Source of the DNA: Terriglobia bacterium
GTDB taxonomy: Bacteria; Acidobacteriota; Terriglobia; Terriglobales; Acidobacteriaceae
Direction: 5' to 3'
NCBI GenBank assembly: GCA_020073665.1
Contig: JAIQEU010000006.1
Coordinates: 248,001 to 312,000 of the forward strand
DNA: 64,000 nucleotides
The notes beneath the pieces were generated by a model, which saw only the letters and a list, made by a program, of their open reading frames with translations, was not told the origin of the DNA and made no database searches. Every line of letters begins with the position of its first letter. The stretch's first letter is position 1. The position numbers were made by a program, and so were the translations under genes. Shown in pieces: positions 1 to 64,000 of this stretch.

Positions 1-934
1 CAAGCACTACCAGCACCGCCGCCAGGTACAGGCCCCCGGCACTCATGCGCACTTTGCGCTGTGCCAGCAGCAGCAGGGGCAGGATCAGGCTCAGCGAGAT
101 TTCCAGCCAGAACAGGTACATCTCATAGCCGGGCTGGAACATCAGCTTCAGAACCCCGCGGTGCAGCAAATCTTCGAAGCGCAGGATGCCGTATACCGAT
201 AGGACCACCACCAGCACGCGTCCCAACTCCTGCAGGATAGGCAACTCCAGCTGCTGCCCAAAGTGGCGGGAACTCATGGACGACTCGAAGATGGTCATGG
301 CCAGCCCCACCGCAATGGCGGAGATGAAGAAGAACACCGGCAGCAGCGGGCTGTACCAGAAGGGGTGCAGCTTTTCGGGCATGATCAGGTAAAGCGTGCC
401 CAACGACGATTGGTGCAGGGTGGAGAGAATCACGCCCCCGATTACCAGCGGTACCAACACGCCGCGGATGATCTTCAGTGGCTTTTGCAAGTTGAAGTGT
501 TCCAGCACGATGGGCGAGAACTCCAGGGACAACACCGCGGTGTAGAGCATCACGCAGTACGCGACTTCAAACATCACGGAATGCGGGTTGCGCATGATCA
601 GCGGATGCCAGATGCGGTAGGGGCGTCCCAGGTCGTACATCAGGGCTACGCACACCAGCACGTATCCCAGGAAAGCGGTCAGGATGGTGGGCCGCACGAT
701 GGGGCGCAGCCGCTTGATATTGAAGATATGCACCGCGGCGGTGAGGGTGAAACCGCCGGCCGCCAGCATCACGCCGCATAACACGTCGAAACCGATCCAG
801 ATGCCCCAGGGGAACTGGTCGCTGAGGTTGGTGGAGCGGCCCAGACCCTGGGTAAAGCGCACCACCGTGGCATAGAATCCGGCGGCCATCAGGGCCAGGA
901 ACACCAGCTTCCAGAAAGTGAATTTGAGCTTCAT
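1..934 (-). CDS. hybB: HybB/NrfD-like quinone-interacting membrane subunit, 3' end cut by window edge
   Basis: Translated from the ATG at 934, the protein is an almost continuous series of hydrophobic helices, with the family-like stretch FPWGIWIGFDVLCGVMLAAG around residue 32 and RPYRIWHPLIMRNPHSVMFE further on. NrfD/HybB proteins are multi-helix membrane subunits that exchange electrons between an iron-sulfur partner and the quinone pool. The start codon overlaps the stop of the ferredoxin gene at 931 by four bases (ATGA), so the two are co-translated. About 311 codons are visible and the reading frame is still open at base 1, so the C-terminus is missing. HybB is the likeliest match. A polysulfide- or molybdoenzyme-type NrfD cannot be excluded, because the catalytic subunit lies outside the window. 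Confidence 0.85.
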   Translation of the reverse strand, partial: MKLKFTFWKLVFLALMAAGFYATVVRFTQGLGRSTNLSDQFPWGIWIGFDVLCGVMLAAGGFTLTAAVHIFNIKRLRPIVRPTILTAFLGYVLVCVALMYDLGRPYRIWHPLIMRNPHSVMFEVAYCVMLYTAVLSLEFSPIVLEHFNLQKPLKIIRGVLVPLVIGGVILSTLHQSSLGTLYLIMPEKLHPFWYSPLLPVFFFISAIAVGLAMTIFESSMSSRHFGQQLELPILQELGRVLVVVLSVYGILRFEDLLHRGVLKLMFQPGYEMYLFWLEISLSLILPLLLLAQRKVRMSAGGLYLAAVLVVL

Positions 935-1713
935 GGCTTCCTCTCTTTCTGGTCCGGCGTACCGTGGGCGGAGCCGTGGCCCTCCGCTGCAGCCACTTCC
1001 TCTCGCCGGTGCGTGATCCACCACACGCCGCCCAGCAGCATTCCGCCGAGCGGGACAAAATCAGGGATGCGCGACAGCACTCGGTAGGTGAGGACCGGCA
1101 ACGGATCTTTCGAGATGTCGGTGCGGTACCCGAACTCCTCGAAGGCCACACCCGAGAGCAACAGCACCGAGGTCCCACCGACTTCCGTCAGGCCATAGAT
1201 GTGGTTCACGTACTGGCCGGGATTGTCGCGGATGCGTTGTTGCGCCTCAAGGATGAGCGCGTCGCGGTCGCCAAACTTGGTGGCCCCGGTGGGGCAGATT
1301 TCCGCGCAAGCCGTGGGTTGGCCGGTTGCCACGCGGTCCGGACACATGGTGCACTTCTGCACCTTGGGCAGGATCTTGCTCCACTCGTATTTGGGCACGC
1401 CGAAGGGGCAGGCCACCATGCAGTAGCGGCAGCCCATGCAGCGGTCTGCGTCGTAGGTGACTGGGCCGGCCGCGGTCTTGCGCAGCGCCCCGACCGGGCA
1501 TACCGAGGCGCAGGCCGGGTCTTCACAGTTCATGCACAGACGGCGCATGAACCTGTCGCCCTTGGTGAGTACGACCGTGTACTTGTGCTCCGACTGCTGC
1601 TGCTCCGCGGCGACGGCCTCGTCATAACGAAGCTTGTTCTGACCGGCGCAGGCCTGCTCACACTGCTTGCAGCCGATGCACATGGTCGAGTCGTACAGCA
1701 ATGCCTTGCTCAT
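931..1713 (-). CDS. hybA: HybA-like 4Fe-4S ferredoxin subunit
   Basis: A 260-residue electron-transfer protein with four cysteine clusters: C12-x2-C15-x2-C18-x3-C22, a second in LCMNCEDPACASVCP, a third in CMGCRYCMVACP, and a fourth split as CTMC...CAEICP. This is the four-cubane pattern of HybA/DmsB/NrfC-type subunits. A single hydrophobic helix near the C-terminus (VPLGGMLLGGVWW) would anchor it to the membrane, as in HybA. Unlike typical HybA it has no twin-arginine signal peptide at the visible start, since the first cysteine is at residue 12. It is followed, with a 4-bp overlap, by the HybB-like gene. It is expected to carry electrons between a catalytic subunit (not in this window) and HybB. 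Confidence 0.85.
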   Translation of the reverse strand: MSKALLYDSTMCIGCKQCEQACAGQNKLRYDEAVAAEQQQSEHKYTVVLTKGDRFMRRLCMNCEDPACASVCPVGALRKTAAGPVTYDADRCMGCRYCMVACPFGVPKYEWSKILPKVQKCTMCPDRVATGQPTACAEICPTGATKFGDRDALILEAQQRIRDNPGQYVNHIYGLTEVGGTSVLLLSGVAFEEFGYRTDISKDPLPVLTYRVLSRIPDFVPLGGMLLGGVWWITHRREEVAAAEGHGSAHGTPDQKERKP

Positions 1714-2050
1714 AGAGTTCGTCTCCTGGCCACTCGGTCACCCGACTTCCGCCCGCGCGAGAACCAGCACGCAAGAGATGGGAAGGGAACGGAATCGGGA
1801 AGCACCCAGAACTTTCTGCCATGGCCGGCGAAGAAAATGGGCCCGGGTCCAGGGGAGTCAGGACCCGGGCGGACAGTTCCCGGAGTGAAATCCAAGCCAA
1901 GAGGGGCTTCCGGACTGGCTGCCGATCGGCCGGTTCTCCGTTCGCAGCGCCGAGTTTCACCGGACGCGTTCACAACATGCCCTCGCGCTTTCTGCGGTCG
2001 CTGCCGGTTCTCCCGACGGCACCGCCGCTGCGAGAAAGGGAACAGCCAAT
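1714..2050. other. 337-bp intergenic stretch between cytochrome c gene and hybA-like gene
   Basis: No convincing gene is seen. The several open frames here are short and continue as antisense shadows of the flanking genes. The stretch should contain the promoter of the minus-strand hybA-hybB pair and the 3' end of the cytochrome transcript. Its one clear structure is the perfect 10-bp inverted repeat at 1841-1870, listed separately. Confidence 0.5.
1841..1870 (-). terminator. Perfect 10-bp inverted repeat, candidate terminator after the cytochrome gene
   Basis: GCCCGGGTCC (1841-1850) and GGACCCGGGC (1861-1870) are exact reverse complements separated by a 10-base loop. Read on the minus strand, the GC-rich hairpin is followed by CCATTTTCTT, a weak T tract. 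It lies about 180 bases past the cytochrome stop and before hybA, so it could end the cytochrome transcript. The weak T run leaves this uncertain. Confidence 0.4.
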
Positions 2051-2365
2051 CTACTTCTGAATGCTGCGGATGTAGCCGATCACCATCTTTATCTGGTCAG
2101 GTGTCAGGGCCTTCGCCACCCCGGCATGCTTGGGCTTCTCGGTGACCGCCTTGGTCATGTCGGCGTCCGACAGTTTCTTGGCGTCGTCAGAAACCAGGCT
2201 GGGAATCTTGGCTGCCGGTTTGCCCGCACCGTCTACTCCGTGGCAGGCCGCGCATTTCGTCTTGTAAAGGGTTGCTCCGTCATCTGCCCAAGACAGGCTC
2301 GGGATCAGGATGAACAGCGCCACCGCGATCGTCAGGACCAACATCGCGAGCTTCGTCATCTTCAT
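2051..2365 (-). CDS. Small class I c-type cytochrome, secreted
   Basis: A 104-residue protein. The start at 2365 is preferred over an in-frame upstream start at 2473 because an AAAGGA ribosome-binding site precedes it and the protein then opens with a normal signal peptide (MKMTKLAMLVLTIAVALFIL, cleavage near SWA-DD). The mature part carries the heme-binding CAACH motif followed by a typical mono-heme fold, ending VIGYIRSIQK, with a probable distal Met in DADMTKAV or a neighbouring position. It is predicted to be a periplasmic electron carrier. Its position next to the HybA/HybB-like genes suggests a link to the same respiratory chain, but it is separated from them by 337 bases and may be transcribed alone. 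Confidence 0.85.
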   Translation of the reverse strand: MKMTKLAMLVLTIAVALFILIPSLSWADDGATLYKTKCAACHGVDGAGKPAAKIPSLVSDDAKKLSDADMTKAVTEKPKHAGVAKALTPDQIKMVIGYIRSIQK

Positions 2366-2719
2366 GATTGCTTTTCCTTTCACTGCAATTTGTACGACCT
2401 GATGAACGCCGTGGCATTTCGCATCTTTTGCTTTGGTTGTTGCGAAACTCGCCACCGGCAGACCTCCTGTCAAGCCGGGCTGTATAGAACTTCAACAGTT
2501 TCTCGCCTTGACTGATTCAATTCTCATCTTTGGCACCGTTGTCTGCCGTGATGTGAGTCACTTTGCACCGTGACCCATGACGGGTAACCATGTGCTCCCT
2601 CTTACAGTTCCGTGCAGAAAGAGCCGTGGATGTGGCTGTTGCGAAGTGCAGCAGGAGGGCTAATTGGCGGGGCTGGGGACGAATGGAAGCCGGAGGCAGC
2701 CCGACTACTGACTACTATG
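2366..2719. other. 354-bp intergenic region upstream of the cytochrome gene
   Basis: This stretch separates the cytochrome start from the stop of the M48 protease gene. It must hold the cytochrome promoter on the minus strand. Open frames on the plus strand have no ribosome-binding site, no recognisable domain, and run on as antisense of the protease gene. I see no repeat or RNA structure that I can name. Confidence 0.4.
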
Positions 2720-4417
2720 CTAATGCCTTTGTGCCATCTGGGCTTTACGGCGCCGCTCCCGCTCGCTCCGCATCTCCTGGACGCTCTTGGTAACCAGCGG
2801 AGAATACAGCGCTTGCACCCATTGAGGATTGCTCCATTCCGGTTGGTCGTTCACCGCAGACTCGAAGTTGCGCAAAGCGTCGTCAGGCTGCCGGGCCAAC
2901 CACAGGGCGCTCGCCCGTGCCATTCGGCGGTCGGGACGGTCGCTACCCGAATCGGATATTTTGTCCAGGCTCTGCAGCGCGTCGGCATACTTCAGAACTT
3001 GGATCTGTGTCCATGCAGCGGCGGTGGCGAAGTCAACGTTGCCCGGCCGCTGCTCTACCGCACTATTCAGCATGTTCAGTGCGGTGGAGTAGTTTCCCGC
3101 AAGGTAGTACCACCACCCCAGCTTACCCACCCACTCGGGTGCCCAATCTGCCGTGTAATTGGCATTCGCTTCGGAGATTGCGCCGCGGGCGGGTGCAGGG
3201 TCTCCCGCCAGTAGCGAAAGGCCCGCCATGACGACTCGCACTTCCTTCGGCTGTTCACCTGTGATGGAATTTGCGAATCCGCGGAATTCCGCTGCCGCCG
3301 TTTGCCGGTTCGCCGCCGCCAGCGCCTGCGCATAGAGAGCCGAATAGCCGGCGGCAAGCCGCGAAGCATCCAGATCCAGAAGCTTGCGGTAGGACGTCGC
3401 TGCCGCCGCGAAGTCCGCCTGCGCGAATTGTGCCCGGGCCAAAACCTCCAGCGCCTTCTGCTGGCCCGGTTGCATCTGCAGCGAACGGGTCGCGAGTTGC
3501 TGGGCCTGCGGATACTTGTGAGCGTGCAGCAGCGTCAATGCCCGGTTGGTCATGAAGATAAACGCTACGCCCAGGTCGCGTTCTGGCCGCGGTTGCCAGT
3601 TGGCGGCGGCGATCATGGCCTGCACTCGAGCAATCCGCTCACGCGGCAGAGGATGTGACCGGAAATACCCTTCCATTGTTTCCTGCGCTACCTGCGACAA
3701 CTCTTCTCCTGGGTTGCTGGCGCGTGCCTGGTATTCGTCAAACAGGCGCTGGAAAGTTTCAAACATGCGAATGGCGCCGTTTGCAGAGTATCCGGCAGTC
3801 ACTGCCAGGCGCGTGCCTTCGGCGTCAGCTTCAAGCTCCTGGTCTTTGCTGTAGCCCGCCTCAAACACTTCCATCGGCATCCCAATGAGCCCGCCCAACG
3901 GAATCTTGTGCAGCGCCTGCTCCAGTTGAACGCGTTCAGCGCAGTGATAATGATCGATGTGCTCGATCTCGTGTCCGACCACCGCAGCCAGTTCGTCCTC
4001 GCTGTCCATCAGTCCCATCAGGCCAGCGCCAACGTACACATGTCCGCCGGGCAGCGCGAACGCGTTGACGAAGTTGTCGTCAGGAATATAGTGGAACTTG
4101 TAGGGTAGCTTGCGATGTGCGTTGGCTGCTACCCGGGTGCCGACCTGGGTCAGGTACTTCTCGATCGCGGTGGTTTCGGGATTCTTGTCGCCTTCCCGCT
4201 CATTCCCACGCGCGATCTCGTTGCCAATCGCGATTTCCTCCGCATCCGAGAGCCGCGTGAACTGTACCGGCATGCGAGTGAGTTCCTGCTCGGTGTCGGC
4301 CACCAGGTACAGGAGCGCGTCCGCACTGACGGACACATCGACCTTGCGCCGTTCGCTTACCACGATGGCGGCGACGCCCAGCAACACGATTCCCGTGAAT
4401 GCAATCCAGCGCGTCAT
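2720..4417 (-). CDS. M48-family metalloprotease with TPR-like C-terminal region (BepA/LoiP-like)
   Basis: A 565-residue zinc endopeptidase, probably periplasmic. An N-terminal hydrophobic segment (residues 5-20) serves as signal or anchor. The M48 motif HEIEH is at residues 149-153, and the third zinc ligand is in ELEAD (about residue 196). The second half is helical with TPR-like repeats, as in BepA, where they hold outer-membrane proteins undergoing assembly or degradation. The start at 4417 gives ATGA overlap with the stop of the DUF2339 gene, so it is translationally coupled. The longer open frame to 4993 is rejected because it lies inside that gene. A second M48 protease without TPRs occurs at 60868. 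Confidence 0.85.
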   Translation of the reverse strand: MTRWIAFTGIVLLGVAAIVVSERRKVDVSVSADALLYLVADTEQELTRMPVQFTRLSDAEEIAIGNEIARGNEREGDKNPETTAIEKYLTQVGTRVAANAHRKLPYKFHYIPDDNFVNAFALPGGHVYVGAGLMGLMDSEDELAAVVGHEIEHIDHYHCAERVQLEQALHKIPLGGLIGMPMEVFEAGYSKDQELEADAEGTRLAVTAGYSANGAIRMFETFQRLFDEYQARASNPGEELSQVAQETMEGYFRSHPLPRERIARVQAMIAAANWQPRPERDLGVAFIFMTNRALTLLHAHKYPQAQQLATRSLQMQPGQQKALEVLARAQFAQADFAAAATSYRKLLDLDASRLAAGYSALYAQALAAANRQTAAAEFRGFANSITGEQPKEVRVVMAGLSLLAGDPAPARGAISEANANYTADWAPEWVGKLGWWYYLAGNYSTALNMLNSAVEQRPGNVDFATAAAWTQIQVLKYADALQSLDKISDSGSDRPDRRMARASALWLARQPDDALRNFESAVNDQPEWSNPQWVQALYSPLVTKSVQEMRSERERRRKAQMAQRH

Positions 4418-7400
4418 AAGTATTGCCGCAAGGCCTCCCGGTTCCGCGTGTATAGGAACGACACCAGCAACAGCGCGCCTCCGAGTACGATAAATGTCAG
4501 GTAACGGTCCCGCGGGTTCAAACGCCACACATCCACCACCAGGATCCTGCCTACACACAGCAGCAACAAGCCCAGGCCCGACACACGGAAGCTGCGCTCC
4601 CCCAGCCACAGTGCCAGCAGGAAAATCCCTACGCCTTCTAATCCCCAGGATAGCGTGACCATGCCGTGTCGCATCTCCAGTGCCAGCAGCACGGTCAGCA
4701 GGCCGACGGCGACGAAGAAAACAACCTGTTCGGGACGACGTCCAACTGACTGCAGCAGCCGCACCAAACCCGTCTTGGCGCCGGACTTGTCTTTTCGGCG
4801 CAGTTGAAACGCGATCGGCAATACGGCAAACAGCAGACCTACCACGACCCCAACGGTGACGAAGCGACTCTCCCATCTGGAGGCGGGGGGGAAGTAGCTC
4901 CGCTGGTAGAAGTTGTGCAACCCGGTGCGGAACAGAACCGCCGCGACTACCAACAACCCCTGGTGCAGAAAAGTTCGGCGGGCGCTTCTCCATGCCACTG
5001 CCAACAGCGCGAACGCCAGTGCCGACCAGGCTGCCGCTACCCAGTCTGCGGCAATCTCAAATCGCATTAGGGCAGCAAGGGTGATCGTGCCCAGGTAACA
5101 GCAAAAATCCGCCACTCGCAGCTTGCGCTCGAGGGGAAACAGGCTTTCGCTGTCGTCTCGGAGCCGCCAATAGCTGTAGAAGAACGCCAGGGCCAGCGGC
5201 ACCACGGTGTAGAAGCGTGGGCTCACCTCGCCGGGATTTCCAGATGCGTTCAGGTTGACGAAGAAAATTCGCGAGAAACTGGCTACGAAGGCTACATAGG
5301 CCTGTAACCTGAGTGCCAGCGATTTGCGCGCCAGACCCAGTTCACACAGCACCAATCCACCGAGCATCCACGCCACCGCCACCCCGACGGGCCGCAATTC
5401 GTACCAGGCGAGCAGAGACAGAAGGAAGGAGGCTGCCCAGGTGTAGGCTCCGGCCGCCAGGGCGGGCGCGGCAAAGGCACGTGGGCCCAGGGCAACCTTT
5501 TGCCCGCGATCGCCGGGCCAGGTCCAGGGCGAAGTAACGTACAAAATCAAAGCCACCAGCGAGATGGTGACCAGGCGCAGGGAAACGCCGTGATACGTGT
5601 CTGTGCTCTCCAGATTGACCGCCAATGTTCGAACGACTGAGGCAATGGCAACGCCGTTCGCTTGATACAACAGATCAGCAATTCCCCAACGACGTCCCGC
5701 GGTCGTGAGCGCCAGGCCAAGCGCGCCCCATGCCACTACTGTCCAGACTTCCGGATAAGCGCACCACGCCGCGATGAATGCCATGACGGCGGCGACATAC
5801 GACAGCCGCTGCATGAGCCGCCTGTCCCACTCGGCGGTAAACAAATCTCCCCAGCGCCGGAACACCCAATGGGCGTCGGCATAAAACACCAGCGCGGCCA
5901 CCAGGAACATGAGCGCCACGCGGAAATCGCTATGCAGGTCAGCGCCATCCATACGCCGGCCGAATATTTCTGCGGCATCAAAGCTGATCATCTGGCCGGC
6001 CACCAGCGCACTGGCCAGCACCCCCAGCCGGCGGAAGACAACCTCGCGCGTCCATACGCCGATCAGCAGCAGGGCCTCGGCTTCGAGCAGCCATAGTACG
6101 GAGAGCCGCGCCCCGGAATAACGGAAGGGGAAGGCCGCAACCAGCAGGACCACGCCCAGGGTCGATAGCACGATCACCGCGTTGCGGCGGCGACGCATGA
6201 CCGGGAACTGTCCCAGGGCGGTTTCAACCGCGCCAATCGCCAGCAGCGCCCAGAATGCCCACTCCGGATGGGTCGATTGGTACTTGAACAGTGCCAGCAG
6301 CAAAGCCGTATTCAGCAAGGCGGCCGCGGTCGAGATGTGCTCTTGCCGGGGCTGGCTCGGCTGTCGCCAAACGTACGACACCCGGAAGATGACCCAGTAG
6401 AGCAGCAAGATGGCGGCGCTGGCCACAAACTCTGGGAAGGGACGCCGGTGCCCCTGCATGGGTTCAATGATCGGCCGCAACCACAGGTAGTGATTGAGAT
6501 AGCTGGCCAGGATGCCGAAGATTTCCAGCTCGAACCACTGCATGCGTCCGACGATGACCACCAACCCGGTGGCCAGCACTCCACCGGCGACCAGACTGTA
6601 CACGTCGGAATGGCTGACGGTGACGGTCAGGAAAGCCAGCAGGAACGCTAACCCGGTGACCACCTGCGAGCGGTAGCGCAGCGTGTGCCACACCATCGCC
6701 GCGGCCACGATGAGCATTAAGACGAGGTCCACAACCGGCGACGACAGCACCTGTGCCGCAGGCACGTGGTACATCGCGTAGGTCGTAAAGAACAGAAGCG
6801 CCCAGCCACCGCCAATTCCAGCCCGTGCCAGGATGCGGTAGCGATCATGCCGCTCGGACCAGATGCCAATACCCAGCATCACAGCGCTGACTACGTATCC
6901 CACCAGCACCTTGCCTCCCGGGCCTAGCGTCTTCAACTGGTAGGCAAGGAAGAAAGCGACGCCGAGCACCAGAATGACGATGCCCAGTTTGTTCAGCCAG
7001 TCTGTGCCCAGTGTTTCTTCGACATCGAGCGCGGACTTGAACCGTTCGACCAGTGATGGCGACGGTTCCGCAGTGGTAAAGCTAGGCGGGGCCGGCGGAG
7101 CGGCTGGCGGAGCGGAGACGGTCGCGGGTGGCGGAGCCGAAAGCGCAGCTGGAACCTCAACGCCTCTGACCCAAGCGGTTGCCGCGGCTTCAGCGGGGCT
7201 AGGTTGCGGCACTGGCGGTGCCGGCGGGATTGGCGCGGGAGCGGGTTTGGCAACCTCTGTAACCGGAGCAGCGGCTGCCACCGGAGCAGACCGGGGGAAA
7301 GCTTTGAATTGCTCAACTGACCTCTCGAGCGCATGAACCCGCCGGGTCAACTCTCCCCAGCGAGCTTGGTCCTCCTCGCGCTCTCGCTTACGCCTGATGT

Positions 7401-7569
7401 GACTGCGCCACAACAGTATCCAGGGGCCAAACAGAAGGGCCGCCAGCAGCGCGACATAGAAGGCAATGTCCAAAATTGTTGGGTCTCTTGAAGATGATGA
7501 AATAAAGACGGGGAATTTTACTCTCGCGGCCAAGCGGGGCAACACGAAACTATCCGTGTTATCAAGCAC
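4414..7569 (-). CDS. DUF2339 family polytopic membrane protein
   Basis: A very large integral membrane protein (up to 1051 residues) with one N-terminal helix, a charged segment (RRKREREEDQARWGELTRR), a long Pro/Ala-rich linker (about residues 95-165), then roughly two dozen hydrophobic helices to the C-terminus. This layout matches DUF2339, a family of unknown function common in Acidobacteriota and Bacteroidota. The longest frame starts with GTG at 7569. A TTG at 7473, ten bases after AAGAGA and just before the first membrane helix, is a credible alternative start. It overlaps the M48 protease gene by four bases, so the two are probably one operon. What it does is not known. Confidence 0.75.
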   Translation of the reverse strand: MLDNTDSFVLPRLAARVKFPVFISSSSRDPTILDIAFYVALLAALLFGPWILLWRSHIRRKREREEDQARWGELTRRVHALERSVEQFKAFPRSAPVAAAAPVTEVAKPAPAPIPPAPPVPQPSPAEAAATAWVRGVEVPAALSAPPPATVSAPPAAPPAPPSFTTAEPSPSLVERFKSALDVEETLGTDWLNKLGIVILVLGVAFFLAYQLKTLGPGGKVLVGYVVSAVMLGIGIWSERHDRYRILARAGIGGGWALLFFTTYAMYHVPAAQVLSSPVVDLVLMLIVAAAMVWHTLRYRSQVVTGLAFLLAFLTVTVSHSDVYSLVAGGVLATGLVVIVGRMQWFELEIFGILASYLNHYLWLRPIIEPMQGHRRPFPEFVASAAILLLYWVIFRVSYVWRQPSQPRQEHISTAAALLNTALLLALFKYQSTHPEWAFWALLAIGAVETALGQFPVMRRRRNAVIVLSTLGVVLLVAAFPFRYSGARLSVLWLLEAEALLLIGVWTREVVFRRLGVLASALVAGQMISFDAAEIFGRRMDGADLHSDFRVALMFLVAALVFYADAHWVFRRWGDLFTAEWDRRLMQRLSYVAAVMAFIAAWCAYPEVWTVVAWGALGLALTTAGRRWGIADLLYQANGVAIASVVRTLAVNLESTDTYHGVSLRLVTISLVALILYVTSPWTWPGDRGQKVALGPRAFAAPALAAGAYTWAASFLLSLLAWYELRPVGVAVAWMLGGLVLCELGLARKSLALRLQAYVAFVASFSRIFFVNLNASGNPGEVSPRFYTVVPLALAFFYSYWRLRDDSESLFPLERKLRVADFCCYLGTITLAALMRFEIAADWVAAAWSALAFALLAVAWRSARRTFLHQGLLVVAAVLFRTGLHNFYQRSYFPPASRWESRFVTVGVVVGLLFAVLPIAFQLRRKDKSGAKTGLVRLLQSVGRRPEQVVFFVAVGLLTVLLALEMRHGMVTLSWGLEGVGIFLLALWLGERSFRVSGLGLLLLCVGRILVVDVWRLNPRDRYLTFIVLGGALLLVSFLYTRNREALRQYL

Positions 7570-7823
7570 CTATTACTAAACTATTGATAATTAATGCTTT
7601 AGCCTTGTCTTGGGAGGGGTGTCTAACATTACGAAAGGTAGAAATTCGTCCCTCGTCTTCAGTCACTTGCTGCATTTCGCCACATGATTTCGACTATCAC
7701 TCAGCACCTGAGACTCAGTCTTTGCACCTCGAACGGGGCCAGTGCCCTGATCAAGCAGAGTCTGGCGACGAATGCCTGCGCGTATGGGCAAGGGGTGCAA
7801 ATCTAAAATGCAGGAGTGCCACG

Positions 7824-8306
7824 ATGAAGAAGTATATCGCTCTAGCCCTGTTTGTTTGCGTAGTCGCAATCACAGGGTTTGCGCAGGAAACGCCGAAGCC
7901 GGAAGTGTTCGGCGGTTACCAGTACACCCGCTTAGACGGCTGGAACGGTAATGGCTTTAACGGCAGCGCCACTATGTATATCACCCGGTGGGTGGGCGTC
8001 CAGGGCGACTTTAGCGGCGCTTACGGCACGGGCTCGAGCTTCTACACCTACACGGGCGGCCCGGTCGTCTCCACGCATAAGGGGATGATTTCCCCGTTTG
8101 CCCATGCCCTGTTCGGCGGCGCGCACGCTTCGGCCGGCGGGTTCGGCGATAGCGGTTTTGCCATGCTGTTCGGCGGCGGCATCGACGCGGGCAACAAGAA
8201 GCTTGCGTTCCGCGTAGCACAAGTGGACTGGATGGTAACCCGCTTCAACGGGTTCAGTGACAAGAACAACGTCCGGATTTCGACGGGAGCGTTGTTCCGC
8301 TTCTAA
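7824..8306 (+). CDS. Small outer-membrane beta-barrel protein
   Basis: A 160-residue protein starting at 7824, seven bases after AGGAG. The frame extends upstream, but no good start exists there. The signal peptide is MKKYIALALFVCVVAITGFA, followed by the mature start QETPKPEVFGGYQYTRLDG, typical of OmpA/Ail-like small barrels. Alternating hydrophobic and aromatic strands, glycine-rich turns, and a terminal Phe (GALFRF) fit an eight-stranded outer-membrane barrel. It is a single plus-strand gene followed at once by an excellent intrinsic terminator at 8333. The ligand or function is unknown. Confidence 0.75.
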   Translation: MKKYIALALFVCVVAITGFAQETPKPEVFGGYQYTRLDGWNGNGFNGSATMYITRWVGVQGDFSGAYGTGSSFYTYTGGPVVSTHKGMISPFAHALFGGAHASAGGFGDSGFAMLFGGGIDAGNKKLAFRVAQVDWMVTRFNGFSDKNNVRISTGALFRF

Positions 8307-8332
8307 GGAAAGTGGTCAGTGAAAACAGTAGT

Positions 8333-8374
8333 CAGCGGCAAGTGGTCAGTACTCACCACTTGCCGCTGTTTTTT
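8333..8374 (+). terminator. Intrinsic terminator of the barrel gene
   Basis: CAGCGGCAAGTGGT (8333-8346) pairs perfectly with ACCACTTGCCGCTG (8355-8368) across an 8-base loop, followed by six T (8369-8374). It is a strong rho-independent terminator for the plus-strand gene. Its last bases overlap the stop codon of ftsK, which converges from the other side. The AGTGGTCAGT unit also occurs as a second copy at 8311. Confidence 0.85.
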
Positions 8375-10745
8375 AACGCATCGACTCTTCTACTTCCGCC
8401 AGCCAGCTTGGACGCTTCAGCACCTCTCGTGGTTTAGGACCATCCGCCGCGCCCACAATGCCATCGCGCTCCATCAGATCGATCAGGTGCGCAGCGCGCC
8501 CGTAGCCGATGCGCAACCGCCGCTGCAGCAGGGAAGTGGAAGCTTTGCCGAATTCGATTACCAGCCGTACCGCGTCGTTGAACAAGGGATCGTTCTCCGC
8601 CTCGCCATCTTCGCCCGCCGCGCCCGGTTCGCCGGGCTCACGTTCGTCCTTCGGCGCCTGCAGGAATTCCTCTTTGTACTCGGCGGTGCCTTGGGACCGC
8701 CAGAACTCCACCACTGCAGCAATTTCTTTCTCCGTGACAAACGGCGCGTGCAAGCGGTGCACACGGGCTGAACCCGAGGGCAGGTAGAGCATGTCGCCGC
8801 GGCCGAGCAGGGCCTCTGCACCGTTGGCGTCGAGGATGGTGCGGGAGTCCACCTTGGTGGCTACGCGGAACGACATCCGCGCCGGGAAGTTGGCCTTGAT
8901 CAGCCCGGTGATCACGTCCACCGAAGGCCGTTGCGTGGCCAGCACCAGGTGAATGCCGACCGCCCGCGCCATCTGTGCCAGGCGCGTGACCGACTCTTCT
9001 ACGTTGCCGGAATCGAGCATCATCAGGTCGGCCAATTCGTCGATGATGATGACGATGTACGGCAACGGCCGGTCCTCGGAGTCCTCGCCGAACAAGCTGC
9101 GCGTGGATTCCTCATCGAACAGCTTGTTGTACTGGTCGATATTGCGCACGCCTTTTTCGGCCAGCAGCTTCAACCGGCGCTCCATCTCCCGCACCGCATT
9201 GCGCAACGCGTTCGCGGCCAGCTTGGGTTCGGTGATGATGGGCGTGTAAAGGTGTGGCACGCCTTCGTAGTTACCCAACTCCAACCGCTTGGGGTCCACC
9301 AGGATCAGGCGCACCTGGTCGGGCGTCGCCTTGTACAGGATGGACATGATCATGGCGTTGATGGCCACGCTCTTGCCCGCGCCGGTCGAGCCAGCGATCA
9401 GCAGGTGCGGCATGCCGTTGAGGTCGGCGGTCACGATGCGGCCATTGATGTCCTTGCCCAGCGCCAGCGTGAGCTTGGACTTCGACCCCATGAACTCCTG
9501 CGACTCGATGTTCTCCCGCAGCCAGATAATCTCGCGCTCGCGGTTGGGTACCTGGATGCCCACGGTGGATTTTCCCGCCATGCGCTCAATCAGGATGCTC
9601 TCGGCTTTCAGCGCCAGGCAGAGATCGTCGGTCAGGTTGGTGATGCGGCTGTACTTGATGCCGGCCTCGGGCTTGAATTCGAACGTAGTCACCACCGGAC
9701 CGGGATTGATCTGCGTCACCTGGCCGTGGACTTCGAACTCAGCATATTTCTCGGTAAGCACCTGCGCCAGGATTTTAAGCTCGTCGGCATCAATCGCCCG
9801 CTGCTCATCTGGCCGGTGCAACAGGCTGCTGGAAGGCATTTTGTAACCGCCGGCAATCCGCGGCAGGGTGGTCTTGGCCTTCTGGCCGCTGTCGGCTCGC
9901 TCCGTAACCTCGGGGTCGGGCGCCACTTCGCCCGGCTGGGTCACCGGTTCTGCCACACGCTCGTCGAGGGTCATCCGTTCAATGCCGGTCCGAACCGGCT
10001 CGGGTACGCGCATTGCGGGCGGAGGCGGCGCGGCCATGGGCCGGGCAGGAACCAGTTGCGCGGTGACCATGGGCCGGGCAGCGCGGCGCTGCTCCAGATC
10101 TTTCTGGGCCCGCTGCTTGGCGCGCTCATCCTGCCAGTCTTTATAGCGGTCCCACAACGCCAGCACGAACGCAAAACGAGTCGGCGCCCACACCTGCAGC
10201 GAGGAGAACGAGAAAGCAGTGGACAAGTACAGCGCGACTGCCAACACGCTGGCACAGACGATATAAGCCCCGGCCAGGTTGAAGTAGTGGATGAGGAAAT
10301 CGCCGAGAATACGTCCCAGCAAACCTTCAATCGGAATTGCGCCCAGCCAGCGCACGTGTCCCGGTAAGAGCGCCAGCAGGGCGGGGACGAACATCACCAG
10401 CCAGAGGCCGCCCAGCGACTTGGCGACCGGGGAAACCACCTTGCGCGAACGGAACCAGCGTGTGCCCAGCACCGCAGGGAAGACCGGCACTAGGAAGGCT
10501 CCGATGCCAAAGAACTGCAGCGTCAGGTCCGAAACCAGTGCGCCCACCACCCCGATCCAGTTGCGGGCTGCCCGCGAACCGGTCAGCACGGAAGCGCTGT
10601 TGAGCGAGGGATCCAGCGGCGAGTATGAGGCCAGTGCAAGAAAAAGGAGGAGCGCGGAGACGCACAACAGGAACCCAATCAGCTCATTGAGCCGGCGGTT
10701 GTTGGTCGGGGAGAAGATCTGAGATATGTACTTCATTAGGCGCAT
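8373..10745 (-). CDS. ftsK: DNA translocase FtsK
   Basis: The septal DNA pump that clears chromosomes from the division plane and activates dimer resolution. N-terminal membrane helices (ELIGFLLCVSALLLFLALAS and three more) are followed by a charged Pro-rich linker, the RecA-like motor with Walker A GSTGAGKS (plus-strand 9370-9395), the IIIDELADLMM Walker B region, and ATQRPSVDVITGLIK. A C-terminal gamma winged helix (ASTSLLQRRLRIGYGRAAHL) recognises KOPS sites. I place the start at 10745 (MRLMKYISQ), because residues further upstream (to 10832) are not FtsK-like and run into an intergenic repeat. ATG at 10736 is equally possible. It is convergent with the barrel gene and uppP lies upstream on the same strand. 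Confidence 0.93.
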   Translation of the reverse strand: MRLMKYISQIFSPTNNRRLNELIGFLLCVSALLLFLALASYSPLDPSLNSASVLTGSRAARNWIGVVGALVSDLTLQFFGIGAFLVPVFPAVLGTRWFRSRKVVSPVAKSLGGLWLVMFVPALLALLPGHVRWLGAIPIEGLLGRILGDFLIHYFNLAGAYIVCASVLAVALYLSTAFSFSSLQVWAPTRFAFVLALWDRYKDWQDERAKQRAQKDLEQRRAARPMVTAQLVPARPMAAPPPPAMRVPEPVRTGIERMTLDERVAEPVTQPGEVAPDPEVTERADSGQKAKTTLPRIAGGYKMPSSSLLHRPDEQRAIDADELKILAQVLTEKYAEFEVHGQVTQINPGPVVTTFEFKPEAGIKYSRITNLTDDLCLALKAESILIERMAGKSTVGIQVPNREREIIWLRENIESQEFMGSKSKLTLALGKDINGRIVTADLNGMPHLLIAGSTGAGKSVAINAMIMSILYKATPDQVRLILVDPKRLELGNYEGVPHLYTPIITEPKLAANALRNAVREMERRLKLLAEKGVRNIDQYNKLFDEESTRSLFGEDSEDRPLPYIVIIIDELADLMMLDSGNVEESVTRLAQMARAVGIHLVLATQRPSVDVITGLIKANFPARMSFRVATKVDSRTILDANGAEALLGRGDMLYLPSGSARVHRLHAPFVTEKEIAAVVEFWRSQGTAEYKEEFLQAPKDEREPGEPGAAGEDGEAENDPLFNDAVRLVIEFGKASTSLLQRRLRIGYGRAAHLIDLMERDGIVGAADGPKPREVLKRPSWLAEVEESMR

Positions 10746-10867
10746 TGCCGACGGCGCAGGAGACAAAACTCCCGCTCGACCCGTCGTACGCCAGAGCCAG
10801 ACAATTATGTCAAGAACTTGGCGGGCCGACAATCAGGGAATTCAGGGGCGGTATCGAGTTAGTTCTG

Positions 10868-10917
10868 GTAGCGCCGGCGGGCCGCCCGCCCGACAGCCGG
10901 CAGGGTGCCGGCGCTAC
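10868..10917. repeat. REP-like palindrome (GTAGCGCCGGC family), copy 1
   Basis: GTAGCGCCGGC (10868-10878) and its exact reverse complement GCCGGCGCTAC (10907-10917) flank a GC-rich centre. The same arms recur at 17250-17280, and a degenerate one-sided copy is at 12813-12836. It sits between uppP and ftsK. Confidence 0.7.
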
Positions 10918-10920
10918 GAT

Positions 10921-11814
10921 CTATCCGGCTAGCTTTGAGGCATATACCAGTACCAGCGCTCCCACGATGATGCGGTAAGCCGCAAATGGCACAAATCCGC
11001 GTTTCCGCACCCAGGCCATAAACCATGCCACAGAGGCGTACGCAACGATGAAGGAAACCACAAAACCGATGGCCAGCAGCACCCATCCGTGGCTATCGAT
11101 TTGAGACACGCCAATCGGGTTCTCGCCTTTTCCCGTTAGCGATTTGAGCAAGTCGTAGCAAGTGGCCACCACCATGGTGGGCATCGACAGGAAGAACGAA
11201 AACTCCAGCGCCGAGGCCCGCGACATCCCCGCAAGCTGTCCCGCGGCGATGGTTGACATGGAGCGAGACGTCCCCGGAAACACCGCCGAAAGAATCTGGC
11301 AGGCGCCGATCCAGATGGCCTGGCCCAGGCTCATGGCCTCCATCTTCCAGGTATGAATGCGAGTAACGGGGGCAGTCGGCCCGGCAGCCTCGGCCTTGGC
11401 GTTCATCGCATCCACAATCCACATCACCACGCCGCCCACCACTAGCGAGCAGCCCATGACGGTGAGGTTCTCCAGGTTCTTGCCAATGATCTTGGTCAGC
11501 AAGAACGCTGGAATGGCCGTCACCACGAACGCCACCACAGTCAGGCCCAAAGGATGAGTCAGCAGGGTGCGATCCCCCTCCTCGCCGCCGGGAAAGGTGG
11601 AAAGAAACTTTGCGATACGCTCGCGGAAGTACACCGGTAGGCACAGGATGGCGCCCAACTGGATGACGATGGTGTACATCTTCCAGTAACCATCGCCCAG
11701 GCTGATGTGAAACAGCGCTTCCGCAATGCGCAAATGCGCAGTCGAACTGACCGGCAAGAATTCGGTAAGGCCCTCGATGATGCCGAGGACCACAGAGAGC
11801 AAATAATCGTTCAA
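10921..11814 (-). CDS. uppP: Undecaprenyl-diphosphatase UppP (BacA)
   Basis: A 297-residue integral membrane phosphatase that recycles undecaprenyl pyrophosphate to the monophosphate carrier used for peptidoglycan and other wall polymers. Both family signatures are present: the glutamate-rich N-terminal motif GIIEGLTEFLPVSSTAHL (about residues 11-28) and the second motif FPGTSRSMSTIAAGQLAG near residue 175. About eight hydrophobic helices cover the rest. Length and start (MNDYLLSVVLGIIEG) match the family. It is a stand-alone minus-strand gene between a REP-like palindrome and the SH3-domain gene. Confidence 0.95.
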   Translation of the reverse strand: MNDYLLSVVLGIIEGLTEFLPVSSTAHLRIAEALFHISLGDGYWKMYTIVIQLGAILCLPVYFRERIAKFLSTFPGGEEGDRTLLTHPLGLTVVAFVVTAIPAFLLTKIIGKNLENLTVMGCSLVVGGVVMWIVDAMNAKAEAAGPTAPVTRIHTWKMEAMSLGQAIWIGACQILSAVFPGTSRSMSTIAAGQLAGMSRASALEFSFFLSMPTMVVATCYDLLKSLTGKGENPIGVSQIDSHGWVLLAIGFVVSFIVAYASVAWFMAWVRKRGFVPFAAYRIIVGALVLVYASKLAG

Positions 11815-11897
11815 GCTTCCTCCAGAGGGTGAGTAGGGAGAGTATCGCAGAAATTCCGCCGCTTTAGGGCGAGGGACCTGTTCAAGAACCCGGCCGG

Positions 11898-12881
11898 TTA
11901 CTGGATGGTATTTCCGTAGGTTGGTATGCCCTGCTGCATCAGGTAGAGCAGCCGTTCCGCGCGTGCGGCCCAGTCGCTTTGCGGATATTGAGCGACCACT
12001 TTCTGGGCCAGGGCCGTCGCCTTGATTTTGGATTCCCCCGACTTCTTCTGCTGATCTTCGGTCTTGTAGATCTCAATCAGCGCGGACTTGCGCCAGGCCG
12101 CATCGTAGAGCGCTTCCGCCGCCTTGGGAGACTGCGAGCGCTCGCTGGCGTACTTTTCGTAGATCTCGGCCTCTTTCTCGGGACACTTCGAAGCACCCTG
12201 CCAGTCGCCGCACAGCTTGTTGTCGATCAACTCGAACGCCGCCATATCGGCCCACTTCGTGCCGGCAAACTTTTTCATGACTTCTTTCATGAAGTGCTCG
12301 TCCATGCCCTCGCGCAGGTAAGCATCCTGCTCTTTCGCCGACGGACGCGTGCTCACATCCGCTTTCTCAATCTGCCAGCGGATGTCGGCCGAGCGGTACA
12401 TGGCTTCCCCCGCCAACGGGGAACTGGGGAAGTAGTCCGCAACCCGGTAGTAAAGCCGCATGGCATCTTGCGCTGCGCCACGGCGACCCCGCCGCTGGCT
12501 GGCCTGATCTTCGGAGTCGGCGGCTTCGCCATAGAGGATCTTGTCGCCGTTCGGGGTGGACGCTCCCACCACCCCCTGGTTCAGGATCCATCCGGTGATG
12601 GTGCGTTCTTCCGTGATGTTGGCTTCGACGTGCAGCCAGTCGTGGCCGTTTTCCAGAATGATCACTTCACGTCCGCGCTCAACCTCGCCCAGCTTGGCCG
12701 AAGTGGAATCCGGATTTAGGTAGATATTGGCCACCCGCATCATGGCCCCCCGCTCCGCCGCAAACGCCGTCGGCAGCAGCAGAAGGCTCAAGATCCCAAT
12801 CAGAATTGCTTTGGTAGCGGCGGCGTCCCGCCGGCCACGATGGTTTCGCGTTCGAAAAGGAAAGATTCGTAGTGCAATCAT
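11898..12881 (-). CDS. Secreted SH3b-domain protein with TPR/BamD-like helical region
   Basis: About 327 residues from the ATG at 12881. A hydrophobic signal segment (ILIGILSLLLLPTAFAAERG) is followed by a bacterial SH3 domain (about residues 50-105, with HDWLHVEANITEERTITGWI), then helices resembling TPR repeats of tol-pal or BamD-like proteins (LYYRVADYFPSSPLAGEAMY; TALAQKVVAQYPQSDWAARA). It is probably periplasmic and wall-associated, with no enzymatic motif. About ten residues ahead of the signal segment (RGRRDAAA) are encoded by a degenerate REP-like repeat at 12813-12836, so the true start may be downstream, at a non-ATG codon, or the repeat may have invaded the 5' end. Confidence 0.65.
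   Translation of the reverse strand: MIALRIFPFRTRNHRGRRDAAATKAILIGILSLLLLPTAFAAERGAMMRVANIYLNPDSTSAKLGEVERGREVIILENGHDWLHVEANITEERTITGWILNQGVVGASTPNGDKILYGEAADSEDQASQRRGRRGAAQDAMRLYYRVADYFPSSPLAGEAMYRSADIRWQIEKADVSTRPSAKEQDAYLREGMDEHFMKEVMKKFAGTKWADMAAFELIDNKLCGDWQGASKCPEKEAEIYEKYASERSQSPKAAEALYDAAWRKSALIEIYKTEDQQKKSGESKIKATALAQKVVAQYPQSDWAARAERLLYLMQQGIPTYGNTIQ
12813..12836. repeat. Degenerate REP-like element inside the SH3 gene 5' end
   Basis: GGTAGCGGCGGCGTCCCGCC followed by GGCC resembles the left arm and centre of the palindromes at 10868 and 17250 (TAGCGCCGGCG). It lies in the first codons of the SH3-domain gene, read in antisense. Confidence 0.45.
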
Positions 12882-12929
12882 CGGCAAGCACTCCGGCAGC
12901 GGCCCGAAACGAAAGAAACTCCGCCACCC

Positions 12930-13991
12930 CTACTTCCTGATTTCCGCCAACATCTGCGGCTCGATATTTCCTCCGCTGACCACGGCGACGTTCACCGCGG
13001 TCCGCGGCAGTTGCTTGCGGTGGAAGATGAACCCGGCCACCGCTACCGCACCGCTGGGCTCCGCCACGGTCTTGGGATTCTGCGCCAGTCGCCGCATAGT
13101 CTCGCGGATTTCATCTTCGCTGACCGCCACGATGTCGTCAACGTAGCGCTGCATGTGCTCGAAGTTGATCGGGCCAATGCTCTGGGTGCGCAGTCCGTCC
13201 GCCAGCGTGGTAGTTACTTGCTCCGCCGAAAACTCGACGATCTTGCCCGCCCGCAGGCTGGCCTGGGCGTCGGCGGCTAGTGCCGGCTCTACTCCAATCA
13301 CTTTCACCGTGGGCTTGGTCAGCTTGATGGCGGTTGCCACGCCGCTGATCATGCCGCCGCCGCCCACCGGCACCAGGACGGTTTCCACCTCGGGCAGGTC
13401 TTCCAGTATCTCCAGGCCCATCGTGCCCTGGCCGGCAATGATCTTCTCGTCGTTGTACGGAGGCACAATCACGTATCCCTGTTGCGCCGACAATTCTTCT
13501 GCTCTTAACTTGCGTTCATCGCTTCCCGGACCCACGAGCACAATGTCGGCACCCAGCGCCGCGGTGGCCTTAAGTTTGATCTCCGGAGCATTCTTGGGCA
13601 TGACGATCACTGCCTTCACTCCCAGCGCTCGCGCTGCGTACGCCACGCCCTGCGCGTGATTCCCGCTGGAATAGGAGATTACTCCACGGCGGCGTTCGTC
13701 CTCCGTGAGCGTGGCAATCTTGTTGTAAGCCCCGCGCAGCTTGAATGCTCCAATGGGTTGCTGATTCTCGGGTTTGAGGAAAAGATGGCGGCCAGCCGCC
13801 CCCGGCTCGTGAAGTGGGAACTCGACCAGGTCGGTGCGCAGGGCCACGCCGCGCAGGCGAGCCTGGGCTTCGCGGATGTCATTGAGTGTTACGATTGTCG
13901 CCCCCCTAGATTTGTCATCCTGAGCGTAGCGAAGGACCTGCTGTTCGCTGGCGCCAAGGAAAAGTAGATTCTTAGTGGGTTGAGCGCCCAC
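12930..13991 (-). CDS. ilvA: Threonine/serine dehydratase, PLP-dependent, no ACT domain
   Basis: A fold-type II PLP enzyme that deaminates threonine to 2-oxobutyrate. The PLP lysine lies in IGAFKLRGAYNKI, the substrate loop is SSGNHAQG, and the phosphate-binding glycines are VGGGGMISG. About 318 residues belong to the enzyme. There is no C-terminal regulatory ACT domain, so this is the short catabolic (TdcB/serine racemase-like) form. The start is a problem: the enzyme should begin near VTLNDIREAQARL, but the frame has no ATG, GTG or TTG there. The only start is GTG at 13991, and it adds about 36 residues containing VLRYAQDDKS, which are encoded by a dispersed repeat. Confidence 0.85.
   Translation of the reverse strand: MGAQPTKNLLFLGASEQQVLRYAQDDKSRGATIVTLNDIREAQARLRGVALRTDLVEFPLHEPGAAGRHLFLKPENQQPIGAFKLRGAYNKIATLTEDERRRGVISYSSGNHAQGVAYAARALGVKAVIVMPKNAPEIKLKATAALGADIVLVGPGSDERKLRAEELSAQQGYVIVPPYNDEKIIAGQGTMGLEILEDLPEVETVLVPVGGGGMISGVATAIKLTKPTVKVIGVEPALAADAQASLRAGKIVEFSAEQVTTTLADGLRTQSIGPINFEHMQRYVDDIVAVSEDEIRETMRRLAQNPKTVAEPSGAVAVAGFIFHRKQLPRTAVNVAVVSGGNIEPQMLAEIRK
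13912..13940. repeat. Dispersed TCATCCTGAGCG...GAAGGACC repeat at the dehydratase 5' end
   Basis: TTGTCATCCTGAGCGTAGCG followed by AAGGACCTG is a well-known dispersed sequence in many soil bacterial genomes. Here it is in frame with the threonine dehydratase on the minus strand, where it reads QVLRYAQDDK. A related fragment (TCATTCTGAGTG on the minus strand) lies at the GTG start. Confidence 0.5.
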
Positions 13992-14001
13992 TCAGAATGA
14001 A

Positions 14002-15675
14002 TCAAATCTCCAAAATCACCGGCATGATCAGCGGACGTTTCTGGGTCTGCTTGGATATGTACCGCTTCAGGTCCGCTCGAATCTTTTCCTTGATCACGCC
14101 GTAGTCAGCTTTTTCCTCGTCGCTGGAGATGTCCAGCGTTTGGGTCACGATTTGCCTTGCCCCATCCATAAAGCCGTCTTCGCCCGGCGCGAATCCACGG
14201 GTCACGATCTCGGGCGCAGTCTCCACCCGGCCCGTGAGCTTGTTGATGGCAATGATCGGCAGCACGATGCCGTCCTCGCTGATGTGGCGGCGGTCCTTGA
14301 TAATCAGGTCCTCGACCACGTCGGTGCGCGAACCCGAATCGATGCACACCCGGCCCACATTGACCCGCCCCACCTTGCGGGTGCCGAGTTCGTCGAACTC
14401 GAGCACGTCGCCACTTTCCAGCAGGATGACGTTGCCTACCGAGCCGCGCATGGCCCCGGCCATCTCAGCGTGCAGCTTCAATTGCCGGTATTCCCCGTGT
14501 ATCGGGATGAAATACTTCGGCTTCACCAGGTTGATGATGAGCTTCAGTTCTTCCTGGCTGGCGTGCCCGCTGACGTGTACCGGTGGCGAGCTACCATCTT
14601 CATAGATGACGTGCGCTTCGCGCCGGAACAGGTGATCGACCATGCGGTAAATCGCCTTCTCATTCCCGGGAATGATGCGCGACGACAGCATCACGGTGTC
14701 GCCCTTCTCGATTTTGGCGTGCTTGTGATTGTCCACCGCGGCCCGCGACAGCGCCGACATGGGCTCGCCCTGGGTCCCGCTGATCATGACGCAGACTTTT
14801 TCCGGCGGGTAGTTTTTCATCTCGCCGGGATGAATCAGCAGCCCTTCCGGAATCTCGATATAGCCCAGGTCTTCAGCGATCTCCGCCGAACTGTTCATCG
14901 AACGCCCGATGAACGCCACCTTGCGCCCATGTTCCCAGGCCAGTTCCACCGACAGCTTGATGCGGTGGATGGACGACGAGAAACAGGAGATGAACAGCCG
15001 CCGCTGGGTGCGCGCAAACACCTCATCGAACTTTCGCCGCACCGCGCGTTCACTGGGCGTGTAGCCCTTGCGCTCCACGTTGGTTGAATCCTGGAACAGG
15101 GCCAGCACGCCTTCCTTGCCGTACTCCGCGAACGCGTGCAGGTCGAACAGCCGGTTGTCCGTGGGCGTGGGATCGACTTTGAAGTCGCCGGTATGAAGGA
15201 TGACGCCCAGCGGGGTGTGCACCGCCAGCGCCACGCAATCCACCAGGCTGTGCGTGACCTGGATGGGATGAATGGTGAACGGTCCCACCTTGAACCGCTC
15301 TCCCGGCCGAATCTCGCGTAGGTCGGCGTCGTTGAGCAGTTCGTGCTCTTCCAGTTTGTCTTCCACGTATGCCAGCGTGAATTCGGTGCCCCAGACCGGC
15401 ACGTTCAGTTCCGAGAGAATCCACGGCAACGCGCCGATGTGGTCCTCATGGCCGTGGGTGAGAACGATGGCCTTCACCCGGTGGCGGTTCTCGATCAGGT
15501 AAGAGATGTCAGGGACAACAATGTCGACCCCGAGCAGTTCGGCTTCGGGGAACATCAGGCCGGCGTCGATGACGATAATGTCATCGCCCCAGCGGACGGC
15601 CATGCAGTTCATTCCGAACTCGCCCAGGCCGCCCAAGGGCACGATATGCAGTTTTCCAGTTGGCATCGGGAACAT
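14002..15675 (-). CDS. rnj: Ribonuclease J
   Basis: A beta-CASP metallo-beta-lactamase nuclease with both endonuclease and 5'-3' exonuclease activity in mRNA and rRNA processing. The zinc motif THGHEDHIGALPW is about 80 residues in, with further ligands in HTGDFKVDPTP and the beta-CASP motif HVSGHASQEEL near residue 370. The C-terminal domain ends KRPLIMPVILEI. The start is set at 15675 (MFPMPTGKLHIVPLGGLGEF), since upstream codons of the longer frame encode repeat-like Arg-rich sequence. It ends ten bases before the dehydratase start, so the two could be co-transcribed. Confidence 0.93.
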   Translation of the reverse strand: MFPMPTGKLHIVPLGGLGEFGMNCMAVRWGDDIIVIDAGLMFPEAELLGVDIVVPDISYLIENRHRVKAIVLTHGHEDHIGALPWILSELNVPVWGTEFTLAYVEDKLEEHELLNDADLREIRPGERFKVGPFTIHPIQVTHSLVDCVALAVHTPLGVILHTGDFKVDPTPTDNRLFDLHAFAEYGKEGVLALFQDSTNVERKGYTPSERAVRRKFDEVFARTQRRLFISCFSSSIHRIKLSVELAWEHGRKVAFIGRSMNSSAEIAEDLGYIEIPEGLLIHPGEMKNYPPEKVCVMISGTQGEPMSALSRAAVDNHKHAKIEKGDTVMLSSRIIPGNEKAIYRMVDHLFRREAHVIYEDGSSPPVHVSGHASQEELKLIINLVKPKYFIPIHGEYRQLKLHAEMAGAMRGSVGNVILLESGDVLEFDELGTRKVGRVNVGRVCIDSGSRTDVVEDLIIKDRRHISEDGIVLPIIAINKLTGRVETAPEIVTRGFAPGEDGFMDGARQIVTQTLDISSDEEKADYGVIKEKIRADLKRYISKQTQKRPLIMPVILEI

Positions 15676-15690
15676 TGATGCTAGCACAGT

Positions 15691-15830
15691 AAGAGCGAGT
15701 ACCGGGTACCGAGTACCGAGCCAGCCAGCGATCCGCATCCGGCGCTGTCTATGGCGGGCTGCTGGCTGATGTCTCAATCTCGGTGCCCAGCCCCCAGCCA
15801 CTAGCTACCAGCCACCCACCTGCGGTAAGG
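15691..15830. repeat. Low-complexity 'stuttered' intergenic sequence
   Basis: Short imperfect units repeat here: GTACCGGGTACCGAGTACCG near 15697, then clusters of CAGCC/CTAGCTACCAGCC. The stretch separates the divergent ribonuclease J and EcsC genes. Comparable stuttered spacers occur at 19391, 8311 and 37214. Confidence 0.5.
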
Positions 15831-15839
15831 TCTTCTTAG

Positions 15840-16541
15840 ATGGCCGACCTCACACGAAAATCCTGGCTCCGCCGCCGCGTCGAAGATTCGGTGCGGCGCG
15901 GCTTTCAGCGCGCGTACGAAACCGTGAGAGTCGATCCTGCCAGGTTCCTTCTGCAACTGCGTGCCGCCTATGGCCTCCCGGTCACTACGTTTCACGGGGC
16001 CTATACCGTCGAGCTGGTTACGTTGGACGATATCGCGGCGCACATCATCCACGGCGCCATGAAGATGGCCGCTGCCGAAGGTGCGGGGCTCGGCCTCGGC
16101 GGCATCATGACCGTCGTGCCCGATCTCAGCATCCTGGCGGGCATTACCTTGCGCACGGTGCAGAAACTCAGCCTGCTTTACGGTTTCGAGTACAACACCG
16201 ACGAGGAAACCGCGGAACTCTGGATTGCCGCCGCCAGCGCCGCGGGCGTGGACATCAGCCGCGAGTTGCTGGAAAAAGAAGTGGTGAACAAGTTCGTCCC
16301 GAAAGTCATCCAGCGCATTGCGGCACAGGCCAGCGGGGAAGTGGTGGAGAAGTGGTCAGGACGCATGATCCCGATTGCCAGTTCGCTGATCGGCGCCGGA
16401 CTGAACTACTACTTCGTGCGGGCCTGGGGCCAGCGCGCCCAAGCCCACTTCCGCCAGCGGCACCTCCAAGCGCGCAACCGCATGATTGCCGATCAGGCAG
16501 CCATACCAGGCGTTGAAGCTTCAACGAAGTTGTTGCCCTAA
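15840..16541 (+). CDS. EcsC family protein
   Basis: A 233-residue protein with the core features of the EcsC family: a glycine-rich hydrophobic segment in the middle (GAGLGLGGIMTVVPDLSILA, residues 81-100), followed by helices containing LRTVQKLSLLYGFEY and a second hydrophobic segment (IPIASSLIGAGLNYYFVRAW). EcsC proteins associate with membranes. Their biochemical role is unsettled. The start at 15840 follows TAAGGTCTTCTTAG. The gene is divergent from ribonuclease J across the stuttered spacer, and it is followed by the HAD phosphatase gene on the same strand 66 bases further on. Confidence 0.75.
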   Translation: MADLTRKSWLRRRVEDSVRRGFQRAYETVRVDPARFLLQLRAAYGLPVTTFHGAYTVELVTLDDIAAHIIHGAMKMAAAEGAGLGLGGIMTVVPDLSILAGITLRTVQKLSLLYGFEYNTDEETAELWIAAASAAGVDISRELLEKEVVNKFVPKVIQRIAAQASGEVVEKWSGRMIPIASSLIGAGLNYYFVRAWGQRAQAHFRQRHLQARNRMIADQAAIPGVEASTKLLP

Positions 16542-16560
16542 CCCCAAGGGAAGCTCAGCA

Positions 16561-16593
16561 TTCCTCTGGGTCTTCCGTGTCCTCTGTGGTGAG
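16561..16593. repeat. Dispersed CTTCCGTGTCCTCTGTGGTGAG-type repeat
   Basis: The spacer ahead of the phosphatase contains CTGGGTCTTCCGTGTCCTC and TGTGGTGAGAGG, a sequence type that recurs between genes in many environmental genomes. Here its GAGAGG end doubles as the likely ribosome-binding site of the next gene. Only one copy is in this window. Confidence 0.4.
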
Positions 16594-16607
16594 AGGTTTT
16601 GTTTTCG

Positions 16608-17255
16608 ATGCCGACATTTTATTGTTCCGCCATCCTCTTCGATCTCGACGGCGTCCTCGTCGATTCGACGCGTTCGGTCACCCGGCAGTGGCGCATCTGG
16701 GCGAAAGACAACGGGATTGATCCGGAGAAACTCCTCGAGATTGCCCACGGCCGCCGTACCGCGGAGACGGTTCGCTTGTTGGCACCGCACCTTGCCGCCG
16801 AAGAAGAAGCCCGCATGCTGGAGACCCGCGAGGCCGCAGACACGGATGGAGTCACGGTGATGCCCGGGGCTGCCGCGTTGCTGCAAGCCATTCCCGCAGG
16901 ATGCTGGTGCGTAGTCACATCTGGCACTCGGCATCTGGCCACCTCGCGCCTCCGGTTGGGCCGTCTACCCATCCCTGACGTGCTGGTGACAGCCGACGAC
17001 GTGGTAAACGGGAAGCCTGATCCCGAACCGTATCTCAAGGGGGCGCGGTTGCTCGGCATGAGCCCTGAAGAGTGCCTGGTGATCGAAGACACCCCCGCGG
17101 GCATCGAGGCTGGACACGCTGGAGGGATGAAGGTAATTGCTCTACCAAGTACCTATGCGGTAGCAACCCTGCAAGCTGCGGATGCAGTAGTCAATACGCT
17201 CTCGCAGATTCGAGTGGCGCTGCGCGGCAGCGAGTTGCAAGTAGACGTACCGTAG
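16608..17255 (+). CDS. HAD-superfamily sugar-phosphate phosphatase
   Basis: A 215-residue HAD hydrolase of the beta-phosphoglucomutase/YfbT (glycerol- or sugar-phosphatase) type. Motif I is FDLDGVLVDST, with both catalytic aspartates near residues 12-14. Motif II Ser/Thr is in VVTSGTRH, motif III Lys in NGKPDPEPYL, and motif IV in CLVIEDTPAGIEAG. A helical cap domain lies between motifs I and II. The substrate cannot be read from the sequence. ATG at 16608 is preferred over the TTG nine bases upstream. The stop codon TAG is inside a perfect REP-like palindrome (17250-17280), so the last residues (DVP) are partly repeat-encoded. Confidence 0.85.
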   Translation: MPTFYCSAILFDLDGVLVDSTRSVTRQWRIWAKDNGIDPEKLLEIAHGRRTAETVRLLAPHLAAEEEARMLETREAADTDGVTVMPGAAALLQAIPAGCWCVVTSGTRHLATSRLRLGRLPIPDVLVTADDVVNGKPDPEPYLKGARLLGMSPEECLVIEDTPAGIEAGHAGGMKVIALPSTYAVATLQAADAVVNTLSQIRVALRGSELQVDVP

Positions 17256-17280
17256 CGCCGGCGGGTCGCCGGCGCTACGG
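17250..17280. repeat. REP-like palindrome, copy 2, perfect 14-bp arms
   Basis: CCGTAGCGCCGGCG (17250-17263) and CGCCGGCGCTACGG (17267-17280) are exact reverse complements with a 3-base loop. It lies between two convergent genes, taking in the stop codon of the phosphatase and ending five bases from the dapD stop. It could serve as a bidirectional transcript end. Confidence 0.8.
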
Positions 17281-17285
17281 AAAAT

Positions 17286-18119
17286 CTACCGCAGCCATTC
17301 CTCCAACTCGATCCCGCGATCGGTCTTCTCGTCCCGATATTTCACGATCACCGGGGTGTACAGCGACAGATTCCATTCCGCAGCCTGGCCCTTGCTTACG
17401 GCTCGCGAACCCGGCACCACCACCGCGTTCTCCGGGACCTCGATCGGCTTTTCCGTGGTGGCCCGATACACCTGTCCGCGGACGATGTCATACAACGGGG
17501 TCGACCGGGTCAGGATAGTACCGGCGCCCAGCACGGCGCGCGCCCGCACCAGCGTGCCTTCATAAACGCCGCAGTTGCCGCCGACCAGCACATCGTCCTC
17601 GATGACGACCGGAGCGGCATTGATGGGCTCCAGTACCCCGCCAATCTGGGCAGCAGCGCTCAGGTGGACGCGCTTTCCCACCTGCGCGCAAGAACCTACC
17701 AGGGCATGCGAATCCACCATGGTGCCCTCGTCTACGTATGCGCCCACGTTGATGAACATCGGCGGCATGCAGATGACCGTGGGCGCCACGTACGCGCCCA
17801 ACCGAACCGACGATCCTCCCGGCACCACGCGCACCCGGTCGGCGACGGCAAAATGCCGGGCAGGGAAGGTGTCCTTGTCGACGAACGACAGGCTGGCTGG
17901 GTCGCCGGTCTCGCGCAGTTCGCCCAACCGGAATCCCAGCAGGATACCCTGTTTCACCCAGGGATTGACCACCCACTGGCTATCGACCTTTTCTGCCGCG
18001 CGAATCTTGCCCTGGGTCAGTTCCTCGCGAAATTCGAGAAACACTTTCCGTGCTTCCGGGTTCCGCTCAACCTCACCCAGGGAGGCCAGGCGCTCTATGG
18101 CAGTTTGCAGGGGATGCAT
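17286..18119 (-). CDS. dapD: Tetrahydrodipicolinate N-succinyltransferase DapD
   Basis: A 277-residue left-handed beta-helix acyltransferase that succinylates tetrahydrodipicolinate in the diaminopimelate/lysine pathway. The N-terminal helical domain (MHPLQTAIERLASLGEVERN) is followed by hexapeptide repeats from about residue 110 to 220 (VRLGAYVAPTVICMPPMFIN, VGAYVDEGTMVDSHALVGSC, VLVGGNCGVYEGTLV). Length and ends match DapD. It is the last gene of the asd-lysC-dapB-dapA-dapD block, and it shows that this organism uses the succinylase route. It is separated from dapA by 118 bases that hold a long inverted repeat. Confidence 0.93.
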   Translation of the reverse strand: MHPLQTAIERLASLGEVERNPEARKVFLEFREELTQGKIRAAEKVDSQWVVNPWVKQGILLGFRLGELRETGDPASLSFVDKDTFPARHFAVADRVRVVPGGSSVRLGAYVAPTVICMPPMFINVGAYVDEGTMVDSHALVGSCAQVGKRVHLSAAAQIGGVLEPINAAPVVIEDDVLVGGNCGVYEGTLVRARAVLGAGTILTRSTPLYDIVRGQVYRATTEKPIEVPENAVVVPGSRAVSKGQAAEWNLSLYTPVIVKYRDEKTDRGIELEEWLR

Positions 18120-18157
18120 GCGAAGGGAAGTATAAAGGAAATGCGGAAGTCAGAACT

Positions 18158-18218
18158 CAGAATGCAGAAGTAAGACGATCATAGGGATGCTCGCGTGATT
18201 TCTTACTTCTGCATTCTG
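18158..18218. repeat. 18-bp inverted repeat between dapA and dapD
   Basis: CAGAATGCAGAAGTAAGA (18158-18175) and TCTTACTTCTGCATTCTG (18201-18218) are perfect reverse complements with a 25-base loop. On the plus strand ATTTTTTAC follows. No T tract follows on the minus strand, the direction in which dapA and dapD are read, so it does not look like a terminator for them. The flanks (GGAAGTCAGAACTCAG) belong to the stuttered spacer type. Confidence 0.7.
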
Positions 18219-18237
18219 ATTTTTTACTTTTGCATTC

Positions 18238-19365
18238 CTAGATGCACTTGCACTCGCTCCGGATCAGCACGTTGGGCATGCCGTGCGCGACTTCGCGCAT
18301 CTCCGAGAGCGTGGCGTACGGGCCGTGCCAGCGCGCGTGGTTGGCATCGTGTCCCGAGGGACGCCCCTTCCCGTGATTGCACTGCCCGCAGGTGGAACGG
18401 TGCAAAACGATCTTGTGCGGCCCCGCCAGCCAGTTCTCATAGATGTAGAACTCCACCGCATCCGCGGCTGGAGTCGAGGGCTTGGTCACTATGCCGGCCT
18501 CGGTGACTACTTTCTGCAACTTCGATCGGGTGTCGCGACGCATGGGCAACAACGGCAGACGGTAGACTTCTTCGATCTTGCCCATCATGGCCAGCACTGC
18601 CTTGACCGGCAGCGGATTGGATTCGATGAAGTTGGCCTGCATCAGCGCCAGATACTTGCGGTGAATGCGCCGCGCGGTGTCCCAATCGTTCGCGAGCGCC
18701 GCCCGCGTCATCTCCGCCATCTCGTGCGGAATCTCGTTCGAAGCTACCGAAATAATGCCTACACCGCCCAGGGCGATTACCGGCAGGGTAATGGCATCGT
18801 CGCCGGAGAAGACCAGGAAATGCTCCGGCACGGCGTTGCAGACCTCCGCGATCTGGGTCATGTTGCCGCTGGCTTCTTTCACTCCAGCGATGTTAGGTAC
18901 TTCCGCCAGCCGCGCCAGGGTCGCCGGTTCGATGTTCGCGCCGGTGCGCCCGGGGACGTTGTACAGGATGATTGGTTTATCGACCGCTTCCGCAATCGCG
19001 CGGAAATGACGGTACTGTCCTTCCTGCGTTGGCTTGTTGTAGTAGGGCGACGCGGTAAGAATCGCGTTCACTCCCGGCAAGGCGGCGACTTCTTTCCCTT
19101 TCTCGACCGCATCGTGGGTCGAGTTCGAAGTGGCTCCGGCCAAAATGGGCACGCGACCGGCCACCACTTCCACCGTCGTTTCGATTACCTGCCGCCACTC
19201 GTCATGCGAAAGGGTGGGGGTTTCGCCGGTGGTGCCGCAGGGAACCAGGAAATCAATTCCCGACTCTACCTGCCATGCCACCAGGTTGCGCAAGGCGGCC
19301 TGATCAATGGAGCCGTCCTGATGAAAGGGCGTAACTAAGGCGGTACCACATCCACGGAGTTGCAT
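18238..19365 (-). CDS. dapA: Dihydrodipicolinate synthase DapA with extra Cys-rich C-terminal domain
   Basis: Residues 1-293 are a complete DapA, which condenses pyruvate with aspartate semialdehyde. The Schiff-base lysine is in GVKEASGN, the catalytic Tyr in LYNVPGRTG, and the signature in PCGTTGETPTLSHDEW. The enzyme normally ends near here. In this gene the frame continues for 82 residues (294-375) with FYIYENWLAGPHK, the pair C326-x2-C329, HARWHGPYATL, and C372-x-C374 at the very end. This looks like a small metal-binding module that I recall as a stand-alone protein elsewhere. The start at 19365 (MQLRGCGTALVTPF) is preferred over TTG at 19383. Confidence 0.92.
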   Translation of the reverse strand: MQLRGCGTALVTPFHQDGSIDQAALRNLVAWQVESGIDFLVPCGTTGETPTLSHDEWRQVIETTVEVVAGRVPILAGATSNSTHDAVEKGKEVAALPGVNAILTASPYYNKPTQEGQYRHFRAIAEAVDKPIILYNVPGRTGANIEPATLARLAEVPNIAGVKEASGNMTQIAEVCNAVPEHFLVFSGDDAITLPVIALGGVGIISVASNEIPHEMAEMTRAALANDWDTARRIHRKYLALMQANFIESNPLPVKAVLAMMGKIEEVYRLPLLPMRRDTRSKLQKVVTEAGIVTKPSTPAADAVEFYIYENWLAGPHKIVLHRSTCGQCNHGKGRPSGHDANHARWHGPYATLSEMREVAHGMPNVLIRSECKCI

Positions 19366-19390
19366 CGTAATAAGATAACGCAAAAACGGT

Positions 19391-19443
19391 AGTCAGTAGC
19401 TAGTTGTCAGCAGTCAGCGACCTGCGACCTGCCAGCCGCGACC
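19391..19443. repeat. Stuttered spacer between dapB and dapA
   Basis: Imperfect tandem units of the type GTAGTCAGTAGCTAGTTGTC, AGCAGTCAGCGACC, TGCGACCTGCC, GCGACCTGACC fill the gap. It is low-complexity, with no gene and no obvious hairpin. Confidence 0.5.
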
Positions 19444-19450
19444 TGACCAC

Positions 19451-20131
19451 CTACATTTCCCGCCACACATCCTTGAAATCAAAAAAACCCCTCTTGCCCG
19501 CCAGCCACTCGGCCGCCCGTACCGCGCCCTCGGCAAACCCGCGTCGCGACTTGGCGTCGTGGCACAGATAAATCGTGTCGTTGGGGGAATCCATCACCAG
19601 TTCGTGCATCCCCACGACGTCGCCTTCGCGGAAGGATGTGATCTCCAACTCGGTCCCGGAGGCGTCCATGACAATCCTCTGTAGCGCCACGGCGGTGCCC
19701 GAGGGAGCGTCTTTTTTCTGGGCATGGTGGCGCTCGAAAATCTGTCCAAAATACTGATGGCGAAGCGCGGCGGCCGAAGTTCGCGCGATTTCGAAAAACA
19801 GGTTCACGCCGATGGAAAAATTCGCCGCATACAGAAATCCCGTGCCGCTCTGCTCGACCAAGGCTCGGATCTTGGGGATTTCACCGTACCAGCCGGTTGT
19901 GCCCACTACCATGTTCTTTCCGGCACGAACGCAAGCTGCAATGTTCTCGGAAACTGCCCGGGGGGTAGTGAAGTCGATGACTACGTCAACTCCGCCGAGC
20001 CGCGCAGCGGTCAGTGCCGCTCCCTGCGGATTGTCGGCGCTGCCGACGGCTGTCACCGCGTGGCCTCGCTGTGAGCCTACCTCCGCCACCAGCAACCCCG
20101 TCTTGCCACGTCCGAGAACCAGTATGTTCAT
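19451..20131 (-). CDS. dapB: Dihydrodipicolinate reductase DapB
   Basis: A 226-residue NAD(P)H-dependent reductase for the second dedicated step of diaminopimelate synthesis. The signature around the catalytic His and Lys, FERHHAQKKDAPSGTAVAL, is intact, and VVGTTGW and YAANFSIGVNLFFEI are as in the family. The N-terminal nucleotide-binding loop is a shortened variant (VLGRGKTG rather than GxxGxMG), and the protein is about 45 residues shorter than the E. coli enzyme. Both traits fit the short DapB form. It lies 17 bases downstream of lysC and is very likely co-transcribed with it. Confidence 0.92.
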   Translation of the reverse strand: MNILVLGRGKTGLLVAEVGSQRGHAVTAVGSADNPQGAALTAARLGGVDVVIDFTTPRAVSENIAACVRAGKNMVVGTTGWYGEIPKIRALVEQSGTGFLYAANFSIGVNLFFEIARTSAAALRHQYFGQIFERHHAQKKDAPSGTAVALQRIVMDASGTELEITSFREGDVVGMHELVMDSPNDTIYLCHDAKSRRGFAEGAVRAAEWLAGKRGFFDFKDVWREM

Positions 20132-20148
20132 AAAGTCTTAAGATGGTT

Positions 20149-21522
<1,374 letters not shown>

Positions 21523-21556
21523 CGGCCGGCGTCCTTCGGCGCTCTGGAGGTGTTCA

Positions 21557-22609
21557 TTACCCGAGATATCCCTTCGCCTTCAGCAGTTCTGCATTCAGCA
21601 GCGCCGCTCCTGCCGCTCCACGAATCACGTTGTGCGACAGCACGGTAAACTTCCAGTCGAGGACGCCACAGGGACGCAGCCGGCCGATCGTGGTTGTCAT
21701 GCCCACCCCACAATCCGCGTCGAGCCTGGGCTGCGGACGATCCACCAACGTTGTGTAACAGATGGGCTGGTGGGGCGCGCTGGGCAACTGCAATTCCTGC
21801 GGCAGGCTGCGGAATTCATTCCATGCCGCGATCATTTCCTCCGACCGCGCTTTCTTCTTCAGCTTCACCGAAACCGACTCGGTGTGCCCGTCTTCCACCG
21901 CCACCCGGTTGCACTGCGCGCTCATGCCGAAGGCTGCGGGCACAATCCCCGATCCGTTCAGCCGTCCCAGCAGTTTGCGCGTCTCCTCTTCCATCTTTTC
22001 TTCTTCTTTGGGGATGTAGGGAATCACATTGCCCAGGATGTCGAGCGAGGCCACGCCGGGATAGCCAGCACCACTGACTGCCTGCATTGTGACAGCCATC
22101 ACAGTCTCAACGCCAAATCGCTGCTCCAATGGCGCCAGGGCCATGACCAGCCCGATGGCGGAACAGTTCGGGTTGGTGACTACGAAGCCGCCCGATTTCC
22201 TGCGCCAGTCCTGGTACTCGATCAGTTGAATGTGATCGGGGTTGACCTCGGGAATCACCAGGGGAACGTCGCGCTGCATGCGCAGAGCGCTGGAATTGGT
22301 CACCACGGCACATCCGGCGGCGGCGAATCGCGGCTCCAGTTCGGCGGCAATGGCCGCGTCGAGAGCGGCAAAGATGACCTTGGGCGCGCCTTCGGGCTGG
22401 GCAGGAGAAACTCTCATCTCCGCGACCGCGGCGGGGATTGGCGTCCTCAGCTTCCAGCGCGCAGCGTCCGCGTACCGGCGTCCTTCGGAGCGGTCAGAGG
22501 CTGCCAGCCAGGCTACTTCGAACCAGGGATGGCGCTCCAGCATCTGGACAAACCGCTGTCCGACGATGCCGGTCGCGCCCAGGATTCCTACAGGAGTCTT
22601 CGTTGGCAT
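21557..22609 (-). CDS. asd: Aspartate-semialdehyde dehydrogenase
   Basis: A 350-residue NADP-dependent enzyme reducing aspartyl phosphate. The N-terminal loop GILGATGIVGQRFVQML is the dinucleotide-binding turn, and the catalytic Cys lies in TNPNCSAIGLVMAL. The sequence (MTTTIGRLRPCGVLDWKFTV near the end, KEEEKMEEETRKLLG in the middle) resembles the archaeal/fungal type found in many Acidobacteriota rather than the enterobacterial type. It is the first gene of the lysine block, and its promoter must be in the 292-base divergent spacer shared with galT. No lysine riboswitch fold was recognised in that spacer. Confidence 0.93.
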   Translation of the reverse strand: MPTKTPVGILGATGIVGQRFVQMLERHPWFEVAWLAASDRSEGRRYADAARWKLRTPIPAAVAEMRVSPAQPEGAPKVIFAALDAAIAAELEPRFAAAGCAVVTNSSALRMQRDVPLVIPEVNPDHIQLIEYQDWRRKSGGFVVTNPNCSAIGLVMALAPLEQRFGVETVMAVTMQAVSGAGYPGVASLDILGNVIPYIPKEEEKMEEETRKLLGRLNGSGIVPAAFGMSAQCNRVAVEDGHTESVSVKLKKKARSEEMIAAWNEFRSLPQELQLPSAPHQPICYTTLVDRPQPRLDADCGVGMTTTIGRLRPCGVLDWKFTVLSHNVIRGAAGAALLNAELLKAKGYLG

Positions 22610-22901
22610 GGGTATTGTTTCGGATTCTACAACAACGGTGGTACGCGCGACCGTGAGCTGCCCGGCGTGGGGTTGGTTCCGTGGAAGAGTGCGGAAACGC
22701 TGAATTGAGGGGGGTGTTCCTTAGCAGTCCGTGGGCAATTGAGACTCGTATCAGGGCATGCCTTCGGGCATGGCGTAAGGGCTGCGTTGTGAGAACGTCC
22801 TTCACGCGTTGACGTTGGAAATTGAAGTTTCAGCGCGGGTTGATGGCCAGGGGGCTACAGCGTTTTCCATTTAGGCCGATAGAGGAATCTAAGGAGTCAA
22901 T

Positions 22902-23924
22902 ATGCCAGAGCTACGTCAGAACTTTCTCACCAAGGAATGGGTCATCATCGCCACCGAGCGTGCCAAGCGCCCCGAAGATCTGGTCACTCACCGGCCCATC
23001 AAAACCGTCGCCTCGTTTGTAGAGACCTGCCCGTTTTGTCTGGGCAACGAGAGCAAGACTCCCCCCGAGGTGTTGCGCACTCCCGCCAATGGCAACTGGC
23101 AGGTGCGGGTTGTGCCCAACCGGTTTGCGGCCCTGGCACGGGACCTGGAGCCGACGCGGACCATCCATCGTTCGCGTCGCACCATCAATGGCTTTGGTGT
23201 CCACGACGTGATCATTGAGACCCCAGATCACTCCCAGTTCATGGCGCTGATGAGCGACAACCACGTCGCCGACGTCTTGCGCGTATACAAAACCCGTTAC
23301 GACGCGCTCAGCCACGATGCGCGCATTGCCCACCTCACCATCTTCAAGAACCACGGGCGTGATGCCGGCACCAGCCTCGAGCATCCGCATTCCCAATTGA
23401 TCGCCACCCCGGTCATCTCACACCAGGTGCGGGGCCGATTCCAGCACGCGCTCGCCCATTACGACGAATACGGTGAATGCATGTTTTGCCAGATGATTGA
23501 AGAAGAACTGCAGGAAGAGACGCGAGTGGTCATGAGCACCGAGCACTTCGTGGCCCTGGAGTTGTTCGCCTCGGCCACGCCGTTCTGCACCCATATCTAC
23601 CCGCGGCGTCACATGGCCAGCTTCGGGGACATCAGCGCCGCCGAAATCCAGGACCTGGCCCGCACCTTGCGCGAGGTCCTGGCCAAGCTCTACTACGGGC
23701 TCGAAGATCCAGACTTCAATTTCACCATTCGCAGCGCGCCCGCCGAGTGTGTCGGGGTGAGGTACTTCCATTGGTATGTCAGCATCATCCCGCGCTTGAC
23801 CCGGGTGGCCGGGTTTGAGTTGGGCTCAGGGATGTTCATCAACACGGTTCTGCCTGAAGCCGCCGCCGAGTTCTTGCGGAAGGTGAAGGCTGAAGCCGGA
23901 GTAGGCGTAGGAAGCAGTCAATAG
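22902..23924 (+). CDS. galT: Galactose-1-phosphate uridylyltransferase
   Basis: A 340-residue Leloir pathway enzyme exchanging UMP between UDP-glucose and galactose-1-phosphate. The catalytic motif HPHSQ lies in TSLEHPHSQLIATPV. Zinc-binding cysteines appear in ETCPFCLGNE and again in the GECMFCQM second-domain pair, and the C-terminal HIT-like half contains FHWYVSIIPR. The start at 22902 follows AAGGAGTCAAT. No other galactose gene is adjacent, so the protein may equally act on other nucleotide sugars for polysaccharide synthesis. Confidence 0.93.
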   Translation: MPELRQNFLTKEWVIIATERAKRPEDLVTHRPIKTVASFVETCPFCLGNESKTPPEVLRTPANGNWQVRVVPNRFAALARDLEPTRTIHRSRRTINGFGVHDVIIETPDHSQFMALMSDNHVADVLRVYKTRYDALSHDARIAHLTIFKNHGRDAGTSLEHPHSQLIATPVISHQVRGRFQHALAHYDEYGECMFCQMIEEELQEETRVVMSTEHFVALELFASATPFCTHIYPRRHMASFGDISAAEIQDLARTLREVLAKLYYGLEDPDFNFTIRSAPAECVGVRYFHWYVSIIPRLTRVAGFELGSGMFINTVLPEAAAEFLRKVKAEAGVGVGSSQ

Positions 23925-23961
23925 CGGGTGGCGAATAGCCGGTGCAGCGCGGAGTTTCTCG

Positions 23962-25053
23962 CTACTCCCGGGGAACAATTTCTGCCCCGAACGAGTACTC
24001 ATTGAGCGGTCCGAAGCGTTTTTTCTCTGCATACAAGCGCCAGCGCCGCCATACGATGCGCAGGCTCGCCATCACCGGAATGGAGAGGTAGACTCCCAGC
24101 ACGCCTGCGATTTCTCCCCCAGCCAACACCCCGAAAATTGCTCCCAGGGGATGCAGTTCCATGCTCTTGCCCATGATGCGGGGCGAGACCAGGTAGTCCT
24201 GGATCAGACGCCAGCCGAGCAGGAACACCAGCAAGGCCAGGGGATGGCCATAGCTCATCAGCAGGGCGACCACCATGATCACCAAACCCGCCACCAGCGG
24301 GCCAACCACGGGAATGAATTCCATAATGCCACCCGCCGTGCCCAGCATCAGGGCGAACGGCACCCGCATCAGACCCATGAACGAGCTGTACGCTACCATC
24401 GACAAAGCCGCGAGCGTCAGTTGGGCGCGGATGAAGTGGGCCAGCATCTGGTTCAGATCGCCCAGCACGCCTTGCAGAAACTCCCGTTGCGGTCGCGAGT
24501 TTATCGATGACAGCAGAACGTCGCTGAACGACCGGCCATCTTTCAAGAAGAAGGCCGCCAGGATGGGGACCACGATCAACAGCCAAGACTCCTTGGCCAC
24601 GTCGGCCAGGCGCAGCCCGATTCTTTGGGCAAGATCGATCAGGTCGTTGCGGTGGTTGGCGAGAAACGCGCGTATCTGTTCGGTAGTAGCCGCGCTCCAG
24701 CCGTGCTCCTTCCCCAGCTGGTAGGCAATTTTTCCGGAGCCGACTTGCTCCAGCAACCCGGGCAGAGACTGGCTCAGGCGCTGGGCCTGGCGGGCGATCT
24801 GAGGTCCCACAAAGAAGAAGAAGGTGGCCAGCAGCACCAGCAACAGAAAGTAAATGATGGCGATTGCCCGTCCCCGCCCGCGCACCAGCTTTTCCAGACG
24901 CGACACGGCGGGATCAACCAGGTAGGCAAAGAAGATGGCGAACAGGAAGGCGACCAGGGTGTGGCGGGCGACGTAAAGGAATCCCAGTCCCAGTGCGAAC
25001 AGCAGCACGGTGAACAAAACCCGCGTCGTGCGTGTGTCAATCAGGGACAACAT
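23962..25053 (-). CDS. AI-2E family transporter
   Basis: A 363-residue membrane protein with about eight hydrophobic helices: paired helices at the N-terminus (VLFTVLLFALGLGFLYVARH, LVAFLFAIFFAYLVDPAVS), a long soluble middle segment (about 90-150), then a cluster of helices containing the family hallmark IMEFIPVVGPLVAGLVIM and the downstream QDYLVSPRIMGKSMELHPL. This is the AI-2E/YdgG/PerM family. Despite the name, most members have no proven autoinducer transport, and some act as ion or solute exporters. It is convergent with galT and transcribed alone. Confidence 0.88.
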   Translation of the reverse strand: MLSLIDTRTTRVLFTVLLFALGLGFLYVARHTLVAFLFAIFFAYLVDPAVSRLEKLVRGRGRAIAIIYFLLLVLLATFFFFVGPQIARQAQRLSQSLPGLLEQVGSGKIAYQLGKEHGWSAATTEQIRAFLANHRNDLIDLAQRIGLRLADVAKESWLLIVVPILAAFFLKDGRSFSDVLLSSINSRPQREFLQGVLGDLNQMLAHFIRAQLTLAALSMVAYSSFMGLMRVPFALMLGTAGGIMEFIPVVGPLVAGLVIMVVALLMSYGHPLALLVFLLGWRLIQDYLVSPRIMGKSMELHPLGAIFGVLAGGEIAGVLGVYLSIPVMASLRIVWRRWRLYAEKKRFGPLNEYSFGAEIVPRE

Positions 25054-25102
25054 TTTGATCCCCGCACCCGGGCCCGAGCCAGCGGCCCCCTTCGTTGCTT
25101 GC

Positions 25103-25840
25103 CTAGTCCCGTACCACTTCCGTGTTGTCGCCTGTCTTCACTACGCGGACCAGCTTGTAATGGTCCTGCGGATCGAGCCAGAGCGCCCACTCGTCATCGT
25201 CGCTCTTCAGATTAAGGCGAAGCAGGTGACGCTCGGTCCCACGAATCGTAAGTTTCTCTTCGCCCACCGGTTGCACGCTGATCCGAATGGAAGTGCGCTC
25301 TTGCGGCACGATGGCGCCGAATTGCGCCGGGCCGCACTGCATCGCCCCATTCTGGTGGGTGCAGCCTGATAAGTACCGCCAGGCCAGAATTTCCCGATGG
25401 ATCAGGAAATTATTGTCCAGCACCAGTGACGTGCTGGGCATGAGGAATGGCTGCTCAGCCGGTTTGTCGCCGGGATTCTGGGTGACGGTTTCCTTCAGAA
25501 AATCGTTATTCGGGACCACAAACAGTTCGCTCTTGCCCGGACTCTGCTCGTGCCATTCATAACGCACCAGGGCGCCGGCCGAAGTTACCTGCAACTCGGA
25601 ACTCTGGCTGGCCGAGCCGGCGTCTTCCTTAAGCTGCGAAGCTATGATGCTAGTACCGCCACTTTGCTGCTGGACGGTAAAGGTCTCGGTAGCCACCCGG
25701 TGCCCGCCGGTCCACACGCCGAATGAACCTGAGTCCACGATCTGGGCTGGCGGTTCCTTGTCTTTCCCTGGTGCGGGCAACGCGGCTGCGGTCAGCGCCA
25801 GCGCGCATCCCCCTACGATCAGTGCAGTTCTTAACTTCAC
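25103..25840 (-). CDS. Secreted protein of unknown function
   Basis: A 245-residue protein with a signal peptide (MKLRTALIVGGCALALTAAALPAPG) and no domain I can name. The mature part is beta-rich: GSFGVWTGGHRVATETFTVQ and the end LDPQDHYKLVRVVKTGDNTE resemble acidobacterial secreted proteins of the same size, which carry a repeated barrel-like or LolA-like fold. There is one possible disulfide pair (SGCTHQNGAMQCG). It lies four bases downstream of the shikimate kinase stop, so the two are almost certainly co-transcribed. That adjacency gives no clear functional hint. Confidence 0.7.
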   Translation of the reverse strand: MKLRTALIVGGCALALTAAALPAPGKDKEPPAQIVDSGSFGVWTGGHRVATETFTVQQQSGGTSIIASQLKEDAGSASQSSELQVTSAGALVRYEWHEQSPGKSELFVVPNNDFLKETVTQNPGDKPAEQPFLMPSTSLVLDNNFLIHREILAWRYLSGCTHQNGAMQCGPAQFGAIVPQERTSIRISVQPVGEEKLTIRGTERHLLRLNLKSDDDEWALWLDPQDHYKLVRVVKTGDNTEVVRD

Positions 25841-25844
25841 GTCA

Positions 25845-26441
25845 CTACTCCTTATGATTCGCCCTCGGGATGAAGCCCAACTTCAATGCCACTTCTACAG
25901 CGATAGACTCGATGTCTTTCCCGCTGGTTTCGATGCGCCACGGCGCTTTCCGATAGTGTGGCCGCCTCTCCTGGTACAGCCGGCGAAACTGCTGCTCGTC
26001 CCGGCGCAGCGGACGCTCCAGGTCCTGCTGTGCGCAGCGCCGCCAAAGCTCTTCCACCGGCGCATCCAGGAACACGATCGGCACTCCGGCCCGCTCGAGC
26101 AGGCGCGCATTCTCGGCTTGCGCATACGCGCCTCCACCCAGCGCCACGATCCGCGGAGAAGGTCCCAGCTCCGACACCACTTCTTGCAACGCCGCACTCT
26201 CGATGCTGCGAAATCCAGGTTCTCCCACTTCGCGGAAAATCTGTTCGATGGTGCGCCCCGCGCGTGCCGTGATCCGCTCGTCCAGATCCTCAAACCGCCA
26301 GCCTAAGCGGCGGCTCAACGCCTGGCCAACACTGGTCTTGCCGGCCCCCATGAAGCCGATGAGAAAGACTGCCGATTTCCCGCCTGCATCCCTGCGGACA
26401 GACGAATTAACCTCGGGCCGCGAACCGGGCCTGATCCTCAT
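25845..26441 (-). CDS. aroK: Shikimate kinase
   Basis: A 198-residue kinase that phosphorylates shikimate on the chorismate pathway. P-loop GFMGAGKTSVGQ is near residue 29, the shikimate-binding FEDLDERI follows, then FRSIESAAL, the glycine motif ALGGGAYAQ (about 100) and the adenine-lid region QQDLERPLRRDEQQFRRLYQ. The first 20 residues (RIRPGSRPEVNSSVRRDAG) are unusual for the family, so a later non-ATG start is possible. It precedes the secreted protein gene by four bases and follows the DUF4097 gene by 13. Confidence 0.9.
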   Translation of the reverse strand: MRIRPGSRPEVNSSVRRDAGGKSAVFLIGFMGAGKTSVGQALSRRLGWRFEDLDERITARAGRTIEQIFREVGEPGFRSIESAALQEVVSELGPSPRIVALGGGAYAQAENARLLERAGVPIVFLDAPVEELWRRCAQQDLERPLRRDEQQFRRLYQERRPHYRKAPWRIETSGKDIESIAVEVALKLGFIPRANHKE

Positions 26442-26454
26442 GCTTCAGGTTTGT

Positions 26455-27306
26455 CTAGCGTTTCTTGAGATGGATTTTACCACTGAAGGAAAGCAACTTA
26501 ACCGACGATGCGGCCTTGCCGGCAGTACCAACTAGGGAACGCATGGTGTCGATGGGGAATGAACTGTGGGTCTTGGGATGGAGGGGGAAATCGTTCTCCA
26601 CTTGCCCCTTCACCGAGCGCGCGATCACGTCGATCGAGGCATAGACGGGAGCGGTGGCCAGTATGTTCCCGCTATAGCTGCGCAGGATGTACTCCCCGCC
26701 GAAACCGAAATCGCCGTCGTAGTGGATTGCGCCACTCGACGAGTTCACATCCACGAAGGGGCCATTCACGTCGTTCAGAAACACTTCCCCGCTGACCGAG
26801 GTGATTTCCACATGTCCATCGTTGATGTTGGTCAGTGTAATCGGGCCATTCAGGGTCTTTATATGGACATGGGCGTTGCTTACATCGCGCACATCCACGT
26901 TGGCCGCAGCGCCTTCCGCGACCACATCGCCGCTCAGCCCCTCGGCGTGTAGCGGGCCGGTTGTGGATTGCAAGCTGACGCTGGCATCGGCGGGCACCGT
27001 CAGTTCGTAATCCACCCGGGAATTCTCAGCCGTAGCTCCGGGCAGAAGGTGAGAGACCAGCTCAATCCGGTTGCCACTCTGATTATGATCGACTTCGACT
27101 TTGCCGGACTGCAGAGTGGCTGTCACCACCACCTGGTTGCCGGCGGCGGGCTTTACGGAAATGGAGCCGTAGCGATTGGTGACTGAAATGTTGGAGCGAG
27201 GTTCCACGGTGAAACGGAATTCCTTGCGGGTTTGGCCAACCGCCAAGGTTGCCGTGGTCACCATCACCACCACGGCCACTCTCGCCCAGCGCTGACTGCT
27301 CTGCAT
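26455..27306 (-). CDS. DUF4097 putative adhesin-like exported protein
   Basis: A 283-residue protein with an N-terminal signal peptide (VVVMVTTATLAVGQT) and a right-handed beta-helix-like repeat pattern typical of DUF4097: consecutive short strands with phrases such as SVSLQSTTGPLHAEGLSG, NVDVRDVSNAHVHIKTLNGP and ISVKPAAGNQVVVTATL. It is transcribed downstream of a sigma factor and its zinc-finger anti-sigma factor. In Acidobacteriota and relatives DUF4097 genes are often found with such sets and are thought to be surface or envelope-sensing components. The function is an inference from this context. Confidence 0.75.
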   Translation of the reverse strand: MQSSQRWARVAVVVMVTTATLAVGQTRKEFRFTVEPRSNISVTNRYGSISVKPAAGNQVVVTATLQSGKVEVDHNQSGNRIELVSHLLPGATAENSRVDYELTVPADASVSLQSTTGPLHAEGLSGDVVAEGAAANVDVRDVSNAHVHIKTLNGPITLTNINDGHVEITSVSGEVFLNDVNGPFVDVNSSSGAIHYDGDFGFGGEYILRSYSGNILATAPVYASIDVIARSVKGQVENDFPLHPKTHSSFPIDTMRSLVGTAGKAASSVKLLSFSGKIHLKKR

Positions 27307-27350
27307 AAATCACCTTTTCCGGCTACCACCGCGGCTTACCGCTCGCTCCA

Positions 27351-28073
27351 TTATGGCAGAGAACGATCCAAAGCCATGTCGTAAATCATGGCCTTCTGCT
27401 CGTACGCACTCATCAGATACTGTTGGGCCTCTTCGTCGTTAGGATCGGCTTGAACCGATTGTTCGGCGTCGTGGATGTACGCGTTTACGTTCCGGAGATT
27501 GGCTGCGTAGGTGTCCCTGGCCGCCGGGGTGCGCGAAGCCACTGCTTCCAGCACCTGCTGATCATCGTTGGTGCTGGTGCTCTGCGAAGGCGGAGACTGT
27601 GGGCGCACGGCGATCTGTGTACCGCCCTGATCTCCGCGCTGACTCAGGATTACACCCGCCACCAGCAAAGTCGCCGCCACCGGCACCAGCCACGCCATGC
27701 GCCAGCGCTCGAAGAACGAAACTACGGAACGGGCCCGCTGGGGCTGACGAATCAGCCCCTCCTGCCGCAACGCGATCTCCAGGGAATTCCACACTCGCGG
27801 GCTGGGTTCTTCGGTCGCCTGTAAAGTCCGCGCCTGCTCCGCAATGTAGTCCAGGTCGGACTGCCACTGCTGCAGGGTGCGGTCAATCGCCTGCCACACC
27901 CGCGGACTGGGCTCTTCCGAGGCCTGCAATGCCCGGGCTTGGCCGGAAATGGCTTTCAAATCAGACACCAGGCTGGAACAGGTGGAACAAGACTCCAGAT
28001 GGGATTCCTGCTCGGCACTGCCGCCGCCATCAATGATTTCTGCCAGAACTCGCTGAAACTCGGCGCAGTTCAT
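27351..28073 (-). CDS. Zinc-finger anti-sigma factor, membrane-anchored
   Basis: A 240-residue protein with an N-terminal zinc-finger anti-sigma domain (MNCAEFQRVLAEI... HLESCSTCSSLV, where His and the CxxC pair form the HCC site), one transmembrane helix (LVPVAATLLVAGVILS) and a periplasmic helical tail. Between finger and membrane, a module of about 40 residues is duplicated: GQARALQASEEPSPRVWQAI and EQARTLQATEEPSPRVWNSL. It lies 34 bases downstream of the sigma factor gene, in the standard order sigma/anti-sigma, and would hold the sigma factor inactive at the membrane until a signal. Confidence 0.85.
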   Translation of the reverse strand: MNCAEFQRVLAEIIDGGGSAEQESHLESCSTCSSLVSDLKAISGQARALQASEEPSPRVWQAIDRTLQQWQSDLDYIAEQARTLQATEEPSPRVWNSLEIALRQEGLIRQPQRARSVVSFFERWRMAWLVPVAATLLVAGVILSQRGDQGGTQIAVRPQSPPSQSTSTNDDQQVLEAVASRTPAARDTYAANLRNVNAYIHDAEQSVQADPNDEEAQQYLMSAYEQKAMIYDMALDRSLP

Positions 28074-28107
28074 GATTCCTCTCCCCGATACCGCTGCTCT
28101 TTGCTCC

Positions 28108-28710
28108 TCACGGCTTGGCGGCTTTTTCAGCTCTGCTCGTTTTGAGGAGCTCGCGTAACTTCATGCGTGCTTTGTGCAACTGCGACTTGCTGTTGCCGAT
28201 CGAACATCCCACCAGCTCGGCAATCTCGTTATGCTCGTACCCTTCTACGTCGTGCAACACAAAAATCGAACGATATCCCGGCGGCAGAGCTTCAATGGCC
28301 CGCTGCAATTGCAGCCGGTCCACCGAGCCTGCTAACGCTGGATCGGGCGCCCCCAATTCCTTCTTTGGCGCCTCGTCTTCGGTCTCCAGCGTGTCCTCCA
28401 GCGGAACCACTGGCAGACCCTTTTTCCGCAGCCGCATCAGGACGACGTTCACCGACATCCGGTGCAACCAGGTGGAAAAGGCGGACTCGCCGCGAAAAGT
28501 GCCGATCTTGCGAAATAACTGGAGGAAGGCTTCCTGAGTCAGATCCTCGGCTTCCGCCGAATTGGCCGTCATGCGCAGACATAGCGAATACACCCGGCGT
28601 TTGTGCAGGTTGTAGAGCGCCTCGAAGGCCTCGGCATCACCCTGCTTGGCACGTTCAATGGCTTCTGCTTCGGAAAGCCCGTCGCCCCTAGCTTTGTTTG
28701 CGTCCGTCAA
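28108..28710 (-). CDS. ECF (RpoE-like) RNA polymerase sigma factor
   Basis: A 200-residue ECF sigma factor. Region 2 spans about residues 25-95, with the core-binding [16 protein letters not shown] and [20 protein letters not shown] for -10 recognition. Region 4 (about 130-195) carries [20 protein letters not shown] and the [23 protein letters not shown]. It is followed by its zinc-finger anti-sigma factor and a DUF4097 gene, forming an envelope-signal regulatory unit. It opens a minus-strand block and its promoter lies in the 235-base gap before the MFS gene, possibly autoregulated. Confidence 0.9.
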
Positions 28711-28945
28711 GTCGCCTTTTCCGGCCGCACTCTGTCAGATGCGGCATAAGTATCTTTTCGTTGTACCGCTTGCGGCTTCCCGGATGGGATTGCCGCAGCC
28801 CCTGCTTCGGTGAAACGCCGTCGTCTGTTGGGCTTGGCCCGGTTCCCCTCACCCAGGTTACTTTGGTGACTGTTGGCAGCCTACCGGGACAGACTAAATC
28901 CCGTCAACTGACGGTGTTAGGGCGTCCGCGCCCGCCTTGGAACCC

Positions 28946-30349
28946 TTAGGTCGCGGCTGAGACCGTGGTAATCGTTTCCAACCCGTGCCGGTGGGGCCCG
29001 GTTTCCCGCACTCGCAACAGAATGGAGAACGTCAGGCCCACAAAGCCAAGCACCGAGAATATCCACATGCCCAGTGCATACCCACCCACATTTTGCAGCC
29101 CCGCCGCAGAGTAGTCGTTGGCCTTGCCAATCAACAAGTTCATAATGAAAAAGCCAATCTGCTGGATCAGGGTCATGAGTGCGTACGCGGTTCCCAGACG
29201 CGACTGTTCGACGATGTACGCGACTGACGGCCACATTACCGCCGGAATCAGAGAAAACGAGATGCCCATCATCGAGGTCGCGACTAGTCCGGCGACCGGT
29301 ACGCTCCAAGTACCGTAGTGCCACAGGTGCACTACTACAATCCGGTTAAAGGGAAGATATGCCAACATCAGGTACACAGGCATCAGGAGCACCGAGCCCA
29401 ACATCATGAACAAGGCCCGTTTCCCCACCCGATCAACCAAGAGTCCGAACAGCGGAGTTGCAATCATGGCGGAGAAGGGAAGCAGGCTGTTCAGGGAGCC
29501 AGCCGCTCCCAGTGCCGAGACCCGAGCGACCTCCGATGCCGAGACGCCTCCCAGGCCGGCAAGGATTTTATTGGTCAAGAAGTCGATGGCGAACGTCCGG
29601 AACGGGAAGATGGCAGAGTAAAAGGTGAAGCACAGAATTACCACGTACCAATAAGAGGTGTTGAAGCGAAACATTTGCTTGAAGTCCAGCTTGTCCGATT
29701 CCCCCGCCTTGCCCAGTTCGTAGCGGCTCTCAGCTCGCACTTCGAGAGCCCAGTACGTAAGGGCCATCACCACGCTGAGTGCGCCGGCGCCCACAGCCAG
29801 CAGCAGCGGTCCTTGCCAGCTGGGCGCCCCTCCCGGTCCCTGGGGATAGAAAACCCGGTTGGCCCAGGTCGGCGAGTTGTCGGCGGCCACCGAGGCCAGG
29901 CGGGCAATCGTCAGATTGATACCGAACGCGAAACTGAGTTCCTTGCCCTTGAACCATTTGGCCAGGGCTGTGGTTACCGCCACAATCATGGACTCGGCGC
30001 CCAGGCCCAGCACCGTCCGTCCGGCAATCATGGTGACGGGCTGCCCTTTGAATGCGGTCAGGATCGCGCCCAAAAAGCAGAGCAGGGCAAACACGGTCAG
30101 GGCCTTCTTGGTGCCGATCCGGTCAATGACAATTCCGCCGATCAGCAGGGTTGCCACCGCCGCCACGCTGTAACTGGCGTTCAGCCAGCCAAACTGCGTG
30201 GCCGAGAAGCCCAGCCGGTCAATAAAGATTCTCTCCAGCGGGTTGATGCTGTCATAGATGTAGTAGTTCCCGCCCATGGCCAGGCTGATGAAGATAAGAA
30301 CCGTCCAGCGATACAGAACCGAGGGTCTGGGACGCGCTGCTTCAGGCAT
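28946..30349 (-). CDS. MFS transporter (OPA/ACS-like anion-sugar permease family)
   Basis: A 467-residue transporter with 12 predicted helices and a central loop (about 205-235). The first half holds WTVLIFISLAMGGNYYIYDS and the DRIGTKKALTVFALLCFLGA loop, a recognisable MFS loop 2-3 signature. The long segment after it (FAFGINLTIARLASVAADNS) and the second-half DRVGKRALFMMLG repeat support two homologous six-helix halves. The substrate is unknown. Neighbouring genes do not indicate one. ATG at 30349 after CCGGAG is preferred over TTG at 30367. Confidence 0.85.
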   Translation of the reverse strand: MPEAARPRPSVLYRWTVLIFISLAMGGNYYIYDSINPLERIFIDRLGFSATQFGWLNASYSVAAVATLLIGGIVIDRIGTKKALTVFALLCFLGAILTAFKGQPVTMIAGRTVLGLGAESMIVAVTTALAKWFKGKELSFAFGINLTIARLASVAADNSPTWANRVFYPQGPGGAPSWQGPLLLAVGAGALSVVMALTYWALEVRAESRYELGKAGESDKLDFKQMFRFNTSYWYVVILCFTFYSAIFPFRTFAIDFLTNKILAGLGGVSASEVARVSALGAAGSLNSLLPFSAMIATPLFGLLVDRVGKRALFMMLGSVLLMPVYLMLAYLPFNRIVVVHLWHYGTWSVPVAGLVATSMMGISFSLIPAVMWPSVAYIVEQSRLGTAYALMTLIQQIGFFIMNLLIGKANDYSAAGLQNVGGYALGMWIFSVLGFVGLTFSILLRVRETGPHRHGLETITTVSAAT

Positions 30350-30572
30350 CGGCACCGGCTCCGGCAAGCAGATTCAACTCCCACTTCCTGATACGAAGCC
30401 CAAAAGATACCAGATGGGCGGGCACTTAGCACTTCCATTCCAAGCGCTTAGGTGAACATTACCGCGGGCCAGTTACCTGCGTGACCTTCCTCATGGGCGG
30501 CAAGCAGAGGAAGAATAAGGCACCGATCGGGGTTGGCTCTGTGCGCCATCCGTCGGTCTGAAAAGGGGAACT

Positions 30573-30947
30573 ATGCGCTTAACCGTCTTGCTGGCAACCA
30601 TCCTGCTTGTGGCCCCGGCTTACGCCCGTCAGCCAAAGCACTATTCGAGTGGGGTGCTGGTACGGATGGACTCCGTCGAGTGCAACTCGGAGAGTCACGG
30701 CGCTCCTCTGTGTCAGCAATACACCCTGTCTACCGATCGCGTGATCTATCGCATTCGTCCTGCCAGCGCCAGCCAGCCGGTGCTGCCAGTGGGAGGAATC
30801 GCTCTTTTCCAGCTGGACGGCAGCACCATGAAACTGCGTGCCGAGGATCTGGATGACAAGGATCGGGACTACATCGTCGTTTCCGCCACGGCGCGAGACG
30901 ACAGCAAAAAGTCCGACACAACTTCCCGCTTGAACCACCTGCAATAG
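30573..30947 (+). CDS. Small exported protein of unknown function
   Basis: A 124-residue protein from the ATG at 30573, preceded by AAAAGGGGAACT. The signal peptide is MRLTVLLATILLVAPAYARQ. The mature part has a possible disulfide (ECNSESHGAPLCQQ) and beta-rich sequence (YTLSTDRVIYRIRPA, GIALFQLDGSTMKLR). I recognise no named domain, although short secreted proteins of this layout are common in Acidobacteriota. It stands alone, divergent from the MFS gene. Confidence 0.65.
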   Translation: MRLTVLLATILLVAPAYARQPKHYSSGVLVRMDSVECNSESHGAPLCQQYTLSTDRVIYRIRPASASQPVLPVGGIALFQLDGSTMKLRAEDLDDKDRDYIVVSATARDDSKKSDTTSRLNHLQ

Positions 30948-31139
30948 ACTCCGGAAGCGACCTGCGGCGCGGAGCTTATTTTCGTACTAACCGGTTCGGC
31001 CCAGTTCTCCTCTGGCCGTGGTGGTCGCCGCTTTTCGGGGGCAAAGCGGCATGGTAGAGTGGAGGCCAGCAACCCAAGCCCGGGGCCCCGGTGGGAGCCC
31101 GCAATCGCCATCAACTATTTTCCCTGGAAGGAGCCATCC

Positions 31140-31550
31140 ATGGCGAGCGTCTACGATCTGGTCAAGAACCGTAAAGTGTATTCGATGGAATCCGATCGCA
31201 CCGTGCTGGAGGCTGCGCGCTTCATGATGGAGCACAACATCGGAGCGCTGCCTTTGATGCGCAACGGGGAACTCATCGGCATTTTCTCCGAGCGTGACAT
31301 CATGAATCGCGTGGTGGCGGCCGGCCGCTTGCCCGGAACCACCAAGGTCAGCGAGGTCATGACCGCCAGTCCCAAGACCGTCGACGTGCAGGAGACCGTG
31401 GAAAATTGCCTGTTCGTGATGCGCGAGTACGGTTTTCGCCACCTGTTGATTGTCGACGGCAAAGAGCTCAAAGGACTGGTCTCACAACGCGACATCCTGA
31501 TGAGCTACATTGCCCAGAAAGAAGCTGACTCCCGCGGCATCGCGGTCTAG
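31140..31550 (+). CDS. CBS-domain-pair protein
   Basis: A 136-residue cytoplasmic protein made of two CBS motifs: KVYSMESDRTVLEAARFMME with GALPLMRNGELIGIFSERDI, then MTASPKTVDVQETVENCLFV with FRHLLIVDGKELKGLVSQRD. Paired CBS motifs bind adenine nucleotides and sense energy state or second messengers. Here there is no attached effector domain, so it is a stand-alone sensor. The start at 31140 follows GGAAGGAGCCATCC. The longer frame from 31059 is rejected because its extra residues show no fold and no ribosome-binding site. Confidence 0.9.
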   Translation: MASVYDLVKNRKVYSMESDRTVLEAARFMMEHNIGALPLMRNGELIGIFSERDIMNRVVAAGRLPGTTKVSEVMTASPKTVDVQETVENCLFVMREYGFRHLLIVDGKELKGLVSQRDILMSYIAQKEADSRGIAV

Positions 31551-31635
31551 CGGCTGCGAAGGCGTGATTCCATATCAGAGAAGAGCTGCAATGGCCGCTG
31601 AAGACGGCGTTACTCGTCAGCCCGGCGCGTGAGCG

Positions 31636-32376
31636 CTACGGCCGTTTTCTGAGAATCAGATCGCCTTCGGTGGGCGGCAGGGAAAAAGGGATCTCGAACA
31701 ACTGGTTGTTGAGCGGGATGCGCAACACCAGGTCTTCCTGTTTTCTCCACTCCCCAATCCACTTGCTGCGGGTACTGAAAAAGAGCCAGCCGCTGGCCTC
31801 GGGAGTGCCCGTGTCGAGCTTCGCTGGTCTCAAACTGTGGTTGCTGAGGAACTCCAACATCTCCGTCAGGTCTTTCTGGTAGGCCTGCAGCACTGCTTCT
31901 TTCTCTTCCTTCTTTTCCGGATGCTTGCTGATCTCGTGTTCGGTTTCGTCGCTGAAGGAGTCGGCACTGCTCTGTAGCGTGGTGGCCAATTCTTCGGGGT
32001 CGAGCGCAATGTGGATCACGTGGTAGTGCTTCACGAATTCCAGGCTCACGTGGTCGGTCTTCAGGTTGAGCGAGTCGGTGCCGCGGTAGCGGACGGTCAA
32101 CAACACCCCCACCATCGGCTCCGACCCCCGGCGGTGGACTTTCTGCAGTTCCTGGGAATCAATGGCGAGGGTCACGCCGACATCGCCGCTCCACACGCCA
32201 TAACGATACTTGCCATCCTCGCCGCGCTCGAAGGTGCAGCCGGGATTGCCTTCCGCCCAGCGCACGGCGGGCAGAGGCGCTTTGCCGCCGGCCGGCGGGG
32301 CCGCCCATACACTGCAAGCCACCAGCACTAATGGCAGCAACCATGCAGTCCGCACGAATCTCGGAATCGCACACAT
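31636..32376 (-). CDS. Exported protein of unknown function
   Basis: A 246-residue protein with a signal peptide (RTAWLLPLVLVACSVWA, cleavage before APPAGG; the Cys could alternatively suggest a lipoprotein, but the context is not a clean lipobox). The mature region has two parts: a beta-rich half (KYRYGVWSGDVGVTLAIDSQ, YRGTDSLNLKTDHVSLEFVK) and a helical, strongly charged segment (ETEHEISKHPEKKEEKEAVL), ending in beta strands. No named family is recognised. It is transcribed alone, converging on the CBS gene. Confidence 0.65.
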   Translation of the reverse strand: MCAIPRFVRTAWLLPLVLVACSVWAAPPAGGKAPLPAVRWAEGNPGCTFERGEDGKYRYGVWSGDVGVTLAIDSQELQKVHRRGSEPMVGVLLTVRYRGTDSLNLKTDHVSLEFVKHYHVIHIALDPEELATTLQSSADSFSDETEHEISKHPEKKEEKEAVLQAYQKDLTEMLEFLSNHSLRPAKLDTGTPEASGWLFFSTRSKWIGEWRKQEDLVLRIPLNNQLFEIPFSLPPTEGDLILRKRP

Positions 32377-32457
32377 CAAGTTAGATCAACCAAGCTTGTC
32401 TGTTAGAAGAACAAAACCGGCCGCCGGGGCAGCCGGTCTTTGTTGGATCATTGTCAG

Positions 32458-35241
32458 CTACTGCACCGTAAGGGAGATCGCCGGAGTGCCGTTGACTACG
32501 GTGCCACCCGATGTCCCCTTAACGGTAACGGAGTAAGTGCCGGGCGGCGTGCCGTGGCTCGTCGGCGGAGGTGTTGAACTGCCGCCACTGCATGCCGCAG
32601 TGAATGCCAGGCCGGAGAAGACCACGCATCCCACCAGGAAGCCCATCAGCTTCCGCTTGCGCGATTGATCGGAACCGAAGCCCACGCCCACCAGCGCCAG
32701 CCCGGGTACGATCAGCATGGCGTAGAACAACCCCTGCCTGCCGCTTCCGAACGGGGCTAGCGAGCCCGTGGTGTGAACCGTGGTGGTGATCGTAAGCTGC
32801 GACGATCCGGAGCCGCCGGCCACGGAGGTCGGGTTGAAGACGCAGTTGGAGGCTGTCGGCAAGCCCGAGCAGGACAACGCTACTGCGCTGCTGAAGCCGC
32901 CCGTTGGCGACACGGTGACCGTGAATGCTGGCGTGGTTTGTCCACTGGTTACGGTTGCACTGTTGGGTGAAACCCCAACCGAAAAGCCCGCAGTAGGCGC
33001 AAACTTGGCGGCGAAAGCATCTGCGAGTCCGCCCCCGTTGGCGGCCTGGAACGCCGAGACCGTCGGGAAATCGGGGGAAGCAGTGTCTCCCACCACGTAA
33101 ATGTTGCCCGAACTATCCGCAGCGATGCCACCTGAGAGTCCAGTGCTGGTGACATCTTCCGTGCCGGACCCGCCGAGATACGTGGAAAACGCGAGAGCGT
33201 TACCGGCGGCGTTGAATTGGGAAACAAATGCGTCGAGACCTCCTCCCGAGGACGCCTGGGTAGCGTTGGCTTTTGGGAAGTCCGCGGAACTGGTCTGCCC
33301 AGTGACATACACGGAATTACCAGCCATCGCACTGTCCAGGGCAATGGCCAAACCGGTGTCGGTTCCGCTGCCCCCGAGATAGGTGGAGAACACAAGAGGA
33401 GCAGTGGCGGTGGCATTCAATTTCGCGACGAATGCATTCTGAGTGCCTTTCAGCGTTGTCTGGAAGGCATTTTGAACGGGCAAATTGTTTGAGGTTGTCG
33501 AACCTGTGATGTAAGCATTACCGGTCGAGTCCACCGCGATGCCGTAAGCGTTTTCATCGACAGTGCCTCCGAAGAGCACGGAGTACACCAGGGAACTCGC
33601 GCCGGAAAGAGCCGAGTCGAGCTTCGCCACGAAAACATCGGTAGCACCACCTGCCCCGAACGCGGCTCCGGTCGTCGGAAAGGCGGTCCCGCCCATCGGG
33701 ATTGTGTTGCCTGTGATGTATATCTTGCTGCCGCTGAATGCGATCGCGGTCGCATTGTCGATGCCTGTGCCACCCAGGTAAGTCGAATAGACCAACGGCG
33801 ACGTACCGGTTGCGTTTAAAACGGTGACGAACGCGTCAACGTTGCCGCCGAAGGTCTGCTGAAAACCCTTGAGGGTGGTGGGGAACGGGTTCGAGGTAGT
33901 TTGCCCGGTCACGTAGGCCTTGCCAGTGCCATCGATTGCGATTCCAGCCGCAACGTCAACATTGTTCCCACCAAGATAAGTCGCATAGCCTCCCGCCAGC
34001 GAGCCGCTGGAATCCAGTTTGGCGACGAAGGCGTTCGACGTGCCGTTTAATGTGGTTTGAAACACTCCGGCCGTTACCGGAAAATTCAGGGAATTCGTGC
34101 CACCGGCGATGTAAGCGTTTCCAGAGCCATCGATAGCGATGGCGTTACCGCTATCGTCGCCCCCACCTCCTAGCAGTGTCGAGTAGAGTTGGGTCGTGCC
34201 CGTGGAATCCAGCTTGAATACATAGGCATCGTGCAGGCCTCCGCCGTAAGAACCAGAGCCGGGAAAGCTTGCGCCGCCCGCTTCGCCAGTGATGTAGGCA
34301 TCGCCGGTGGCGCTGTCCACGGCCACCGCGCTGGCCTGGTCTTCACCGGTTCCACCGATGTAAGTGGCATAGCTAACGCTAGGATCAATCACCAACTGCC
34401 GGCTGCGAGCATAATCCGCCAGAGCGAATGCTACCTTGTCCTTTCCTTCCATTACGAAGCGCGCATCAACCGGACGCCGCTCGCCGTTGTTCTCCTGATA
34501 GGCGAATGGCTTGTGCAGACGCACATCGCCAGCGCCGGACGCCAGAATCAGGTCCCCGGACTCATCGGTACGCATTTGCCGCACACCAGAAAACTTAAAG
34601 GCGATCTGATCGGGGTTCGCGCCCGGATTGACCAGGAAGTCGAATTCCATCTGTTTCTGTGCACCGTGGTACGCTAGGTCAACTCCAGGATAAATCTCGC
34701 GATAGTTCACGCGCGCGAATTGCGGAACCCCCGTCTGCCATTTGCTGGAATCGTTGCCAATGTAATAGTTGGAAACTCCCGGCAAGCGCTGCGCGGCTGC
34801 GACCTGTGGCTGAGCATTGGCCCCCACCATCCGCATCCGCACCACGGCGGCCTTGGTCGATCCCTTTTGCGCCAGCGTCCGCCCAGTTATCGACCGGGAC
34901 TTTGCCGGCTTCGGCGCGGCGGCTTCCAACGACAACACTGCCTCATCCGCAGTCAGGAACAGGGTGTACCCACGTCCCCGCGCCATGTACTTCACCTGCG
35001 GATCGGTTTGCCCCAGGTTGGCCTCAAAGGCCAGGGGAAGACTGCCGTAGGCATCCACGATTTGTTTCCGCGAGGCCGCGGAAGCCGTCTGCTGGGCGCT
35101 GCTTTCGCTACGCAGGTTGCGTGTGGGTTTGCTGGACGGGCTGAGATGCAGGGCCACGGCGGCCACGGTCACCAGCAAACAACCAGTCACGACGGAAATC
35201 AGCGGCAGAGTCAGCCTGGAATTGGACAGCTTTAGTTGCAT
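32458..35241 (-). CDS. Large secreted SBBP-repeat propeller protein with C-terminal anchor
   Basis: About 927 residues. The start at 35241 follows GGAGGAGCATT and gives a signal peptide (LPLISVVTGCLLVTVAAVAL). An N-terminal module (about 45-290) is followed by around ten SBBP/beta-propeller repeats, each with a phrase like STYLGGSGTDTGLAIALDSA and a GNAYITGxT tail. Near the C-terminus is an Ig-like/IPT domain (SPNSATVTSGQTTPAFTVTV), then two hydrophobic helices. Such proteins are abundant in Acidobacteriota and are thought to be cell-surface proteins. The function is unknown. The longer frame up to 35412 is rejected. Confidence 0.85.
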   Translation of the reverse strand: MQLKLSNSRLTLPLISVVTGCLLVTVAAVALHLSPSSKPTRNLRSESSAQQTASAASRKQIVDAYGSLPLAFEANLGQTDPQVKYMARGRGYTLFLTADEAVLSLEAAAPKPAKSRSITGRTLAQKGSTKAAVVRMRMVGANAQPQVAAAQRLPGVSNYYIGNDSSKWQTGVPQFARVNYREIYPGVDLAYHGAQKQMEFDFLVNPGANPDQIAFKFSGVRQMRTDESGDLILASGAGDVRLHKPFAYQENNGERRPVDARFVMEGKDKVAFALADYARSRQLVIDPSVSYATYIGGTGEDQASAVAVDSATGDAYITGEAGGASFPGSGSYGGGLHDAYVFKLDSTGTTQLYSTLLGGGGDDSGNAIAIDGSGNAYIAGGTNSLNFPVTAGVFQTTLNGTSNAFVAKLDSSGSLAGGYATYLGGNNVDVAAGIAIDGTGKAYVTGQTTSNPFPTTLKGFQQTFGGNVDAFVTVLNATGTSPLVYSTYLGGTGIDNATAIAFSGSKIYITGNTIPMGGTAFPTTGAAFGAGGATDVFVAKLDSALSGASSLVYSVLFGGTVDENAYGIAVDSTGNAYITGSTTSNNLPVQNAFQTTLKGTQNAFVAKLNATATAPLVFSTYLGGSGTDTGLAIALDSAMAGNSVYVTGQTSSADFPKANATQASSGGGLDAFVSQFNAAGNALAFSTYLGGSGTEDVTSTGLSGGIAADSSGNIYVVGDTASPDFPTVSAFQAANGGGLADAFAAKFAPTAGFSVGVSPNSATVTSGQTTPAFTVTVSPTGGFSSAVALSCSGLPTASNCVFNPTSVAGGSGSSQLTITTTVHTTGSLAPFGSGRQGLFYAMLIVPGLALVGVGFGSDQSRKRKLMGFLVGCVVFSGLAFTAACSGGSSTPPPTSHGTPPGTYSVTVKGTSGGTVVNGTPAISLTVQ

Positions 35242-35623
35242 AATGCTCCTCCGGAGGACCTGAATCGATAGATACCTGGTATGAGCGCGCGGCCCGGCGA
35301 ACCTGCAGCCGGCGCGGTTGGGTAACCTGTTCGGGAAACTTTCATCCGATCTTGGCGATTTTAAGGGAGGATGTTCTGGAAAGGTAGAGTTTTCAGCACC
35401 CAGGCCCGGCACAAGTTAGGTTCCGCCCGCCGTCTCCGCTGCCTCCAGGACCGCAAGTCCTTGGGATCTGCCGGGTTCCCGCCCATGGGTTACCGGAGTA
35501 ACACCCAAGACCCGAAGTAGAGCCTTCGAAAAAAGAAAGTCCGGGCAGGAGAAAGTATCGGTCGGACTGCCCAGCGTATCGGGTAGAATGCCCGTCTTCA
35601 GAGAAAAATGAAGGAGAGTTTGC
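35242..35623. other. 382-bp divergent intergenic region
   Basis: It lies between the SBBP gene (minus) and the adenosine deaminase-like gene (plus) and so holds two promoters. There is no gene-like frame with a ribosome-binding site. It contains GC-rich stem-like pieces (for example GGGTTACCGGAGTAACACCC near 35488, an imperfect hairpin), but I could not fit any known riboswitch or small RNA model by eye. Confidence 0.4.
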
Positions 35624-37171
35624 GTGGGCCGGATCGCTTGTTCACTTCTTTTGCTTCTTGCCGCCGCGCTTGCCGCTCCGCTGGCGGGGGCGCAGGCGAA
35701 GGCCGGCGCGGAGCAACGCACCTCGCGTTATCTCGATTCCATTCGCCAGCAGCCCTCGCTTCTGCTCGCGTTCTTGCGCGATATGCCCAAGGGCGGCGAT
35801 CTGCACAACCACCTGGCCGGGGCCATTTATGCCGAGAGCATGATCGATTTTGCTGCCCAGGACGGACTGTGCGTGGACCGCACTACCTCGTTCCTGGTGG
35901 CCCCTCCCTGTGATGCTTCCTGCGACGCGTACACCAGCAAACCGGCAGTCTCCTGCGGCTACCGCGATCACGTGCTCTACAACTCGATCGTGGATGCCTG
36001 GAGCATGCGCAACTGGCATCCGGGCGAAGGTTCCGGACACGACCACTTTTTCGCCACCTTCGATAAATTTTTCCTTTCCACGCTGAACCACACCGGCGAC
36101 TCTCTCGCCGAAGCCGCGGCTCGGGCCGCCGAAGACCACCTGCAGTATCTCGAACTCATGCACACCGCGGGCGGTTTGCAGTCGGCGCAGTTAGGATCCA
36201 AGCTCGGCTGGGACGACGATTTTGCCCACATGCGGCAGAAGTTGCTGGCCGGAGGCTTGCCCGAGATTATCGCGGCTACGCGCAGAGAGCTCGACGGCGA
36301 CGAAGCCAAAGCCCAGTTGCTGCTGAAGTGCGGCACCCCGCTGGCTGACGCCGGTTGCGCAGTCACGGTTCGCTACTTGTATCAGGTGCTGCGCGGCTTG
36401 CCCCAGGAGCAGGTATTCGCCCAGATCCTCACCGGCTTCGAACTGGCCCAGGCCGATCCGCGGTTCGTAGGGTTGAACCTGGTCATGCCGGAGGACTGGT
36501 ACGTGCCCATGCACGATTTCGAGTTGCACATGCGCATCCTCGACTACCTGCATGGTGTGTATCCGAAAGTCCACATCAGCCTGCATGCCGGGGAACTCGC
36601 CATGGGCCTGGTTCCGCCGGAGGGACTGCGCTTTCACATTCGTGAATCCATCGAACAAGGCCACGCCGAACGCATCGGGCACGGAGTGGCGGTGATGAAT
36701 GAGCGCGATCCCGTAGGCTTGCTGCGGGAAATGGCGCAACGCCGGGTGCTGGTGGAAATCTGCTTGACCTCGAATGACGGGATCCTGGGCGTGCGCGGCA
36801 AAGATCATCCCCTGCCGGTGTACCTGAAATACGGCGTGCCGGTGGCGCTGGCCACCGACGACGAGGGCGTCTCCCGCTCCGACATGGCGCACGAATACTT
36901 GCGTGCGGTGGAAACCTACGGTCTTTCTTATGCGGAACTGAAGCGCATGGCCAGGCAGAGCGAAGAACACAGCTTCCTGCCCGGCGCCAGCCTGTGGTCC
37001 GAAACCAAGACCTTTCGTCCGGTAGCGGCGTGCGCGGGAGATTCTCCGGACGCAGGAAGATTCTCCGCGTCGTGTACCACCTTCCTTGACCAGAACCAGC
37101 GGGCTCGAGAGCAATGGCGGCTGGAACGGGAGTTTGACTTGTTTGAGAAGAGAGTAGCGAGCAGTGAGTAG
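35624..37171 (+). CDS. Exported adenosine deaminase-like (ADGF/CECR1-type) protein
   Basis: A 515-residue amidohydrolase-fold deaminase. The start is the GTG at 35624 after AAGGAG. A signal peptide (GRIACSLLLLLAAALAAPLA) sends it to the periplasm or outside. Metal-binding motif GGDLHNHLAGAIYAESM comes first, then ISLHAGELAMGLVPPEG, ERIGHGVAVMNERDPVG and the catalytic SRSDMAHEY with TDDEGV. The long N-terminal and C-terminal flanks relative to cytosolic adenosine deaminase resemble ADGF-type enzymes. It is followed by a purine nucleoside phosphorylase gene, consistent with salvage of external purine nucleosides. Confidence 0.85.
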   Translation: MGRIACSLLLLLAAALAAPLAGAQAKAGAEQRTSRYLDSIRQQPSLLLAFLRDMPKGGDLHNHLAGAIYAESMIDFAAQDGLCVDRTTSFLVAPPCDASCDAYTSKPAVSCGYRDHVLYNSIVDAWSMRNWHPGEGSGHDHFFATFDKFFLSTLNHTGDSLAEAAARAAEDHLQYLELMHTAGGLQSAQLGSKLGWDDDFAHMRQKLLAGGLPEIIAATRRELDGDEAKAQLLLKCGTPLADAGCAVTVRYLYQVLRGLPQEQVFAQILTGFELAQADPRFVGLNLVMPEDWYVPMHDFELHMRILDYLHGVYPKVHISLHAGELAMGLVPPEGLRFHIRESIEQGHAERIGHGVAVMNERDPVGLLREMAQRRVLVEICLTSNDGILGVRGKDHPLPVYLKYGVPVALATDDEGVSRSDMAHEYLRAVETYGLSYAELKRMARQSEEHSFLPGASLWSETKTFRPVAACAGDSPDAGRFSASCTTFLDQNQRAREQWRLEREFDLFEKRVASSE

Positions 37172-37213
37172 TGTGTAGGGAGTCCCGTGTAGCGAGTTGC
37201 CTGTTGAGAAGTT

Positions 37214-37257
37214 AGAGCTACAAGCTAGGAGCTAAGAGCTAGAAGCTGAAAGCTGTC
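37214..37257. repeat. Stuttered AGCTA/GAGCTA tandem sequence before punA
   Basis: Imperfect copies of a 10-11 base unit, as in AGAGCTACAAGCTAGGAGCT and AAGAGCTAGAAGCTGAAAGC, fill the spacer ahead of the phosphorylase start. They provide no clear ribosome-binding site, although GGAGCT motifs occur inside the run. Confidence 0.55.
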
Positions 37258-37259
37258 TT

Positions 37260-38102
37260 ATGTCCGACGACTTCACCCGCGCCGAATCCGCTGCAGCGTT
37301 CCTGCTTTCGCAGACCCCGCTGCGACCAAAAATCGGATTGGTGCTGGGCTCGGGCCTGGGCTCGTTTGCTGACGATCTCTCCTCAGCCACGCGGATTCCG
37401 TACGCCAGCATCCCCTCGTTCCCGCGCTCCACCGCCATCGGGCACGCCGGGCAGATGGTAATCGGCAAAGCGGGCGAGACTCCGGTAGCGGCAATGCAGG
37501 GCCGCGTCCACTTGTACGAAGGCTATTCCGCGCAGGAAGCCGCCTTCCCCACGCGGGTGTTTGCCCGCATGGGCATTCGCGCCCTGATCCTCACCAACGC
37601 TGCCGGCGGCATCAATCTGGAATACGGCCAGGGCGCGCTGGTGGTGCTCACTGACCACATCAATCTGCAGGGGCAGAACCCACTGGTGGGAGCGAACGAC
37701 GATCGCTTCGGACCGCGTTTCCCCGACATGACGCAGGCGTACTGGAAGCCCTATCGCGAAATGGCGCTGGAAGAGTCGCGCAAACTCGGCAAGCAAGTTT
37801 TTCAAGGAGTGTACGCCGCACTGCGGGGACCAAGTTACGAGACGCCGGCGGAGATTCGCTACCTGCGCACCATCGGCGCCGACCTGGTGGGCATGTCGAC
37901 TGTCCCCGAAGTCCTCGCCGCGCGCCACATGGGGCTGAAGGTGCTGGCGATTTCCTGCGTCACCAACATGGCAGCAGGAATTCTCGACCAGGTCATCAAC
38001 CACCAGGAAGTACTGGATACCGGCGAGCGGGTCAAAGGAGACTTCGTCGCGCTGCTGCGCGCGGTGCTGCCCCGCATCGCCGCTGACGTGGAAAGCGCCT
38101 GA
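37260..38102 (+). CDS. punA: Purine nucleoside phosphorylase, class II (trimeric type)
   Basis: A 280-residue enzyme releasing purine bases and ribose-1-phosphate from nucleosides. Signatures: GLVLGSGLGSFADDL near residue 28, TNAAGGINLEYGQGALVVLT, LRGPSYETPAEIRYLRTIG and GMSTVPEVLAARHMGLKV. These match PunA/XapA-like phosphorylases rather than hexameric DeoD. It lies 88 bases behind the exported adenosine deaminase-like gene on the same strand, so the pair probably forms a purine salvage unit: deamination outside, import, then phosphorolysis inside. No transporter is adjacent. Confidence 0.93.
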   Translation: MSDDFTRAESAAAFLLSQTPLRPKIGLVLGSGLGSFADDLSSATRIPYASIPSFPRSTAIGHAGQMVIGKAGETPVAAMQGRVHLYEGYSAQEAAFPTRVFARMGIRALILTNAAGGINLEYGQGALVVLTDHINLQGQNPLVGANDDRFGPRFPDMTQAYWKPYREMALEESRKLGKQVFQGVYAALRGPSYETPAEIRYLRTIGADLVGMSTVPEVLAARHMGLKVLAISCVTNMAAGILDQVINHQEVLDTGERVKGDFVALLRAVLPRIAADVESA

Positions 38103-38142
38103 GAGCGTGTGGGCGCGGGCGACTCGCCCGCGCCGCTTTAGC

Positions 38143-41100
38143 CTAGAACGTAAACTTCGCCCCCAACTGAATCACGCGAGGTCCGCCGCCACCCAGTCCG
38201 GGGTTGGTCTGCGCCTGATCCGGGGTTTGCGTGATCAGTCCCGCCGGGCCGCTGCCCGGAGTCACGAAGAAATTCGGCAAGGCAAAATTGGGATGGTTGA
38301 GCACGTTGAAGAACTCCGCCCGCAGCTGCAAGTTGACCCGCTCGAAAATCTGGGTGTTCTTGCTCAAGGCCAGGTCCAGGTTGAAGAAACTCGGGCCAAA
38401 AATGGCATTGCGTCCCAGGTTGCCGAAGGTGCCGTCCGGCGGTTGCGAAAAGGCATTGGCATTCAGGTACCCGATCGTGTCCGGACCCGATCTCCAATTG
38501 GAGTTGATCGGATTCACGCCGGGTACCACATTCGGCCGCTGGTGAAAATTGGAAACTGAGTTTCCATTCAGCCCGCTGGTGTCGTTGGAACTCACAATGG
38601 GCACCGGACGTCCGCTCTGCGCGGTCAGAATCGTGTTGACCTGCCAGCCTTCCGCCAGCCGCTTCGGCCCGCCCAGCCGCGGCAGGTTGTAGGTGAACGC
38701 GGCGGTAAAGCGATGCCGGGTATCGAAGTTCGACGGCCCGTGCTCGGCGTGCAGGTTGTTGGAGTCCTGCGGAAACGCCACGGTGGCAAAGTTGAAATCA
38801 ATCGCGTCAGAAGCATCGTCCAGCGACTTGGACCAGGTATACCCGGCAAAGCCCGACAGGCCGTGCCAGTTCCTGCTCCGCACCGTGGCCTGCAGCGCGT
38901 GGTAGGTGGATGCGGCGACGGTCGTGAGCTGGTCCACGGCGCCGTACTGCGGGAAGTTGTTGCGATTGCCGTTCACGTCGGGCTGATTGGCATCGCGCAG
39001 TCGCGTCAACTTGGTGCCTTTGCTGCCGACATAGCCGAGTTGCAGAGCAAAATTGCTGCTCAGTTCCTGTTCGAAGTTGAAATTCCAATTCTGCACGTAA
39101 GGGGTTGCCAGGTTGCGCGGGGTGACAAAAATGCTGGCGCCGGTAAACGGCGGCGTGGGAGCGACCAGGATCGGCGTCGACAGGTCAGGCGCGACAAACG
39201 CGTTCTGATCGAAGTTGAAAGGCACCACCGCTTGCGATCCGATCGGGTTGGTGACCAGACCTGCCGAAGACGTGAAGTTTGCGATCAACAGGTCCTGCGG
39301 AATGTAGTCGTAGTAGACGCCGTACGCCCCGCGGAAAACGGTGTTGGGACGAGCGTTCCAGGCGAAGCCCACGCGGGGCCCGAAGTTGTTGAGATCGCGC
39401 TTGTAGGCTCCATCCACGCCATCGGCGCCGACCAGCGCGAGGTTGCCGTCCTGCCCGAGATTGGAAAGCAGGTTGTGTTGTTCGCTGATCGGGCCAAAAT
39501 ACTCCCAGCGCAGGCCCAGGTTCAGGGTGAAGTTGGGCCGGACCCGGATGTCGTCCTGCCCAAAGAAGCTCAGCCCGTTATTGAAGGTGTTGCGGTGGGT
39601 GTTGCCGGAGTTGGCCAGGGTGAACGAGTTGCCCAGATAGAAATTCGCCAGCACCAGCGCTCCGTTATCGGCACAGCGCGGATCGGGATTCTTAACCAGG
39701 CACAAGTTCAGGGCTGTCGAATCCGGGCTGAAGGTGAACAGCCCGCGCGCCAGGTTGTCGTTAAAATTTTCTATGGCCGCCCGACGGATTTCTCCGCCAA
39801 ACTTGAAGGTATGCCGTCCGCTCACCCAGGTGAAGTTGTCGAGAATCTGGAAACTCTGGCTGGTACGACCGCGAGGAATGCTGAACGCCGTGGCTCCCAG
39901 GTTGTCGAAGACACCGCCGAAGTCAAATTCCGGCAGGCTCAGTTCTCCGTTGCCGAAATTAATCCCGAGGCTCGCGGGATCGAAACTGGAGTCCAGTGAG
40001 TTGAAGGAAGTGCGGTACCGGCTGTATCCGAATCGTACCTCATTGATCTTTCGCGCGCTGAGCGTGGAGAGCAGGCTGACGGAGACTACCTGCACTCGCG
40101 TAGGGGAGGTCTGCGCGAACTGCGGCAGGCGCGATCCCGCACCGAAGCCCAGCCCACCCAACGGGAAGACCTGCTCGCTGCGGGCAAATGCGTACCGTCC
40201 AGAGAGCGATTCTGAGGAGCTGATCTGGTAGTCGCCCTTACCGATGAGACTGTCTACATCGTTCTTGTCTTGCACGCTGCCCGGCAAAATCCCCGACGGG
40301 GCCGAGGGGTACAGAGCGAGGATGGAGGTCAGCACCGGGCTGGGAGTGATGCCATTGCCCGTCGCCAGGAACTGGCCATCCGCTATCTGCTGGGGCGTGG
40401 GCACAAGAAAGCTAAAGTTCGAAGTCACCCGCTCCCGCTGGCCTTCGTAAGCGCCGAAAAAGAACAGCTTGTCTTTGACCATCGGGCCGCCGAGTGAGGC
40501 GCCAAACTGGTTGTTGCGGAACGAGCCCTTGGGGGCAGGGTCACGGGCGAAATAATTGCGCGCATCCAGAGCGTCGTTGCGGAAGAATTCGAAGGCGGAG
40601 CCGTGCAGTTGGTTGGTGCCGGATTTGGTGATGATGTTCACCACCGATCCGGTATTGCGGCCATATTCCGCCGCGAAATTTCCCTGCAGGTTGAACTCCT
40701 GGATGGCGTCAATGGGCAGAAGGGAAGCGGGCGCTCCGCCAATGCCGGTCTGGTTGAGCGCCGAGTTGTTAAAGAACGGATCGTTATTGTCGGTACCGTC
40801 GAGCGCGTAATTGTTCGAACGATCACGGCTGCCGTTAATCGAAAACTGCCCGAATCCGCTCTGGATAGCGGCTACGCCAGAGGGTTCAACGGTCGCTCCG
40901 GGAACCAGCGCGACCAGTTTGCCGAAGTCGCGGCCATTTAGCGGCAGGTCCGTGACCAGTCTTCGCTCTACCACTTCGCCCAGCACGTCGCGGCTGGTGT
41001 CCACCAGCGGAGCCGACTCAGTAACCGTGAGTTGCTCGATCTTCTTTTCGACCTTGGTCAGATCAAAATTCGCAGTGGTGTCCAGACCGACGTTCACCAC

Positions 41101-41415
41101 TACATTTTGCGCGACCGGCGAGAGTCCCGCCGACTCCGCCAACACGACGTATTGGCCGGCGGGCAGTTCCGCCAGCACATACCCGCCGTCAGTGTCGGTC
41201 AGGGTAGTGCGCAACAGTCCGGTGGCGGAGCTTTTAGCGGAAACCTTGGCGCCCGCAATCACGCTGCCGGTGGGATCGACCACCTTGCCCCGAATCGAGC
41301 CGCGGTAGCTCTGGCCGAGCAGAAGGCACGGCAACAGAAGCAACATTGCGATAACAAACAGGACTTGCCTTAAGACCGTACTTTCCGACTCTGTGACTCG
41401 CTGTGTGCGGATCAT
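38143..41415 (-). CDS. Oar-like TonB-dependent receptor with carboxypeptidase-regulatory domain
   Basis: A 1090-residue outer-membrane protein. The start at 41415 follows GGGAGGAA. A signal region (VLFVIAMLLLLPCLLLGQSY) is followed by a carboxypeptidase-regulatory-like beta-sandwich (GSIRGKVVDPTGSVIAGAKV to about residue 115), a plug domain (RDVLGEVVERRLVTDLPLNG, SINGSRDRSNNYALDGTDNN), and a large beta-barrel with repeated aromatic strands. It ends in the barrel strand VIQLGAKFTF. This is the Oar type abundant in Acidobacteriota, thought to import large or oligomeric substrates. The substrate cannot be inferred from context. It converges on punA. Confidence 0.9.
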   Translation of the reverse strand: MIRTQRVTESESTVLRQVLFVIAMLLLLPCLLLGQSYRGSIRGKVVDPTGSVIAGAKVSAKSSATGLLRTTLTDTDGGYVLAELPAGQYVVLAESAGLSPVAQNVVVNVGLDTTANFDLTKVEKKIEQLTVTESAPLVDTSRDVLGEVVERRLVTDLPLNGRDFGKLVALVPGATVEPSGVAAIQSGFGQFSINGSRDRSNNYALDGTDNNDPFFNNSALNQTGIGGAPASLLPIDAIQEFNLQGNFAAEYGRNTGSVVNIITKSGTNQLHGSAFEFFRNDALDARNYFARDPAPKGSFRNNQFGASLGGPMVKDKLFFFGAYEGQRERVTSNFSFLVPTPQQIADGQFLATGNGITPSPVLTSILALYPSAPSGILPGSVQDKNDVDSLIGKGDYQISSSESLSGRYAFARSEQVFPLGGLGFGAGSRLPQFAQTSPTRVQVVSVSLLSTLSARKINEVRFGYSRYRTSFNSLDSSFDPASLGINFGNGELSLPEFDFGGVFDNLGATAFSIPRGRTSQSFQILDNFTWVSGRHTFKFGGEIRRAAIENFNDNLARGLFTFSPDSTALNLCLVKNPDPRCADNGALVLANFYLGNSFTLANSGNTHRNTFNNGLSFFGQDDIRVRPNFTLNLGLRWEYFGPISEQHNLLSNLGQDGNLALVGADGVDGAYKRDLNNFGPRVGFAWNARPNTVFRGAYGVYYDYIPQDLLIANFTSSAGLVTNPIGSQAVVPFNFDQNAFVAPDLSTPILVAPTPPFTGASIFVTPRNLATPYVQNWNFNFEQELSSNFALQLGYVGSKGTKLTRLRDANQPDVNGNRNNFPQYGAVDQLTTVAASTYHALQATVRSRNWHGLSGFAGYTWSKSLDDASDAIDFNFATVAFPQDSNNLHAEHGPSNFDTRHRFTAAFTYNLPRLGGPKRLAEGWQVNTILTAQSGRPVPIVSSNDTSGLNGNSVSNFHQRPNVVPGVNPINSNWRSGPDTIGYLNANAFSQPPDGTFGNLGRNAIFGPSFFNLDLALSKNTQIFERVNLQLRAEFFNVLNHPNFALPNFFVTPGSGPAGLITQTPDQAQTNPGLGGGGPRVIQLGAKFTF

Positions 41416-41523
41416 ATGGCGTTCCTCCCCGATGGCTCCTGACAAATGTGAGACTGATGAATGCAACAATCATGTTCGGCAAGCTGATCCGGATGCTTAT
41501 TCCTTCCGTTCTTTTGCTGTCCA

Positions 41524-42453
41524 CTACTGCTTCGCCCGCGCCAGAAAAATCGCTGCTGGCGGCTTGATCCCGTAGGTGGCTGCGAAGCTCCCCTGGTTCA
41601 CCGCCAGGCCCAGATGGCCGCGGGAATCGATATACAGCAGCGGCTTCCCCAATGGAACGTCGCTAAAGGTGCGAACGAAGGGAATGTTCACCTCGTTCGT
41701 TCCCAAGGTCACGGGCACGTTCTGCCCGCGCGCGTACCCTAGTTTGAGAAAGTCTTCGCCGCTGATGTTGGTAACGAGGTTACCGAATGGGCCGTCGGTG
41801 GCGATCACTTCGCCATGCAGCCCGCGGCCATCGAATTTGGAAGCCGCCAAGTCCAGCCGTACCAACTGGCTTACATCCAGCGGATTCCCAACCTGCGTCC
41901 AGTCTTCGCCGCGGGCCAAGTGCGCGCCCACCGGCGAGAAGATATCGCGTCCGTGAAACGTTGAAGATAGGGCTGAGCCGATCATCCATTTCGGATTGGT
42001 GATCTCGCGGGCTGCTTCCAAGCCGTCGCGATCCTGCACCAGCGTCATCAGACCGTTGTCGGGCAGCACGAAATACTGGCCGCGCTTGGATTTCACCACC
42101 ACCGCTTTGCGCGCGCTACCCACGCCGGGGTCCACCACCACCACGAACACCGTTCCAGCGGGATAGTAAGGAGTTGCCCCGTAAAGAAACCGCGCCCCGT
42201 CGAGGATAGAAAATGGCGTGACCTGGTGAGTCAGGTCCACGATTCGCAGGCCCGGCTCAATCGAATACATCGCCCCCCGGCAAATCGCTACCGAATCATC
42301 GACCGTGCCGAAGTCGGTCATGAACACCACGGTGGGAGGAGTCTTGGCCCGCGTTTCCTGCGCTTGAACCGGAAACGCGGCGCTGATCATGATCAGCAAG
42401 GCGGAAGCAAATACAAACAACCTTCCCCGCCCGCGAAAATAAGAATGGGACAT
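41524..42453 (-). CDS. SAM hydroxide adenosyltransferase (DUF62) with an N-terminal export signal
   Basis: A 309-residue protein of the SAM hydroxide adenosyltransferase family, which cleaves S-adenosylmethionine to adenosine and methionine. Family features: TVVFMTDFGTVDDSVAICRG, FVVVVDPGVGSARKAVVVKS, TFHGRDIFSPVGAHLARG and GPFGNLVTNISGEDFLKLG. An N-terminal signal peptide (GRLFVFASALLIMISAAFPVQ) is unexpected, since SAM is a cytosolic substrate, so either the protein is exported for another substrate or SAM is available outside. Start M at 42453. The longer frame to 42576 lacks a ribosome-binding site. Confidence 0.85.
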   Translation of the reverse strand: MSHSYFRGRGRLFVFASALLIMISAAFPVQAQETRAKTPPTVVFMTDFGTVDDSVAICRGAMYSIEPGLRIVDLTHQVTPFSILDGARFLYGATPYYPAGTVFVVVVDPGVGSARKAVVVKSKRGQYFVLPDNGLMTLVQDRDGLEAAREITNPKWMIGSALSSTFHGRDIFSPVGAHLARGEDWTQVGNPLDVSQLVRLDLAASKFDGRGLHGEVIATDGPFGNLVTNISGEDFLKLGYARGQNVPVTLGTNEVNIPFVRTFSDVPLGKPLLYIDSRGHLGLAVNQGSFAATYGIKPPAAIFLARAKQ

Positions 42454-42827
42454 GGCGCTCGCTTCTTTGTGAATTTGGGTAAACCCAAGATTGTAAATGC
42501 TGGGGCCCAGAAAACAGAAGCGCCTGCTCTGCCAGACGGCCTCCGCGCCATTGTTAATCTCGATTTTCGGAGCCAATGCCCGGTATACTAGTCGCCAAAA
42601 GTGGAGTGCACGGAGCGCGATTCTGAGCTCCAGTCCCGCGATAAAGATTTGCAGGTAGTCCTACCCCGGGTTTACGGTCTCAGGCCCTCGCCAGGTGTTT
42701 GATAAAACTGAATTCCAATACCCATTTCTAATCCCGTGGGTTCAATTGGAATTACGGATTGTCTGAAGCGGCGACTAAGGCATCGCCATCGACAGACATA
42801 GCATTTTGCTTCTGAAAGGCGCGCATC
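42454..42827. other. 374-bp intergenic region with divergent promoters
   Basis: It separates the SAM hydrolase-like gene (minus) from the small membrane protein gene (plus) and should contain both promoters. The right half is A+T-rich around TGATAAAACTGAATTCC, plausibly promoter DNA. No gene is supported: candidate frames lack ribosome-binding sites and resemble no protein. Confidence 0.4.
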
Positions 42828-43328
42828 ATGATTCTCGGCATGCCAACATCGACCTATACTTTTCTGCACGTGTTGATCAGCCTGGCTGGAATCGGCTCAG
42901 GGCTGGTCGTCATGTTTGGGTTCCTCGGCGGGAAACGGCTGGACGGTTGGACCGCAATCTTCCTCACGACAACGGTATTGACGAGCGTGACCGGTTTTGG
43001 CTTTCCGATTGACCACCTCCTGCCGTCGCACAAAGTGGGGATCATCTCACTGGGCATCCTGGCCATCGTGATCCCGGCTCGCTATGGGTTTCACCTCGCC
43101 GGCGGATGGCGAAGCGTCTTCGTCATCGGCTCCGCGTTCGCCCTCTACCTCAACGTTTTCGTCGCGGTAGTTCAGGCCTTTCTTAAGGTGCCGGCTCTAA
43201 AGGCGCTGGCTCCAAACCAGAACGAGCCCCCGTTTCTGGTCGCGCAACTCGTCGTGCTGGCGATTTTCGTGGTGCTTACGATTCTGGCCGCGAAAAGATT
43301 CCGCATTGAGTCCGCTCGAACTGTTTGA
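42828..43328 (+). CDS. Small four-helix membrane protein, unknown function
   Basis: A 166-residue protein with four hydrophobic helices (TFLHVLISLAGIGSGLVVMF, FLTTTVLTSVTGFGFPI, VGIISLGILAIVIPARYGFH, VIGSAFALYLNVFVAVVQAF). A fifth (FLVAQLVVLAIFVVLTILAA) precedes the C-terminal KRFRIESART. I recall very similar uncharacterised proteins in soil proteobacteria and Acidobacteriota but have no name for the family. It lies just upstream of an alpha/beta hydrolase gene on the same strand (66 bases), perhaps in one transcript. Confidence 0.7.
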   Translation: MILGMPTSTYTFLHVLISLAGIGSGLVVMFGFLGGKRLDGWTAIFLTTTVLTSVTGFGFPIDHLLPSHKVGIISLGILAIVIPARYGFHLAGGWRSVFVIGSAFALYLNVFVAVVQAFLKVPALKALAPNQNEPPFLVAQLVVLAIFVVLTILAAKRFRIESARTV

Positions 43329-43394
43329 GCGGGACATTCCCGTCTATCCCTGCAGTTGGAAACGGAGAGAAATCTTAATCGAGGAGAAAAAGTT

Positions 43395-44234
43395 ATGCCT
43401 ACGATCACGACAAAAGACGGTACGCAGATTTACTACAAGGACTGGGGCACCGGACAGCCCGTAGTGTTCAGCCACGGCTGGCCCCTGAGCGCCGACGCGT
43501 TTGAGGACCAGATGCTGTTTCTGGCTGACCACGGCTACCGCTGCATCGCGCACGACCGCCGCGGACATGGCCGGTCGAGCCAGCCCTGGGATGGCAACGA
43601 AATGAATACCTACGCCGACGATCTCGCCACGCTGGTCGAAAAGCTCGATCTGAAAAACGCGATCCATATCGGTCACTCCACCGGTGGCGGTGAAGTCGCC
43701 CGCTATATCGGCCGCCACGGCACACAACGGGTGGCCAAGGCCGTGCTCATCTCCGCAGTGCCGCCGCTGATGCTCAAAACGGCGGCCAATCCGGGAGGGC
43801 TGCCAATGGAAACCTTTGATCAGAACCGCGCCGGGGTCCTGGCCGATCGCTCACAGTTCTTCAAGGATTTGAGCGCGCCATTTTACGGAGCCAATCGTCC
43901 GGGTGCCAAGGTCTCGCAAGGGTTGCGCGACTCATTCTGGCTGCAGGGCATGCTGTGTGGCCAGAAGGCCGCTTATGACTGCATCAAGGCATTCTCCGAG
44001 ACCGACTTCACCGAAGACCTGAAGAAGATCGATGTACCCACGCTCATCCTCCATGGCGACGATGACCAGATCGTGCCGATCGGGGCATCAGCTCTTCTTT
44101 CATCCAAGCTGGTTAAGAAGGCAACCCTGAGGGTCTATCCCGGCCAGCCGCACGGCATGTGCTCGACTCACAAGGACCAGATCAACTCGGATTTGCTCGC
44201 ATTCCTCAAGCAGGCCGACCAAGTGGCAGCGTAA
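43395..44234 (+). CDS. Alpha/beta hydrolase, non-heme haloperoxidase/esterase type
   Basis: A 279-residue alpha/beta hydrolase from the ATG at 43395, seven bases after GAGGAG. The catalytic triad is visible: the nucleophile elbow [17 protein letters not shown] (Ser), Asp in [12 protein letters not shown], and His in [12 protein letters not shown]. The oxyanion HGWPLSADA and the downstream [20 protein letters not shown] match the bacterial non-heme haloperoxidase/arylesterase group (BpoC, CpoF-like). Haloperoxidase activity in this group is often a side activity, so esterase is the safer description. The upstream frame to 43356 is rejected. Confidence 0.85.
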
Positions 44235-44353
44235 CCAGCGGGTGCCCGGCGCTTTGCCTCAACTGCGAGGGCCGGGCCACCCGCTTGAACCCGATTGCCG
44301 GCGAATGTCATCTATACCCACTGCTCGTCGAGCGAAATTACGGAAGAGAAACC

Positions 44354-46036
44354 ATGTCTACTTTGCCTTGGCCTACACCCAGCGCACTTGACGCCCGCAC
44401 CCAGGCTTTTCCAGTCTTGACCGCGGCTCAGATCGCTCGTCTCACTCACCACAGCAAGTCGCGCTAGGTCCAACCGGGTGAGATTCTGTTTGAACCCGAC
44501 GACACCAACGTCCCATTTTTCGTACTGCTTTCCGGAAGCATGGAAATCGTGCAGCCGGACCTTTCCGGCGAGCGCGAAATAGCCACCCACGGCCCCGGTG
44601 AATTCACCGGCGAGATCACCATGATTTCCGGACAGCGTTGCCTGGTGCGCGGTCGAGTTACCAGTCCCGGACAGTTTCTCGAGCTCACCGCCGACGGCCT
44701 GCGTTCGCTGGTTGCAAGAGATGCTGAACTGAGCGAAATCTTCATGCGGGCTTTCATCCTGCGCCGGCTTGCACTCATTTCCCGCGGCCAGGGCAATGTG
44801 ATCTTGATGGGTTCGCGGCACTGCGCCAACACCCTGCGCATTCGCGAATTCCTGAGCCGCAACGCGCATCCTTACAACTATGTCGATCTGGACACCGATA
44901 AAACCTCACAGGCCCTGCTCGACCGTTTTGAAGTCAAGACCGGGGATATTCCCGTGGTCATTTGTAACGGCAACACCGTGCTGCGCAATCCCACCCCGCA
45001 GCAGGTAGCAGATTGCCTGGGCTTCAACGCCAGCATCGACACGTCGCAGGTCCGCGATCTGGTCATCGTGGGCGCCGGCCCCTCAGGTCTTGCGGCCGCT
45101 GTTTACGCCGCGTCGGAAGGACTGGACGCTCTGGTGATCGAGACCGAAGCTCCCGGCGGCCAGGCCGGATCAAGCTCCAAAATAGAAAACTATCTCGGAT
45201 TTCCCACCGGAGTCTCGGGCCAGGAACTGGCAGCGCGTTCTATCGCGCAAGCGCAGAAATTCGGGGCCAAGATGATGGTGGGGCACAGGGTTGTGCAGCT
45301 GAATTGCAGGCGACGCCCATTTCAGGTCGTTCTGGACAACGGCAACACCTTGGCAGCACGCGCGGTTGTCATCTCCACCGGCGCCCAGTACAACAAGCCT
45401 CCAATCGCCAACCTGAAGAACTTCGAGGGCCAGGGAATTTACTACGGCGCGACGTACATCGAAGCACAACTCTGTGAAGACGAAGATGTCGTGGTGGTTG
45501 GAGGAGGGAATTCCGCCGGACAGGCTGCGGTCTACCTCGCGCACGGTGCGCGCAAGGTACACATGCTGGTGCGCTCGGAACTTTCGGAGACGATGTCGCG
45601 CTACCTGATTCAACGCATCACCGACAACCCGGCCATCGAACTGCATTGCCAGACCGAGATCGTTGCTTTGGACGGCGACCGACAGCTGGAACGAGTCACC
45701 TGGCTTGATCGCAAGACCGGCGAAACCTCAACTCACAATATTCGCCACGTGTTCATCATGGCCGGAGCCTCCCCCCGCACCGACTGGCTCCGAGGCTGTG
45801 TCGCCATGGACGACAAGGGCTTCATCCTGACGGGACGAGATTTGGATGTGTCGACGGGAGTGATTCCACCTTCCCCTTGGCCGCTGACCCGTTCTCCGCA
45901 GATGTTGGAGACCAGCCTTCCCGGGGTATTCGCGGTCGGCGATGTGCGCTCGGGCAACGTGAAGCGCGTCGCTTCCGCAGTAGGGGAAGGCGCGATTGCG
46001 ATTCACCTTGTCCATCGCGCCTTGGCGGAACCGTAA
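44354..46036 (+). pseudogene. cNMP-binding/glutaredoxin-like/thioredoxin-reductase fusion, interrupted by in-frame TAG
   Basis: The intact frame would encode about 560 residues. It starts with ATG 44354 after GGAAGAG, then MSTLPWPTPSALDARTQAF... up to SKSR at codon 37. Codon 38 (44465-44467) is TAG, and the same frame continues VQPGEILFEPDDTNVPFFVL to complete a cyclic nucleotide-binding domain, a glutaredoxin-like segment (NVILMGSRHCANTLRIREFL), and an FAD/NAD(P)H domain (VIVGAGPSGLAAAVYAASEG, GGQAGSSSKIENYLGFPTG). The reductase half has no CxxC active pair. Downstream restart at ATG 44540 would lose the first part of the cNMP domain. It is probably recently inactivated by a single substitution, or translated by suppression. 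Confidence 0.8.
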
Positions 46037-46117
46037 ACGTCGTCCCCGGACGCTAAACGCTTGCGTGGGGTCGCGCTGCATCAAGTCGTTTTCAAATGTG
46101 TTAAATTGAAAAGATGT

Positions 46118-46156
46118 GGGCGCGTAGCTCAGTTGGTAGAGCAATGCCCTTTTAAG
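46118..46156 (+). tRNA. tRNA-Lys(TTT), 5' half only, broken after the anticodon loop
   Basis: The sequence GGGCGCG (46118-46124), TA, D-stem GCTC/GAGC (46127-46130 and 46139-46142), D-loop AGTTGGTA, anticodon stem ATGCC and loop CTTTTAA (46149-46155, anticodon TTT) is a normal tRNA 5' half. The 3' anticodon stem should then read GGCAT, but the bases are GACAC, and no T-arm or acceptor end follows. The gene is therefore truncated at the anticodon loop, a typical integrase attachment point. I found no matching 3' half in the window. Confidence 0.75.
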
Positions 46157-46291
46157 ACACTCCTATATTTCCCCAGTTAAAGCAAACAGTTGACTTAGAA
46201 GCACTTACAAAATCTCGACGGCGTGTTAGGTGGTGCCAAACGAGGTTTTGCGAGGGTTCATAAGTTACATTTAGGTTACATTGGAGCTGGG

Positions 46292-47269
46292 GTGGCACGC
46301 CGCGACAAGTTCATCGACAACGCCCGAGGCAACTTCTTCATCGTGGAGAATGGGCTGATCGACCGCTACGCGGCGAAACTTACTCCGGTCGGCATCGCCG
46401 TTTATATCTGCCTTAAGCGGCACGCCAACACCAAGAACGGCGAGTCCTACGTCAGCGTGGAGAAGATCGGCGCCACCCTGGGCCTGGCTCGCCGCACCGC
46501 CTACCGCTATCTCTCCCTGCTCGATGAACTGCACCTGATCCGGGTGATCAAAACCAAAGAGCGAACCCTGTACTACGTCCTCGCGGTGCCTCGTGAAACG
46601 CCCGTACCCGAGGGCCCCACCTTGTTCGACGACGTACCTCCGGAGTCACTAACTGCGACACCTCCGGCGGAGCCTGGTGCTGTGCCGCTACAGATACTCA
46701 GTGCCGCTACAGGCACAGGTCGTGCCTCTGGAGGCACAAAGTGTGCCGCTACAGACACTCGCAATAAGGAAGAACAAGACTTATATCAAGACGATTTATC
46801 AAGACAAGAACCGAACCCCGAACTCGAACCTCCGGAGCCGGATGACCTTGAGGAAAAAAAGCGCGTCGCGGACTCGAAGGCAAAACGGCAGCGCATTGTC
46901 GAATTGATTACGGCCCTTTACCCGGTGGTGAACGAGGGCCGTGCGGTGTCCTGGAACGTCACCCGGGTGTTCCTGCTGTTGAAACAGGAAATCGAAAACC
47001 GTCCGGACTACACGGTGGACGTGTGGGACCTGTGCGTGCGCAACCGCTTGGAAAGTCTGGAATTCATTCCGCCGGCGCGAGACCCGGTGGAGTGGATTAC
47101 AAAGCTGTACCTGTTCGCAGGTGGGCCGCTCGACCGCTACGGTCGGCTTCCCGAGAGAGCGAGGACTAAAAACCATGCTGACGACGAGCACAAGCAGCGA
47201 CTCGACGACGAAGTCTACATTTCCCGCTTGCGGCGATCCGCACGAGCAGGTCATCGCAGCGCTGAATAA
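46292..47269 (+). CDS. Helix-turn-helix replication-initiator-like protein
   Basis: About 325 residues from the GTG at 46292, six bases after GGAG. The segment VARRDKFIDNARGNFFIVENG is followed by a winged HTH (LTPVGIAVYICLKRHANTKN, ESYVSVEKIGATLGLARRTA, YRYLSLLDELHLIRVIKTK) of the HTH_36 kind used in plasmid and phage replication proteins. A Pro/Thr-rich and acidic linker leads to a helical C-terminal part (RIVELITALYPVVNEGRAVS). The gene overlaps the next by 95 bases in another frame. No integrase is adjacent. It is probably a remnant of an element's replication or regulation module. Confidence 0.6.
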   Translation: MARRDKFIDNARGNFFIVENGLIDRYAAKLTPVGIAVYICLKRHANTKNGESYVSVEKIGATLGLARRTAYRYLSLLDELHLIRVIKTKERTLYYVLAVPRETPVPEGPTLFDDVPPESLTATPPAEPGAVPLQILSAATGTGRASGGTKCAATDTRNKEEQDLYQDDLSRQEPNPELEPPEPDDLEEKKRVADSKAKRQRIVELITALYPVVNEGRAVSWNVTRVFLLLKQEIENRPDYTVDVWDLCVRNRLESLEFIPPARDPVEWITKLYLFAGGPLDRYGRLPERARTKNHADDEHKQRLDDEVYISRLRRSARAGHRSAE

Positions 47270-48077
47270 TTTTTATTCCACGATGGGCAACAAGCCCGAA
47301 GTGCGGGGTTCGCTCGCCATCATGGCCGAGGTTTTGTGCAGCGAAGGGACGCCGGAGCAGATCCGCCTGGCCCTGGCCCGCTGCGCCAAAGAGTGCCGCT
47401 ATCCGGTTCGCATTCCCGACATCCTGCAGCGGATTCCCGGGCGCGAGGTGCCGCAAGCCGAGGCGCAAATGCGCCGGGCCTGGGATGACCTGATGGCCTT
47501 CGTGGCCAAGTACGTAAGCAACGACGTGCACGGCGCCTACGGTCCCGAACATGGCTGGTGGCCCAAGAGCTACCCGAAGCTATCCGTCCGGATAGTTGAT
47601 ACGGTACGGCGCACCGGGGGCTGGCGGGTTTACAAGCTGATGACGGCGGAAGACTTCCCGCACCAGCAGAAGCGGTTCTTTGAAGAGTTCCTCGCCTGGT
47701 CGTCAGTGCAGCAGACGCCGTCGATGGCATTGCCTGCGGCGGCAGCGCACCAACTGGGGCCTGGGGCGCTTACTCCAATCGAGTTCGGCAAACCCATACC
47801 GGCCATGGTGAACGATCAGCCGGGAAGGGTGGCTTTCTTCTCGAAAGAAGCCGCCGCAGCGTACGGGTTCAAGTTTGGGACTGGTCACCGGGAAGCCGCG
47901 CCGTCACCACAGTACGAGTCCCCGGTTGCTCAGGCAGGCAGCGGCAAAGCTGAGGGCAGCCGGCCAGTCCCGAAAACCGTTCCGGCGCCGTTGACCGACG
48001 CGCAGCGCCGGGACCGGAGGGCCATGCTTCGTCAGCAGGCGGCAGCAGCAGCCAAGAAATTCCCGCAACGCAGGTGA
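47175..48077 (+). CDS. Uncharacterised protein, possible phage/plasmid replication partner
   Basis: 300 residues from the ATG at 47175, preceded by a GAGGA motif. It starts within the upstream HTH gene and overlaps it by 95 bases in a different frame. The N-terminal half is helical (IAALNNFYSTMGNKPEVRGS, LALARCAKECRYPVRIPDIL), the centre has GGWRVYKLMTAEDFPHQQKR, a pattern resembling phage replication-partner proteins, and the C-terminus is low-complexity with many Pro and basic residues (QRRDRRAMLRQQAAAAAKKF). A replication role is inferred from its coupling to the HTH gene. No catalytic motif is visible. Confidence 0.5.
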   Translation: MLTTSTSSDSTTKSTFPACGDPHEQVIAALNNFYSTMGNKPEVRGSLAIMAEVLCSEGTPEQIRLALARCAKECRYPVRIPDILQRIPGREVPQAEAQMRRAWDDLMAFVAKYVSNDVHGAYGPEHGWWPKSYPKLSVRIVDTVRRTGGWRVYKLMTAEDFPHQQKRFFEEFLAWSSVQQTPSMALPAAAAHQLGPGALTPIEFGKPIPAMVNDQPGRVAFFSKEAAAAYGFKFGTGHREAAPSPQYESPVAQAGSGKAEGSRPVPKTVPAPLTDAQRRDRRAMLRQQAAAAAKKFPQRR

Positions 48078-48180
48078 CCATGTCCATCTAATGGACACGG
48101 GCCGACTGCTTGGCCGATTGCTTACTAGTGTTCTGCCCTACACTGGACTCAAGCCCAACGGGGCATGAAAGGACGAAGCG

Positions 48181-48375
48181 ATGAAAGCATCGAAAGGGCA
48201 CGTTGACCGAGGCGAAGTCGTGACTGACAACCCGAAAAAGCTGGCGGCGCTGGCGAAGAAAATCGATCAGGAAATCTGCCACGAAGTGCAGAACGTCCAT
48301 GCGGCACAGAGTGCAAACGGTCCCACGAGCCGCCTGATGTTCTTTGGGCGGCGTTTGTTTTTCGGTAATACCTGA
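48181..48375 (+). CDS. Small hypothetical protein
   Basis: A 64-residue frame starting at ATG 48181, nine bases after AAAGGA. The sequence has a helical, charged N-terminus (KKLAALAKKIDQEICHEVQN) and a basic/aromatic tail (RLMFFGRRLFFG). No family recognised. It is placed between the replication-like genes and a recombinase remnant on the same strand, and could be an accessory island gene or a remnant. Its ribosome-binding site and orientation are the only support. Confidence 0.4.
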   Translation: MKASKGHVDRGEVVTDNPKKLAALAKKIDQEICHEVQNVHAAQSANGPTSRLMFFGRRLFFGNT

Positions 48376-48402
48376 TGCCCATCTCAATTCGGAGCCGTGG
48401 GC

Positions 48403-48654
48403 ATGACACCTTCCAAGCATTCCAGCAGCAAGCCTCCGATCCATGCGGCCCTCTACGCAAGGATCAGCACGCTTAACCACGGCCAAGACCCTGAGGTTCG
48501 GCTTGGTGAAGTACGCGAGTTCTGCCAACGGCGAGGCTTCACGATTGCCCACGAGTACGTCGTTCCGAGCACTAGACATCGAGTTCATTTCGGGCACGGC
48601 TCAGAGGGCGCTGGCTCCAGCCTGCCCAAAACCCTACTGCAACCCGCACCCTAA
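48403..48654 (+). pseudogene. Serine recombinase (resolvase) N-terminal remnant
   Basis: From ATG 48403 the frame reads MTPSKHSSSKPPIHAALYAR then STLNHGQDPEVRLGEVREFC and RRGFTIAHEYV, which matches the N-terminal catalytic domain of resolvase/invertase-type serine recombinases (ALYARIST with the Ser, QDPEVRL, HEYV). After HEYV the similarity stops and unrelated residues run to a stop at 48654. A full recombinase would be at least three times longer. It is a broken remnant of an element's integration or resolution system. Confidence 0.7.
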
Positions 48655-48742
48655 GTGCTTGATTCCCGTGCCTCGACAATTCGAATTCTGACTGCCCGAA
48701 ACCAACTGGTTTTGGGCAGGTGGACCCATTCTGAGGCATCCG

Positions 48743-48794
48743 GCGATTACACTCACAACCCGGTCAATGAGTGTAATCGCGATGTTACGCCAAC
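48743..48794. repeat. Palindromic repeat, copy A
   Basis: The arms GCGATTACACTCA (48743-48755) and TGAGTGTAATCGC (48768-48780) are exact reverse complements around a 12-base loop CAACCCGGTCAA, then GATGTTACGCCAAC. The right arm and the sequence following it match copy B (51937), up to an ATCTAT block and a CGGGACT motif. The loop is a shortened reverse complement of the loop in B. It sits in the gap between the recombinase remnant (ends 48654) and the frameshifted gene (starts 49041). The rest of that gap holds no gene. Confidence 0.75.
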
Positions 48795-49040
48795 AATCTA
48801 TGTGGAACGTGTACCAGACCCTATTTGCGGGACTCTACCTGTTCTAATTCGGGAATCAACACTCTGCTTGCCACTCACTTTGCTCCATGGCTACAGTTGA
48901 AAAGGAGGACAATTAACGGGTAAATACTTGCCTATGGAGGCGGGCTATGGACGCTCCCGCGTCTGTTCGTGTCGCCTTGCGATTCTCACCAGGGTGCCCT
49001 CTGGGCCTTAGGTTCCTCACGTCGAGAAGAGGGTAACGTC

Positions 49041-49905
49041 ATGCACCTGTACTGGAGACAAATCTTGGCAACGAGCACGCTAGCAGTTTTGGCGACAGGT
49101 CTGGCGTTAGGGGGCGACGATCTGAAACCGGAACAAGTGCTTGCCCGCCACCTCGACTCAATCGGCACGCGGGAAGCGCGAGAACAAGTAAAGTCGCGCA
49201 TGGTTGAGGGTGCGACGATCTATCGGTTCCTGTCTGGGGCGGACAGCTTTGGGGGCTCGCGGGGAATTGACTGCAAGTCAGAGTTCGCCTCCGAAGGACA
49301 GAAATCGCGTATCTTGCTCGTGATCAAGGCCGACAGGTATCGGGGTGAGCACTTCATGTGGAACGGCAATACGGTCAGTGTCGTAGCCACCTATCGTTCC
49401 GCGTTTGGGGAATTTCTGCTGAGCATGGATGCACCCCTGCGTGAAGGCTTGCTCGGTGGTGTGCTGAACACGGCGTGGCCGTTGCTCGACCTGGATGGGC
49501 CGTAAGGCGAGGCTCGGTTCCGCTGGACTGAAGACCATCGATGGTCGCAAGCTTATTGCGTTGCGCTACAAGCCGAAAAAGGGCGCCGACCTGAGCATCG
49601 TGCTCTATTTTGATCCGCAAACATTTCACCACGTAATGACCGTGTATTCGGTCATCATGGCTTCCGGCCTCGCCGTTGGTGAAAATTCTGAAGTGCGGAG
49701 CGCGCGCATGGATCCATCGCGCTATCGGATCGAAGAGAGATTCAGCAACTTCAAAGCGATTGGTGGCTTGTCGCTCCCGTCACACTACGACCTACGGTTC
49801 ACAAGAGAACTCAGTGGCTACAGCAGCAGTGAGGAGTGGGAGGTGACCGTCACGCGGGTCATGAATAACCCCGATCTCGATCCCAAGAATTTTGAGATGC
49901 CCTGA
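49041..49905 (+). pseudogene. Frameshifted secreted protein of an acidobacterial family
   Basis: ATG 49041 after AGAGGG starts a signal peptide (ILATSTLAVLATGLALGG) and DDLKPEQVLARHLDSIGTRE, a recognisable family of exported acidobacterial proteins. Its first frame stops at 49503-49505 after the phrase PLREGLLGGVLNTAWPLLDL. The next frame from 49495 continues the same family (DGRKLIALRYKPKKGADLSI, YFDPQTFHHVMTVYSV) to 49905. Dropping one base in GGGCCG near 49498 restores GRKARL and one open reading frame of about 288 residues. The gene is inactive, or a sequencing error is present. A small GC hairpin lies after it at 49926-49938. Confidence 0.75.
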
Positions 49906-49996
49906 CAACTTTAAGTGCGGTAGTCCGGCTTCGCCGGTTTACAGTTGTAATCAGGCGACAGGGTAGTTCACTTGACCAAGGTTACGGGAGCGGCCT

Positions 49997-50821
49997 ATGA
50001 TTAAGCCGCATCCGAAGCCGCCCAATATCAAGCGGCTCCCAGTGAGCAAGCGTATGACGATTGCAGTAGGCATGTTTTGCAATAGTGGCGTTGTTTTCGG
50101 GGCTGACACGGAAGAGCAAATCGGGGACATGACCCGAAGAGTGCACAAAATTCCTACACTGTACCCCCCCTATCCAAGAGCGATGATTACTGGTTCTTGC
50201 TTGAACGGGCATCTGATGGACACGGCCGTGGAGCGGATTTTTGACGGATTAAAACAAGGCGGAGCGAAAGATGAGGGATCAATAATGGATCTCTTAGATC
50301 GAACGATGGTTGGGCTCTATCGTCGTGAGTTCAAGGCATACCCCGATCAAGGCAGTATCGCTATGCGATTGCTAGTGGCCGTAAAGCCTGATCACGAGAG
50401 CAAAGTTTACGCCTGGAGTATAGATTCCAGCGTAGTACGAAGAATGACATCGCCCCATGAAATCGTTGGGGTAGGTGAATTGGTCCAGTACATCGCAGAC
50501 CATCTGAATCAGGGTACGGAGTCATTAGCAAATGTGATTGTAGAAATGGTTCAGGTTTTATCGGCCGCTAAAGATCGGGTTCTAGGCGTCGGTGGAGATA
50601 GTTATGTGCATTGGATCTGCGATGACGGATCGATGGGGCAAAAAAATTTCAGTTTCTCGCCAGATACGGAGGAATTATACGAATATTTTCTGACGCATGG
50701 ACGCAGCTTGCTGATTGCAACTGGTACTGAGGAAATCACAGATGAACAGTTGGACAAACTCGGAGAAGAATTCGTGGCCGACTTAAAGTGGAAAAGGGCG
50801 CGGATGTTTGGCAAACGCTAA
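49997..50821 (+). CDS. Orphan proteasome-beta-like Ntn-hydrolase
   Basis: 274 residues from ATG 49997 after GGGAG. A 20-residue leader ends in KRM, followed by TIAVGMFCNSGVVFGADTEE, which matches a proteasome beta-subunit N-terminus: candidate nucleophile Thr21, Asp37 at the place of catalytic D17, and GSCLNGHLMDTAVERIF like the following helix. At the place of the catalytic lysine (K33) the sequence TRRVHKI has Arg48. The rest (VGGDSYVHWICDDG) is consistent with an Ntn fold. It is richer in A+T than its neighbours and converges on an IS1595-type transposase gene with overlapping stop codons. Neither a partner alpha-type subunit nor an unfoldase is present. Confidence 0.65.
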   Translation: MIKPHPKPPNIKRLPVSKRMTIAVGMFCNSGVVFGADTEEQIGDMTRRVHKIPTLYPPYPRAMITGSCLNGHLMDTAVERIFDGLKQGGAKDEGSIMDLLDRTMVGLYRREFKAYPDQGSIAMRLLVAVKPDHESKVYAWSIDSSVVRRMTSPHEIVGVGELVQYIADHLNQGTESLANVIVEMVQVLSAAKDRVLGVGGDSYVHWICDDGSMGQKNFSFSPDTEELYEYFLTHGRSLLIATGTEEITDEQLDKLGEEFVADLKWKRARMFGKR

Positions 50822-51732
50822 ATAGTTTTGGCGGCGGTTAAATCTTCAAACGTAAGGGGATCAGCGGTTACCATATGACGCAAGGTATCCAAGAACAAGG
50901 CTGGAGATTTCCGACGGTTGAACCGGAAAGTCATCTCGTCCAAGTATGCCGGGAGATGCTTCGCGCTGATTTTGTGCCAGCTACCAACGATTCCCCGCTT
51001 GAGCAAACTGAATGCCGATTCGATAGTGTTGGTATGGATGTCTCCATCGGCGTAAATGCCGGACTTGTGTTTGATTGTCTTGTGCTTCGCGGTCAATCCC
51101 GTTTTCTTCATAGCACTTGGATACGAAGTAAATTCATCAGTGACCATTACCTCAACGTCCTGACTGACGTTTTCTCCGATGTACTTCGCCAATGTGCCAG
51201 ACCTCGCATCGGCGGCATGGAAGAAGCGGAGATCGCCGCCACGTTGCCGGATGCCGATGACAACCTCTTTCGGAGTGCCGCGTCCGGGCTTGCTCCCGCG
51301 AGGGGGCCTGCCGCCTACATAGGTCTCATCCACTTCGACAGTACCGTCCATCATGGGCCGATCTACTTCTTTCATTGCGGCGCGGATGCGGTGACAGAGA
51401 TACCATGCAGTCTTGTAGGAACCTTTGTGCTGGCCCCAGATCGTCCGCTTGAGTTGGTGTGCGCTCATACCTTTCTTCGCTTCGCAGAGCAACAGAACGG
51501 CGATGAACCAAATGGGAAGCGGCAGATGAGAATCGTGAAACACCGTTCCACTGGTGACGGTGAACTGATATTGGCAACCAACACATTCATACCGGGAATA
51601 ATCTTTCAGGCGAGAGACGCGAGTGTCATGGCAGCGCGGACATTCGATACCAGCGGGCCAACGCAAGCGTTCAAGCAATTCACGGCAGCGAACATCAGTC
51701 GAATAGAGCGTATTCACATCAGGGAGATTCAT
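50818..51732 (-). CDS. IS1595-family (ISXO2-like) DDE transposase
   Basis: A 304-residue transposase. It begins with a zinc-ribbon (ECPRCHDTRVSRL and YECVGCQYQFTV) and carries the DDE triad: VEVDETYVGGRPPRG, VMVTDEFTSYPSAM, and NTIESAFSLLKRGIVGSWHK. This is the IS1595 type. It is full-length with intact catalytic residues. Its stop (50818-50820) overlaps the stop of the Ntn-hydrolase gene, and its ATG overlaps the start of a 47-codon gene on the other strand. I did not find convincing terminal inverted repeats near its 3' end, so the IS boundaries are unclear. Confidence 0.85.
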   Translation of the reverse strand: MNLPDVNTLYSTDVRCRELLERLRWPAGIECPRCHDTRVSRLKDYSRYECVGCQYQFTVTSGTVFHDSHLPLPIWFIAVLLLCEAKKGMSAHQLKRTIWGQHKGSYKTAWYLCHRIRAAMKEVDRPMMDGTVEVDETYVGGRPPRGSKPGRGTPKEVVIGIRQRGGDLRFFHAADARSGTLAKYIGENVSQDVEVMVTDEFTSYPSAMKKTGLTAKHKTIKHKSGIYADGDIHTNTIESAFSLLKRGIVGSWHKISAKHLPAYLDEMTFRFNRRKSPALFLDTLRHMVTADPLTFEDLTAAKTI

Positions 51733-51874
51733 GACAGAACCTCATAAACCGAAGTCGCCACTACAGCGGATACCGACACGGAAACTGCTGGCCGGGATAA
51801 AGAAAGACTTGCATCGGATGCTAGATTCCGGAGAGATTCGGAACCTAACCAAACGCAAGAAACAAAAGGAGTAA
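51731..51874 (+). CDS. 47-residue basic protein, divergent from the transposase
   Basis: A short open frame beginning at ATG 51731 (in CATG, shared with the transposase start on the other strand) and preceded by GGGAGA. It encodes a very basic peptide (MTEPHKPKSPLQRIPTRKLL, AGIKKDLHRMLDSGEIRNLT, then KRKKQKE). It ends at 51874. The overlap of two starts, each with a ribosome-binding-like sequence, suggests a real tiny partner gene of the IS. Too short for homology claims; chance remains possible. Confidence 0.4.
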   Translation: MTEPHKPKSPLQRIPTRKLLAGIKKDLHRMLDSGEIRNLTKRKKQKE

Positions 51875-51936
51875 AGGCAACCATGCATAGATATTACCTT
51901 AACCGTTACCCTTTGTCAAGTGAATAATCATGTTAG

Positions 51937-51997
51937 GCGATTACACTCATTGACCCCGGCCAGAGGGTTTTGAGTGTAATCGCGATGTTTCGCCAAC
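51937..51997. repeat. Palindromic repeat, copy B
   Basis: Arms GCGATTACACTCA (51937-51949) and TGAGTGTAATCGC (51971-51983) flank a 21-base loop TTGACCCCGGCCAGAGGG plus TTT, and the right arm continues GATGTTTCGCCAAC. Further sequence shared with copy A follows (ATCTATTT, CGGGACT). The repeat lies in the 350-base gap 51875-52224 between the tiny gene at 51731 and the small secreted gene at 52225. The rest of that gap has no supported gene. Confidence 0.8.
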
Positions 51998-52224
51998 CAT
52001 CTATTTCGGGACTACTCTCCTGCTCGTGCCAATCTGGGAGTCCCCTGAGTGCGGTCCCACTATTTTTCTGCGCTGCCCACATCGGGAGAAGAGGAAAATT
52101 CTGGCAGCGGAGATTTTCTTGCCTCTCCGAAGCGCAGTTCCCACCCGTTGGGACGCAACACCCTGAGGCGGAACGGTCGAAATGTCCTGAAGGGCATCCA
52201 TATGTAAGTTTCTTGGGTAGGTAC

Positions 52225-52533
52225 ATGAGGACAGCGCAGTTCGCCATCGTTTTCTTGCTGAGCCTGACCTTAGGGTGTTTTCTGGCTGTACCGATAGATA
52301 ACCTGCCGGAAACAGCATTCGATGAATCGGAGACACTGCCTTGCAGGAGCACTCCTGTGCTCCGAATCGCAGCGCCAGCACCTGCCCGGACGCCTCAGTC
52401 CAAGTTGAAATCGGGTTCCCCAATTCATTTAGGCGACCTGACCAGACGTTGCGAACGCCGCGGGCACGGGGCATGGTCATCGCACCCCATCTCCGTTTCG
52501 CTCACCATCCTCAATCACCTTTTTCGCTGTTAG
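52225..52533 (+). CDS. Small exported protein of an acidobacterial type
   Basis: About 102 residues from the ATG at 52225. A signal peptide (MRTAQFAIVFLLSLTLGCFL, with a possible lipobox LTLGC) is followed by VPIDNLPETAFDESETLPCR, a phrase I recall from short exported proteins in Acidobacteriota, then a basic, Pro-rich region and the end ILNHLFRC. The ORF extends upstream (from 51970) but that part resembles no protein. There is no clear ribosome-binding site, only a GTAGG-like stretch. Confidence 0.45.
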   Translation: MRTAQFAIVFLLSLTLGCFLAVPIDNLPETAFDESETLPCRSTPVLRIAAPAPARTPQSKLKSGSPIHLGDLTRRCERRGHGAWSSHPISVSLTILNHLFRC

Positions 52534-52674
52534 AAAACCCCAACCCAGAAATTGCGCCTCCCCAAAGGGAGCAGTTCCCACCACGGAACGCAGCACCCTG
52601 GGTGACGAGTTTCTGGTCTTCGCTCTGAATCAAGACAGCAACTTCGAGACGAGCACATTTACGGAGGTTGAACC

Positions 52675-54213
52675 ATGAACAACACACTGAAAACGACCCT
52701 GGGCGCGTCTTTGCTTTTGGCCCTCCTCCTTTTGTTGCCTGGTGTGGTCAATGCGCACACGCAGAAAGCAATCACGGTCCACGGAACCGATACCTATCCC
52801 CAAGACGTGACGGCCGTTCAGCTGGCATTGAATCAGTATGACGTCGTCACTCTGAGCGGAACTTTCAATTTTGGCCAAGCGGTTTTTGGCGTGGACTTGG
52901 ACACGGGCCAGATCACCGGCACCCCTGCGGGCATCGTCTTTATGACGCGGCCCAACGTTGTTCTCCAGGCCGACGCGAAGACAGGAGCCAGTATCGTTGG
53001 CGGGGGAGCGCCGTTCTCTTCCGAGTACTTCTACGTCTGGCCGGTCATCGGCATCACGGCACCGGACGTTACCCTACGCGGCTTGGGCATGTCCGGCTCG
53101 CCGGACACGGGAATCTTCTTCCTGGGCAATCCACAGACGGCAGCCGGCAAGAAGTTAACAATCGAAGCGAACGCCATTTCCGCCGACTTCACGGCGATTT
53201 ACCTGAGGTACACCGGCGGCCTGCGGGCCATCGTGAACCGCAACCAGCTCATTGCCCCGAATACTGCGGTGCTGTTTGCCACTCCTCTCGTAGTCGAATG
53301 GAGTGGTTACACGCTCGACGCGAATGGGGAACTGGTTCCCGGCAAGGGCTCCGTCGAGATTACAAAGAACGACATTTCAGCGCAAAACCAAAACGTCCCA
53401 AACGGCATTTTTGTCTGGGGCTGGCGGGTTGGAGCCTGGGCAGGGTCTCACCTTCCTGCGGATTGGGGAGACAACGGTCCGATTACGATCAGCGGAAACA
53501 CCCTCACCATGGACTGCATGGACATGGTCTGTTCGGCCATAGCGGTGGGCGGGAGTCTGCATGGCGTGAATCATGTCCAGGTTGTCAACAATACCATCAA
53601 GGGCGCCGCTGGTGCCGGTATAGACAAGTGGCCGTATGGGCACGACAACCTGATTGCGTGGAACAATCTCAAGGAATTAACCACAACCTACGAGCAGCTC
53701 GGGGTGATGGCGCGCAGGACGACAGTCGGTTACAACCTCCTGGGTCCCGTGATGTTTGCGCCGGCATTGTGGATGGTGTCGATTAACTGGCACCCCTCTC
53801 CTGACCTCTACGACACTCCGATGCCGTTGCCCACTGAGTACTGCCTCACCTTTGGGAACGACTATCGCCTCACCGGACTGCCGGGTTGGCCGATGGGAGG
53901 GGGCGCAATCATGCTCAACTCCGAAGCCGACGCGGGATGGTACACGGGCCAAGGCACCGAAGTTCGCTACAACTTCATCGCTGAAATCGGAAAATTCCCC
54001 AACGGCACTGGACCGAACGAACAGGTTTACCTCTGGCTCGGAGACGAGCCGCTGATGGTCCACGACAACTGGATCCTTGGCTTGTCACAAGCCAGTGGTG
54101 TTAGTGGCTACGGCGCACAGATCTCCGGCAAGCCATTACGACCGATGGGCGCCCAAGAAAGGTTGCAGCGCCTACAGGATCAGCTTGGGAAAGGGACACC
54201 TCGGCACCGGTAA
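52675..54213 (+). CDS. Secreted right-handed parallel beta-helix protein
   Basis: A 512-residue protein with signal peptide (TLKTTLGASLLLALLLLLPG) and a stack of beta-helix coils, with phrases such as ITISGNTLTMDCMDMVCSAI, VNHVQVVNNTIKGAAGAGID and GSVEITKNDISAQNQNVPNG. This is the parallel beta-helix fold of many carbohydrate-active and surface proteins. No pectate-lyase-type catalytic set could be identified by eye. It is the last gene of the island-like stretch and is followed by a hairpin terminator at 54315. The start at 52675 follows AGGTTGAACC. Confidence 0.75.
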   Translation: MNNTLKTTLGASLLLALLLLLPGVVNAHTQKAITVHGTDTYPQDVTAVQLALNQYDVVTLSGTFNFGQAVFGVDLDTGQITGTPAGIVFMTRPNVVLQADAKTGASIVGGGAPFSSEYFYVWPVIGITAPDVTLRGLGMSGSPDTGIFFLGNPQTAAGKKLTIEANAISADFTAIYLRYTGGLRAIVNRNQLIAPNTAVLFATPLVVEWSGYTLDANGELVPGKGSVEITKNDISAQNQNVPNGIFVWGWRVGAWAGSHLPADWGDNGPITISGNTLTMDCMDMVCSAIAVGGSLHGVNHVQVVNNTIKGAAGAGIDKWPYGHDNLIAWNNLKELTTTYEQLGVMARRTTVGYNLLGPVMFAPALWMVSINWHPSPDLYDTPMPLPTEYCLTFGNDYRLTGLPGWPMGGGAIMLNSEADAGWYTGQGTEVRYNFIAEIGKFPNGTGPNEQVYLWLGDEPLMVHDNWILGLSQASGVSGYGAQISGKPLRPMGAQERLQRLQDQLGKGTPRHR

Positions 54214-54314
54214 ACCGAATCGAGCCGCGATTCTGAAGGCTCTTGCTTGCGACCGGGCATGAACGACAGAGGTACGAAACTAGACTACAAAGAAGGACAA
54301 TGACCAAGAATCAT

Positions 54315-54335
54315 GCCGCCCGATGTCTGGGCGGC
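54315..54335 (+). terminator. Hairpin after the beta-helix gene
   Basis: GCCGCCC (54315-54321) and GGGCGGC (54329-54335) form a perfect 7-bp GC stem with a 7-base loop, followed by TTCTCTGTT. It could end the plus-strand beta-helix transcript. The T tract is weak. Confidence 0.5.
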
Positions 54336-54383
54336 TTCTCTGTTGCTCACAGACGGTGGTTGCACGGTAGTTGACGTAATCAG

Positions 54384-54431
54384 GCGATTACACTCATTGA
54401 CCCCGTCCGGGAGGGTTTTGGGTGTAATGGC
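54384..54431. repeat. Palindromic repeat, copy C
   Basis: Left arm GCGATTACACTCA (54384-54396) as in A and B. Right arm TGGGTGTAATGGC (54419-54431) has two changes (G for A, G for C), with loop TTGACCCCGTCCGGGAGG plus GTTT as in B. The preceding GTAATCAGGCGA (54376-54387) also occurs at 49947-49958. The copy is degenerate at one end. Confidence 0.75.
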
Positions 54432-54662
54432 GATGCTACGTCAATAAGCCAAGAACGTGCTCGACATTGCAACAAGTGAACTGCTGCGACGTAGCTAGGT
54501 TTTCGACGCTCGGTGGCTAAAGACTCGCTCGGGAATTGCAATTGCTTCTGCTGGACGACGAGGGTTGTAGCGTATGCGGAAATCACACCGCTCAGACAGA
54601 TAGTCTACTTTGCTCTGTACGAGCTGCTTATCCGAAAGACGGCAGCCTAGGTTTGCCCGGGT

Positions 54663-57302
54663 CTAAGTACTTCGCTCCTGCACTTGAGGTTGCGGTCCCC
54701 ACATTTTCCACATCTTCAATGCCTCAAACCACAGGACGCTAAACGCAGCCGCACCTGCACACGCCGCAAGGTCGACCGGATGGAGCACGGAGAAACGAAA
54801 CAGCTCCCGCAAGAAAGGCACGAAAATCACGGCCCCCAAGAAGCCGATGGTCCCTGCAATCACCCACCAAAGTGAGGGGTTGGGGGAGTGCAGCCTGGCC
54901 AGGATTGTCCTCGCCCACGAGCGGTTCGTGAAGATCAATGCCAGGTTCGCCATGACCAGCGTGGTGAAGGTCAGCGCTCGGGCCTCCGGTTCCCCTCGTC
55001 CGCTGTAATGCGCAATAGCAAACACCGCTAACACAACAGCCAGAACACTGAGGCCTTGCAAAATGCTGATGACAAAGGTCCGCCTGCCGAACAACGGTTC
55101 ATTAGCAGCGCGGGGAGGACGCCGCATCACGGTCGATTCCTCGCGCTCTGCCTCAAGCACAATGGAGCAAGCCGGGTCAATGATGAGGTGCAGGAAGGCC
55201 ACGTGGAACGGGAGCAGGATGAGAGGCCATTTCATCATCACCGGAATCAACGTCAAACCGATGATGGGGAGATGACTGGCCAAAGTGTAAGCAATCGCTT
55301 TCTTCAGGTTGTCGAAAATCCTCCGGCCCAGCCTGACGGCATGGACGATCGAGGAAAAATCATCATCAAGCAGCACCAGTGCGGCGGCTTCGCGGGCCAC
55401 ATCGGTACCACGGCTGCCCATGGCGATGCCGATATCCGCAGCTTTCAGTGCGGGAGCATCATTCACTCCGTCGCCTGTCATAGCTACGATCTCACCGTTC
55501 GCCTTGAACGCCCTCACGAGTCTCAACTTTTGCTCGGGAACAACCCGGGCAAAGACGTTAGTGGTGCGAACCCGCTGCCGAAGTTCGTCATCCTCCATCG
55601 AGTCGAGCTCGGGACCGGTGATGCATTGATCAGGATTTCTTAGTCCAATCTGTCGTCCGATGTTTGCGGCAGTTCCCGCGTAGTCCCCGGTGATTATGAC
55701 CACCTGGATGCCCGCTGAGTAGCATTCCTCGACAGCCTTCGCGACACTCGGACGGACCGGGTCCGCCAGACCCACCAGGCCAAGGAACTCGAAGTCGAAG
55801 TCGTGCTGTTTCTCGGGTAGCTGCGATTCCTGAAAGTAGGCTCTGGCCACGCCGAGCACTCGCAGTCCATCATTGGCCAATGAGGCGACCCGGGAGAAGA
55901 GCGCGTCCATCTGCTCAGGCTGGAGGTGGCACAGGTCGGCGATAGCTTCGGGTGCGCCCTTGGAAGCGATCACATAAGCCGGGCCAACTGCCGATCGCCA
56001 AACCTGCGACAGCGCAAGCAGCTTGGGGGAGAGTGGATATTGGCGGACCAGAAGCCAGTCGCCATGCAAGTGCTCTGTGTTCGCCAGTTTGGATTTCCCG
56101 AACTCGTTCAGAGCCCGTTCCATCGGGTCAAAGGGATCGCGATGGTTGGCCAGGATGCTGAATTCGATAAGGCTGTGAAATTTCTCCGGGAGCGAGGGAT
56201 CTGGGTCCTTGCCGGTGCGGTGAAATTCGCCATCCGCAAACAGGCTTTGGACGGACATCCGGTTCATGGTCACGGTGCCAGTCTTGTCCACACATAGGAC
56301 CGATGCCGAACCCAGGGTCTCCACCACTGGCACGCGCCGAGTAAGGACATGGCGCTTGGAAATGCGCCAGGCTCCCAGAGCCATGAAAATAGTCAAGACC
56401 ACCGGCAATTCGTTCGGCAGAATAGCCATCGCCAGCGTCAGACCTGACAAAACTCCGTCAAGCCAACTGCCGCGCGTGAGGCCGTGGAGCAGGACAACGA
56501 GTAGACAAAGCAGCCCGCCCACAATCGCCAGTATGCGGACCCAGCGGGCTGTTTCCTGCTGCAGGCGGGTTTTCTGGAGGTGTACCGACTGGAGTGCTTT
56601 GCCAATTTTGCCGATCTCAGTATGCAACCCGATCGCCTGCACAACTGCAACTCCACGGCCTTGCACCACCAGGCTGCCGGAGTAAACAAACGGCAGATCG
56701 TCTCCACCTGGACGGACGGCGTCGGACGGCGCTGCACTGGCAGCTTTCCGAACCGGCACTGATTCCCCGGTCAGCAATGACTCGTCACAAGACAGATTGA
56801 CGCAGGAGATGACGCGGGAATCAGCCGGGACTCGGTCTCCCTCCGAAAGAACAACAACATCGCCCTTCACGACTTCGCGGCCCGGAATGCGGACGGGTTT
56901 GCCGTCGCGGATCACCAGAGCACGCGGGCTCGAGAGATCTCGCAGGGCTTCCAGCGTGCGCTCGGTCTTATGCTCCTGGTAGAAGCTAATGCCAGTCACC
57001 ACCAACACAAAGCCCAACAGCATCAAGCCTTCCTGCATATCGCCCAGAAACAGGTAGACAGTTCCACAGGCGACGAGAAGCAGAAAGACGGGCTCTTTCA
57101 CTACGTCCCATGCGATCGCAGCGACGCTTCGAGGCTTGGACGAAGGCAGTTCATTCGGCCCATCGATCCGCAGAAGCTCTATTGCTTCTGCGGAGGACAA
57201 TCCGGCTGATCGGGCCCCATCTTCAAATTCGACCGTGGGGGAGCCAGCGCAGTTCTGATCGACGCGGGATAAGGTTGGTAATTGCACAGACGCAGTGTCC
57301 AT
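54663..57302 (-). CDS. P-type cation ATPase (P2-type, PacL/SERCA-like)
   Basis: A 879-residue ion pump. Phosphorylation motif CVDKTGTVTMN, ATP-binding ASKGAPEAIADL, phosphatase TGES in LTGESVPVRK and hinge MTGDGVNDAPALK are all present, with TM4 motif AILPNELPVVL in place of the classical PEGLP. Eight to ten helices follow the usual layout. A P2-type Ca/Mn-like cation efflux pump is likely, but the exact ion is not read from the sequence. It is the last gene of the stress-cluster operon, 26 bases downstream of rnk. Confidence 0.88.
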   Translation of the reverse strand: MDTASVQLPTLSRVDQNCAGSPTVEFEDGARSAGLSSAEAIELLRIDGPNELPSSKPRSVAAIAWDVVKEPVFLLLVACGTVYLFLGDMQEGLMLLGFVLVVTGISFYQEHKTERTLEALRDLSSPRALVIRDGKPVRIPGREVVKGDVVVLSEGDRVPADSRVISCVNLSCDESLLTGESVPVRKAASAAPSDAVRPGGDDLPFVYSGSLVVQGRGVAVVQAIGLHTEIGKIGKALQSVHLQKTRLQQETARWVRILAIVGGLLCLLVVLLHGLTRGSWLDGVLSGLTLAMAILPNELPVVLTIFMALGAWRISKRHVLTRRVPVVETLGSASVLCVDKTGTVTMNRMSVQSLFADGEFHRTGKDPDPSLPEKFHSLIEFSILANHRDPFDPMERALNEFGKSKLANTEHLHGDWLLVRQYPLSPKLLALSQVWRSAVGPAYVIASKGAPEAIADLCHLQPEQMDALFSRVASLANDGLRVLGVARAYFQESQLPEKQHDFDFEFLGLVGLADPVRPSVAKAVEECYSAGIQVVIITGDYAGTAANIGRQIGLRNPDQCITGPELDSMEDDELRQRVRTTNVFARVVPEQKLRLVRAFKANGEIVAMTGDGVNDAPALKAADIGIAMGSRGTDVAREAAALVLLDDDFSSIVHAVRLGRRIFDNLKKAIAYTLASHLPIIGLTLIPVMMKWPLILLPFHVAFLHLIIDPACSIVLEAEREESTVMRRPPRAANEPLFGRRTFVISILQGLSVLAVVLAVFAIAHYSGRGEPEARALTFTTLVMANLALIFTNRSWARTILARLHSPNPSLWWVIAGTIGFLGAVIFVPFLRELFRFSVLHPVDLAACAGAAAFSVLWFEALKMWKMWGPQPQVQERST

Positions 57303-57328
57303 GGCTGGGTGACCACTGATCGAACGAG

Positions 57329-57811
57329 TCAGGCGGCTAGACTGGTTTTTTGACTCCTTCGATGCAAAGGAACCTCCCGTCTGCGGGATCGGTCTGGCTG
57401 GACTCGCTTTCCTTCTATTTCAGGTCTATACAACACATGCTCGACTCTCAACCTTCTGGTCCTCCCAGGTGCCTGTATCTCGATGACGTCTCCCTGCCTT
57501 CGTCCGAGAAGCGCAATCCCCACCGGTGCGAGAACCGAAATCTGACCTCGAGAGATGTCTGCGTTCTCGGGAAACACCAGCGTGTACAACTCCTTCTGGT
57601 CCGTATCGAAATCCAGAACTCGGATACTGGAGTTCATCCTGATCACGTCTCTCGGAATGCTCCCTGGAGGCCGTACGTCTGCGCTCTCCAACGTTTGGTC
57701 CAGCCATTCGAGCTGCTGCTGGTCTCGAAAAAGAGAGTGCTTCAGAGCACGCACCAAACGGCTGAGCCTGTCCATATCGGCGTCCGTTACAACAATGGAG
57801 TGACCTTTCAT
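57329..57811 (-). CDS. rnk: Rnk-like nucleoside diphosphate kinase regulator / GreA-B-type C-terminal protein
   Basis: A 160-residue protein. The N-terminal helical hairpin (TDADMDRLSRLVRALKHSLF, RDQQQLEWLDQTLESADV) is short, as in Rnk, and the C-terminal domain resembles the FKBP-like domain of GreA/GreB (ELYTLVFPENADISRGQISV, LAPVGIALLGRRQGDVIEIQ). Rnk binds RNA polymerase near the secondary channel in other bacteria. It is the second-to-last gene of the stress cluster. The extra basic C-terminus (QPDRSRRREVPLHRRSQKT) is unusual and reads like added low-complexity. Confidence 0.85.
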   Translation of the reverse strand: MKGHSIVVTDADMDRLSRLVRALKHSLFRDQQQLEWLDQTLESADVRPPGSIPRDVIRMNSSIRVLDFDTDQKELYTLVFPENADISRGQISVLAPVGIALLGRRQGDVIEIQAPGRTRRLRVEHVLYRPEIEGKRVQPDRSRRREVPLHRRSQKTSLAA

Positions 57812-57848
57812 GATGAACCTCTTTCCGTTCCGCCCTTGTTAGAGTCGG

Positions 57849-58046
57849 CTATGCGGCCTTCGTCTTGTCAATCTCAGATTCAACCTTGCCTTGGGCTTTT
57901 TCCTGCAATGGGCGGTGTGCCGATTGAGCCAGGGGAAAGGTTTGCTTCTGCCTGGCCTCGTTTTGGCGAGAGTTGACTTCGAACCATATAAGCAGGGCCA
58001 CCACCCCCGCGCTCAGAACCAATACCAGGATCGTTTCCGGCTCCAT
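57849..58046 (-). CDS. Small single-helix membrane protein
   Basis: A 65-residue protein from the ATG at 58046 (MEPETILVLVLSAGVVALLI), with one transmembrane helix and a charged, helical C-terminal tail (PLQEKAQGKVESEIDKTKAA). A GAGG sequence precedes the ATG. The longer open frame to 58091 lacks a credible start and overlaps the UspA gene. It is co-oriented with its neighbours and separated from rnk by only 37 bases, so it is most likely part of the same transcript. Function unknown. Confidence 0.6.
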   Translation of the reverse strand: MEPETILVLVLSAGVVALLIWFEVNSRQNEARQKQTFPLAQSAHRPLQEKAQGKVESEIDKTKAA

Positions 58047-58065
58047 AAAAGACACCTCGCTCTTG

Positions 58066-58974
58066 TTAGTCGTTCTCTGGTTTCTGCCCATCGCCGACGG
58101 TCAGTACCGGACACTCGGCGAGAGACACAACTGTATGCGCGATCGACCCAAAATGGCTTGCAGCCTGGGCGAAGGCTCCCGCTCCACGCACTCCCATGAC
58201 AATGAGGTCCGCTGACAATTCAGCCGCAATACCCAGAATGCGTTTTTCCGCCAACCCGATTTCCACTATCACCTCCGGTTCGCAGGGAAGGTCAGTGTCG
58301 AGCGGAATCAGTTCACGCAGGCGCTGCTCGCTCAGCTGCAGTGCAAGGTGGGGCGAATTTCCAAGGACTCCTTCGACCACGTGCAGCACGGCGAGATGTG
58401 CCTGGTACTCACGGGCCAGGGAGAACGCATAGTCTGCCGCGCGCAACGACCCTGGCGAAAAATCGGTAGCATAAACAACGCGCTGAAATCCCGATGCCTC
58501 TACCAACGCGCGCGGTCCAACAGCCAGAACTGGACGAGGCATCTCTCGAATGATTTCCTCAGCTATCGAACCCAGGAGCACTTTGCCCAGCCCTGTGCGA
58601 CTGGTTGTGCCGACCACCACCAGGTCAACCGCGCATTGCTGGACAAATTGCGCGAGCACCTGGGAAACGTCTCCCTCACCCACAAGTACTTCGCAGGCGC
58701 CACCACGGCTCTGGATCGGTGCCGCCAGCTGGCTCAGCTTGTATTCTGCGTAGTCTCGGGTCTCCCTTAATATCCGCTCGATCGACTCGGGACGGGCAAG
58801 AACGGATACCTCCGCAGGAATCACGTGTGCCGCGTAGAGTTTCGCCCCATAGTGATCGGCTAGGGAGAGCGCAAATGGCAAGGCACGGTTCGCAGAAACA
58901 GCGAAATCGGTCGCGAGTAGAATGTTCTTTAACGCTATCCGGTGCTTGAGATTCTTTGGTGCCGAGGTTGCCAT
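58066..58974 (-). CDS. Tandem UspA-family universal stress protein
   Basis: A 302-residue protein from ATG 58974 (AAGGTG nearby). It consists of two fused UspA domains. The first is KNILLATDFAVSANRALPFA with VDLVVVGTTSRTGLGKVLLG, the second QRVVYATDFSPGSLRAADYA with DLIVMGVRGAGAFAQAASHF. The glycine-rich nucleotide-binding loop GxxGxG(S/A) is present as TGLGKVLLGSIAEEI in the first domain, less clearly in the second, suggesting that mainly the first domain binds ATP. Usp proteins accumulate in stress and anaerobic survival. It overlaps the preceding Cys-rich gene by 40 bases. Confidence 0.9.
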   Translation of the reverse strand: MATSAPKNLKHRIALKNILLATDFAVSANRALPFALSLADHYGAKLYAAHVIPAEVSVLARPESIERILRETRDYAEYKLSQLAAPIQSRGGACEVLVGEGDVSQVLAQFVQQCAVDLVVVGTTSRTGLGKVLLGSIAEEIIREMPRPVLAVGPRALVEASGFQRVVYATDFSPGSLRAADYAFSLAREYQAHLAVLHVVEGVLGNSPHLALQLSEQRLRELIPLDTDLPCEPEVIVEIGLAEKRILGIAAELSADLIVMGVRGAGAFAQAASHFGSIAHTVVSLAECPVLTVGDGQKPEND

Positions 58975-59282
58975 CTCACACCTTCCCTTGCCGAGAACTG
59001 CTCCGGCTGGTGCATGGGGGCGTTCTCGACAGATGCCGCGAATGAGGCAATAGAGTGGGGCAGCGGTCGCGTCGTCACCCCCATCCCCTTTTCCCAGATG
59101 AGCGTCATCTTTGAGGCACACGAGCCACAAAGCCAGAAATCCTCGATCCGCCGGTAAGTTTCCCTGCCTGATTTGACACCGGCCAATGTGGAGGGAACGC
59201 TCAGCTCGAACCGGAACAGTTTCCCTTCACGAAAATAGCGGAACGGAGTGCCACACTCTGGGTTTGCACATTTTCTTACCAC
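58935..59282 (-). CDS. Small Cys-rich protein, zinc-ribbon-like, of a family common in Acidobacteriota
   Basis: A 115-residue protein. A zinc-ribbon-like set is visible: MVRKCANPECGTPFRYFREG and FWLCGSCASKMTLIWEKGMG with two CxxC-type pairs. The starting phrase VRKCANPECxTPFRY is one I recall from many soil Acidobacteriota. The second half (PLPHSIASFAASVENAPMHQ) is variable. It overlaps the UspA gene by 40 bases and precedes it on the strand, so translational coupling is likely. Function unknown, metal-binding inferred. Confidence 0.7.
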   Translation of the reverse strand: MVRKCANPECGTPFRYFREGKLFRFELSVPSTLAGVKSGRETYRRIEDFWLCGSCASKMTLIWEKGMGVTTRPLPHSIASFAASVENAPMHQPEQFSAREGVRWQPRHQRISSTG

Positions 59283-59300
59283 AATTCACCTCGACATCGT

Positions 59301-59582
59301 TTACGCCTCGCTGATCATGGCGAAGGCCGAGGAATCGGATCTACCTGCTCGAAGCAGTTGCACCATGCAAGGTCCGGCTGCTTCGGGGGTGATGACGCCA
59401 GCGCCTACAGCGTCCTCGAGGAGTGCCATTGCGTTATCTCTGCGCTGGGCAAGCATGTCTCGTGCCAGCCGACGCAGCTCAGGATCGGCGGAGGCGAGAG
59501 CTTCGACCAAATCCCAGCCCGCTTCGGGATCGGCGGTTTTCCGCCAGACGATTCCGCAAGCCAGCATGTAATCGGCATCCAT
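59301..59582 (-). CDS. Small helical protein of unknown function
   Basis: A 93-residue frame from the ATG at 59582 (MDADYMLACGIVWRKTADPE) preceded by GGGAGG, which decides the start over the longer frame to 59693. The sequence is rich in Ala, Asp and Glu with predicted helices (AGWDLVEALASADPELRRLA, AQRRDNAMALLEDAVGAGVI). It could be an all-helical HEAT-like fragment. No name. It is located 18 bases upstream of the Cys-rich gene in the stress operon. Confidence 0.6.
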   Translation of the reverse strand: MDADYMLACGIVWRKTADPEAGWDLVEALASADPELRRLARDMLAQRRDNAMALLEDAVGAGVITPEAAGPCMVQLLRAGRSDSSAFAMISEA

Positions 59583-59655
59583 GGCACTACCTCCCTTTGT
59601 TCGCGTACGAATCACGGCTTCATGCTCGGTGCGTCCCAATCCTCCGGAACTCGTG

Positions 59656-59802
59656 TTACTCCAAAAGGACGACTCCCAGATACAGTCCTCCAAACAGGAG
59701 CACCGAGAGAAGCACTACGGCTGCCAAGCGAATCACCCGCTCAATCTTCGTGGGCCTGTCGCCTTGGGTGTTCGCGATTTCTTCGTCCAAATCGTTGAAC
59801 AT
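59656..59802 (-). CDS. Tiny single-helix membrane protein
   Basis: A 48-residue protein starting at ATG 59802 (MFNDLDEEIANTQGDRPTKI), seven to nine bases after GGAGAAG, and with one helix IRLAAVVLLSVLLFGGLYLG. Another ATG at 59817 lacks a ribosome-binding site. It is transcribed with the operon between a receiver-domain gene and the helical gene. Function unknown. Confidence 0.55.
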   Translation of the reverse strand: MFNDLDEEIANTQGDRPTKIERVIRLAAVVLLSVLLFGGLYLGVVLLE

Positions 59803-59852
59803 AACTTTCTTCTCCATCGAGTGCTGCACTATCCTCGTTGAGTCAGGTCGAA

Positions 59853-60248
59853 TCAAGCCACAAGAGCACTTTTCTTAGCGCTCGCCAGGCACCCGCTGAC
59901 CACCTCGACGACATGGCGGTACGCGTACTTGCACACGACGTCGGCGGCGCCCAATGATTCGAAAGCAGCGAAGGTCGTTATTTCGGGTGCACTCGGCTGC
60001 ATGACAATACAAGGGGGGCGCACGCCTTTTCGCCGCAGTGCTTTCAGTATCTCCTCGCACTCGGCATCCGGCAGGTATTCGTTCACCAAGACCAGGTCAA
60101 AAGCTTCTGAATCGAGAAGGCGTAATGCATCCCCGGCTGTCCACACCGTTCTGGTGTCAAACCCCTCGTCTTCCAACATCTTCTCGAGGGTGATAAGAAC
60201 GTCCTCATGGCAATCGGCAATCAGAACTCTCTTCTTTGCCGTTTTCAT
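59853..60248 (-). CDS. Stand-alone receiver-domain protein with Asn at the phosphorylation site
   Basis: 131 residues from ATG 60248 after CAGGAGATCGAGGCC. The sequence fits a CheY-like receiver: KKRVLIADCHEDVLITLEKM (acidic residues at the N-terminal beta strand), FDLVLVNEYLPDAECEEILK, CIVMQPSAPEITTFAAFESL, ADVVCKYAYRHVVEVVSGCL with the conserved Lys in VCK. The usual phospho-acceptor Asp is replaced by Asn56 (VLVNEYLP). Such degenerate receivers do not take a phosphate by the standard route and often act as constitutive or ligand-switched partners. It is in the middle of a stress operon. Confidence 0.8.
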   Translation of the reverse strand: MKTAKKRVLIADCHEDVLITLEKMLEDEGFDTRTVWTAGDALRLLDSEAFDLVLVNEYLPDAECEEILKALRRKGVRPPCIVMQPSAPEITTFAAFESLGAADVVCKYAYRHVVEVVSGCLASAKKSALVA

Positions 60249-60297
60249 GGCCTCGATCTCCTGAGCGCTGGCGGGCCACAACCAGAGCCTGTTGTTC

Positions 60298-60639
60298 CTA
60301 CGACAGCAGTTGAGCGATTCTCATCGCCGAACTACTTCCGCGAGGTCGCTTGAGCCTTCTTCCGATATACCGGCCCGCCTTGTCAGCTACGCGGTCAATC
60401 GCAACGTAGACATTCGAATCCCGATCCTCCATGACCACAGTGATCGCGGGGGCTAACAGAATGGCCACACGGCAGCCTTTATCGATGTGGCCCCGAGGTC
60501 CGTTCAACTCTCCGACGCGAACCAGAACCCTCTTGATTCGTCGTGCGAAGCGTCCAAGTGCGAAGCCGAGCCGCCGCTCAATGTGCCCACGTAGCGTCTC
60601 GGTGATGAAGACGGCTCTTCCACGAATCTCGAATTGCAT
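60298..60639 (-). CDS. hpf: Ribosome hibernation promoting factor-like protein (HPF/YfiA)
   Basis: A 113-residue protein of the HPF/YfiA fold, which binds the 30S decoding region and idles ribosomes in stationary phase. Seen: an N-terminal beta strand (MQFEIRGRAVFITETLRGHI), the helix RRLGFALGRFARRIKRVLVR, and a long helix near the end (DSNVYVAIDRVADKAGRYIG) followed by basic RRLKRPRG. The lack of the long C-terminal extension makes it a short HPF. It is the second gene of the minus-strand stress cluster, with the second copy of a 52-bp repeat upstream. Confidence 0.8.
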   Translation of the reverse strand: MQFEIRGRAVFITETLRGHIERRLGFALGRFARRIKRVLVRVGELNGPRGHIDKGCRVAILLAPAITVVMEDRDSNVYVAIDRVADKAGRYIGRRLKRPRGSSSAMRIAQLLS

Positions 60640-60813
60640 CTCAGCCCCCTTAAGTCACGAATTGCCAGCCACGGCCGGTTTTACCTGCAGACGGTTAAAT
60701 CGCCCGCCCTGGTACCGGTGTCGGTGCATTGTCCATAGCCGTGACTTCGGAGTCGGGAATGTGAAGTCCGCCGTGGCTTGCATCCATGCTCATTCCTAGA
60801 CCTTTCGTGACAC

Positions 60814-60866
60814 ATAGAGAAGTAGAAAGTTTAAGCTCTATCTGTAGGTTTTATGAAAGTTTGGGA
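60814..60866. promoter_or_regulatory. Direct repeat copy 1, upstream of hpf
   Basis: The block ATAGAGAAGTAGAAAGTTTA then AGCTCTATCTGTAGGTTTTA and TGAAAGTTTGGGA (60814-60866) matches 61957-62009 at about 43 of 52 positions. It lies between the M48 gene's stop and the hpf start, so it is upstream of hpf on the minus strand. It may be a shared operator or promoter. Confidence 0.6.
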
Positions 60867-60867
60867 G

Positions 60868-61902
60868 CTACTTCTCCCGACGTTTGAGCGTTGGTCGATC
60901 TTCGTCGGCGTCAGCTTTGTCCGCCGTTTTCGGCGTGCGGCGTAAACTGGGCTTCGACTCCTGCTTCTTCTCTGTTATCTGGCGCCGGTTCTCGAGCATG
61001 GCAAGGCGCGCCCTCACATCGTCAAACTCCGACCTGGTGACCACGTACTCCGAACGCGGTGGAAGCTTGGTATCGATTTGCTTCTGGGTATTTGCAATCC
61101 GGCTCGCCATGGGCGGATGGGAAGCAAACACCTTCGACAAGGTTCCTGGCTTCTGTTTCTCTTTCGCCTGGACCTTCTCGAAAAAGGACATGAATGATTG
61201 CGGGTCGTACCCGGTCTTGTACATGTACTGCAGTCCCAGATAATCGGCCTCCTCCTCAAATCCACGAGAAAATTTGAGAAAGCTTATCGGCAGGCCGATG
61301 CCGGCAGCCGAGCGAGCGGCATATCCCACACCACCGCCCACGAAGATGAGGGGAATCGAAGCGATGTTGGCGAAGTTGGCCCGAGTCATTTGCCGAGTGG
61401 CGTGGCGGGCAGCCACGTGAGCGACCTCATGCGCCATGACCCCGGCTAGCTCTGCTTCTTCATCCGCAGCCATCAGCAGCCCCGAGTGCACGTATAAGAA
61501 GCCGCCGGGCAACGCGAAGGCGTTGATCTCGCTGGCGTCAATCACCTTGATGGTGAAGGGCACCTTGGAATCAGAGTTTCGAACGACGTTCTGCCCAATC
61601 CGGTTTACGTATTCGGTGATGACGGGGTCCCGAACCAGTTTCACGCTGGAGTCGATCATCTGGGCATACGCCTTCCCCATGCGGATCTCTCCCTCCAGCG
61701 AATACCAGTTCCCTAGCCCCCTGCCCCCGATGTCACGATTGCCGATGGCGTCAATGTCATCCTTGCCGCCTTCCTTGACCCGTGGCTGCCGCGTAGTCTG
61801 CGGCGTCTCCTCCGTGGAACGGGTTAGGTCTGCGGCGTGAATCGGGAGAATCACCCAGAGCAGGGCAGCCAGTGCAAGTAATCTCGAGGCGCGGTGTTCC
61901 AT
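60868..61902 (-). CDS. M48-family metalloprotease (exported)
   Basis: A 344-residue zinc protease. The signal peptide is LLALAALLWVILPIHAADLT. The M48 domain carries HEVAHVAARHATRQ (zinc motif HEVAH) with the third ligand in GFEEEADYLGLQYM (EEEAD) and the following KVFASHPPMASRIA motif seen in HtpX/LoiP-like proteases. The hydrophobic GIGLPISFLKF region may be membrane-associated. It is preceded by one copy of a 52-bp repeat and followed by another. Its C-terminus is basic and low-complexity. Confidence 0.88.
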   Translation of the reverse strand: MEHRASRLLALAALLWVILPIHAADLTRSTEETPQTTRQPRVKEGGKDDIDAIGNRDIGGRGLGNWYSLEGEIRMGKAYAQMIDSSVKLVRDPVITEYVNRIGQNVVRNSDSKVPFTIKVIDASEINAFALPGGFLYVHSGLLMAADEEAELAGVMAHEVAHVAARHATRQMTRANFANIASIPLIFVGGGVGYAARSAAGIGLPISFLKFSRGFEEEADYLGLQYMYKTGYDPQSFMSFFEKVQAKEKQKPGTLSKVFASHPPMASRIANTQKQIDTKLPPRSEYVVTRSEFDDVRARLAMLENRRQITEKKQESKPSLRRTPKTADKADADEDRPTLKRREK

Positions 61903-61956
61903 AGTGCCCCTCTTGCCTTTGTGAGATCACTTCACTCATAAACCTGGAGCCGTGCA

Positions 61957-62009
61957 TTAGAAAAGTAGAAAGTTTAAGATGTATTAGTAGGTTTTATAAA
62001 AGCCTGGGG
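61957..62009. promoter_or_regulatory. Direct repeat copy 2, between LysR gene and M48 gene
   Basis: TTAGAAAAGTAGAAAGTTTA then AGATGTATTAGTAGGTTTTA and TAAAAGCCTGGGG is the second copy of the block at 60814. It is in the divergent gap between the M48 gene (minus, start 61902) and the LysR gene (plus, start 62021). It includes the palindrome TTTTATAAAA. This is a typical place for a LysR-type operator. Confidence 0.65.
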
Positions 62010-62020
62010 GTTCCCCTGCT

Positions 62021-62926
62021 ATGGAATGGCTCAACTATCACCATCTGCTTTACTTCTGGACTGTTGCCCGCACCGGGAGCGTGGTTGCCGCAAGCAAGGA
62101 GCTCCGCCTGGCGTCGCCGACGATCAGCAGTCAGATCCGCAAGCTTGAAAACGACTTGGGTGAACAGCTGTTGCGTCGGTCTGGTCGCAAACTTGTCCTT
62201 ACAGACATGGGCCGCATCGCCATGCGTTACGCAGAGGAAATATTCTCGCTCGGTCAGGAGTTCACCAGCACAATGAAGGAACGGCCGACCGGCCGCCCAC
62301 TCCGTTTCTGCGTAGGCATCGCCGATGTCCTGCCGAAAACCATTGCGTTTCGCCTCCTGCAGCCAGCTTTACGGCTGCGGATACCTATTCACCTGATCTG
62401 TCGCGAAGACCGGCCCGATCACTTGCTGGCTGATCTGGCAGTACATGATGTCGACCTTGTACTCTCCGACGCTCCCTCCAGTCCGGCGGCGAATATCCGT
62501 GCCTTTAACCACTTGCTCGGAGAGAGTGGGGTAAGCTTCCTGGCGCCTAAGAAACTTTGGAACCTCAAGAAAGGATTCCCTCGCTCCCTGGACGGCGCGC
62601 CATTCTTGCTTCCCTTAGACAACACTGCCCTGCGCCGTGATTTGGAAGAGTGGTTCTACTCACAAAACCTCAGGCCAACTGTCATGGGAGAATTTGCCGA
62701 CCTTGCTCTGCTGCGAGTATTTGCAGAAGAAGGTCTCGGCGCCTTCGCGGTACCGACCGTGATGGAGGAACAGATGCTACGCTACGGATTCCACAAGGTT
62801 GGCGGAACACGGAAAATCACTGTCCGTTTTTACGCTATTTCCGTGGAACGTCAATTGCGGCATCCGGGTGTCGCTGCGGTTTGCGAAGCTTCAAAGAACT
62901 CTCTGTTCAGTCGGGTAACCCCATAA
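62021..62926 (+). CDS. nhaR: NhaR-like LysR-family transcriptional regulator
   Basis: A 301-residue LysR regulator of the NhaR group. The HTH at the N-terminus is NYHHLLYFWTVARTGSVVAA, SKELRLASPTISSQIRKLEN, followed by LGEQLLRRSGRKLVLTDMGR. The effector-binding domain (LRFCVGIADVLPKTIAFRLL; DRPDHLLADLAVHDVDLVLS) matches NhaR, which in enteric bacteria senses sodium and activates Na+/H+ antiporter genes. Here it is divergent from an M48 protease with a 52-bp repeat between them, so it probably regulates this cluster. No nhaA gene is in the window. Confidence 0.85.
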   Translation: MEWLNYHHLLYFWTVARTGSVVAASKELRLASPTISSQIRKLENDLGEQLLRRSGRKLVLTDMGRIAMRYAEEIFSLGQEFTSTMKERPTGRPLRFCVGIADVLPKTIAFRLLQPALRLRIPIHLICREDRPDHLLADLAVHDVDLVLSDAPSSPAANIRAFNHLLGESGVSFLAPKKLWNLKKGFPRSLDGAPFLLPLDNTALRRDLEEWFYSQNLRPTVMGEFADLALLRVFAEEGLGAFAVPTVMEEQMLRYGFHKVGGTRKITVRFYAISVERQLRHPGVAAVCEASKNSLFSRVTP

Positions 62927-63270
62927 CCAGGCACAGCGACTAATTCATTCTTGTGGTAGCGTGATACAAACAATCTCTCCCGGGCGCCGCAGGCGCATGC
63001 GTGACCCCCAGGCTCCTGTACCGACAAGCGATAACCGTCATGCCGTTTACCTCGCACTTGCCAGCGAGGAAAGGATGGGCGAGGCGGACACGATAGCCGA
63101 AGGGCCCGTCGTCGCCTCGACTGTCCTGAGTGAGAATCGTGTTGTTGGTTATCTCGCTTCCCCGAAGAGCAGGTCCCACTGCGGGATGTGCTCAGCCAAA
63201 ACACGACTTTGCTGGATTCCTGCTCCATTGTTCTAACCATTTGGCAAACTCGCCGTTTCCTTTGACCTCC
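62927..63270. other. 344-bp intergenic stretch between the LysR and TPR genes
   Basis: Both flanking genes point inward, so this is a converging spacer. Several overlapping open frames on both strands (for example 62961-63236 plus and 62940-63179 minus) lack ribosome-binding sites, have Arg/Ser-rich shadow-like sequence, and match no family. I support no gene here. Confidence 0.45.
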
Positions 63271-64000
63271 CTAAGTTGTGGGTGTCTGCATCAGTGCCCG
63301 AAAACGGGGATGGTCGCGCACCGGGGCCAAGTCAGGATCGTGTTCCATCCACTCGCGTTGCCCCCATCCATGGGTGATAGACTTTTCCAGACAGTCCACG
63401 GCCTTATCCGCCTCGCCCAGCAGGGCATAGACGCACGCTACGTTGTATAGAACCTGTGGCTCTTCTCCTTCCAGCGTCAAAGCTCGTGCCGCCCATTCCA
63501 TGCTCTTTTCCCGTTCTCCCAGCTGGGACATGGCATTCGCGCCGAAATACAGCGCGCGAGCATCCCCGCAATGAAACTCCAGGTGTCTTTCGGCAGCCTC
63601 GAGCCCACGGCGGTAAGCAGCGTGAGCCTCTGCTTTTAAGCCCAAGCCGTTCAAGGCGCTGGCCAGGAGCATGGGTGCTTGATAATCCTCTGGGCTGACT
63701 TTGCTGGCCTGCTCGAACCAGGCTACGGCATCCTCAAATTTCCCCTGGGCGTAGCAGTTGCGGGCGTAGAAATAGTAGGGCTCGAACAGCCGCGGTCCCA
63801 GCCGCATCGCCATGCGGAATTCACCTTCAGCCTCCTCGTAATGCTTCTTCATGGAGGCGGTAAGACCCCGCGAAGCGTGTGCTTCCGCCAGATCGGGATC
63901 AAGTTCCAGGGCCTTTCGACTGGCCTGATCCGCCTGCTCCAGATTGGCAGTGCTCGAGTCCCAGTAGAAATACAGAAACGCCGAGCAATCGGCAATGCCG
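63271..64000 (-). CDS. TPR-repeat protein, 5' end cut by window edge
   Basis: The frame is open to the right edge of the window, so the true start is outside. The visible 242 residues carry several TPR units: EGEFRMAMRLGPRLFEPYYF, GKFEDAVAWFEQASKVSPED, ALNGLGLKAEAHAAYRRGLE, GEREKSMEWAARALTLEGEE, and the end LLGEADKAVDCLEKSITHGW. The stop is at 63271. TPR proteins of this sort often form the C-terminal part of a kinase or a signalling ATPase in Acidobacteriota. The upstream part is needed to decide. Confidence 0.75.
   Translation of the reverse strand, partial: GIADCSAFLYFYWDSSTANLEQADQASRKALELDPDLAEAHASRGLTASMKKHYEEAEGEFRMAMRLGPRLFEPYYFYARNCYAQGKFEDAVAWFEQASKVSPEDYQAPMLLASALNGLGLKAEAHAAYRRGLEAAERHLEFHCGDARALYFGANAMSQLGEREKSMEWAARALTLEGEEPQVLYNVACVYALLGEADKAVDCLEKSITHGWGQREWMEHDPDLAPVRDHPRFRALMQTPTT

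Follow-up and report, generated by a model that had tools for sequence, protein, structure and literature searches.

The proteasome-like Ntn-hydrolase gene found in the 64-kb stretch of Terriglobia DNA analysed here (the window) is very probably cargo of a transporter insertion sequence (tIS) of the IS1595 family, and encodes a protein with an intact catalytic site. Actual proteolysis by an assembled particle seems fairly likely. In the proposed scheme, translation would begin at the ATG at position 50054, methionine aminopeptidase would remove the initiator Met, and the exposed Thr1 would act as nucleophile together with Asp17 and Lys33. Subunits would assemble into a ring or an Anbu-like helix, and peptides or unfolded proteins could be hydrolysed without a dedicated unfoldase. 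The cargo would persist through some advantage to the element or to its host, a stability- or defence-type role being one candidate. The open reading frame itself, at 49997-50821 on the + strand, is confirmed; it specifies 274 amino acids and includes MTIAVGMFCNSGVVFGADTEE. Its coding part has a G+C content of 48.0%, compared with 59.3% for the window, which agrees with the earlier description of the gene as A+T-rich.

The element extends from 49959 to 51932 (1974 bp) and encloses the genes of the protease and of a transposase. The latter (50818-51732, - strand) encodes an IS1595-family protein with a zinc ribbon and a DDE domain (Pfam PF12762, E 2.3e-30, and PF12760, E 8.8e-12); it is convergent with the protease gene and overlaps its end. 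The longest inverted repeat around the protease gene pairs 49946-49984 with 51907-51945, and the end scan sets the ends at 49959 and 51932. Accordingly, the left terminal inverted repeat is placed at 49959-49986 (+ strand) and the right one, defined by the inverted repeat and the end scan, at 51905-51932 (- strand), with matches at 20 of 28 positions. Their common core, TTCACTTGACNAAGG, is exact at both ends and occurs nowhere else in the 5.4-Mb genome at up to one mismatch, while a reversed control pattern has four genome matches at the same threshold. Immediately outside lie the two copies of an 8-bp target-site duplication, TCAGGCGA on the left (49951-49958) and TTAGGCGA on the right (51933-51940), which agree at seven of eight positions. 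Target duplications of 8 bp are typical of the IS1595 family. The DDE transposase with its zinc ribbon, the terminal inverted repeats and the target duplication (7/8) together identify the element as a member of this family, and its G+C content is 50.4%, again compared with 59.3% for the window. As annotated here, both genes are thus flanked by inverted repeats that match each other and, outside these, by an 8-bp target duplication. The original prediction had placed the protease in an island beside an IS1595 element: an IS1595-type transposase does adjoin it, but the gene lies inside the element, between its ends.

When joined, the flanks of the element resemble a dispersed palindromic repeat of the host which is intact near 54370-54440, and the right remainder of the interrupted repeat occupies 51941-51983. 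Copies with the arms GCGATTACACTCA and TGAGTGTAATCGC are located at 48743-48780, 51937-51983 and 54384-54431. The 21-base core of the repeat, GTAATCAGGCGATTACACTCA, has 57 copies in the genome at up to two mismatches, compared with none for the reversed control. Judged from these sequences, insertion of the element broke one copy of the host repeat, and the intact copies are paralogous empty sites. A related element in another genome (L132) occupies the identical position in this palindromic repeat and has a copy of TCAGGCGA at either side. The preference for palindromic targets is 4.5/12 matches versus 3.2 for IS1595-type ends (500-shuffle maximum 4.3; 21 elements), counts which are not independent because several represent the same repeat in different genomes, and 2.7 versus 3.2 for IS1-type ends (12 elements). 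Because the window element is single-copy and its duplication carries one mismatch, recent movement of this particular copy would be conjecture. The repeats near 51937-51983 and 54384-54431 were also considered as further element ends and were rejected, as they belong to the dispersed palindromic host repeat. The surroundings include a 512-residue open reading frame with a signal-like start (52675-54213), located between the palindromic repeat copies at 51971 and 54396. Upstream of the element, within 46223-48077 and 48397-48654, are found a helix-turn-helix protein (PF13730), an overlapping open reading frame without Pfam match, and a short one, also without Pfam match, whose sequence looks by eye like the beginning of a serine recombinase.

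Searched alone, the window protein has no Pfam match at E<=1, and a sequence search of the PDB with it finds no proteasome chain. The proteasome likeness noticed in the original prediction is therefore beyond the reach of single-sequence searches. Family comparisons are based on a profile from 8 members (A1), a set of 19 sequences (A2) and a profile from 27 members (A3). With the host genome counted, single-sequence searches find matches in 5 of 41 near genomes and in 6 of 396 genomes of the phylum, the latter including G208, whose match (L009, E 9e-4) was later left out since the motif was absent when it was read. The A1 profile has one match in the host genome and matches 63 of 398 genomes of the same family (host counted), a sporadic distribution. 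A DNA pattern search yields 53 stretches in named genomes, 40 of them Acidobacteriota by title; for the remaining 13, which come from other groups, agreement with the family profile is only weak (E 4e-10 to 0.05). No match to the window protease was found by tblastn in phage and plasmid records, and a single-protein scan of viral contigs confirmed no member. The DNA pattern finds four stretches in viral contigs, two of which (L041 and L043) are clear members, each with an adjoining IS1-like transposase. In PHROGs, 2 of 27 members weakly match an HslV-family model and one matches a virion protein.

The same protease-in-IS arrangement, as read from the sequences of its relatives, recurs with two transposase families. 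The comparison covers 61 Ntn loci, that is, the window and 60 loci fetched from the A1 family search regardless of context; rows that were weak, split or repeated were not taken, nor was the row of the window itself. A transposase lies at most 1.5 kb away in 42 of these loci, 25 being of IS1595 type and 17 IS1-like. When about 4 kb were scanned, there were 43 transposase matches at distances up to 1.5 kb but not one from 2 kb outwards. Complete elements, with both ends and a duplication, were identified in 28 of the 61 loci, the duplication being exact in 27 and carrying one mismatch in the window. Run on 94 loci, an automatic end scan had 35 hits, compared with none in a control with the downstream side reversed. 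Two of these hits (L064 and L087) look like chance matches (18/28, one mismatch) in distant relatives without transposase.

Sister elements without the window Ntn family carry other genes in the corresponding position. Twenty places were fetched whose IS1595 transposases are 51-72% identical to that of the window and which lack a match to the window Ntn family. Acceptable ends were found in 13, of which 12 have exact duplications and one (L206) a duplication with one mismatch; six have no end pair, and L208 was not counted, because its ends differ from the rest (17/28, with a mismatch). A second, divergent Ntn family is carried by four of the 13 elements (L192, L193, L195 and L198). Eight others (L197, L199, L200, L202, L206, L207, L210 and L211; L202 lies on contig C40 of the host genome itself) encode putative membrane proteins with one to three hydrophobic segments, and the cargo of L205 was left unassigned. 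Membrane cargo was called with a hydropathy window; since this picks out one segment in the Ntn cargo of L192 and L198 as well, the single-segment calls (L199, L207 and L211) are weak. The second Ntn family, also represented in one IS1-like element (L218), is related to the first by profile comparison (E 7.9e-11) and aligns with a proteasome beta subunit (E 3.2e-8). Its five members all keep the Asp and the Lys, and position 1 is Thr in four and Ser in one; neither the L198 protein nor a fragment of that of L218 matches a Pfam family.

For the IS1-like transposases, 20 places were also fetched and searched for ends beginning GGTA; complete ends were present in 11 and none were found in nine. 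Pfam matches among their cargo include an SDH-type protease (L228; a further SDH match in L212, at 28.2 bits, is below the cut-off of 31.3), a Clp protease adjoining the second-family Ntn gene (L218), an M78 peptidase (L215), SocA/Panacea (L225), NYN and DUF488 (L217) and an nSTAND/AAA ATPase (L223). Several of the IS1-like elements (L212-L231) encode, in addition, a small basic protein with the pattern GGKxR...AAKAARARW, noticed by eye. By position, the window protease fits the definition of a transporter IS, in which a passenger gene lies between the ends. It would have no role in the transposition reaction itself, given that its place in sister elements is taken by other cargo.

A narrower form of the cargo reading is that the protease serves in defence or addiction, protecting the cell that bears the element or punishing its loss. 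A defence- or stability-type role can be entertained because some IS1-like sisters carry genes of the peptidase, SocA-like, NYN and STAND types, with M78, Clp, SDH-type and DUF488 genes among them, and the sporadic distribution among the genomes of the family would be in keeping with it. On the other side, PADLOC has no match for the 8 A1 members or for two members scanned singly, no toxin partner is recognised in the window element, and the cargo list draws on 11 complete elements out of the 20 places fetched. Such a role is tenable though on balance doubtful.

Alternatively, the protease could be an element-intrinsic regulator of transposition, which might, for example, degrade the transposase or disassemble the transposase-DNA complex. 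ClpXP acts in this way on the MuA transposase-DNA complex. The genes are tightly adjacent and the transposase is mostly convergent and downstream of the Ntn gene (32 of 42 loci), an arrangement which would suit a regulator. Moreover, transposase type is clustered on the Ntn tree, with 11 changes compared with shuffled means of 18.5-18.9; shuffles as low number 0 and 1 of 500. This tree is a quick one of 67 members, 55 of them labelled, with several long branches. Against a regulator, there are sister elements of both the IS1595 and the IS1-like type, with matched ends, which hold other cargo and lack the window Ntn family; this Ntn family also switches between two transposase families, at least three of the changes on the tree being forced by starred branches. 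A regulatory function is thus improbable, and the protease is better regarded as cargo.

It is more improbable still that the gene is an ordinary chromosomal Ntn hydrolase with IS neighbours by chance. In 13 of the 61 loci there is no sign of an element: a transposase within 1.5 kb, an upstream end motif and a pair of ends are all lacking. Contig ends truncate some of these loci, but others, such as L102, L104 and L109, have about 5 kb on each side. Chance proximity is contradicted by the ends and duplications, between which both genes lie in the window and in 26 other loci; in one more case, a 1411-bp element without transposase (L152), they enclose the Ntn gene by itself. It is also contradicted by the upstream end motif: 36 of 61 loci have one of three motifs (at most 3 mismatches) in the 320 bp or so upstream, compared with 0 of 53 control stretches further upstream.

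The catalytic site was examined in 59 aligned loci which were not chosen on the residues concerned (open protein of at least 190 residues, near-copies removed). In the numbering of the open reading frame, Thr1 of the window protein is residue 21, Asp17 is residue 37 and the equivalent of Lys33 is residue 51, so that the Thr1/Ser1, Asp17 and Lys33 triad of proteasome-like Ntn hydrolases is complete. Among rows with a letter, position 1 is Thr in 52 of 53 and Ser in one, and there is no exception to Asp at the Asp17 equivalent (56 of 56) or to Lys at the Lys33 equivalent (57 of 57). At the Gly47 equivalent, the profile alignment has Gly in no more than 36 of 58 rows, yet this column is invariant in A2. 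The invariant columns of A1 include T21, D37, K51 and G66 of the window protein, and in the 19 sequences of A2 the corresponding D, K and G columns do not vary either. Alignment of A3 with yeast beta2 places profile position 1 on Thr1 and the conserved Lys on Lys33. The original prediction had assigned the Lys33 position to Arg48; the conserved Lys is in fact residue 51, and counting falls on Arg48 because Asp17 and the catalytic Lys are two residues closer together than they are in yeast beta2. The idea derived from it, that the protein is an inactive, alpha-type or structural relative which has lost the catalytic Lys, is scarcely credible: Arg48 does sit about where a count from other proteasome subunits places residue 33, but Lys51 occupies the Lys33 column of yeast beta2, invariant among the loci, and T1 and D17 are both retained.

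The family profile and the predicted fold bear out the assignment to the proteasome-type Ntn hydrolases, and the relatives that were found conserve Thr21. An AlphaFold2 model of the window protein starting from Thr1 (pLDDT 90.7, pTM 0.84) has an Ntn fold with long C-terminal helices. Its best PDB match in Foldseek is Anbu (E 2.7e-11, identity about 15%), which is also the best match in VIA (Z 23.6 over an alignment of 216 residues that pairs model residue 1 with chain residue 1). The 20S subunits come next (VIA Z about 22), and the matches listed are Anbu and 20S chains with Z from 21.6 to 23.6. Anbu (PDB 5nyw, 5nyg, 5nyj) is therefore the closest structural match and the model shares its fold, although sequence identity is only about 15% and the window protease is IS-borne. 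In the profile searches, A1 matches Anbu 5nyj at E 0.0029, more weakly than many 20S subunits, and A3 matches 239 PDB sequences at E<=0.01, with proteasome subunits making up all of the 60 matches listed. NCBIfam matches of the 27 members are archaeal proteasome models, none named Anbu, in a collection that may hold no Anbu model. The family resembles 20S beta subunits and HslV in its profile matches and in the alignment of Thr1 and Lys33 with yeast beta2; at E<=0.01, Pfam PF00227 matches 19 of the 27 members, whereas the window protein itself has no match. Taken from sequence and model, the cargo retains the catalytic residues of a proteasome-type threonine protease in a predicted Anbu-like fold.

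No partner subunit or unfoldase is recognised in the element, as originally predicted; besides the Ntn gene it holds only the transposase gene, with no hslU next to the protease. The sole PF00227 match in the host genome is on contig C11 (L242, L243), where it adjoins a full-length hslU (668.8 bits). The conventional HslUV pair is thus a separate locus, because the PF00227 gene and hslU adjoin each other on another contig. Host HslU may act in trans on the IS-borne protein. Conventional 20S alpha and beta subunits were not found in the host genome with PF00227, a search which a divergent partner would escape too.

Orphan proteasome homologues are numerous. A survey by Fuchs, Alva and Lupas (2021; PMC8665760) distinguishes 22 subfamilies, of which two, PPH and AAH, are reported to be spread by phages; for the 22 groups its main text reports no genomic contexts suggestive of a specific function, and the terms 'transpos', 'insertion sequence' and 'Acidobacteria' are absent from it. 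The window family, which may itself belong to one of these groups (PMI or WPH, for example), is like those homologues in being an orphan proteasome-like protein without known unfoldase; what is added is an informative context, namely as IS cargo. The transporter IS, an IS with a passenger gene, is described in PMC3129680 and PMC7986276, which both cite Siguier et al. 2009 on IS1595. The elements examined here correspond to this description for the IS1595 family; they differ in that the cargo is a proteasome-like protease which recurs across two transposase families. The main text of a study of 24 Acidobacteria genomes (PMC5900883) mentions no proteasome, IS1595 or passenger, and no paper describing an IS with a proteasome homologue as cargo came up in a literature search which lay mostly outside subscription journals and preprints. 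Each half has precedents, ISs with cargo on one side and orphan proteasome homologues on the other; their combination, for which no report was found, is a known fold in a new vehicle. With one orphan family identified as mobile cargo of small ISs, and a second Ntn family and other peptidases present in sister elements, its genomic setting becomes open to test, and the question shifts to what a 2-kb jumping gene gains by carrying a protease.

The start of the protein was compared across the same 61 loci, of which eight are unscorable; of the remaining 53, 51 were scored by script and two (L123 and L160, one codon off) were corrected by eye. The codon directly before Thr21 is ATG, GTG or TTG in all 53, and an SD-like motif lies 5' of this Met-Thr start in 41. 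Most simply, the active protein would start Met-Thr at 50054, the proteasome-like Ntn hydrolase then being encoded at 50054-50821 (+ strand), as the residues, profile, fold and start-codon comparison suggest. The original prediction of an autoprocessed leader is not favoured, and self-cleavage need not be invoked because a start codon directly precedes Thr21 in every scorable relative. For the same reason, a free N-terminal Thr in the mature protein is likely. Propeptides are described in PMC8665760 as absent from homologues other than beta and HslV subunits.

The sequence upstream of this start is at odds with such a simple model. From an upstream ATG, an in-frame leader of 19 codons rich in Pro, Arg and Lys (49997-50053, + strand) precedes the Met-Thr start, and this frame stays open more often than chance would give: it runs for 20 codons without a stop in 44 of 53 loci, compared with 16 and 24 in the other frames and with a mean of 25.2 (maximum 34) in 200 mononucleotide shuffles. 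A second upstream in-frame start with an SD-like motif is present in only 12 of the 53. Between close pairs, changes in the leader number 192 at third positions versus 160 and 147 at positions 1 and 2, a weak excess, and 72 of 309 changed codons are synonymous, indicating little constraint in 27 pairs which are not independent. A per-position comparison included loci selected for RTG and was not used as evidence. A translated leader, or a second, longer form of the protein, is possible. One bolder proposal, which has little likelihood, is that the ISs of soil Acidobacteriota are a mobile reservoir of proteases, proteasome-like and other, which serve the element (in defence, stabilisation or rival control), and that tandem in-frame starts yield alpha-like and beta-like subunits. 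If this were true, an N-terminally extended alpha-like form and a Thr1-active beta-like form would constitute a two-subunit proteasome within one 0.8-kb cargo gene. By eye, the leaders resemble proline-rich antimicrobial peptides, and in a number of loci they end with an RLPxRK-like string right before the Met-Thr start.
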